Source of the DNA: an uncultured Methylococcaceae bacterium
GTDB lineage: Bacteria > Pseudomonadota > Gammaproteobacteria > Methylococcales > Methylomonadaceae
Assembly: GCA_903839855.1 (NCBI GenBank)
Contig: CAIMEB010000025.1
Span: 1 to 35,640, forward strand
Direction of reading: 5' to 3'
Length of the DNA: 35,640 bases
Position numbers and translations under genes: made by a program. The notes beneath the pieces were generated by a model, which worked only from the letters and a program-made list of their open reading frames with translations, was not told the origin of the DNA and searched no databases. Below are positions 1 to 35,640 of this stretch, one piece after another; position 1 is the stretch's first letter; the number at the start of each line of letters is the position of its first letter.

Positions 1-67
1 ACATCGCTGCCGCATTTAATGGGTTCGCATGGTAGAATAAAAATCTTTTTATCTCTTAAAAAGAATC

Positions 68-1009
68 ATGCGTTTAATTAGAGGCTTATCTCATTTAGAG
101 TCATTTAAAAACGGCTGCGTGCTGACCATAGGTAATTTTGATGGCTTGCATTTAGGCCATCAGATAGTGATAAAAAAGTTAGCCGAGCGTGGAAAGGTTT
201 TAGGTTTGCCTGTCGTAATTATGACGTTTGAGCCGCAACCGCTGGAATACTTTTTGGGTGATAATGCGCCATCAAGATTGATGTGTTTACGAGAAAAAGT
301 AATAGAGTTTGCAAAATTACCGGTTGATAACTTATTGATTGTGAGTTTTAATCGACACTTTGCCAATTGTGATGCTGAGCAGTTTGTTAATAATGTATTG
401 ATTAACAAATTAAATGTTAAACATTTGGTGGTGGGTGATGATTTCCATTTTGGAAAAGCCAGGAGAGGCAATTTTGCTATGCTCAAGGAAATGGGTAAGG
501 TTTATGGCTTTAGTGTTGAAGATACAGGGTCACACAAAGCCGCAGGATTACGTGTGAGTAGTACGCTGATTAGGGATGCTTTGAATGCGGGTGACTTAAG
601 GCAAGCTCAAAAACTATTGGGTCGTTGTTATTCAATTTGTGGTCGGGTAGCGCATGGAGATAAGCGGGGTAGAACAATTGGTTACCCAACGGCCAATATA
701 CAGATGTTTAGAAAAAATACACCCATTAATGGTGTATTTGCCGTAACAATGACAGGAGTTGATGGAATCGAGTTTCAAGGCGTTGCCAATGTGGGAACAA
801 GGCCTACGGTTGACGGTAGTTCCAAGGTGATTCTTGAAACCCATTTATTCGATTTTAATAAGGAGATTTATGGGCGTTATGTGGAAGTACATTTCTATCA
901 AAAAATCAGAGATGAAATTCGATTTCAATCTCTGGAGGAACTAAAAGCCCAGATCGTAAAAGATGTGGCCAAGACTAAAAAGATTTTTGCTGAGATTAAA
1001 AGATTATGA
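68..1009 (+). CDS. ribF: Bifunctional riboflavin kinase / FAD synthetase
   Basis: Cytoplasmic enzyme that phosphorylates riboflavin to FMN and adenylylates FMN to FAD. The N-terminal nucleotidyltransferase half shows the [11 protein letters not shown] motif (about residues 22-32), the HxGH-type signature of FAD synthetases. The C-terminal flavokinase half carries [10 protein letters not shown] at about residues 200-210. At 313 aa it has the usual length. Its TGA stop overlaps the ileS ATG (ATGA), so the two are probably translationally coupled in the widespread ribF-ileS-lspA order. The ribosome binding site is weak (AAAAAGAA just before the ATG). The 67 bases upstream hold no gene end that I can identify. 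Confidence 0.96.
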
Positions 1010-3825
1010 CGATGGATTATAAAAAAACACTTAACTTACCTAATACCGAGTTTCCTATGAAAGGAAATCTAGCGCAACGTGAGCCGGAACGCTTAAAGAA
1101 ATGGAATGAGGTTAATTTATACCAAAAGATCAGGGAAACCTTTGCGGGGCGTCCTCAATTTATTTTGCACGATGGCCCTCCGTATGCCAATGGTGAGATC
1201 CATATCGGTCACGCGGTAAATAAGGTTTTAAAAGACTTTATTGTTAAATCAAAAACCTTAAGTGGTTTCGATGCGCCTTATGTGCCCGGTTGGGATTGTC
1301 ATGGTTTACCCATTGAGTTAATGGTAGAAAAGAAAATTGGTAAGGCGGGTGTTAAAGTATCACCGGCTGTTTTTAGAAAAGCCTGTCGCGAGTATGCCGG
1401 TAAACAGGTTGATATCCAGAGAGAAGCATTTATACGATTGGGGATTTTGGGTGATTGGCATAACCCCTATTTAACGATGGATTTTGCTTTTGAAGCGAAT
1501 ATTGTTCGTTCTTTAGGAAAAATCAATCAAAAAGGTCATATTACCGCAGGGGCTAAACCTGTGCATTGGTGTACAGATTGTGGTTCTGCCTTGGCAGAAG
1601 CTGAAGTGGAGTACGAAGATAAGCACTCGCCTGCCATCGATGTGCGTTTTCAGGTCGTTGATGAAGCCGCCTTTATGGCATTGTGTCATCATGCCCCTGA
1701 TTATGAAGGTCGTGGGCCTTTATCCGTAGTGATTTGGACAACTACACCCTGGACGTTACCTGCCAATCAAGGGGTTGCCTTAAACCCTGAGTTGGAATAT
1801 GTGGTTGTTCAATGTGAAACAGAACGTTTGGTTGTCGCTGAGGCATTACTAAAAGATGCTATGTTACGGTATGACATTGAGCATTATCATGTGATTGGCT
1901 ATTGTAAAGGTGATGCATGGGAGCATCAGTTATTACAACATCCGTTTTATGATCGCCAGGTTCCTATAATTTTAGGAGACCATGTAACGACTGATGCTGG
2001 GACTGGAGCCGTGCATACGGCACCCGGTCATGGTCAAGACGATTACGTGGTCGGTCAAAAATACGGTTTACCCGTTGATAATCCAGTCGGTGCTGATGGT
2101 GTGTTTTTAGCCAATACAGAACTCTTTGCTGGAGAGCACGTGTTTACAGCCAATGCGCATGTTTTAGCTGTACTGGAGATTAAGAAGAAACTCGTTCATC
2201 ACGAAGCCATTCTGCACAGTTATCCACATTGCTGGCGCCATAAAACCCCGATTATTTTTAGAGCGACCGCACAGTGGTTTATCTCAATGAATAAAAATAA
2301 ATTACGGGAACAGGCGTTAGATGCTGTTAAGCAAGTCGAGTGGATTCCTGATTGGGGACAAGCGCGTATCGAAAGCATGTTGGAAGGACGTCCTGATTGG
2401 TGTATTTCACGTCAACGTACGTGGGGTGTGCCTATTACCTTTTTTATTCATAAAGAAACCCGTGAATTGCATCCACGCACGCCAGAACTGATTGAAGAAG
2501 TGGCTAAGCGCATTGAAGAAAAAGGCATAGAGGCTTGGTTTGAGCTAGAAAAAGAAGAGCTCTTAGGAGCTGAAGCCGCTGATTATGAAAAAATGACTGA
2601 TACGCTGGATGTGTGGTTTGACTCCGGTGTAACTCATGCCTGTGTATTGGAACAGCGCGAGCAACTAAGGTCTCCTGCTGATTTATATTTAGAAGGATCT
2701 GATCAGCACAGAGGTTGGTTTCAATCATCATTGTTAGCGTCTACCGCCATGAATGATGTTGCACCTTATAAGGCGGTGCTAACCCATGGTTTTACTGTGG
2801 ATAAGAATGGCGAAAAGATGTCGAAGTCTAAGGGCAACGTAATTCCGCCTCAATCAGTTATGAAAAACCTGGGCGCTGATGTTTTACGATTATGGATTGC
2901 TTCAACGGATTATCGGAGTGAAATGCGCGTCTCAGATGAGATTTTAGAGCGAACTTCCGATGGCTACAGACGTTTAAGAAACACAGCGCGTTTCCTGTTA
3001 TCCAGCATTAATGATTTTAACCCTGCGGTAGATTTAGTTGAAACTCAGGATTTATTGGCGTTAGATCGCTGGATTCTTGATAGGGCTTATGCGCTACAGG
3101 AAGAAGTAAAAACAGCTTATGAAACGTATCAGTTTCAGCACATCTACCAAAAAGTGCATCACTTTTGTGTGATTGATCTCGGTGGTTTTTATCTGGATAT
3201 TATCAAAGACCGTCAATATACCGCAAAATCAGATGGCTTGGCACGACGATCTGCACAAACGGCAATGTATCATGTTGTTGAAGCGTTAACCCGATGGTTG
3301 GCGCCTATTATTAGTTATACCGCAGATGAGATTTGGCAATATATTCCAGGTGAGCGTAGTGAATCTGTTTTCTTGGAAACGTGGTATGAAGGCTTAGTTA
3401 AATTTGATGAAGAGGCCGTCATGAATCGCGAGTTCTGGCAAAAAATAATGTCAGTAAGAACTGCGATCAGTAAAGAACTAGAAAAAAGTCGCAGTAAAGG
3501 CGATATTGGCTCTTCACTCAATGCGGAGCTTGAGCTTTATTGTAATGCCGAGTTTTTTGACGTCTTAAATCAATTGTCTGATGAGCTACGCTTTATTTTT
3601 ATTACTTCTCAGGCCGCCGTATTTGCAGAACAACTGGCACCGGCTGAGGCTATTCAAACTGAAGTTGAGGGCGTTAAATTAGTCGTTACTGTTTCTGAGC
3701 ATAAAAAGTGTGTGCGTTGCTGGCATCAACGTGCTGACGTAGGCCAACACGAAGATCACGAAGAGCTTTGTGCACGTTGTGTAGAAAACGTTTCAGGTAG
3801 TGGTGAGCAGAGACATTATGCGTAA
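1006..3825 (+). CDS. ileS: Isoleucyl-tRNA synthetase
   Basis: Class I aminoacyl-tRNA synthetase that charges tRNA-Ile and edits misactivated valine. The HIGH motif is at residues 66-69 ([13 protein letters not shown]) and KMSKS at 604-608. The CP1 editing domain lies between them, with [11 protein letters not shown] and [16 protein letters not shown] visible. The C-terminal zinc finger has Cys902, Cys905, Cys922 and Cys925. The length of 939 aa is normal for the bacterial form with a zinc tail. An ATG two codons downstream (1012) is an alternative start; I prefer 1006 because it overlaps the ribF stop as ATGA. The end overlaps lspA. Confidence 0.98.
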
Positions 3826-4309
3826 TCTTAGTATGTTGAAATGGCTGGGTTTGTCATTGTTGGCAGTGATCCTGGATCAGGTCAGTAAGTTAGCGGTAGA
3901 TGGTACGATGCAGCTTTATGAGTCTATTCAGATTATGCCTTTCTTTAGATTAACTTATGTCCGTAATACGGGTGCAGCGTTTAGTTTTTTAAGTGATGCC
4001 GGTGGATGGCAGCGTTGGTTCTTTGCGGGGCTGGCTATTGTTATTAGCCTGGTGATAGCTGTTTGGTTAACACGCTTGAAACAGCATGAGACTTTGTTGG
4101 CCGTTGCTTTATCTTTAGTCTTGGGCGGTGCGGTAGGTAATTTAATTGATCGCTTATCCTATGGTTATGTGATCGATTTTCTTGATGTTTATTACAATAC
4201 GTGGCATTGGCCAGCCTTTAATATCGCCGACTCTGCGATTACATTGGGGGTTATATTAATGCTTCTGGAGTCTTTTGGTTTGGTTGGTAAGCCCAGTCAA
4301 CCGGAGTAA
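3818..4309 (+). CDS. lspA: Lipoprotein signal peptidase (signal peptidase II)
   Basis: Inner-membrane aspartyl protease that removes the signal peptide from diacylglyceryl-prolipoproteins; it acts after Lgt, which is also in this window. It has four hydrophobic segments and both catalytic blocks: [15 protein letters not shown] (catalytic Asp about 120) and FNIADSAI (Asp about 138). I place the start at ATG 3818, giving 163 aa, because that ATG overlaps the ileS stop (ATGcgTAA) and has GGTGAG upstream. A GTG at 3800 would add six residues. An intrinsic terminator starts inside its stop codon, so it ends the ribF-ileS-lspA operon. Confidence 0.95.
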
Positions 4310-4328
4310 AACAGCTTTAGCTGTTTTT
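4308..4328 (+). terminator. Intrinsic terminator after lspA
   Basis: AAAACAGC (4308-4315), a TTTA loop, then GCTGTTTT (4320-4327) and one more T. The stem is an 8-bp perfect inverted repeat ending in a T run, starting within the lspA stop codon. The A-rich left arm could also serve the convergent ampD transcript. Confidence 0.75.
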
Positions 4329-4402
4329 ACAGGCAATAGCTGAAGCGATTGCACACCAGTTTACAGCTAAGCCGCTTCTGAGAAAATTGACCTTGGTTAG
4401 CG

Positions 4403-4933
4403 TTATTTGATTCTATGCCAGTCAAATGATGGGCCAGGGTCTGTTTTTCTATCGGGTGCAATGTCACTGTGTCCAGTGATGTGCTGTTTTGATAGCTTGG
4501 GGTAGTGTGTCAGTAAGCTATCAATTACTTTTTTAAGTTGATCGTATTGTGCGCCTGTATAAGCAATTGTCTCTGTTCCTTCCAGTTCAATTCCAATAGA
4601 AAAGTCATTACAGCGCTCTCTGCCTTGGTAGTTTGACTTGCCAGCATGCCAGGCTCGTTTATCAAAGGGAACATATTGTGTACAGCTGCCATCTCTTTTA
4701 ATGAGCAGATGGGCTGATACAGTGAGTTGATAAATCTCTTTAAAATAAGGGTCATCATCAGGATTGAGGGTGTTGCAAAATAACTGATCGATGTAAGGTG
4801 TGCCAAATTGACCCGCAGGCAGACTAATACAATGGATTACGATTAACGAAATATCAGATGGATCAGGACGTTCATCATAATTGGGTGATGGAACCTTAAC
4901 AGCACTTGTTAGCCAATGTTGGTGTATAGTCAT
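4403..4933 (-). CDS. ampD: 1,6-anhydro-N-acetylmuramyl-L-alanine amidase AmpD
   Basis: Cytoplasmic zinc amidase of peptidoglycan recycling that cleaves the lactyl-L-Ala bond of anhydro-muropeptides. It belongs to the Amidase_2 fold. Visible zinc ligands are His34 (VIHCISLP), His155 and Asp165 (TGHSDIAPDR..DPGP), matching the known His34/His154/Asp164 pattern of the family. There is no signal peptide, as expected for cytoplasmic AmpD rather than periplasmic AmiD. At 176 aa the length is normal. The gene is convergent with lspA. No ampE follows it. Confidence 0.95.
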   Translation of the reverse strand: MTIHQHWLTSAVKVPSPNYDERPDPSDISLIVIHCISLPAGQFGTPYIDQLFCNTLNPDDDPYFKEIYQLTVSAHLLIKRDGSCTQYVPFDKRAWHAGKSNYQGRERCNDFSIGIELEGTETIAYTGAQYDQLKKVIDSLLTHYPKLSKQHITGHSDIAPDRKTDPGPSFDWHRIK

Positions 4934-4982
4934 AAAAGTAGACAGTGATTTTAAAAAAGTATTTTGGGGTATTTTGTGGAGA

Positions 4983-5108
4983 TTATTTATTGCGAGTTAC
5001 ATTGATCACTACCTGATCCGCTTGATCTACTCCGTGGAGTTGGAAACTTTGCTTGGCAAAATCAATTCCTAACACCTTAACCGACCCTTTTGATATATTA
5101 TTGTTCAT
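4983..5108 (-). pseudogene. IS110-family transposase remnant (N-terminal stub)
   Basis: The reverse strand encodes 41 residues from an ATG at 5108 with GAGG six bases before it, ending at a TAA (4983-4985). The peptide contains VKVLGIDFAKQSFQLHGVD followed by VVINVTRNK. That is the start of the DEDD-type IS110 recombinase: the first catalytic Asp in GIDxAK, the FxLHGVD block, then the beginning of the conserved R-K segment, where it stops. The rest of the roughly 300-400-residue protein is absent; ampD begins 50 bases further on. I read it as a truncated insertion-sequence copy. The family assignment rests on motif recognition over a short stretch. Confidence 0.7.
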
Positions 5109-5228
5109 GGTCTGCCTCACTTTCTATTTTGATGTTTGCTATAAAACTAATATCATGACCGATTTGAGGTTGTTTAGGAAGTGGGGCGGTTCATTCCATT
5201 AGAGTCGGTTATTAAATAGAATAAATGT

Positions 5229-5234
5229 TATAAT
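5229..5234 (+). promoter_or_regulatory. Candidate -10 box for the Lon-like gene
   Basis: A perfect TATAAT lies 40 bases before the start of the 5274 gene. The best -35 (TCGGTT, 5205-5210, 18-base spacer) is poor. The rest of 5109-5228 lies upstream of the IS110 stub and would correspond to the non-coding end of that element; I see no gene there. Confidence 0.45.
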
Positions 5235-5273
5235 ATTCCGTTATTTACATTATGAACGCCTGCAAAATTATCC

Positions 5274-7661
5274 ATGACGACTACTTTAAAGCTTCCCATT
5301 GAGTCACTGAAACTGAATGTCGATTTAACAGACATTGACTTCCCGGAAGCTCCCCGCTCGCAAAGCGGAATTTTAGGACAACCCAGAGCACAATCCGCCT
5401 TAGAATTCGGCATTGCCATGCCAAATCCAGGCTACAATATTTTTGTGATGGGTGAACCGGGCTTGGGTCGTCTTTCCATGATTACCAATCATTTGGATCT
5501 ATTGGCTCACTTGCAACCAGCGCCATCATCTTATGCCTATGTCGACAATTTTGATAATTCCAGAGAACCCGTGGCTATCGAGTTACCTGCTGAATATGGG
5601 CAGGTGCTTTGTAAAGACATTGAAAAGTTATTAGATAACTTATTGGCCACTTTTCCTGCAGCGTTTGAAAGCCCGACCTATCAACAAAAAAAATCAGCTA
5701 TCGAACGACAGTTTAGTCAGTGTTATAACGCAGCTATTGACCTTGTTGATAGAAAAGCTCAAGCGGACAATATTGCTTTATTTAGAGAAGGAGAATCCAT
5801 CACTTTTGCACCTATCAGAGACAATAAGTCTCTGAACGAAGAGCAATTTACGCAATTGCCACAGGCAGAGCGTGAAACTTTCCATAGCAATGTTGAGGCG
5901 TTAGAAGATTATTTAAGTGACGTGTTATTAGAATTACCCCAATGGCGCCGCACTATGGTCGAAAAAATTAAACAGCTAGACAATGATACCATTAGCTTGG
6001 CGATTGACCCTTTCTTCTCTGAACTGAATGAGAAATATCAAAATATCGATGACGTCATTACTTATCTAGCAGAAGTTAAAAAGAACTTAAGTTTGACTAT
6101 TTCTGACTATTTAATGCCTGGGCGCACACTAGAGCCTCGTGAAACGGTCGCCAGACGTCTTGCCCTTAACGAACTTTACACCCCTAACATTCTGGTTGAT
6201 AACAAACTAGATAATGGAGCTCCCGTTATTTATGAACCTCATCCCATTTATCAAAACCTGTTTGGTCGAATTGAATATGTCAGTGACCAAGGCACCTTAG
6301 TCACTAATTATCAAAAAATCTGTGCGGGTTCATTGCATAGAGCCAATGGTGGCTACTTAATTCTTGATGCCGAAAAACTACTTACCTATCCATTTGTCTG
6401 GGAAGGACTTAAACGCGCCTTGCAATCAAGCCGAATTGAAATAGAATCCCCTTATTCGGAGTTAGGTGTCAACACCATTACCTTAAAACCCGAAGTTATC
6501 CCACTCAATGTAAAAGTGATTCTGGTAGGCTCACGCGATATTTATTATCTGTTAGAGGAAATGGATAGTGAGTTTAATGAGATGTTCAGAATTCTGGCTG
6601 ATTTTGATAATTACATTCCACGCACTGATGAATCGATGCAAGGCTTTGCCCTGCTGATGAAGAAACAGGCCGCCGATTCTGGCGCAAAGCCCTTGTCACA
6701 CGCCGCTATTGAAAGTTTAATTGAGCACAGTTGTCGCCTCGCAGAAAATCAGCATCATTTTTCTGCACATATTAAAGATTCCCTGGACATTATTGCTGAA
6801 GCTAATTTGTTTTGTAAGCAAGCCCAACATAATCAGATTGATCGATATCATATTGAACAAGCTTTATCTGCCAGAGAATACCGTAACGGTCGCTTATCTC
6901 AAGCGATTCTCGAAGAAATGCTGGACGGTACTATCCTGATTGATACCCAAGGAGAAGCCATCGGAAAAATCAATGGCTTAACAGTACTGGAAATTGGTGG
7001 CAGCAGCTTTGGCGCACCCGCAAGGATTACAACCACCGTCTATCCGGGTTCACGAGGCATTGTGGATATTGAGCGGGAAGCTGAACTGGGGCAAGCGATT
7101 CATTCAAAAGGCGTAATGATTTTAACAGGCTATCTGGGACATTCTTATGCGCAACAATTCCCGCTCGCTGTCTCAGCGAGTATTGCCATTGAGCAATCTT
7201 ATGGTTATATCGACGGTGACAGTGCTTCGCTTGCTGAACTTTGTTGTCTTATTTCGGCCTTAACCCGCACGCCTATAAAGCAAGCCTTTGCCGTTACCGG
7301 TTCGGTCAATCAATACGGTGAAGTTCAGGCGGTAGGCGGTATTAATGAGAAAATAGAAGGGTACTTTAGACTTTGCCAAGCCAGAGGCTTAGAAGGTCAA
7401 CACGCGGTTATTATTCCAGTAGCCAATAAGCGCAATTTGATGTTAAAGCAGGAAGTGATTGAGGCGGTTGCTAACGGCTTATTTGCTGTCTATGCAGTAG
7501 CCAGCGTCAATGAGACTTTGGAGTTATTGACCGGACAGCTTGCAGGTGAAGCCAATGAAGAGGGCAATTACCCAGAAAACAGTATCAACTTTAAAGCCAT
7601 ATCACGTTTAAAAGAAATTTCCGATATGGCTGTAGATGATGATAAAGAGGCTGAAGGTTAA
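5274..7661 (+). CDS. ATP-dependent Lon-type protease (LonB/YcbZ-like)
   Basis: Cytoplasmic AAA+ protease of the AAA_32 plus Lon_C architecture, distinct from housekeeping LonA because it lacks the LonA N-terminal substrate domain. The N-terminal ATPase part has a Walker A-like loop, GEPGLGRLS (about residues 60-68), with Arg where the usual Lys sits. The centre is helical. The C-terminal proteolytic domain carries the Ser-Lys dyad at Ser650 (GDSASLAEL) and Lys693 (GGINEKIEG), 43 residues apart as in E. coli Lon. At 795 aa it is complete. A weak ribosome binding site precedes the ATG. It converges on the SPOR-domain gene with 7 bases between them. The substrate is unknown. Confidence 0.88.
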   Translation: MTTTLKLPIESLKLNVDLTDIDFPEAPRSQSGILGQPRAQSALEFGIAMPNPGYNIFVMGEPGLGRLSMITNHLDLLAHLQPAPSSYAYVDNFDNSREPVAIELPAEYGQVLCKDIEKLLDNLLATFPAAFESPTYQQKKSAIERQFSQCYNAAIDLVDRKAQADNIALFREGESITFAPIRDNKSLNEEQFTQLPQAERETFHSNVEALEDYLSDVLLELPQWRRTMVEKIKQLDNDTISLAIDPFFSELNEKYQNIDDVITYLAEVKKNLSLTISDYLMPGRTLEPRETVARRLALNELYTPNILVDNKLDNGAPVIYEPHPIYQNLFGRIEYVSDQGTLVTNYQKICAGSLHRANGGYLILDAEKLLTYPFVWEGLKRALQSSRIEIESPYSELGVNTITLKPEVIPLNVKVILVGSRDIYYLLEEMDSEFNEMFRILADFDNYIPRTDESMQGFALLMKKQAADSGAKPLSHAAIESLIEHSCRLAENQHHFSAHIKDSLDIIAEANLFCKQAQHNQIDRYHIEQALSAREYRNGRLSQAILEEMLDGTILIDTQGEAIGKINGLTVLEIGGSSFGAPARITTTVYPGSRGIVDIEREAELGQAIHSKGVMILTGYLGHSYAQQFPLAVSASIAIEQSYGYIDGDSASLAELCCLISALTRTPIKQAFAVTGSVNQYGEVQAVGGINEKIEGYFRLCQARGLEGQHAVIIPVANKRNLMLKQEVIEAVANGLFAVYAVASVNETLELLTGQLAGEANEEGNYPENSINFKAISRLKEISDMAVDDDKEAEG

Positions 7662-7668
7662 CAGAAAT

Positions 7669-8250
7669 TCAGTCGTTAGTTTCCGTAATAATAGCTGCAA
7701 TACCACGCTGCTTTAATCTGACACTGATAGCATTAATGCTATCAGTCTTGGCATAAGGCCCCATTTTAACCCGATACCAATTTACTGTGCCGACTTTGGT
7801 CTTCTCGACTTTGGATACTAATCCCATTGCAGCCAATTTGATTCTTAATTGATCCGCTTCTTTAAAGGAACTAAAGGTACTACCGGCCTGTATAACATAA
7901 TGTGTTGATTTTGCCTTCCCGACTCTTTCTTCCCTTGTCCGGGTTTTAATCTCATACTCAGGAACCACCACCTCTTTTTCAGGGAGTAGGGTATAAAAAT
8001 CAAATTGTGGTCCTGTCTTAACTTCTGGCTTGTGCTCTCCTTTAGAGGCATTTGCCTTTTCTAAGTCCGCAGTTTCAGCAAGATGCTTCGCACTATTACT
8101 GCGTAAGTATACTAAAAAGACCGCAAACAAAATAATGATTGCAGTAATTAACATCCATTTCCACAAACCAATGCCGGATTTCTGACCAAACTGATCTCGA
8201 CGTCGCCCCGTTTTTTCATCTAGGTTTCTTGGTTTATAGTCTCTGGACAT
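7669..8250 (-). CDS. SPOR-domain inner-membrane protein
   Basis: Single-pass membrane protein with a basic cytoplasmic N-terminus, a transmembrane helix at about residues 29-48 (LWKWMLITAIIILFAVFLV), a low-complexity linker, and a C-terminal SPOR domain (about 113-190, with YVIQAGSTFSSFKEAD and WYRVKMGPY). SPOR domains bind glycan strands lacking stem peptides at division sites, so a role in septal cell-wall remodelling, FtsN-like in layout, is likely. The ATG overlaps the argS stop (TAATG), indicating translational coupling. This argS-SPOR pairing is common in gammaproteobacteria. It is too short and too divergent for me to call ftsN. Confidence 0.88.
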   Translation of the reverse strand: MSRDYKPRNLDEKTGRRRDQFGQKSGIGLWKWMLITAIIILFAVFLVYLRSNSAKHLAETADLEKANASKGEHKPEVKTGPQFDFYTLLPEKEVVVPEYEIKTRTREERVGKAKSTHYVIQAGSTFSSFKEADQLRIKLAAMGLVSKVEKTKVGTVNWYRVKMGPYAKTDSINAISVRLKQRGIAAIITETND

Positions 8251-10010
8251 TACATGGATTCAGGTGTGTTGATATTCAGAAGACCCAGGCCATTTGCCAA
8301 CACTTGCCTCACCGCACAGATTAAGTTTAATCTGGCATCTCGAATACAAGCATCTTCAACAAGAAACTGATGGGCGTTGTAATAAGTATGGAACTCATGC
8401 GACAGTTCGCGTAAATATAAAACCAATTGATGTGGCTCGTATTGTAACGCTGCTTTTTCAAGAACTTCCGGGTAACGCGCTAAAGTGACCAATAAAGTAC
8501 TTTCATGCTCTTCGGTCAGTTTATTTAGATGTTCCATTCCCTGTTCAACATTTCTTTCCAGGCCTTTCTCGTCTAATTGACGTAATACACTACATACCCG
8601 TGCATGCGCGTATTGTACATAAAACACCGGATTTTCATTAGACCTTGATGTCGCTAATTTCAAATCGAAGTCCATGTGCTGTTCTGATCGACGCATCACA
8701 TAAAAGAAGCGTGCCGCATCTTTGCCCACCTCGTCTCTCAACTGCCGTAAGGTCACAAACTCGCCCGAGCGGGTAGACATTTGCACTCTTTCTTCGCCAC
8801 GATAAAGCACCGCAAATTGAACCAATAACACGTTCAACTTCGACTCATCAGCTCCCAAGGCCTGAATGGCTGCTCTCACTCTAGGCACATAACCATGATG
8901 ATCCGCACCCCAGATATCAATAATCTGATCAAAACCCCGATCGAGTTTATTGTTATGATAAGCGATATCCGAAGCAAAGTAAGTATACTGCCCATTCTCT
9001 CTTACAACAACCCGATCCTTTTCATCACCTAATTGGCTAGACGCAAACCATATTGCGCCATCTCGCTCATATAAATAATTTCTTTCCCGGAGTCGTTCCA
9101 GTGCTTTTTCAACAGAACCATTATCCATTAAATGACGTTCTGAAAACCATTCCTGATATTCAACACCAAACTCTTTTAAATCAGCTTTAATATCATCCAG
9201 AATACTGTCTAAGCCAATCTGAAAGAAATCACGATATTGAGTGTTTCCGAGTAATGTTTTGGTGCGTTGAATAAGCGCATCAATATGTAAATCTTTATCA
9301 CCACCTTGTGGTTCATCAGGGGTTATGTTCTCAAAAACGAGTTCAATGGGTCTGCGATAATCATTATTGGCATTGAGATAAATGTGTCTGGCAATATCAC
9401 GGACATAGACTCCACGATAGCCATTGCTGGGAAAAACAACGTCTTCACCGCATTCTTCAAGATATCTTAACCAAACGCTGGTTGCCAGGATATCCATCTG
9501 GCGTCCAGCATCATTAACATAATATTCTCGATACACATCAAAGCCAACCGCTTGCAGTAAATCAGCAACCGCAGAACCATAAGCAGCCCCTCGACCGTGT
9601 CCTACATGCAAAGGCCCAGTAGGGTTAGCGGACACAAACTCGACCTGTACCTTTTTACCGGCACCGACCTTGCTTAGGCCATACTCAAGCCCTTGAGTAT
9701 GGATTTGAGTAACAATTTGGTACTGAGTATTCGGGTTGATAAAGAAGTTAATAAACCCAGGACCCGCTAGTTCTACTTTTGTCACCGCCTCATGAGCAGG
9801 TAATGCGGCGATAATCTTGGTTGCCAACTCGCGTGGGTTTGATCTTGCTGATTTTGCTAACAACAAAGCCAAATTTGAAGCAAAATCACCATGCGCAGCA
9901 TCACGAGTGCGATCTATCGTTATCTGTGGAATAATTACTGCATCAAGAACACCTCCTACTTTAAGATTTTCAATGGCTTGCAAAAGGAGTTCTTCTAATT
10001 TCTTTTTCAT
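8250..10010 (-). CDS. argS: Arginyl-tRNA synthetase
   Basis: Class I synthetase that charges tRNA-Arg. The HIGH-equivalent is [18 protein letters not shown] (about residues 128-145). The KMSKS position is the degenerate [11 protein letters not shown] typical of ArgS. The N-terminal Add-1 domain and the C-terminal DALR anticodon-binding domain ([16 protein letters not shown] onward) are both present. At 586 aa the length is normal. It lies between priA and the SPOR gene on the same strand, and its stop codon overlaps the SPOR start. Confidence 0.98.
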
Positions 10011-10088
10011 TGCTTCACTGCGTAGTTGAATCGGATAAATATTTGCACATTATCCATTAAAATAAGCGGATTATCCATTCAATCAATA

Positions 10089-12302
10089 TCAATATAAATC
10101 GACTGGGTCAACATCTAACGACCAGCGTACTTTTTTTGCCTGCTTAAGCTTAGAAATTTCTATTATTAATTCATCTAGAAAAACATGTAATTCTTGACGC
10201 CTCGGGTTTTGAAACAACATTTGATACCGATAAAGACCCGCACGCCGTGCCATAGGGGCAAAGATCGGGCCTAATACCTGAGTCTGTCCGGTATTGTGTT
10301 TTTCTATTAGCGTACTCAAGGCCTTAAAGAAAAGTTGTGGCATCTTGATGTCTACTGCTTGTACTCTTAACAAGGCATGATAACTAAAAGGCGGTAAAGC
10401 TGCTGCTTTTCTCTCCTGTAAAGCTGATTTAGCAAAACTCCTATAACCTTCCTGTATTAATGTCACCAATAAAGGATGATCCGGTTGTCGGGTTTGCATA
10501 ATGACTTTTCCTGGCTTCTCTGCTCTGCCCGCACGACCTGACACCTGCACGATCATTTGGGCTAATTTTTCAGCCGCATGAAAATCAATACTAAACAGGC
10601 CATTATCGACATCCAAAATAGCGACCAAAGTAACATTGGGAAAATGATGCCCCTTAGCTAACATTTGAGTCCCTAAAATAATATCAACGTGCCCAGCATT
10701 AATTTGTTCCAAGTAATTCTCTAAAGAACCTTTGCCTTGCGTAGAATCGCGATCTAAACGCACCGTAACTTTATCTTTAAAGAGTTCTGCAAGCGCTTTT
10801 TCCACGCGCTCAGTCCCTAGCCCTAAAGGAATTAATTCACCCGCCTTACACGCAGGACATTGTTTAAGCAAAGTTTGTTCTTGACCGCAATGATGACATT
10901 TTAAATGCGCTGCATCGAAATGAATCACCATATTAGCATCACAGCGCTGGCAACGCGCGACCCAACCACAACTATGACAAATTAACGTAGGTGCAAATCC
11001 CCGTCGATTTAAAAACAGTAAGACCTGTTCCTGTTTGGCGAGGGTTTTATGTATCTCCGCTATTAATGCTTCGGACAGACCTTCCTGAATTCTCTTATTG
11101 CGAATATCCATTAATTGTAAGTCAGGCGCAAGCGCAGACCCTGCCCGCTCAGGCAAGTGTAATAATTGATAGCGTTGTTTTTCGACGTTATACAAACTTT
11201 CCAAAGATGGGGTGGCAGACCCTAAGACCACGGGGATGAGTAATTGTTTTGCACGGACTATTGCTATATCCCGCGCTGAAAACCGAAAGCCTTCTTGTTG
11301 TTTAAAAGAAGTATCATGCTCTTCATCCAAGATGATTAAACCGAGTTTCTTAATCGGCGTAAATAAGGCAGAACGAGTACCTAACATGATTGAGCAAACC
11401 CCTTGTTGCATTTGTAACCAGGCAATTTGGCGTTGTTTGTCGGTTAGTTTGGAATGAGACAGAGCAATATTGACGGCAAAGCGTTGCTTGAAACGTTCTT
11501 CTAATTGGGGAGTTAAGGTAATTTCTGGGACTAGGATTAAAACTTGTTGACCACGCTCTAACACCGCTTGAATAATCTGTAAGTAAACTTCCGTTTTACC
11601 ACTGCCGGTAACGCCTTCCAGGAGAAATACACTAAACTGCCCTAGTGTGTTATAAACGCTATCAATCGCTTGTTGTTGTTGCGGATTACAGATTAAAGGC
11701 GTGTTGCGAATAATGGCTTTAGGGTTGGAAGGTTTGATTTCGGTTAATTCGGCTTTGATTAAACCCTTGGTGATTAATTCATTAACAGCGGGGCGCCAGT
11801 TATTATTCCAAGCACTGAGGTCGGTGTCTGATAAATAATGTGTGCTACTTTGAAATTTATCGAATACGCTTTGTTGTTTAGGGCTACGCTTTAAGGTGTG
11901 GTTGTCGGTGGTTTGTCCTAACTCAGTAAGGGTGTAACGTTTTTCAGATTTAACTGCAAGGGCTTTACCTTGGCGGAGCGCAGTTGGAAAAGCAGCGCTA
12001 ATAACTTCCCCTAAAGGGTGATGATAATAATGGCTGGCCCATTGTAATAAACGCAGTTCTTTAGCAGAGAGCAAGGATTTATCATCTAAGATGCGCAGTA
12101 CAGGTTTTAATTTATCGGTACTTAAGTCGCTGTGTGTACTGATTTCAATGAGGAAACCGGTCTTCTTACCTTTCCCAAACGGCACTTCTAAACGCACACC
12201 CGGTTTAATCATGTCCAGATTAATACCCTCTGGAGCAAGATAATCAAACAAACGATAAATGGGCACCGGAAGAGCGACTTTAAAAATCAGCGGTTTTACC
12301 AT
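10089..12302 (-). CDS. priA: Primosomal protein N' (replication restart helicase PriA)
   Basis: Superfamily 2 3'-5' helicase that recognises stalled forks and reloads the replisome. Walker A is LLEGVTGSGKTE and Walker B/motif II is LIILDEEHDTSFKQQ. The cysteine cluster for two zinc ions reads CHSCGW, CQRC, CHHC and CPAC. Motifs V and VI include GTQMLAKGHHFPNVT and QVSGRAGRAEKPG. The N-terminal 3'BD domain begins at the ATG. At 737 aa it is full length. It heads the priA-argS-SPOR group, separated from argS by 78 bases. Confidence 0.97.
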   Translation of the reverse strand: MVKPLIFKVALPVPIYRLFDYLAPEGINLDMIKPGVRLEVPFGKGKKTGFLIEISTHSDLSTDKLKPVLRILDDKSLLSAKELRLLQWASHYYHHPLGEVISAAFPTALRQGKALAVKSEKRYTLTELGQTTDNHTLKRSPKQQSVFDKFQSSTHYLSDTDLSAWNNNWRPAVNELITKGLIKAELTEIKPSNPKAIIRNTPLICNPQQQQAIDSVYNTLGQFSVFLLEGVTGSGKTEVYLQIIQAVLERGQQVLILVPEITLTPQLEERFKQRFAVNIALSHSKLTDKQRQIAWLQMQQGVCSIMLGTRSALFTPIKKLGLIILDEEHDTSFKQQEGFRFSARDIAIVRAKQLLIPVVLGSATPSLESLYNVEKQRYQLLHLPERAGSALAPDLQLMDIRNKRIQEGLSEALIAEIHKTLAKQEQVLLFLNRRGFAPTLICHSCGWVARCQRCDANMVIHFDAAHLKCHHCGQEQTLLKQCPACKAGELIPLGLGTERVEKALAELFKDKVTVRLDRDSTQGKGSLENYLEQINAGHVDIILGTQMLAKGHHFPNVTLVAILDVDNGLFSIDFHAAEKLAQMIVQVSGRAGRAEKPGKVIMQTRQPDHPLLVTLIQEGYRSFAKSALQERKAAALPPFSYHALLRVQAVDIKMPQLFFKALSTLIEKHNTGQTQVLGPIFAPMARRAGLYRYQMLFQNPRRQELHVFLDELIIEISKLKQAKKVRWSLDVDPVDLY

Positions 12303-12394
12303 ATTGATAACCCAATCGCTTCTTGCTCTAACACGTTACCGTAGCGTTGGGATAACTGCCCTAGCTTAGTAACGCCTTCTATCAATAAGTCCAA
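12296..12394 (-). other. Possible 32-codon leader ORF before priA
   Basis: The reverse strand has an open frame from a TTG at 12394 preceded by GGGGAGA three bases away. It runs 32 codons to a TAA inside the first codons of priA. The peptide (starting LDLLIEGVTKLGQLSQRYGN) looks helical and protein-like, with plausible codon use. It might be a translationally coupled leader, or the tail of a lost gene. I do not recognise it, and a chance ORF of this size is possible. Confidence 0.2.
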
Positions 12395-13132
12395 CTGTCT
12401 CCCCTAAGTTTTGTGGAAAGCAACAGTGTTTACTTCATTAATCATTATAAGTCTCTGCTCTTAAAGTTAAGATCATAGTGCATTAAATCAATGATAGCCT
12501 AATAATTATTTTAGCAGACTAAATTCTCGTTAGAGATAGCTGTCTAAAGCGGCTGAATTAACACCTATGGATATTTATGCTTTTATCGCAGAATGCAAGA
12601 AAAAATGAAGGATGTTTCAAAACTGATTTTTTGTTTGGCGATAACGACAAATTGTAAGGTAAAAAATACAACTGCGTACGGGAGTTTAGTGTCTAAATTG
12701 TTATCCACGTTGACCGAAAAAACCCGTCTCTGTAGGGCGGGGATGTATTCAGTCCCCCTCTTTGAAAAAGAGGGGTTAGGGGAGATTTATTAGATAAATC
12801 CCCCTCGACCCCCTCGCTTAGCACACCGAATTAGCCAGTAATATTCCCATTAAACAAAATTCCAGCCACATCCGCTATAGTTGGGTCAGTTTCGCATTGG
12901 GTTTTAGCTTTGACAGCGCTGCATCAAAATCAGTGACAAACGTTTTGATAAAGACAGCGGGTTAGTACATCAACAGGGTGCTGAAATACGTGGAAGTTTA
13001 CACGGATTATCTTACAAGGTTTAGTGCTATTTTCCAATTCTTAAAAGCTTGAACATCGAGTTTAAGATTAATACGTTGTGGGGGGAAATTGACTTGGCAA
13101 TTGCTTGGAGCTTCAGGACTTTTTTATATTTA
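12303..13132. other. Gene-free stretch with decayed reading-frame fragments
   Basis: About 830 bases between priA and ppk2 hold no intact gene. Beyond the leader-like frame next to priA and the repeat at 12754-12804, two short reverse-strand stretches read like protein. One is 13123 to 13007 (about 38 codons, containing EAPSNCQVNFPPQRINLKL, stop at 13007). The other is 12961 to 12875 (28 codons, containing TFVTDFDAALSKLKPNAKL, stop at 12875). They are in different frames with stops between them, as expected of a degenerating gene. Neither belongs to a family I recognise. The AT-rich part around 12420-12560 shows nothing clear. Confidence 0.4.
12754..12804. repeat. Double-hairpin dispersed-repeat-like element
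   Basis: First hairpin: CCCCTCTTT (12755-12763), loop GAA, AAAGAGGGG (12767-12775). Second hairpin: GGGG-A-GATTTAT (12779-12790), loop TAG, ATAAATC-CCCC (12794-12804). The composition (C runs, G runs and GGGGAGATTTATT) is that of a repetitive intergenic palindrome. A related fragment occurs at 21548-21570. It may also act as a bidirectional terminator. Confidence 0.55.
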
Positions 13133-14026
13133 CTATTCATTCTCAAGTATTTTACGTGCTTCTTCCAATATTTTTAATTGAGTTTCCGACAATTTAGGGA
13201 GTTTAAGCTCTAAACGCCTCAAGGTCGAAGTAATAATATCTGCCACTAAAGCCCGAGTCACCCATTTATTATCCGCAGGAACAATATACCAAGGCGCCCA
13301 TTCTGTATTAGTCGCCCTAATGGCCTCCTCATAAGCGTGCATATAATCACTCCAGCGCTCTCTTTCAGAAAGATCTGAAGCCGAAAACTTCCAATTCTTC
13401 TCAGGACGCAACAATCTTTCCATGAAGCGCTTTTTTTGCTCTTCTTTAGAAACATTCAAGAAAAACTTTAATACGACTGTACCATTCCGAACTAAATGGT
13501 GTTCAAAGGTATTGATATCCTCATAACGATCTTCCCAAAAAACAGTATTTTTCTTACTATCAGGCAAATTCTTAAGTAACTCAGGATGAACTTTAACCAC
13601 GAGTACGTCTTCATAATATGATCGATTGAAAATACCGATTCGGCCTCTTTCCGGTAAGCACTTCATATACCGCCAAAGAAAATTATGGTTTATTTCTTCA
13701 TCTGATGGTCTTTTAAAACTAAAAACCTGACACCCTTGAGGATTCACACCCGACATCACATGCTTAATAGTACCATCTTTGCCGGCTGCATCCATTGCTT
13801 GAAAAATAATTAACAGTGAATAACGATCATCTGCATACAATAATTGTTGTTCTGATGTTAAATCCAGTAAATTTTGTTCCAAAAGGCTATTGGCATGGTC
13901 TTTTAACGCCTCTTTATCATACTGTTTAAACTCTTCAATCTGTGCCCATCCCGTATCAAAGTCTTTGAGATGAAATTTTTTACCCGGTACGACACATAAC
14001 TGCTTGATATGTTCTTGCTTGATCAC
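13133..14026 (-). CDS. ppk2: Polyphosphate kinase 2 family protein
   Basis: PPK2-family nucleotide kinase that uses inorganic polyphosphate to phosphorylate nucleoside mono- or diphosphates in the cytoplasm. P-loop (Walker A) FQAMDAAGKDG is at residues 75-85, and the Walker B region with lid motif reads GIFNRSYYEDVLV. Downstream FFLNVSKEEQKKRF and WKFSASDLSERERW are typical of the family. At 297 aa it is a single-domain enzyme. Whether it prefers AMP or ADP (class I, II or III) cannot be settled by eye. It is divergent from nth with 117 bases between them. Confidence 0.93.
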   Translation of the reverse strand: MIKQEHIKQLCVVPGKKFHLKDFDTGWAQIEEFKQYDKEALKDHANSLLEQNLLDLTSEQQLLYADDRYSLLIIFQAMDAAGKDGTIKHVMSGVNPQGCQVFSFKRPSDEEINHNFLWRYMKCLPERGRIGIFNRSYYEDVLVVKVHPELLKNLPDSKKNTVFWEDRYEDINTFEHHLVRNGTVVLKFFLNVSKEEQKKRFMERLLRPEKNWKFSASDLSERERWSDYMHAYEEAIRATNTEWAPWYIVPADNKWVTRALVADIITSTLRRLELKLPKLSETQLKILEEARKILENE

Positions 14027-14143
14027 CTGTGTATCCTGTTAGTCATTAAGTAAACTATCATCCCATACTACAAAATAAGACTATTCAATGGATTCTTTGG
14101 CATAATACATCCCCCTGATGCATACCTGCGTAACCGACTCAAT

Positions 14144-14776
14144 ATGAATCAAAAAAAGCGACTAGCCATTTTTGACAAACTCTCACTGGCTATTCCAGAA
14201 CCCACAACAGAGCTTATTTATAGCAGTCATTTTGAATTATTAATTGCAGTCGTCTTGTCTGCACAAGCCACTGACAAAAGCGTCAACAAAGCCACCTCAG
14301 CGCTATTTGCTATTGCTAATACACCCCAAGCCATTTTAGAACTCGGCTTAGCTGGTTTAAAAGATTCTATCAAAACCATTGGTCTATTTAATACTAAGGG
14401 GGAAAATATTATTACACTTTGTCAGCAATTATTGAAACACCATCAAGGCGACGTACCAAAAACCCGCGAAGAACTTGAAGCGCTCGCGGGGGTAGGAAGA
14501 AAAACAGCCAATGTTATTCTTAATACCGCATTTGGTCTACCGACTATCGCGGTCGACACCCATATCTTCAGAGTGTCCAACCGAACCGGATTAGCACCGG
14601 GAAAAAATGTTTTAGATGTAGAGAACAAACTGAATAAATGGGTGCCTAAACAATATAAAAAAGACGCCCACCATTTACTAATTTTACATGGCAGATATAC
14701 TTGTCTTGCTAGAAAACCTAAATGTAAAGGTTGCATCATTGAAGACTTATGTGATTTTAAAGAAAAACTCAATTAA
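14144..14776 (+). CDS. nth: Endonuclease III (DNA glycosylase/AP lyase)
   Basis: Base-excision repair enzyme that removes oxidised pyrimidines and cleaves the abasic site. The helix-hairpin-helix is LAGVGRKTANVIL, with catalytic Lys120; catalytic Asp138 is in AVDTHIFRVSNR. The 4Fe-4S loop has Cys187, Cys194, Cys197 and Cys203 (C-x6-C-x2-C-x5-C). These numbers coincide with E. coli Nth. At 210 aa the length is normal. The usual rnf neighbours are absent. The gap to the RiPP cassette carries that cassette's own promoter. Confidence 0.97.
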   Translation: MNQKKRLAIFDKLSLAIPEPTTELIYSSHFELLIAVVLSAQATDKSVNKATSALFAIANTPQAILELGLAGLKDSIKTIGLFNTKGENIITLCQQLLKHHQGDVPKTREELEALAGVGRKTANVILNTAFGLPTIAVDTHIFRVSNRTGLAPGKNVLDVENKLNKWVPKQYKKDAHHLLILHGRYTCLARKPKCKGCIIEDLCDFKEKLN

Positions 14777-14882
14777 TGACGGATCATTACTTGCTCCAGT
14801 TTTTGTAAACACAGTTAGCGTTAATACGACAACAGCATACCTAAAATAAGAGTATATTTCTTCTTTATTTTTGGGTCTTTGG

Positions 14883-14919
14883 TATGATAGTGACATTCGA
14901 TAAGCCTAATTTATCGAAT
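14883..14919 (+). promoter_or_regulatory. Promoter and operator-like palindrome of the RiPP cassette
   Basis: A -10-like TATGAT (14883-14888) is followed by a perfect 9-bp inverted repeat, ATTCGATAA (14895-14903), spacer GCCTAAT, TTATCGAAT (14911-14919). The palindrome would cover the transcription start and early leader, a normal repressor site. No good sigma70 -35 lies 17 bases upstream (CTTCTT), so an activator or alternative sigma factor is possible. The half-site does not match a Fur box. The regulator is not encoded nearby. Confidence 0.5.
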
Positions 14920-14945
14920 ATTTATAATAATATATGGGAGCCAAC

Positions 14946-15389
14946 ATGAAAAAAACAAACAAAACACCTTTAGCAGCGGCTATGGGTGCAGCCTTAATTT
15001 CAACTTTGTCAGTCACGGTTGCTCATGCAGAAGCTAACCCCTTTGGGATGACTGAGTTATCTACTGGTTATATGCAAGTTGCTGAAGCAGGCAAAACAGC
15101 TGAAATGGCTTGTGGTGCTTCAATGAATATGGCCAAACCTAAAACACCAGAAGGCGCGTGCGCGGGTAGTGTAACCCCCGCAAAAAAAGCAACTGATGCA
15201 AAAACGACTGAAGGTTCTTGTGGCGATATGATGAAAGACGGTAAAATGAAGCCGGGAATGGAAGCAGCCTGTGGCGCTATGATGAAAGGCAAAGAGGGCG
15301 CTTGTGGCGAAATGATGAAAGGCGAATCAATGAAAGGCAAAGAAGGCGCTTGTGGTGCGGGGATGCATCCAGCAACTCCAGCTAAATAA
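14946..15389 (+). CDS. hvfA: HvfA/bufferin-like RiPP precursor, exported, with Cys pentapeptides
   Basis: Exported Cys-rich precursor for the MNIO maturase encoded next. I start at ATG 14946 because GGGAG (14936-14940) sits five bases before it; an ATG at 14934 would overlap that Shine-Dalgarno. The 147-residue product has a Sec signal ending AHA (about residue 28), then NPFGMTELSTGYMQVAE, a conserved NPF..L..GY leader-like segment. Six Cys follow (56, 72, 92, 109, 120, 136), each in a pentapeptide: EMACG, EGACA, EGSCG, EAACG, EGACG, EGACG, separated by Met/Lys/Gly-rich linkers. In HvfA of Haemophilus the equivalent EGKCG motifs are reported to be converted to oxazolone-thioamide copper ligands. 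The same fate here is inference from the motif and neighbours. Confidence 0.85.
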   Translation: MKKTNKTPLAAAMGAALISTLSVTVAHAEANPFGMTELSTGYMQVAEAGKTAEMACGASMNMAKPKTPEGACAGSVTPAKKATDAKTTEGSCGDMMKDGKMKPGMEAACGAMMKGKEGACGEMMKGESMKGKEGACGAGMHPATPAK

Positions 15390-15412
15390 GATTCAACTTA
15401 GTTAGTAACATC

Positions 15413-15436
15413 GGAGGGCAGAGTATTCTGCCCTCC
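15413..15436 (+). promoter_or_regulatory. Stem-loop between precursor and maturase genes
   Basis: GGAGGGCAGA (15413-15422), loop GTAT, TCTGCCCTCC (15427-15436): a perfect 10-bp GC-rich stem in the 79-base gap. It is followed by AATTCCAATTT rather than a T run. It could be a leaky terminator or a 3'-end stabiliser that lets the precursor be made in excess over its enzymes. It does not cover the maturase ribosome binding site (AAAGGTG near 15455). Confidence 0.65.
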
Positions 15437-15468
15437 AATTCCAATTTAATAACCCAAAAGGTGTTCTT

Positions 15469-16320
15469 ATGGACACAAACTCATTTTTAGTTGAAGGGGC
15501 AGGCTTAGGTCTACGAAGACCTCTTCTTACCCTATTTCTCGAAACACAACCTCAAGAAGTCGGCTTTTACGAAGTCGCCCCGGAAAACTGGATTACCATC
15601 GGTGGTAAGTACGGCAAAGCATTTAAAGCGATGACCGAACGCTTTAATTTTGTTTGTCATGGTTTATCCTTGTCTCTGGGCAGCACTGACCCCCTGGATG
15701 AAAAATTCATCCGTGAGGTTAAGCAGTTTATGGCTGAGCATAACATCAAGTTTTACAGTGAACACCTGAGTTACTCCAGTAAAAAAGGGCATTTATATGA
15801 TCTTATGCCGATTCCCTTTACTTTAGAAGCTGTCAGGCATGTTGCTGAACGTATTAAGCGTGTTCAAGACATTCTCGAACAAAAGATAGCGGTTGAAAAT
15901 GTCTCTTATTATGCAGCACCCGGTCAGGAAATGACCGAAATAGATTTCTTTAACGCCGTCGTCGAAGAAGCAGACTGCAATATCCTCATTGATATTAACA
16001 ATATCTACGTCAACAGCGTTAATCACCAGTATGACGCAGAGGATTTCTTAAAAGCCATCCCCGCTCAGCGTATTGCCTATGCACACATTGCGGGGCACTA
16101 CGCAGTGGCTGATGATTTCTTGGTCGATACCCACGGCGCTGAGATTGTTGATCCCGTATGGTGGCTTTTAGGCAAAGCTTACGAACTCTATGGCGCTTTT
16201 CCTACCTTATTAGAGCGAGACTTTAATCTACCGCCAATAGATGAACTATTAAAAGAAGTTAATACCATTAGAACCATGCAACGTGCCTTGCAAACCCAAC
16301 AAGAAAAACGCTATGCATAA
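15469..16320 (+). CDS. hvfB: MNIO-family (DUF692) RiPP maturase
   Basis: Multinuclear non-haem iron oxygenase with a TIM-barrel fold, the MbnB/BufB/HvfB family, expected to oxidise Cys residues of the precursor encoded just upstream. Candidate metal ligands and conserved blocks are His64 (CHGLSLS), Glu98-His99 (SEHLSY), Glu143-Asn144 (VENVSYY), Asp175 with Asn177-Asn178 (IDINNIYVN), His206 and His210 (YAHIAGH), Asp220 and His222 (VDTHG), and Glu249 (LERDF). At 283 aa the length is typical. There is no signal peptide, so modification should occur in the cytoplasm before export. It overlaps the next gene as ATGcaTAA. The DUF2063 partner and exported Cys-rich precursor favour HvfB/BufB over methanobactin MbnB. 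Confidence 0.93.
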   Translation: MDTNSFLVEGAGLGLRRPLLTLFLETQPQEVGFYEVAPENWITIGGKYGKAFKAMTERFNFVCHGLSLSLGSTDPLDEKFIREVKQFMAEHNIKFYSEHLSYSSKKGHLYDLMPIPFTLEAVRHVAERIKRVQDILEQKIAVENVSYYAAPGQEMTEIDFFNAVVEEADCNILIDINNIYVNSVNHQYDAEDFLKAIPAQRIAYAHIAGHYAVADDFLVDTHGAEIVDPVWWLLGKAYELYGAFPTLLERDFNLPPIDELLKEVNTIRTMQRALQTQQEKRYA

Positions 16321-17071
16321 AACACCTAAGCCGATTGACTTTAAAGCCAAACAAACAGAATTCGCTGCTTATATCAGGGATCCTGACAATAATCCGCCGC
16401 CTGCGGATGTTAAAGAACAGCGCATAAAGATGTATAGAGAACTCTTCTTTAATAATATTGAAAGCTTTCTATCCGGCAATTTTCCTGTATTAAAAAAAAT
16501 ACTCGGTGATTCAGAATGGCTGGTATTAGAGAAGGATTTCTTTGCAAAACACGCCTGTCAAACACCGCATTTTTCTGAGATTCCAGAAGAATTTCTTGAT
16601 TATCTACAAAATGAACGTGACAGCTCGACAGACTATCCTTTTATGCTGGAACTTGCCCATTACGAATGGGTAGAAATGGCGCTATCTATCTCAAGAAATG
16701 AAGTCAACACGCAGATATCCGAATTCGATAACCTGCTTAGTCAAACACTAACCTTATCACCATTAGCGTGGCCTCTCGCTTATCAATACCCCGTCCATAA
16801 AATTGCCCCCGAGTTTTTACCTGTAGAGGCACCCGCACAGCCTACTTTTTTGATTGTCTATCGAAATCCAGAAGATGAAGTCAATTTTATTGAGATAACA
16901 GCAATGACTTACCGCTTACTGGAGATTATTCAGGAACAAGCATACGCGGATACCGAGGCGTGCTTAAAACAAGTAGCCAAAGAAATGAATCACCCAAATC
17001 CAGAAGTTGTTATCAAAGGGGGGTTACAGATTCTCAAAGACTTAGCTGAAAAAATCATTGTCTTAGCTTAA
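16313..17071 (+). CDS. hvfC: DUF2063 RiPP maturation partner (HvfC/BufC-like)
   Basis: Partner protein of MNIO enzymes, thought to bind the precursor leader and present it to the oxygenase. The N-terminal DUF2063 domain is recognisable (about residues 8-95, including RIKMYRELFFNNIESFLSGN followed by a Pro-Val-Leu). The C-terminal half contains ITAMTYRLLEIIQEQ and resembles a winged-helix-like leader-binding region. I choose ATG 16313 (252 aa), which overlaps the hvfB stop by eight bases; a GTG at 16283 would add ten residues inside hvfB. It is the last gene of the cassette. No DoxX-type hvfD or second maturase follows before the large inverted repeat. Confidence 0.9.
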   Translation: MHKTPKPIDFKAKQTEFAAYIRDPDNNPPPADVKEQRIKMYRELFFNNIESFLSGNFPVLKKILGDSEWLVLEKDFFAKHACQTPHFSEIPEEFLDYLQNERDSSTDYPFMLELAHYEWVEMALSISRNEVNTQISEFDNLLSQTLTLSPLAWPLAYQYPVHKIAPEFLPVEAPAQPTFLIVYRNPEDEVNFIEITAMTYRLLEIIQEQAYADTEACLKQVAKEMNHPNPEVVIKGGLQILKDLAEKIIVLA

Positions 17072-17096
17072 AACGCGCAAGAAATAAAATACCCTC

Positions 17097-17190
17097 TATA
17101 GGATGTGCTGAACGATAATGAAGCGCATCGCTGTAAAGTGGTGATGCGCTTCACTGCAGTTCAGTTCAGTTCAGTTCAGCACATCCTATA
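17097..17190. repeat. Large nested inverted repeat with CAGTT tandem units
   Basis: The outer arms are a perfect 17-bp inverted repeat: TATAGGATGTGCTGAAC (17097-17113) and GTTCAGCACATCCTATA (17174-17190). Inside is a second perfect 11-bp pair, TGAAGCGCATC (17119-17129) and GATGCGCTTCA (17143-17153). The right arm also holds four consecutive CAGTT units (17157-17176) with no counterpart on the left. It lies between hvfC and a convergent lipoprotein gene, so bidirectional termination is plausible, but its size and nesting suggest a small mobile or REP-like palindrome. Confidence 0.75.
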
Positions 17191-17232
17191 CATCCTATAA
17201 AAGTGGGGGCTGAAACATGTTTAAATCAAATC

Positions 17233-17733
17233 CTAGAAAAGTTTATTAAAGAATCCTTCCTTCTTAACTTCAGGTGCTTGAGGTGCTTGATAGGTTTTAA
17301 AGCCTTTATCTATCGGTTGCTGCTGCGCGCAATGATATGCCGCACTATTAAATTTGATTTGTAACGAACGTGGATTTTCATGTTCATCAAGGTATTTCTC
17401 GACCTCTTCATCCGTTAAATCTTTTAGCATAAACGTAGTAACGCATTCACAGGATTTAGTGAAACGAACCTTATCTTCTTCTACGTTAACCGAATTCTTT
17501 AATTCCCTGGTAACGCATTGCGCAGCAAAGGCATCATGAAATTTATGCTTTTCAGTGGCGGTCACGGGTTCATCTTTAGAATGATCAAAAGGATTAAAGA
17601 CTGTTTTAGCGGGTGTAGCAGGGATCTTTTTTTGTTCTTTTTCCGCATCAGAACAACCCGTAATAGAGAGTGCAAAAATTGAACTGGTCAGAGCGGCAAG
17701 AAATAAATTTTTTGTAAAGCTGTGTATTTTCAT
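17233..17733 (-). CDS. Small predicted lipoprotein, function unknown
   Basis: 166-residue precursor starting at the ATG at 17733. A basic n-region, a hydrophobic stretch and a lipobox (LSITGC, Cys27) indicate signal peptidase II processing and lipid anchoring. The mature part is charged, with four Cys (near ...FAAQCVTREL, FTKSCECVTTF and AAYHCAQQQ) that could form disulfides, and a Pro-rich tail. The block KDLTDEEVEKYLDEHENP is acidic and helical. The frame is open upstream to 17808, but those extra residues would spoil the signal peptide. No strong ribosome binding site is visible. I do not recognise a family. It converges on the RiPP cassette across the inverted repeat. Confidence 0.75.
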   Translation of the reverse strand: MKIHSFTKNLFLAALTSSIFALSITGCSDAEKEQKKIPATPAKTVFNPFDHSKDEPVTATEKHKFHDAFAAQCVTRELKNSVNVEEDKVRFTKSCECVTTFMLKDLTDEEVEKYLDEHENPRSLQIKFNSAAYHCAQQQPIDKGFKTYQAPQAPEVKKEGFFNKLF

Positions 17734-17953
17734 AAGCTGCATCGCAAAGGTTAAAAAGTCCAAGGTTTGCCAATCAGACCTTGAAATTGTTACTGATAAA
17801 AAGGGCATAACTTTATCACTTAATAACGAGGAGTTCTAGTTATCTTCCACGTGTAAACGTCATAATTGAAAACATCATCCCGTCATTTATGCGATACTAC
17901 GCAACTTTTAAATCTTCCAGATTGTACTGACAGCATTTTTTAAGGAGTAATAC

Positions 17954-18451
17954 ATGACAGCACTGGTTGGCATCATTATGGGTTCAACCTCTGATTGGGA
18001 AACCATGCGTTTTGCAACGGAAACACTTGAACGTTTAGGTATCCCTCACCACGTTGAAGTTGTTTCTGCACACAGAACCCCAGATAAACTTTTTCAATAC
18101 GCTGAAACAGCCGAAGCTAAAGGCTTGGAAGTGATTATTGCAGGAGCCGGTGGAGCAGCCCATTTACCCGGTATGACGGCTGCAAAAACAGTGCTCCCGG
18201 TCTTAGGTGTACCGGTACAATCTAAAGCGCTTAACGGCATGGACTCTTTATTGTCGATTGTACAAATGCCTGCCGGTATTCCCGTTGGTACACTGGCTAT
18301 AGGTAAAGCAGGCGCTATCAATGCCGCCTTATTAGCCGCCGCGATTATCAGCAATAAACACCCAGAGTACCGTAATGCCCTCAATACCTTTAGAAACGAA
18401 CAAACGGAAGCCGTACTTGCACATCCTGATCCTCGCGAGGACGTTTTATGA
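17954..18451 (+). CDS. purE: 5-(carboxyamino)imidazole ribonucleotide mutase
   Basis: Class I PurE of de novo purine synthesis, which converts N5-CAIR to CAIR. Active-site features visible are GSTSDWETM (Ser11, Asp14), SAHRTP with His40, and [10 protein letters not shown]. At 165 aa the length is normal. A good ribosome binding site (TAAGGAGT) precedes the ATG. Its TGA stop overlaps the purK start (ATGA), so PurE and PurK are coupled, as their successive reactions require. Confidence 0.97.
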
Positions 18452-19542
18452 AAATTGGCATACTCGGTGCTGGACAATTAGCCAGAATGATTGCATTGGC
18501 AGGTTATCCCTTAGGTCTGGAATTTGTTTTTCTTGATCCTTCGGCTGATGCCTGCGCTAATCCTTTAGGCGAACATTTACACGGTGATTACAGTGATCCT
18601 CGGTTACTTGCTGAGCTTGCCGCGCGTGCAGATGTGGTCACCTATGAGTTTGAAAATGTACCCGCTGATGTCGCTGAATTTTTAGCGTCACATACTCAAG
18701 TTCATCCGGCGCCCAAAGCCTTAGCCGTTGCGCAAGATCGCCTGGTGGAAAAGGCTTATTTTCGTGACCTGGGTATTCCTACCGCGCCTTACACCTCCGT
18801 AGATAACCTTAAAAGCCTGGAACAAGCCATCTCAGGCATTGGTTTTCCTGCGATATTAAAAAGCTGCACCATGGGCTATGACGGCAAAGGTCAATCACTC
18901 GTTAGATCAACTGAAGATTTAGCACCGGCCTGGGAACAATTAGCCGGAGCGCCTGGCGTTTTAGAAGGCTTTGTGCCATTCAATCGTGAGGTCTCTATCG
19001 TAGCGGCTCGGAGTGTTTCTGGCGCCATCGTTTTTTACCCTCTTTCAGAAAACGTTCATCGTGGTGGCATTCTTCGCATTGCAACTTGCAGAGAAGATGA
19101 TCCCATGCAACAACAAGCTGAAGCGTATGTTTCACGCTTAATGAATGAATTGAACTATGTAGGCATCTTAGCACTTGAATTATTTGAAGTCGATGGAGAG
19201 CTTGTTGCTAATGAGTTTGCGCCTCGGGTTCATAATTCGGGACACTGGACTATTGAAGGTGCAGAAACCAGTCAATTTGAAAACCATTTACGTGCAATTC
19301 TCGACTTACCTTTAGGTTCATCATCTGCTGTGGGTAAAGCGGCTATGGTTAATTTTATTGGCAATGTACCAACGACTGAAGAAATCCTGACTATTCCCAA
19401 TGTACATGTCCATCTTTACGATAAGTCGCCCCGTAAAGGCCGTAAAGTAGCACATGCCACGGTAAGAGCAGAAACTACAGAGCAATTGGATTCGCTTGTT
19501 AAACAATTAGCAGCATTGGCTGATCAGGTTGATGATTCTTAG
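18448..19542 (+). CDS. purK: 5-(carboxyamino)imidazole ribonucleotide synthase
   Basis: ATP-grasp ligase that makes N5-CAIR from AIR, bicarbonate and ATP, the substrate for PurE. The N-terminal pre-ATP-grasp fold begins [20 protein letters not shown]. The glycine-rich ATP-grasp loop reads [15 protein letters not shown], and the metal-binding region reads [20 protein letters not shown]. At 364 aa the length is normal. It overlaps purE by four bases; cmoA follows after 27 bases. Confidence 0.97.
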
Positions 19543-19569
19543 TTTTTACCCGATCAATCTGCACACGCT

Positions 19570-20355
19570 ATGACCGAACACGATAGAGTATTTCAGCAAG
19601 TCGCTCGCATAGAAGACTTTGCTTTTGATGCGAAGGTGGCTAAGGTCTTTGACAACATGGTTTCAAGGAGCGTCCCTTTTTATAATGAGATTCAGCGTAT
19701 TCAGTCGGATCTCATTATGGATTTTCTACCTGAGGACGGTGGGATTGTTTGTGACTTAGGCTGCTCTACGGGCACTTCTTTAGCGTATTTAACCCAGCAT
19801 CCAAAATGTCCTGTCAGTACCCAATTTATAGGATATGACAATTCAGAATCAATGCTGGATAAAGCCAGAGAGAAATTATCTTCACAGCTCAATGCGGGTA
19901 AAGTCACTCTCATTACTGCTGACCTCAGTGATCTTCCGCCGTTGCCTGCCTGCGATATTGTCATTCTTAACTGGACGCTGCAATTCGTCAGACCTATCGG
20001 TAGAGAACAATTACTTAAGGCTATTTATCAATCGCTTAAACCTGGTGGCATTATCTTATTGTCTGAAAAGATTTTAGTGAATGACCCCGTATTGAATCGT
20101 TTGTATATTGATCATTATCTACAGTTTAAAGTATCACAAAGTCATTACACGGACATCGAGAATCAAAGAAAACGTGAAGCCCTAGAGAATGTGTTAATCC
20201 CTTATCGCCTCGATGAAAACTACGAGTTATTAGAAAGAGCCGGCTTTGGCAGGATTGGCACTTACTTTCAGTGGTTTAACTTTGCTTGTATGATTGCGGT
20301 GAAGGCTACTTCAATGAGAATGGCACCCGAAGTTGAGCAAAGACTTGATAAATAA
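19570..20355 (+). CDS. cmoA: Carboxy-S-adenosyl-L-methionine synthase
   Basis: SAM-binding enzyme that converts SAM and prephenate to carboxy-SAM, the donor for tRNA wobble uridine-34 modification (cmo5U). It has the typical CmoA opening (RIEDFAFDAKVAKVFDNMVS..SVPFYNEI), motif I VCDLGCSTGTS (about 61-70), ILNWTLQFVRP, and the C-terminal GRIGTYFQWFNFACMIAVKA. At 261 aa it is slightly longer than E. coli CmoA. The partner cmoB is not next to it. It ends immediately before the DnaA-box palindrome. Confidence 0.93.
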   Translation: MTEHDRVFQQVARIEDFAFDAKVAKVFDNMVSRSVPFYNEIQRIQSDLIMDFLPEDGGIVCDLGCSTGTSLAYLTQHPKCPVSTQFIGYDNSESMLDKAREKLSSQLNAGKVTLITADLSDLPPLPACDIVILNWTLQFVRPIGREQLLKAIYQSLKPGGIILLSEKILVNDPVLNRLYIDHYLQFKVSQSHYTDIENQRKREALENVLIPYRLDENYELLERAGFGRIGTYFQWFNFACMIAVKATSMRMAPEVEQRLDK

Positions 20356-20379
20356 GTTATCCACAGTCCTGTGGATAAC
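20356..20379. promoter_or_regulatory. Head-to-head consensus DnaA boxes in a palindrome
   Basis: GTTATCCACAG (20356-20366), TC, CTGTGGATAAC (20369-20379) is a perfect 11-bp inverted repeat. Each arm holds the strict DnaA-box consensus: TTATCCACA at 20357-20365 and TGTGGATAA at 20370-20378. It starts one base after the cmoA stop. The transcript could form a tight hairpin, but there is no T run. It is either an unusual terminator or a DnaA binding or titration site. Confidence 0.6.
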
Positions 20380-20428
20380 TCTGTGACTAACCTGTTTGTT
20401 AACTGTCTAAGCTATTATTTATAGAAGA

Positions 20429-20932
20429 CTATTTGCCTGTGTTCCATTGTTGTAAAAAGCTTAGGGTTGCTAATATCAAGAACGCCAACAATGTCCAGAC
20501 AGGCATACTAAAACCTAATAAAGTCCAATCGACTTTAGCACAATCACCCGTACCGGTTAACATCAGTTTGAGCGTATCAAATAAGGGAAAGTACTGGAAC
20601 ATATAAGCCAACTCAGGGCCACACTCGGGCACTTTATCAGGGGGTAAATGTTGTAGCCACACATGACGGGTTGAGATAGACGCACCTAACAAAGCGGATA
20701 GCGTTCCTAACAGCGCATAACGCTTGATACCCACTGGGCCAGGGTTATGCAATGCTGCAATTAAAAAAACAATGCCGGTTAAGAGAATCGCCAGGCGTTG
20801 TGAAATACATAAAGGACAGGGTTGTAAACCCTCAACCATTTGAAAATAAGCGCCCATGCCTAACAAACCTGTACAAGCCAGGAAGCCTAAGAAGAACCAG
20901 ATTCTGGCGTTAAATTTTAGTACGTTTAACAT
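20429..20932 (-). CDS. dsbB: Disulfide bond formation protein B
   Basis: Inner-membrane quinone-coupled oxidase that re-oxidises periplasmic DsbA. It has four transmembrane segments, the first redox pair Cys39-Cys42 (QPCPLC) and the second pair Cys104 and Cys131 (VPEC and TGDCAKVDW). These positions closely match E. coli DsbB. I start at ATG 20932 (168 aa); the open frame runs upstream to 21031 but the added residues are not family-like. It converges on cmoA across the DnaA-box palindrome. Confidence 0.94.
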   Translation of the reverse strand: MLNVLKFNARIWFFLGFLACTGLLGMGAYFQMVEGLQPCPLCISQRLAILLTGIVFLIAALHNPGPVGIKRYALLGTLSALLGASISTRHVWLQHLPPDKVPECGPELAYMFQYFPLFDTLKLMLTGTGDCAKVDWTLLGFSMPVWTLLAFLILATLSFLQQWNTGK

Positions 20933-21102
20933 TATGACTGTCTCATGTAAAACATTAAAGCCCAATAGAGTGACGGTGACAAAGCAAGATAGGAATTGTT
21001 GAAAGGGTGGATTAAAACATTTAATCAACACCCTTGGGAAACATTATAACGATTTGGACTACTTTAAAAAAGTAATGCCAAGGGCAAGCATCAAACTAAA
21101 GT

Positions 21103-21489
21103 TTATTTTTTGACGAAATAATTATAACCGCCGTATTTACCTTTTAAGGTCATCGCCTTATCGGTTAAATCGACCACTGTAAAAAGGTCAAAGCGACTGC
21201 TACCAATAATGGCTACTTTTAATTTTCCGTCGTCCACTTCATAAGCAACCGGGGGTTGGTCATAATAAGTGCCTTCACGGGGGATATGTAAAATAGTGAC
21301 TTTTCCATCTTTAAAGACCCAGGTATCTTCTCTTTCGATGGCTTGTTTGTCCGTTAAAGAATTCTTGGTTGACTGTAATTTCCACGTACCTTGCACTTCT
21401 TCTTTATTTTGTAAGGTAACATCCGCAGAAACAGCCGAACCAAAAGCCGCTAACACTAAGTAGAGTGCCGCTAAATTCATTTTTTTCAT
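21103..21489 (-). CDS. Small exported lipocalin-like beta protein, function unknown
   Basis: 128 aa with a Sec signal peptide cleaved after AVSA (about residue 22). The mature part opens EEVQGTWKLQS and alternates short strands (TWVFKDGKVTIL, YEVDDGKLKVAII, FTVVDLTDKAMTLKG), like small lipocalin-type barrels in which a G-x-W follows the first strand. No Cys in the mature part. GGAGA precedes the ATG by about ten bases, and a perfect palindrome sits just upstream (21510-21526). I cannot assign a ligand or pathway. Confidence 0.7.
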   Translation of the reverse strand: MKKMNLAALYLVLAAFGSAVSADVTLQNKEEVQGTWKLQSTKNSLTDKQAIEREDTWVFKDGKVTILHIPREGTYYDQPPVAYEVDDGKLKVAIIGSSRFDLFTVVDLTDKAMTLKGKYGGYNYFVKK

Positions 21490-21509
21490 TATTTATTGTC
21501 TCCAATGAG

Positions 21510-21526
21510 CGACTAAAGTTTAGTCG
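21510..21526 (-). promoter_or_regulatory. Operator-like palindrome upstream of the lipocalin-like gene
   Basis: CGACTAAA (21510-21517), central G, TTTAGTCG (21519-21526) is a perfect 8-bp inverted repeat starting 21 bases before the start codon of the reverse-strand gene. On that strand a -10-like TAGAAT lies about 10 bases upstream, so the palindrome would overlap the transcription start. A repressor site is plausible; the regulator is unknown. Confidence 0.4.
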
Positions 21527-21915
21527 GTTCATTCTACTCTTAAAAACAGGGGGGCTGGGGGAGATTATTTTTATGGCGTCGGCGCTTACCTGAGCAATTG
21601 AGCCAACTTTTTACCGAATAGACCCGCTCGGACGATTTTCAAGTGTGCATTGCCTGCTTTGTACAAGATTATACTGTTGATACTGACAATCTTCTACTAT
21701 AATAAAGTTCGTTTGAGGTACTACTTAGTAGTTGAATCCGCGCTTCGATTAAAATTAGATTGATTTTTCCTCGGTCTCAGATAGCGAATGGTGAATTCTA
21801 TAGCTTTATATCCCATTAATCTGCTACTATGGTGCATTTTTCTTTAATACTTTTCTTTAGTATTTCAATCTTATCTCTTGGTGATTGGGATAATTTTCAT
21901 TAACGGTAAAAAAGG
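21527..21915. other. Gene-free stretch with repeat fragment and weak promoter
   Basis: No gene is supported here. Positions 21548-21570 (AGGGGGGCTGGGGGAGATT and following) resemble the G-rich arm of the repeat at 12754-12804. A TATAAT at 21698-21703 has a TTGATA 15 bases upstream (21677-21682), a short-spaced candidate promoter that could serve the small gene at 21916. The remainder is AT-rich and unremarkable. Confidence 0.4.
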
Positions 21916-22185
21916 GTGATTATTTTGTATATCAGATTAAAAAAAATGATGTTGCCAATATCTCTTTGTTTGGTTTCGTCGCTGGCATTGGTATCTCCAA
22001 CCTTAGTTAAGGCAGCATCCGATACGGGGAGCATAGCTGCAAGTAAGGCCGCAGATCAAAAAGCGGCTTTAGCGAAGAAGGCTAAAGAAAGAGAAAAGGC
22101 GGCTGAAGATAAAAAGACTGCTGAAACAGCCATATCGGTTGAGGGGGAGAATAAAAAAGAGCTTGAAAAGGAGATTACAAAATAA
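21916..22185 (+). CDS. Tiny exported Lys/Ala/Glu-rich protein, function unknown
   Basis: Up to 89 aa from a GTG at 21916. A TTG at 21925 has AAGGGTGA five bases upstream and may be the true start; ATG 21946 is a third option. The sequence has a hydrophobic signal (LPISLCLVSSLALVSPTLVKA), cleaved around residue 33 of the longest form. The mature part is a short, highly charged Ala/Lys/Glu helix (KAKEREKAAEDKKTAE) with no Cys. No family is recognised. It lies 80 bases before the REC-HPt gene on the same strand. Confidence 0.55.
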   Translation: MIILYIRLKKMMLPISLCLVSSLALVSPTLVKAASDTGSIAASKAADQKAALAKKAKEREKAAEDKKTAETAISVEGENKKELEKEITK

Positions 22186-22266
22186 CTCCGATGTCGATGT
22201 TCCGACAGCTTGACTAAATTAACCAATGTGTTTACTCTTAGCCGTTTGGGAATGTATCGGGTCTGA

Positions 22267-23373
22267 ATGTTTTGCTTTTTTGATCACTGCACTCCTTCCT
22301 CTAATTTCTACAACGCGGCTGGCTTCGCAATGCAAAATCGAAAAAATGACAATGTATTGACATATGTTGCTGCAAGGCAGCTTTTGTCCGGATTACGCAT
22401 GCTGATCGTTGATGATAGTGAAATCAACAGGGAGCTGACAGAACTCCTTTTCGTTAGCGAAGGTGCTCACGTCATACTTGCTAATGATGGTCAACAAGCT
22501 GTGGATTGGTTGATAGCTCATCCATCAGAGATTGATATTGTGCTTATGGACGTGCAAATGCCGGTTATGGATGGCTATGAAGCTACTCGCCAGATACGAC
22601 GAGTGTCGGCCTTGGCCGAATTGCCGGTGCTTGCTTTGACTGCCGGTGACTTTGTGGAGCAAAAAGAATTGGCTCGTGAGGCGGGCATGAACGACTTCAT
22701 CACTAAACCGATTGATGTGGACACAGCTATTGAGCTAATACTAGCGAATACCCGCGCTGAGAGTCCGGTGCTTGATCCTTTGGTTCCACCCATAAATCCA
22801 GACCTTCCCGGTTTGGCTATCGGATATGCCCTCAATCTATGGAAAGATATCACCGCTTATCAGCAATATCTGCGTAAATTCGTGCGTGATTATGCCGATA
22901 GCGTGCGAGTAATAACTCACTCTGAAAAATGCAAAGCTGAAGCCTTTGCACATAAATTGAAGGGAGCGGCGGGTAGCTTGGGTGTTCAGCAGGTCGCAGA
23001 ACTGGCGGGTGAGGTGGAAAATGCGTTTCATGTCAACGCAGATTCAGCCGATAGCTTGAAACGATTGCAGACGGCTCTCAATATAGCGTTGAAATCAATC
23101 GAGTTTTACACCTCCCCAGCCCTTGATACTAAAAATCTCCAGCTCAACAGCGTCGCTCCAGAACAGCTTACCCTGCTGTTTGCCAGAATGCTCGACGCAT
23201 TGAACACCGATAGTATGACGGCTGTTAGACCGACGCTGGCCGAGCTGGATAAAGTATTACCGGTCACAGACCTGATGACACTGCACTTGGCGGTAGAGAA
23301 TTTCGATTTTCGGGAGGGTGAAAATGTTATCCGAACACTGGCTAATGATCTCAATCTGTTAATGGCAACGTGA
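22267..23373 (+). CDS. Response-regulator receiver plus HPt protein, likely detached hybrid-kinase tail
   Basis: Cytoplasmic phosphorelay protein. The REC domain (about residues 43-160) has acidic residues Asp49-Asp50, phosphoacceptor Asp95 (VLMDVQMPVMDGYEA), Thr125 and Lys147. An HPt domain (about 185-280) has phospho-His229 in AHKLKGAAGSLG. The C-terminal segment (LAVENFDFREGENVIRTLA) is the type found at the end of hybrid sensor kinases. No kinase domain is present: a stop codon directly precedes the ATG, and the first 40 residues are not domain-like and lack a clear ribosome binding site (ATG 22330 is an alternative start). I infer a 5'-truncated hybrid histidine kinase that still has an intact relay module. 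The end overlaps the HD-GYP gene as GTGA. Confidence 0.85.
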   Translation: MFCFFDHCTPSSNFYNAAGFAMQNRKNDNVLTYVAARQLLSGLRMLIVDDSEINRELTELLFVSEGAHVILANDGQQAVDWLIAHPSEIDIVLMDVQMPVMDGYEATRQIRRVSALAELPVLALTAGDFVEQKELAREAGMNDFITKPIDVDTAIELILANTRAESPVLDPLVPPINPDLPGLAIGYALNLWKDITAYQQYLRKFVRDYADSVRVITHSEKCKAEAFAHKLKGAAGSLGVQQVAELAGEVENAFHVNADSADSLKRLQTALNIALKSIEFYTSPALDTKNLQLNSVAPEQLTLLFARMLDALNTDSMTAVRPTLAELDKVLPVTDLMTLHLAVENFDFREGENVIRTLANDLNLLMAT

Positions 23374-24365
23374 AGATGTCAAATGGCTCTATCCTGATAG
23401 TCGATGACGAAGCGCAAAACCTTGCTGTGCTGGAACATATTTTGTCGGATACCTATCCACTGATCTTTGTTCGTAAAAGTAGAGATGTACTCAAGGCGGT
23501 TCATAAACATAGACCTGCCTTAATTCTGCTGGATATCCAGATGCCTGAGATAGATGGTTATACAGTCTGTCGTCAATTAAAGGCCGACCCGCTAACGGAG
23601 AATATTCCGGTGATCTTTGTCAGCGCATTAGCAGAGATAGGTGATGAGGCGCGTGGGTTCGAGGTTGGTGGGGTCGATTACATTGTTAAGCCTGTCTCGC
23701 CGGCGCTTGTGCGTGCACGAGTAAAAACACATTTATCGTTGGTACGTGCAAGCCATTTGGAAGAGAGTTATCATGATGCCATTTATATGCTGGGCGAGGC
23801 TGGACATTACAATGATAATGACACGGGCGTGCATATCTGGCGCATGGCGGCTTATGCGAGTGCTCTGGCAAAAGCCAGTGGCTGGTCTACTGACGATTGT
23901 AAACAAATTGAACTAGCCGCTCCGATGCATGATACCGGTAAAATTGGTATTCCAGATTTAATTCTTAAGAAACCCGGTAAGTTTGACGCAGCGGAATGGG
24001 AAGTGATGAAAACCCATTCAGTCATTGGATATGACATACTTTCCAAGAGTAAGGCACCCGTATTTCAAATAGCGGCTGAAATTGCCTTGCGTCATCATGA
24101 GCGCTGGGATGGCAGCGGATACCCTGATGGTTTAGCGGGTGAGTTGATTCCTGAATCAGCCCGCATTGTGGCTTTAGCGGATGTATTTGATGCGCTAACG
24201 ATGAAAAGACCGTACAAGGGTGCGTGGTCCTTAGCACAGGCTCTGGAAATAATTCAGGACGGTGCAGGCAGCCATTTTGAACGACGATTGGTTGAACAAT
24301 TTATGTCTATTTTGCCGCAGATACTAGAGATACAAGCGATGTGGGCGAATCGTGAAAAGCAGTAG
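23370..24365 (+). CDS. REC-HD-GYP response regulator (cyclic-di-GMP phosphodiesterase)
   Basis: Two-component output protein of the RpfG type that degrades cyclic-di-GMP to pGpG or GMP. The REC domain has phospho-acceptor Asp55 (ILLDIQMPEIDGY). The HD-GYP domain has His187-Asp188 (MHDTGKIG), HHERWDGSGYPDG (GYP at 250-252) and IVALADVFDALT, all expected for an active enzyme. At 331 aa the length is typical. The GTG start overlaps the REC-HPt stop; ATG 23376 is an alternative two codons in. The coupling suggests the HPt or REC protein passes phosphate to it, though the cognate kinase is not in view. Confidence 0.93.
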   Translation: MKMSNGSILIVDDEAQNLAVLEHILSDTYPLIFVRKSRDVLKAVHKHRPALILLDIQMPEIDGYTVCRQLKADPLTENIPVIFVSALAEIGDEARGFEVGGVDYIVKPVSPALVRARVKTHLSLVRASHLEESYHDAIYMLGEAGHYNDNDTGVHIWRMAAYASALAKASGWSTDDCKQIELAAPMHDTGKIGIPDLILKKPGKFDAAEWEVMKTHSVIGYDILSKSKAPVFQIAAEIALRHHERWDGSGYPDGLAGELIPESARIVALADVFDALTMKRPYKGAWSLAQALEIIQDGAGSHFERRLVEQFMSILPQILEIQAMWANREKQ

Positions 24366-25395
24366 TTTGATGCCACGGAAACGGAAACAAGTCATATTAT
24401 CCTGGTTGCTTTGCATCCTTTTTATCTTTTTTGAAACATCTGCTTTTGCTGCGCTGCTAGACATTGAGAGCTTATTAGGCATTGACAAATCCCAACTTAC
24501 CGAATTGGATAAAGGTCAGCCTATCGTCTATGATTTAAAAGAAGGTAGCAGCGACGAGCTGGCTGTGGGTCTGATCTGGTATTTTCCAGTGCCTTTAGAA
24601 AAGGTTGTGGAAAAGTTACGGCTGCAAGAGCCTGACATATTAGACATTGACGTTCTTGCTCACGGAGTTTTGGCAGAACATCCTGGGCAAGGAGCTGTTA
24701 AGTCGGTGTCGCTCTCAAAAGAAGAAGCGCTGGGGTTATTAGAGGCTGAACCAGGAGAGGAATTTAACTTATCCAGTCATGAGTTCGAAAAGCTTAAAGC
24801 CTTCAAGCACGCACTTAAGAGAACCCCTCAAAGAGCGATCGAAGATGCCGCCAGTGAATATTTTCGGGAGATTCTTTTACAGCGTCATGAAGCTTATCGA
24901 CGTGAAGGTATCAATGCAATAGCGCCCTACATGCGTAAACATGGCGCAGAATCAAAGCCCTCTCTAGAGTTACGCCAGTCGGCGAGTGAAAGTGATATTT
25001 TGTCGCGACTCTCTTCAGGCTTACTCAAAGAGTGGTTGGACTATCCTAAATCTTTACCAGTGGGTGCCAGTGAAGAATTTCCCTTGGTAGAAAAAAACGT
25101 AGAAGGACGCAGTGCAATTATCCTCAGGCACAACATAACGATGGATTGGAATGGGGGCTTATTAGTGTTAACACGTGAATACTATGTGCCACACTCTTAT
25201 AATTCCAGCCAATGGATAACAGGTAGCTTACCGTATCGTGAGGGTACCGTCGTTTTTCAGCAGGTGCGTAGCTTCACTGACCAAGTAACAGGAACAGGAA
25301 GCACACTCAAGCACTTGGTGGGCAGACAATTATTACAAGACAAAATGCTAAGGTCGTTTGAGCAGCTTTGCGGTGTCTTGGGGCGCTGTAATTGA
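24352..25395 (+). CDS. Exported protein of unknown function next to HD-GYP regulator
   Basis: 347 aa from the GTG at 24352, which overlaps the HD-GYP gene by 14 bases; ATG 24370 gives a cleaner signal peptide (MPRKRKQ then a hydrophobic run to TSAFA). The mature protein is mixed alpha/beta. One stretch reads IVYDLKEGSSDELAVGLIWY, and residues 160-180 resemble a helix rich in Arg and Glu (SEYFREILLQRHEAYRREG). The C-terminus has a strand-rich part (SAIILRHNITMDWNGGLLVL) and two Cys near the end (EQLCGVLGRC). It lacks transmembrane segments after the signal, so it is probably periplasmic. I recognise no family. Confidence 0.75.
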   Translation: MKSSSLMPRKRKQVILSWLLCILFIFFETSAFAALLDIESLLGIDKSQLTELDKGQPIVYDLKEGSSDELAVGLIWYFPVPLEKVVEKLRLQEPDILDIDVLAHGVLAEHPGQGAVKSVSLSKEEALGLLEAEPGEEFNLSSHEFEKLKAFKHALKRTPQRAIEDAASEYFREILLQRHEAYRREGINAIAPYMRKHGAESKPSLELRQSASESDILSRLSSGLLKEWLDYPKSLPVGASEEFPLVEKNVEGRSAIILRHNITMDWNGGLLVLTREYYVPHSYNSSQWITGSLPYREGTVVFQQVRSFTDQVTGTGSTLKHLVGRQLLQDKMLRSFEQLCGVLGRCN

Positions 25396-25521
25396 AATCA
25401 TTCAGCAACGGGTTCAACTCATTAGGCGGCGGAGCTTTCTGGACGGAATATCTGTGGCTTGTTAGGTCAAATACTTTACGTTAAGGATGATTTTCTACTT
25501 TGATTGTCGCTATGTCCATCT

Positions 25522-28392
25522 ATGTGTATTATTGACAAGCTAACATCCGAACTCCAAAATTTGCCGGAGAATCTACGCTCCTCTTTAATGGTTCTCTTAG
25601 AACAATGGGAAGAGAAGCGAGTAGCCTCAAACTTGGTTTTTCACTCAACACCAGAGATAACTTCATCACTTGTAAAGGTTTGGAGTTCAAGCTTATTCGT
25701 TGCTGAAAGCTGTATTCGACAGCCTGAAATATTACTTGATTTAGTATCGAGTGGTGATTTATTAGTCCGTTATGAAGAGCGTCGTTATACCGATCAATTA
25801 ATAAAAGCCACCATCACCGGTGAAGATCAGTTAATGCAACTATTACGGCATTTTCGTCGGCGTGAAATGATAAGAATTGCCTGGCGGGATTTGGCAGGAT
25901 GGGCGCCCCTATCCGAAACTTTAGCCGAGGTCTCGTGGTTAGCGGATGCCTGCATTCAATATGCGCTTGCCACCCTTTACAGTGACGCATGTAAAAAGCG
26001 AGGCACACCTTTGTTAGCTAGTGGCAGTGCACAGCAAATCGTTGTGCTAGGTATGGGAAAACTTGGCGCCTACGAGCTTAATTATTCGTCTGATATTGAT
26101 CTGATATTTGCTTACGCAGAAAACGGCGTTTTACCGAATAAAAAAGAAACCAGTTATAGCGAGTTTTTTACCCAGCTGTGTCAGCGTCTGGTTAAAGTCC
26201 TTGATGAAATAACCCTGGATGGTTTTGTGTTTCGTACCGACATACGCTTACGGCCTTTTGGTGATAGTGGCCCTGTTATCATGAGCTTTGATGGCATGGA
26301 AAATTATTATCAAACTCAGGCGCGAGAATGGGAACGGTATGCAATGATTAAAGCACGGCAGGTTGCCGGTGACTTTAATACCGGTAGTCAGTTAATGGCT
26401 ATGTTAAAAGCCTTCGTTTATCGACGCTATCTGGACTATGGGGCGTTTGAAGAATTGCGTTCCCTGAAAATGCAAATTACTCAAGAGCTGAAACGTAAAG
26501 ACCGCATGGATAATGTCAAGCTAGGACTTGGCGGTATTCGAGAATGTGAATTTATTGGTCAGGTCTTTCAATTGATCCGTGGTGGTAATGAAAAAACCTT
26601 GCAGGTACGCCCTATTCTTGAAGTGCTTCACCGCCTCGGAGAATTAGGTTTATTAACAAAAACAGATGCCGAACAATTAAAGCACTCCTATTGTTTTCTA
26701 AGGCGCGTTGAGAATCATATCCAAGAATATAGGGATCAGCAGACCCATGATTTACCCACTAATCCAGAGCAGCAACAGCGTCTTGCTTATTCCTTGGACT
26801 ATCCTGACTGGGTCAGCTTTAAAGCACAATTGGAGCTTGTCAGAATAGCTGTTCATGCTGTATTTGATCAAGTCTTTTCGGTTTCCAGGCAAGCAATAAA
26901 AGATCAACGCAGTTTACAGATTTGGACGGGCGTTGTTGATGAGGCAGAATTACTAGAAAACTTAAGTAGTTTAGGGTTTCGGCAGCCCACGGATAGTCTA
27001 CAGGCAATTAAGCATTTTAAACATGCAGCCTCCATCAGGCGCTTAACCAATAAAGGGGCGCAGGTGCTTGATCGCTTGATGCCGCCCTTGCTAGTTGCTT
27101 TACAACAGGTTGATAATCCTGATATCACATTAAAACGTCTGTTAGAGTTATTTGAAGCGATAGCGGGCAGAAATGTTTATCTGGCTTTATTGGCAGAAAA
27201 CCCAGATGCTTTGGCGCAATTGTTAAGGCTAGTATCGGCCAGTGTTTGGTTATGTGATTATTTAGCATTGTACCCGGTGCTGTTTGATGAGTTGCTGGAT
27301 GTTCGTTCTTTGTATGAGCCGCTCAGAAAAGAGGCCTTGGATAAGCAATTAGCCGACTTACTAAAGCCCATAGCGGTTCAAGACCTTGAGCAATTGATGA
27401 TAACCTTGCGACAGTTTAAGCACATCAATGTGTTAAAGGTAGCCGCAGCGGATATTATGGGGGTAATTTCAGTGATGGTAGTGAGCGATTATTTGACTTA
27501 CATTGCTGAAAGCGTTGTAGCTCAAGTGATTGAGCGTGCCTGGTTAATGCTCACTGAAAAGCACGGTTTTCCGCCGGGTAGTGATCGACACTGTTCGGGA
27601 TTTGCCGTATTGGGGTTTGGAAAGTTGGGCGGGATAGAACTGGCTTATGGCTCCGACCTGGATTTGGTGTTTCTGTATGACTGCGCAGACGGTAATGCCT
27701 TAACGGATGGAGAGAAGCCTATTGTTTGTACCCAATTTTATGGACGCTTAGGCTTAAAGATTCGGCATATTCTGGATACCCGGCTATTGTCAGGCGTGCT
27801 TTATGAGATTGATATGCGCTTACGTCCTAATGGTGATTCGGGTTTATTGGTAACTCAAATAAACACTTACGAGGCCTATTTACAAAATGAGGCGTGGACA
27901 TGGGAGCATCAAGCCTTAGTAAGAGGGCGTTTTATCGCAGGTGACTTGCATTTAAAAGATGCTTATGAGCAGATTCGCCGACGTATTTTAAGTTTACCCC
28001 GAGAGTTGGTACATTTGAAGGAAGCTGTGCGGGCGATGCGTGAAAAAATGCGTGATGCCTTGGCGACTAAACAAGTGCATCAATTTGACTTGAAACACAG
28101 CAAAGGTGGGATTACGGATATTGAATTTATGGTGCAATTTGGCATTTTAGCAAGAGCCGCAGAAAATCCGGCCCTAACCACCTATACGGATAATGTGAAT
28201 TTGCTTGAAGGTTTACAGGAGGATGGTTTTATTTCTAAAGAGGTTGCTAACACGCTGATAGCTGCTTATTGTGCTTATCGTGATGTGGGGCATAAGCGAA
28301 TGTTGCAGGGTAAAAATGTTATAATTAACGATACTGAAGTAGCGGGTTTAAGTGAACAAGTTGAGTCAATTTGGCATAAGGTTATGAGTTAG
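25522..28392 (+). CDS. glnE: Bifunctional glutamine synthetase adenylyltransferase/adenylyl-removing enzyme
   Basis: Cytoplasmic regulator of glutamine synthetase, adding or removing AMP in response to PII and glutamine. Both nucleotidyltransferase domains are visible: the N-terminal adenylyl-removing site GMGKLGAYELNYSSDIDLIF (Asp191, Asp193) and the C-terminal adenylylating site GFGKLGGIELAYGSDLDLVF (Asp712, Asp714), each followed by an R-L-R-P block. At 956 aa from ATG 25522 the length is normal. A TTG at 25504 would add six residues; neither start has a convincing ribosome binding site. The usual partner ilvE does not follow. Confidence 0.96.
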   Translation: MCIIDKLTSELQNLPENLRSSLMVLLEQWEEKRVASNLVFHSTPEITSSLVKVWSSSLFVAESCIRQPEILLDLVSSGDLLVRYEERRYTDQLIKATITGEDQLMQLLRHFRRREMIRIAWRDLAGWAPLSETLAEVSWLADACIQYALATLYSDACKKRGTPLLASGSAQQIVVLGMGKLGAYELNYSSDIDLIFAYAENGVLPNKKETSYSEFFTQLCQRLVKVLDEITLDGFVFRTDIRLRPFGDSGPVIMSFDGMENYYQTQAREWERYAMIKARQVAGDFNTGSQLMAMLKAFVYRRYLDYGAFEELRSLKMQITQELKRKDRMDNVKLGLGGIRECEFIGQVFQLIRGGNEKTLQVRPILEVLHRLGELGLLTKTDAEQLKHSYCFLRRVENHIQEYRDQQTHDLPTNPEQQQRLAYSLDYPDWVSFKAQLELVRIAVHAVFDQVFSVSRQAIKDQRSLQIWTGVVDEAELLENLSSLGFRQPTDSLQAIKHFKHAASIRRLTNKGAQVLDRLMPPLLVALQQVDNPDITLKRLLELFEAIAGRNVYLALLAENPDALAQLLRLVSASVWLCDYLALYPVLFDELLDVRSLYEPLRKEALDKQLADLLKPIAVQDLEQLMITLRQFKHINVLKVAAADIMGVISVMVVSDYLTYIAESVVAQVIERAWLMLTEKHGFPPGSDRHCSGFAVLGFGKLGGIELAYGSDLDLVFLYDCADGNALTDGEKPIVCTQFYGRLGLKIRHILDTRLLSGVLYEIDMRLRPNGDSGLLVTQINTYEAYLQNEAWTWEHQALVRGRFIAGDLHLKDAYEQIRRRILSLPRELVHLKEAVRAMREKMRDALATKQVHQFDLKHSKGGITDIEFMVQFGILARAAENPALTTYTDNVNLLEGLQEDGFISKEVANTLIAAYCAYRDVGHKRMLQGKNVIINDTEVAGLSEQVESIWHKVMS

Positions 28393-28506
28393 CCTGCATT
28401 ATTGTCATTTTGTGCGATATTTTGAAACAAATTCATCTTTCATATATTATGATAACCTGCTGAAAATAATAATCCTATAACAACTCTTAAATTAACGCTG
28501 ACAATT

Positions 28507-29295
28507 ATGCTAACTTACCCCCAAATTGACCCGGTTGCTTTAAGTTTAGGGCCAGTTAAAGTTCACTGGTATGGCTTGATGTATATCATCGGATTTGCTG
28601 CGGTCTGGTTTTTAGGGCAACGACGCGCTCAATCGTCCTGGTCACCTATTAAGCCAGAGGCGATTGAAGATTTAGTGACTTACGGTGCGATGGGCGTTAT
28701 TTTAGGAGGAAGAATTGGTTATATTCTGTTCTATAACTTCAGTGAATTTTTAAGCAACCCTATTATCCTGTTTAAAATATGGCAGGGTGGCATGTCTTTT
28801 CATGGCGGGATGCTGGGTGTATTTGTTGCTATGTGGTTTTTTTCAAAAAAACAACAATGCTCGATGTTCCAATTGACCGATATTATTGCGCCATTAGCCC
28901 CGATTGGTTTAGGTGCTGGACGTATAGGTAACTTTATTAATTCAGAGTTATGGGGTAGAACGACCGACGTGCCTTGGGCAATGGTGTTTCCGAATGGAGG
29001 CCCGATTGCGCGACATCCTTCCCAATTGTATGAGGCTTTCTTAGAAGGAATTGTGCTGTTTGTTATACTCTGGATCTATTCAAGTAAACCCAGGTCGACA
29101 ATGGCGGCGACTGGTATGGCTTTATTTTTTTATGGTTGTTTCCGGTTCTTTGTTGAGTTTTTTAGAATGCCTGATGCGCAGTTAGGATTTATCGCGTTAG
29201 ATTGGGTGACTATGGGACAAATACTATCAACCCCCATGATTATTATTGGGGCTGGATTGGTTTATTTTGCGAATAAAAAAGACTTGGCTCAGTAA
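28507..29295 (+). CDS. lgt: Prolipoprotein diacylglyceryl transferase
   Basis: Inner-membrane enzyme that transfers diacylglycerol from phosphatidylglycerol to the lipobox Cys, the first step before LspA. It has seven hydrophobic segments. The signature LGAGRIGNFINSELWGR and the GGMSFHGGMLG block with its conserved His are present, as is the early VHWYGLMY motif. At 262 aa the length is normal. It forms the classical lgt-thyA pair, with 18 bases between stop and start. Confidence 0.97.
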   Translation: MLTYPQIDPVALSLGPVKVHWYGLMYIIGFAAVWFLGQRRAQSSWSPIKPEAIEDLVTYGAMGVILGGRIGYILFYNFSEFLSNPIILFKIWQGGMSFHGGMLGVFVAMWFFSKKQQCSMFQLTDIIAPLAPIGLGAGRIGNFINSELWGRTTDVPWAMVFPNGGPIARHPSQLYEAFLEGIVLFVILWIYSSKPRSTMAATGMALFFYGCFRFFVEFFRMPDAQLGFIALDWVTMGQILSTPMIIIGAGLVYFANKKDLAQ

Positions 29296-29313
29296 GAAAC
29301 AATCACATATATC

Positions 29314-30147
29314 ATGCAGCAATATTTAGATTTACTCGATAAAATTCTCACAGAAGGGACTTTAAAAGGCGATAGAACGGGGAGTGGAACCCTATCAATT
29401 TTTGGTCATCAGATGCGCTTTGATTTAACCCAGGGGTTTCCGCTGGTAACAACCAAGAAAATTCATTTGAAATCGATCATTCATGAATTATTATGGTTTT
29501 TAAAAGGTGAAACCAATCTGGCTTATTTGCATGAGCATCAGGTTAATATCTGGAATGAATGGGCAGATGAGCAAGGCGAGTTAGGCCCTGTGTATGGACA
29601 TCAGTGGAGATCATGGTCAACACCCGATGGTCGAAGTATAGATCAAATCAAACAGATTATTGAGCAACTTAAAACAACGCCCAATAGTCGGCGTATGATT
29701 GTTTCTGCCTGGAATGTGGCGGATTTACCTGATGAGACGATTAGTCCACAGGAAAATGTTAAATTGGGTAAGATGGCATTAGCCCCTTGCCACGCTTTCT
29801 TTCAGTTTTATGTAGCGAATGGAAAGCTATCCTGTCAACTCTATCAGCGTAGCTGCGACACGTTTTTAGGCGTGCCGTTTAACATAGCCAGTTATGCATT
29901 ATTGACACATATAGTTGCACAGCAGACCGATTTAGCCGTCGGTGATTTGATATGGACAGGTGGCGATGTGCATTTATATCTTAATCATCAGGAACAGGCG
30001 CATTTACAATTAAAACGCGAACCCTATTCGTTGCCGACTTTACACATCAAATCCAAGCCTGCTTCAATCTTTGATTATAAGCTTGAAAACTTTGAAATAA
30101 ACAATTATCGAGCCCACGAGCACATTAAAGCGCCTATCTCTATTTAA
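29314..30147 (+). CDS. thyA: Thymidylate synthase
   Basis: Makes dTMP from dUMP with methylene-tetrahydrofolate as carbon donor and reductant. Catalytic Cys159 lies in [13 protein letters not shown]. The dUMP-binding residues are visible as [16 protein letters not shown] and [10 protein letters not shown], and the N-terminal [19 protein letters not shown] block is present. At 277 aa it is a few residues longer than E. coli ThyA because of a small insert before the active site ([13 protein letters not shown]). It lies next to lgt, as in many gammaproteobacteria. No folA follows in the 63-base gap before ppa. Confidence 0.97.
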
Positions 30148-30210
30148 ACTATGGATCGTTTATAAAGGCTTTTATCCCCCTTTTTCTTATCAAACATAAC
30201 TTTAAAATAC

Positions 30211-30828
30211 ATGAATATACAACATAAAGCTCATCCTTGGCATGGTATTAACGCGGGTGAGAATGCACCGACTATTGTGACTGCATTTATTGAAATTGTT
30301 CCATCCGATACCGTTAAGTACGAGATCGATAAGGATAGTGGTTATCTTAAAATTGATCGGCCACAAAAGTTTTCTAATATGATTCCAACGCTATACGGTT
30401 TTATTCCACAAACGTATTGTGCTGAAAAAATTGCAGAGTACGCATCTTTAAAATCAGGTAAAGATGTGCCTAAAGGGGATGGTGACCCCTTAGATATTTG
30501 TGTGCTGAGTGAACGCAGTGTGACGCATGGCGATATTTTGTTACAGGCGATTCCTATTGGCGGGTTTCGGTTACTGGATGGTGGTGAGGCGGATGATAAA
30601 ATTATTGCGGTGATGAAAGGGGATGAGTTTTATCGGCAATGGAATGATGTCTTAGATTGCCCAGAGTCTTATATTAATCGTCTGAAGCATTATTTTTTAA
30701 CCTATAAACATCTTCCTAGTGAAAAGAGTGTTTGTGAAATAACGCATGTTTATGGTCGAGAAGAAGCCCATGAAGTGATTAGACGGTCAATGGAAGATTA
30801 TAAAAATCACTTTCATTGTGACAAATAA
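30211..30828 (+). CDS. ppa: Inorganic pyrophosphatase (family I)
   Basis: Cytoplasmic enzyme that hydrolyses pyrophosphate and so pulls biosynthetic reactions forward. The family I signature GDGDPLDICVL supplies the metal-binding Asp90, Asp92 and Asp95. KYEIDKDSGYLKIDR and the YGFIPQTYC block form the substrate pocket, and EADDKIIAV adds a further conserved acidic site. At 205 aa it is longer than the 176-residue E. coli enzyme, mostly through an N-terminal extension and a helical insert (AEYASLKSGKDVPK). It converges on the GGDEF-EAL gene with 30 bases between. Confidence 0.95.
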   Translation: MNIQHKAHPWHGINAGENAPTIVTAFIEIVPSDTVKYEIDKDSGYLKIDRPQKFSNMIPTLYGFIPQTYCAEKIAEYASLKSGKDVPKGDGDPLDICVLSERSVTHGDILLQAIPIGGFRLLDGGEADDKIIAVMKGDEFYRQWNDVLDCPESYINRLKHYFLTYKHLPSEKSVCEITHVYGREEAHEVIRRSMEDYKNHFHCDK

Positions 30829-30858
30829 GTTTTAAGCATTTGTTGCGGAAGGTGGAAA

Positions 30859-33621
30859 TTAATAGTGCTTTAAAAAGTCCTCAAAGGCCCTAATTGGCAA
30901 CGGTTTGCTATAAAGGTAGCCTTGGCAAAGCTGACACCCCAGTTCGGCTAATAATTGGCGTTGTTCTTCGGTTTCCACACCTTCCGCAACGACTTCTATC
31001 CCGATATTTTTAGCCATGGATATAATGGTTTGCACAATAATAACGTCATCTGCACCTGTTAAAATATCACGTACAAAACTTTGATCAATTTTGATTTGAT
31101 CAAACGGTAGTTTTTTAAGACTGGAGAGTGAAGAATAACCGGTTCCAAAATCATCCATAGAGAAACGTACGCCCATCGCTCTCAAGGCATGCATTTTGTT
31201 GAGCGTATCGTTAATGTCATTAATGACTAGGCTTTCAGTGAGTTCTAATTTAAGTAAATTTGGATTAATCGGTATGCGTTGTAACAACTCATGTATGTCT
31301 TCTACAAAATTGGGTTGACGAAATTGCAGAATACTAATGTTGACAGCTAACTGTATCACTTGGGCTTTTTTATGATTTTCCCAGTTTTTAATTTGTTGGC
31401 AAGCCGCTTCAAGTACCCATTGTCCTATTTTCAGGATTAAGCCCGTTTCTTCTGATAATGGAATAAATTCAAGAGGAGAGATGATGCCTCGCTCTGGGTG
31501 ATGCCAGCGTATCAATACTTCGGCCTGATTAATCGTTTGATTGTGAATAACCTGAGGTTGGTAATATAAACTGAACTGATTTTCTGCTATGGCAATATGC
31601 AAGTCGTTTTCTAATCCGACTCGTGTATTTATGCGGTCTTGCATATTGGGATCAAAAAAACACAGCGTGTTACGTCCCTCTGTTTTGGCTTGATACATAG
31701 CTATATCAGCTTGTTTTAATAACTCATCAGAAGAAAACTGATTGCCTTCAAAGAGGGTAACGCCGATGCTGGGTGTCGTTCGATAGGTATAATTATTAAG
31801 CGCATAAGGCTGTGCTAGTGCTGTTAAAATCTTGTGGCTAATAAGCTCAGTCTGTTTTAAGGCTTGTAGGCGATTAGCATTCAGATTTTCTAATAAAACA
31901 ACGAATTCATCACCACCTAATCGAGCTTTAGTATCACATTCGCGTAAACAGTCTTCTAAGCGACGTGCAACCTGTATTAAAAGGATATCACCAATATCAT
32001 GACCTAAGGTATCGTTTAGAGTTTTAAAATTATCTAGGTCAATAAATATGATCGCTCCTCTTAAGCCTGTGCGTTGACTTGAGATTAAGGCTGATCTTAA
32101 GCGGACTAGCAAAAGTCTTCGGTTAGGCAAATCTGTCAGTGGATCATAAAAGGCAAGTCGTTCAATCTCTTCACGAGCTTGCTGGCTGGCGGTCATATCA
32201 ATCATGGTATAAACATAATTGGTGATTATTCCAGAACTATTTTTTACCGCTGTAATAGTCGTATGAACAGAATAAACCTCACCATTTTTATGTCGATTCC
32301 ATATTTCACCTTCCCAATGATCATTCTTAAGAATCGATTTCCAGATTAACTTATAAAAACGGGCATCATGTTTTTCTGATTGGAGCAAACGTGGAGATTG
32401 TCCCACCATTTCATCGATACTGTAACCACTAATAATGCTAAAGGTTGGATTTACACTAAGAATGATATTATCAGCATCCGCGACTAACATCCCTTCTTGA
32501 GAATTGAACACGGTCGCAGCGATACGGAGTTTTTGTTCTGACTCAATACGTTCCGTAATATTGTGTGGAATAACAAAAAAACGTGATTTTAAGGGATCCG
32601 TTGTGGGTTTATAAGAGATTGACAGTTCAAACCAGCCATTACCGTAATAGGTTTTGGTTTGAATAACATGGTTTCTCGAAATACCGATTTGTTTCGCTTC
32701 TGTTAGGGCATTATTAAAAAGCTCAACCGATTTGGCTACTAGCGTTTCAGTAAAACAGTGACCAATAAGATGTTTGCTGTGTAGAAACGTTTGATTCTGA
32801 TTATTACGCCATATATTAATAATGCTGCTTTGTGTATCCAGTTCAAAAAGCAAATCAGGAATAGCTTGTAACGTTAGATTTAGATTTTCGTTTAAAAGTC
32901 TTAATTCCTGATCCTGTTTTAACAGTATGGCTGACGTTTGATTGAGTGCAGCAATTAGTAGATATATTTCGTTTACTGATGGAGTTTGTTGCAAAGATTG
33001 TCCATAATTATGTGGCAGTGTTTTAGCAAAGTCTGTCGCTCGTTTAATTTGTCGGAGCGGATTTTTTAAACAAAGTAGTAAGACCAGACTGGACAAAATC
33101 AAAGAAAGTAGCGCAACGAAAAGTGTTCTATTACGAATCTGGATTTGATTCGACAAGATATGATCTAAAGTAATACGACTGCGTATCCAGCCAAGTTGAG
33201 AATGACCAATGGTAACCGGTAACCAGGTAATAATGTGTTCATTTTCTATAGTCGAGTGTGCATTTTTCGGTAGAGTATTGTTTTGGACGGTAAAATGAGA
33301 AAAACGCCAGTTGTTGCTTTCAGTATCCAAGTTGGCTTCCACAATCGTTTTACCGTTGACGGTGGCAACTAGTAAGCCATCCAGATTGGGAAAGTGGGTG
33401 AATTGAGCAACAGTCTGATCAATATTAGCGTAATCTTTGACGACAAAATAGGGCGCAAGACTTTTTGCAAGTCCGTTAGTAATCAAATCAGCTTCTTTAT
33501 AAATAGCTTGTTTTGCAGCGATATTTTGTTCATAAGCTATATATCCTCCTAAAGTGCAAACCGAAAAAATAGAGCCTACACTGCCTGCAACAGCCAGTCT
33601 GACGAATAGGTTTTTAAGCAT
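30859..33621 (-). CDS. Membrane-bound PAS-PAS-GGDEF-EAL cyclic-di-GMP protein
   Basis: Signalling protein with both cyclic-di-GMP synthesis and breakdown modules. A transmembrane helix near residues 8-28 and another near 165-190 enclose a periplasmic sensor region. Two PAS domains follow (about 245-360, and 368-490 with its PAC segment). GGDEF has an intact RLGGDEF at about 569-573. The EAL motif reads EVL (Glu about 701), keeping the metal-binding Glu; DDFGTGYSSLSSL and the late EGVETEEQ block are also intact, so phosphodiesterase activity is plausible. I prefer ATG 33621 (920 aa), with AAGTGA upstream, over GTG 33630. A broken small gene ends just upstream on the same strand. Confidence 0.93.
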   Translation of the reverse strand: MLKNLFVRLAVAGSVGSIFSVCTLGGYIAYEQNIAAKQAIYKEADLITNGLAKSLAPYFVVKDYANIDQTVAQFTHFPNLDGLLVATVNGKTIVEANLDTESNNWRFSHFTVQNNTLPKNAHSTIENEHIITWLPVTIGHSQLGWIRSRITLDHILSNQIQIRNRTLFVALLSLILSSLVLLLCLKNPLRQIKRATDFAKTLPHNYGQSLQQTPSVNEIYLLIAALNQTSAILLKQDQELRLLNENLNLTLQAIPDLLFELDTQSSIINIWRNNQNQTFLHSKHLIGHCFTETLVAKSVELFNNALTEAKQIGISRNHVIQTKTYYGNGWFELSISYKPTTDPLKSRFFVIPHNITERIESEQKLRIAATVFNSQEGMLVADADNIILSVNPTFSIISGYSIDEMVGQSPRLLQSEKHDARFYKLIWKSILKNDHWEGEIWNRHKNGEVYSVHTTITAVKNSSGIITNYVYTMIDMTASQQAREEIERLAFYDPLTDLPNRRLLLVRLRSALISSQRTGLRGAIIFIDLDNFKTLNDTLGHDIGDILLIQVARRLEDCLRECDTKARLGGDEFVVLLENLNANRLQALKQTELISHKILTALAQPYALNNYTYRTTPSIGVTLFEGNQFSSDELLKQADIAMYQAKTEGRNTLCFFDPNMQDRINTRVGLENDLHIAIAENQFSLYYQPQVIHNQTINQAEVLIRWHHPERGIISPLEFIPLSEETGLILKIGQWVLEAACQQIKNWENHKKAQVIQLAVNISILQFRQPNFVEDIHELLQRIPINPNLLKLELTESLVINDINDTLNKMHALRAMGVRFSMDDFGTGYSSLSSLKKLPFDQIKIDQSFVRDILTGADDVIIVQTIISMAKNIGIEVVAEGVETEEQRQLLAELGCQLCQGYLYSKPLPIRAFEDFLKHY

Positions 33622-33626
33622 TAAAG

Positions 33627-33774
33627 TCACTTGGCTTCAGTATTTGAATAGGTTTCAAAATCAAGTTTTTCTATGATTTGATAGTCTTTGTTGTAATTCA
33701 GCGGTTTCTGTAAAAGCCTGCCCTACAAAAAGCAGAGCGATGAAACTAGGCAATACAGTTTTAAAATTGCACAT
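33627..33774 (-). pseudogene. Small secreted-protein gene, apparently frameshifted
   Basis: On the reverse strand an ATG at 33774 begins a 37-codon frame with a signal-like N-terminus (FKTVLPSFIALLFVGQAF), stopping at 33661. A second frame, open from 33722 to a TGA at 33627, reads LNYNKDYQIIEKLDFETYSN and ends a few bases before the EAL gene start. Joining the two by a single-base shift near the TTTTACAG at about 33706-33713 would give a 50-residue secreted peptide ending directly upstream of the EAL gene. It is either a decayed leader gene or what remains of a larger periplasmic partner. No family is recognised. Confidence 0.35.
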
Positions 33775-34052
33775 TTAGGTTATCTTCGCTATCTGACCGT
33801 TAATATTGGGATAAGGTTTTATAATATCAGGATATCAAAATACTGCCACTTTATCTTGACTGGAAAGATTTGCCGGATAATTATTTCAAAGCATCAGTTG
33901 ACTAAGTAACTCACTTAGTTGAATATTTAAATAGGCGGGAATATCCTTCCTTGTAGTAAAAAGGCTGTTTTATGGTCTTTTTCTAACTGAATAATAAAGA
34001 CCACTGGTCATTTATAGCAACATAATTACAATAATATTTAAGGGGAAGAACA
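33775..34052 (+). promoter_or_regulatory. Upstream region of the SBP56 gene
   Basis: No gene seen. Possible promoter elements are TTGACT (33856-33861) and TAATTA (33878-33883) with 16 bases between. Downstream, ACTAAGT (33901-33907), spacer AACTC, ACTTAGT (33913-33919) is a perfect 7-bp inverted repeat that could be an operator or leader hairpin. AAGGGGAAG lies just before the ATG as a strong ribosome binding site. Confidence 0.35.
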
Positions 34053-35378
34053 ATGAATTTTAAACTAACTACGCTTAGTGCGGCTTTTTTATTAAGCTTT
34101 GCTAGCCTTTCGGTCAGTGCGGATGAAACCTGTACATCACCGTACGCAGCAAAAATTACCGGTCAGGAAGATTTTGTTTACATTTGGACTTTAGGCGCAG
34201 AAGGTATTGGCGATGAACAGGATAAACTGGTTACGGTTGATGTTAATCCTAAGTCCGCTAAATACGGCAAAGTTATCGGTAGCCTGTCAGTAGGCGGTCG
34301 TAATGAAGCGCACCATTCGGACTTTACCGATGATCGTAAATTTCTATGGGCCGGTGGACTGGATACCAACAAGATATTCATCTTCGATGTAGCAACTGAT
34401 CCAGCCAAGCCCGCATTGACCAAAACCATTACTGACTTCGTTGCTAAAAGTGGCGGTGTAGTAGGGCCACACAGCCTATATGCCTTACCTGGGCGCATGA
34501 TTATCACTGGTTTATCCAATAATAAAGACCATGGTGGACGCACGGCTCTGGTTGAATACAGTAACGCAGGCAATTATATCGCTACCTATTGGCTACCCAC
34601 TGACAGTAACTTGGAAGGCGCCATTAAATCTGGAAAATATGCCGACGGTTATAACTACGATGTCAGAGTATTACCCCGTAAAAACGTAATGCTGACGTCT
34701 TCATTTACCGGCTGGTCTAATTACATGATGGATTTCGGCAAGATGTTAGGCGATCCCGAAGCCATGAAACGTTTTGGTAACACGATCGTGCAATGGGACT
34801 TGAATACACGTCAACCTAAAAAAGTCTTTGATGTACCAGGAGCACCCCTAGAAATTCGTTGCGCGTTGGATGAAAAGCATAACTATTGCTTTACCAGTTC
34901 TGCACTGACTTCAAAAATCTGGCTGATTTATCAAGATGACAAAAACGAATGGCAAGCAAAGGATGTTGCCGACATTGGTGAACCTGCCAAAATTCCATTA
35001 CCTGTCGATATCTCTATCTCTAGTGATGACAAAACCTTATGGGTCAACACGTTTATGGATGGTAAGACTCGCCGCTTTGATATCAGTGATCCGTTTCATC
35101 CCAAACAAGTGTTTGAACAAAAAATCGGTGCTCAAGTTAACATGGTCTCGTCCAGTTGGGATGGTAAAAGATTGTATTACACCTCTTCACTCTTGGCTAA
35201 CTGGGATAAAAAAGGCGCTGATAATGAGCAGTTCTTCAAAGCTTATAACTGGGATGGTAGTAAGCTGACTGAGAAATTCTCAATTGACTTTACGAAGGAG
35301 AAGTTGGGAAGAGCCCATCAAATGCGTTTTGGCGCTTACTCGTTGTATGGTAAAGAGGAGGCTAAAGTTAAATCCTGA
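34053..35378 (+). CDS. Periplasmic selenium-binding protein 56 / methanethiol oxidase family
   Basis: 441 aa with a Sec signal peptide (to about Ala23), so it is exported. The mature protein is the SBP56 seven-bladed beta-propeller seen in mammalian SELENBP1 and bacterial MtoX, which oxidises methanethiol to formaldehyde, hydrogen sulfide and hydrogen peroxide with copper. Conserved His-rich sites visible here are EAHHSDF (His87-His88), VGPHSLYALPGRM (His140) and GRAHQMRFG (His422), candidate copper ligands. A strong ribosome binding site (AAGGGGAAG) suggests high expression. The SCO1/SenC and MauG genes often next to mtoX are not within the 260 bases that follow. Methanethiol oxidase activity is inferred from the family. 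Confidence 0.9.
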   Translation: MNFKLTTLSAAFLLSFASLSVSADETCTSPYAAKITGQEDFVYIWTLGAEGIGDEQDKLVTVDVNPKSAKYGKVIGSLSVGGRNEAHHSDFTDDRKFLWAGGLDTNKIFIFDVATDPAKPALTKTITDFVAKSGGVVGPHSLYALPGRMIITGLSNNKDHGGRTALVEYSNAGNYIATYWLPTDSNLEGAIKSGKYADGYNYDVRVLPRKNVMLTSSFTGWSNYMMDFGKMLGDPEAMKRFGNTIVQWDLNTRQPKKVFDVPGAPLEIRCALDEKHNYCFTSSALTSKIWLIYQDDKNEWQAKDVADIGEPAKIPLPVDISISSDDKTLWVNTFMDGKTRRFDISDPFHPKQVFEQKIGAQVNMVSSSWDGKRLYYTSSLLANWDKKGADNEQFFKAYNWDGSKLTEKFSIDFTKEKLGRAHQMRFGAYSLYGKEEAKVKS

Positions 35379-35416
35379 GCTGTTCTGATTTAAAAAAACA
35401 TTCTCTGAGTTTTAAC

Positions 35417-35451
35417 GCCCTCTTCTATGCCTTAGGTATCGTGAAGAGGGC
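35417..35451 (+). terminator. Hairpin terminator after the SBP56 gene
   Basis: GCCCTCTTC (35417-35425) pairs with GAAGAGGGC (35443-35451). The intervening ATGCC-TTA-GGTAT extends the stem with one G-U pair. No clear T run follows in the plus direction (ATTCAAATGG), so it may be a stabiliser or a weak terminator. Confidence 0.6.
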
Positions 35452-35640
35452 ATTCAAATGGCGAACTTTTAAATACGTAGTATTCCCTTAATAAAAGTAC
35501 TATATAGTATCTGAACGGAAAAGCTACAAGCCACGACAGGCATGGGATTCAGCTATTTATTGAGCGCGAAGTTTTTTTATTCTCCATTGTCATTTTACGA
35601 AAAAGTGATGTTTGGCGGCACTTACAGGGTTACCGTTACC
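35452..35640. other. Gene-free end of window with short palindromes
   Basis: No gene is supported. TACTATATAGTA (35498-35509) is a perfect 12-bp palindrome, and AATAC-GTA-GTATT (around 35471-35484) is another small one. They may belong to the promoter of a gene beyond the window. Confidence 0.3.

Follow-up and report, generated by a model that had tools for sequence, protein, structure and literature searches.

A probable captophorin-type hvfABC operon with a methionine-rich, lysine-poor precursor in the Methylomonadaceae

We analysed a 35.6-kb contig, hereafter the window, from a 3.40-Mb draft assembly of 294 contigs that is 99.98% complete. Three co-directional genes at 14946-17071, hvfA, hvfB and hvfC, form an operon that is probably (about 70%) of the captophorin (HvfABC) type, equipped with a lineage-specific precursor; its chemistry and its role in copper handling are assigned by analogy with relatives. 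The identities of the genes, the anatomy of the operon and its conservation were established in this analysis. Genome mining for methanobactin left it open how methanotrophs that use particulate methane monooxygenase (pMMO) handle copper when they lack methanobactin (PMC3621798; papers are cited here from excerpts of their text). The hvfABC operon provides a concrete and testable candidate, being present in 115 of 121 genomes of the family, with a precursor signature that occurs in no sampled genome outside it. The features of the locus are as follows.

hvfA, 14946..15389, + strand: exported precursor of 147 aa, Met-rich, with six Cys in E-x-[AS]-C-[GA]
hvfB, 15469..16320, + strand: MNIO (DUF692) maturase of 283 aa; NCBIfam NF003818, PF05114
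hvfC, 16313..17071, + strand: DUF2063 partner with RiPP recognition element, 252 aa from its ATG; NF050145
Extended -10 element TGG-TATGAT, 14880..14888, + strand: likely hvfABC promoter
Palindrome ATTCGATAA-N7-TTATCGAAT, 14895..14919, no strand assigned: where the transcript is expected to start; either an operator or a 5' hairpin
Stem-loop between hvfA and hvfB, 15413..15436, + strand: 10 pairs, 7 of them G-C, with a 4-nt loop; proposed control of the precursor:enzyme ratio

The operon lies between nth, which NCBIfam identifies as endonuclease III, and an opposite-strand gene at 17233-17808 for which Pfam returned no match; the start of hvfC overlaps hvfB by 8 nt. HvfB scored 433.5 bits against the NCBIfam model "HvfB family MNIO-type RiPP peptide maturase" (NF003818, cut-off 360) and 350.9 bits against Pfam PF05114. 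Similarly, HvfC scored 320.4 bits against "HvfC family RiPP maturation protein" (NF050145, cut-off 142), and in Pfam it matched PF09836 (DUF2063) with 89.2 bits, for a cut-off of 27.2, and NGO1945_C with 115.2 bits. Overall, these results agree well with a first-pass annotation made from the letters of the sequence, which had proposed an HvfABC-type operon with an MNIO gene, an overlapping DUF2063 gene and an exported six-Cys precursor: all three components are present, both enzyme-side proteins exceed their NCBIfam cut-offs, and the Pfam profiles for MNIO and DUF2063 bear out the two calls. The structure model of HvfB (pLDDT 85.2) matched 3bww best in the PDB (TM 0.80 on the query), a protein from Histophilus that is a relative of HvfB, followed by TglH and MbnB. 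HvfC matched 3dee (E=1.5e-12), the partner protein of the gonococcal cluster (PMC13097082). Searches of the neighbouring genes with NCBIfam and Pfam revealed no DoxX-like HvfX gene adjoining the operon; the fon cluster, as described in the excerpt of PMC13097082, likewise has none.

Captophorins, the products of MNIO-PME1 clusters, are copper peptides in which Cys is converted to 5-thiooxazole, and more than 20,000 examples are reported (PMC13097082). The heterocycle is now assigned as 5-thiooxazole in two studies (PMC13097082, PMC13419390), and relatives with the same set of partners bind Cu(I) (PMC13097082, PMC13419390, PMC12538549). The window holds the three elements of such clusters that can be read from the genes: an MNIO of the HvfB/FonB group, a DUF2063 (PME1) partner with a RiPP recognition element (RRE), and an adjacent Cys-rich exported precursor. 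The first-pass reading of an MNIO-DUF2063 pair that makes a copper peptide from Cys heterocycles stands as regards the type of operon, with the heterocycle specified as 5-thiooxazole in relatives; that the peptide handles copper in this organism is suggested by those relatives.

Several characterised systems resemble the operon in part. The oxazolin HvfABC system of nontypeable Haemophilus influenzae (PMC13419390) has the same precursor, MNIO and DUF2063 protein, a signal peptide and six target Cys. Its precursor, as described in that excerpt, is built of three AEGKCGEGKCG units in which every Cys follows a Lys, and it is accompanied by an HvfX (DoxX-like) gene, whereas the window has no Lys-Cys, has Met pairs between the sites and has no adjacent DoxX gene. 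Fontiphorin FonABC of Fontimonas thermophila (PMC13097082) shares the minimal set of three genes, the R, R, D and F enzyme residues discussed below and the Glu at -3, but FonA carries seven modified Lys-Cys sites of the EGKCG type, in contrast to the E-x-[AS]-C-[GA] sites and CGxMM of the window. The bufferins Buf1 (DUF2282) and Buf2 (PMC12452194) also combine an MNIO and a DUF2063 partner with an exported Cys precursor. The first-pass annotation had called the operon bufferin-like; as a statement of membership this was rejected, as the BufB model NF050167 gave 268.7 bits, below its cut-off of 310, and no DUF2282 match was found. Methanobactin (MbnABC) is another copper peptide made through an MNIO of the same fold (7dz9, 7tcw), from leader-peptide precursors (PMC12452194) and with MbnC as partner, whereas the window has a signal peptide and a DUF2063 partner. 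We rejected membership of this group as well: the MbnB model TIGR04159 gave 50.7 bits against a cut-off of 325, and the HvfB is the single MNIO found in the 99.98% complete draft, which thus has no MbnB. This agrees with the first reading, which had supposed a system separate from methanobactin. The kind of operon is already known. The Met-rich, Lys-poor precursor of this lineage and its near-universality are absent from the excerpts of the literature examined, and among the matches listed no description of the operon in methanotrophs was found in the titles and abstract openings of open-licence papers.

What the first-pass annotation overlooked is that the precursor itself is atypical, being Met-rich and having no Lys before Cys. 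It had described a Cys-pentapeptide precursor; the exported six-Cys peptide is indeed there, but the implied EGKCG repeat is not. The six sites of HvfA are EMACG, EGACA, EGSCG, EAACG, EGACG and EGACG, all fitting E-x-[A/S]-C-[G/A]; every one of the six has Glu at -3 and none has Lys at -1. CGxMM occurs at three sites, and at five a Met lies no more than four residues after the Cys. The N-terminus resembles a signal peptide with an AHA|E cleavage site, as judged by eye. In the published Lys-Cys group, the repeat seen most often is EGKCG (PMC13097082; also PMC12452194, PMC13419390), and a beta-helix has been predicted for EGKCG repeats (PMC12452194). The KCGExKCG / EGKCG repeat of the precursors behind NF050137 and NF050188 is absent from the window HvfA, in which 0 of 6 Cys follow Lys, and AlphaFold returned no fold for it (pLDDT 46.6), a result that speaks neither for nor against the beta-helix. 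Neither Pfam nor NCBIfam matched this protein. HvfA models run against it reported nothing at a limit of E=10, a setting at which the HMMER filters drop most matches above about 0.1; a canonical relative matched two HvfA models in the same search. The HvfA profile match that the first-pass annotation had proposed as a check was therefore not obtained.

Examining relatives revealed that the family precursors have shifted from Lys to Ala/Ser before Cys and have gained Met. The family set comprised 109 primary loci from the 115 genomes over the HvfB cut-off, six of which are not included, and yielded 93 precursors; the order set comprised 30 loci from the order's remaining families, with 30 precursors; and the class set comprised 70 loci with HvfB over the cut-off, with 55 precursors from other orders of the class. 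These sets were chosen via HvfB and so are not random samples. At 93 of the 109 primary family loci a Cys-repeat precursor lies no more than 900 nt upstream of hvfB. False picks (L022 in the family, L290 and L309 in the class) and second loci (L112 and L113) were removed from the precursor counts. Lys precedes 0.29 of the 806 family Cys, compared with 0.83 of 169 in the order and 0.87 of 403 in the class, and Ala or Ser takes this position at 0.53, 0.03 and 0.03, respectively. Glu at -3 is found at 0.86 of family, 0.93 of order and 0.89 of class Cys. C[GA]xMM marks 84 of the 93 family precursors, compared with 3 of 30 for the order and 1 of 55 for the class. Loss of Lys varies within the family: precursors without any Lys-Cys number 20 of 93 (0 of 30 in the order, 1 of 55 in the class), and in 22 of 93 Lys still precedes at least half of the Cys, as it does in 51 of 55 class precursors.

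As an exact DNA pattern, CGxMMKGKEG was recovered from 96 of 121 family genomes and from 25 of 29 genera, leaving four family genera without the exact stretch. Outside the family it occurred in 0 of 367 genomes of the class sample (369 genomes in total, among which only the window's own matched and the family member G010 did not), and outside its own genome in 0 of 397 of the 398 genomes of a phylum sample that overlaps the class sample. The HvfA profiles performed unevenly at E<=0.01 on the 13 class precursors (of 55) and 23 family precursors (of 93) that were tested: NF050137 recovered 13 of 13 and 10 of 23, and NF050188 recovered 12 of 13 and 12 of 23, respectively. Current HvfA profiles thus miss some members.

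HvfB exceeded its cut-off in the 115 of 121 family genomes, with any match in 116, in 85 of the 101 genomes of an order sample that includes family members, and in 93 of the 274 genomes of a class sample that contains two members of the family and one further genome from the order. Precursors near hvfB were also seen at L004 and L055, and about 1.5 kb upstream of it in G073, all outside the filtered count. A search with the precursor alignment gave a match in 17 of 17 genomes (15 of the 16 remaining ones, plus G006 and G035, which have no HvfB match), with a match near hvfB in G046, G049 and G073 at least; the sixteenth remaining genome, G086, has a CGxMMKGKEG stretch.

Some loci depart from this pattern. 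Loss of Lys alone is not unique to the family, because L306, from a genome of another order in the class, carries EGSCG repeats and no Lys-Cys, apparently through an independent loss. A second hvf locus (L113, in G074) encodes an enzyme 54% identical to that of the window and a precursor with the more canonical EGKCGEGKCG. In some family genomes precursor genes lie away from hvfB, and in L190 they are in tandem; at L195, L196 and L201 the neighbour of the distant precursor resembles, by eye, an MgtE-type transporter.

Turning to the enzyme, we take H64, H91, E143, D175, N177, N178, H206, D220, H222, E249 and D251 of HvfB to be candidate metal-site or catalytic residues, based on homology. Each of them is kept in more than 97% of the enzymes in the family (109), order (30) and class (30) sets, which upholds the earlier claim that the MNIO metal-ligand blocks are intact. 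In FonB, the Glu at motif position 1 sits between two Arg, a Phe lies near the residues flanking the Cys, and an Asp is the proposed base (PMC13097082). By motif and position, R16, R17, D251 and F252 of HvfB would correspond to R15, R16, D249 and F250 of FonB. The four HvfB residues are kept in 107, 109, 109 and 108 of the 109 family enzymes; in the order set and in the class set, 29 or all of the 30 enzymes keep each of them. A search for enzyme positions that follow the loss of Lys gave twelve at which family and class differ (43 and 217, for example), none of which is a published substrate-choice residue. The substrate-choice residues are thus unchanged although the precursor has shifted. 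Lys can thus drop out of the Lys-Cys motif while these residues persist, which bears on what such oxidases read in their substrate.

Outside the family most Cys follow Lys, so the enzyme may prefer other sites here. It is unlikely, in our estimate, that the Ala/Ser-Cys sites are modified differently or in part, with Met and free Cys thiols binding the metal. Such an outcome would fit the absence of Lys from all six window sites and the lower share of Lys-rich precursors in the family than in the class, but it sits poorly with the unchanged site-choice residues of the enzyme, with the retention of Glu at -3 and Gly/Ala at +1, and with the behaviour of FonBC, which modified an Ala-Cys variant. 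Specifically, FonBC accepted EAACGEGACG, with Ala for Lys, and, separately, Ala after Cys (PMC13097082). Set against these changes, four of the window sites need Lys-to-Ala only, one needs both changes, and one has Ser. Given the tolerance of FonBC for Ala, modification would be expected at the four Lys-to-Ala sites of HvfA; the double-change site and the Ser-Cys site go beyond the FonBC tests in the excerpt of PMC13097082.

In the captophorin reading that we prefer, HvfC would bind the leader of HvfA and bring it to HvfB, an iron oxidase by analogy with the H. influenzae HvfB, for which a mixed-valent diiron site has been shown (PMC13419390). HvfB would then convert the Cys of E-x-[A/S]-C-[G/A] to 5-thiooxazoles in the cytoplasm, and Sec would export the modified HvfA to the periplasm. 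There, the thiooxazole thiolates, probably helped by the neighbouring Met pairs, would bind Cu(I), and the peptide may act as a periplasmic copper buffer in a bacterium with copper-dependent methane oxidation. We infer the modification, export, copper binding, contribution of Met and physiological role from characterised relatives.

The genome matched PF02461 with 433 bits, and in NCBIfam the same gene scored 404 bits with AmoA_BACT (cut-off 290) and 351 bits with a joint methane/ammonia model (cut-off 318). This gene alone cannot separate methane from ammonia oxidation, so the methanotroph reading rests on relatives. When named genomes were scanned with the precursor alignment, 195 relatives were confirmed. 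The best 80 of the 195 comprise Methylobacter, Methylovulum, Crenothrix, Methyloglobulus and one MAG labelled Methylomagnum, and also include undesignated Methylococcaceae/Methylococcales and some "uncultured proteobacterium" MAGs. Together with the PF02461 match, relatives such as Methylobacter, Methylovulum and Crenothrix support the methanotroph lineage at which the first-pass annotation had hinted. Elsewhere in the window of this methanotroph-lineage genome, 34053-35378 encodes a methanethiol oxidase (778.6 bits with the MtoX model, cut-off 650).

This context raises a second use for the same chemistry, namely a copper store or supply for pMMO that substitutes for methanobactin where it is lacking. 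We regard this as possible, though clearly less probable than buffering. In the literature, relatives either give protection when copper is in excess (PMC12538549) or are induced by such excess (PMC13097082), the operon contains no transporter gene, and a signal peptide with no protease gene points to a resident periplasmic peptide. On the other side stand the near-universal HvfB of the family sample, much commoner than in the class sample, and a genome in which a single MNIO was found and which has a PF02461 gene. PF02332 had no match in this genome, nor in any control genome. In addition, several pMMO methanotrophs were without methanobactin operons in the 2013 genome mining (PMC3621798, excerpt). 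Family-wide conservation in methanotrophs keeps storage alive as a reading, while the literature favours protection for relatives. More doubtful is the bolder proposal that methanotrophs of the family make a distinct captophorin class, with 5-thiooxazole and Met-pair ligands, that serves as a copper reservoir feeding pMMO without methanobactin.

Least probable of the readings considered is that the peptide answers another stress, either oxidative or from soft metals such as gold and mercury, with copper incidental. In the characterised cases examined, as far as their excerpts go, the bound metal is copper; yet gold and oxidative stress elicit responses from related pathways (PMC13097082), and fusions of MerC with bufferin exist (PMC12452194). 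Nothing in the operon points to copper as the inducer.

Regulatory elements accompany the operon. A generic sigma-70 scan reported no site on the + strand, but upstream of hvfA all eight same-genus loci share a TAT[GC]AT hexamer in a constant position, with the TG extension in five of the eight, window included. The hexamer is also seen in 18 of 21 aligned named relatives (by eye; some are the same genomes as in the genus set). The operon's own promoter, proposed in the first pass, is thus backed by conservation though the generic scan missed it. In all eight same-genus loci the palindrome follows six or seven bases after the hexamer, with TTCGA/TCGA cores and covarying outer bases. A TCGA-type palindrome, one of them imperfect, was found in 17 of the 21 aligned named relatives (again by eye, with some of the same genomes). 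Under the strict pattern TTCGA...TCGA, 2-8 nt after a -10-like site, only 14 of 93 family loci matched, all eight same-genus loci among them, indicating that the promoter-palindrome pair belongs to close relatives.

The stem-loop of the first-pass annotation was located at 15413-15436, with its 10 pairs. Hairpins of at least 8 pairs separate hvfA from hvfB in 56 of 92 family loci, a denominator that still counts the false pick L022, which has no hairpin, versus 1.0% of mononucleotide shuffles; elsewhere they occur in 7 of 30 order loci and in 1 of 25 loci tested from the class. The median hvfA-hvfB gap is 98 nt in the family, 26 nt in the order and 22 nt in the class. Across 32 distinct hairpins, one position reads CG, GC, AT, TG or TA, which illustrates covariation only, as these hairpins were chosen for pairing. 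The generic scan reported no terminator-like site in this gap. No T-run follows the hairpin, and we therefore interpret it as an element for RNA processing or stability, or as a weak stop, that may let more hvfA than hvfBC be made. Rfam, at its gathering scores, had no match anywhere in the window.

Two further features of the window were recorded. The gene at 5274-7661 encodes a Lon-related protease, for which the LonB model gave 111.5 bits, far under its cut-off of 516.6. Just past hvfC, at 17097-17190, lies an inverted repeat, long and imperfect, that includes TTCAG tandem units; four further stretches of the genome, 35-48 nt long, match its left part with 90-97% identity, and it thus looks like a dispersed repeat.
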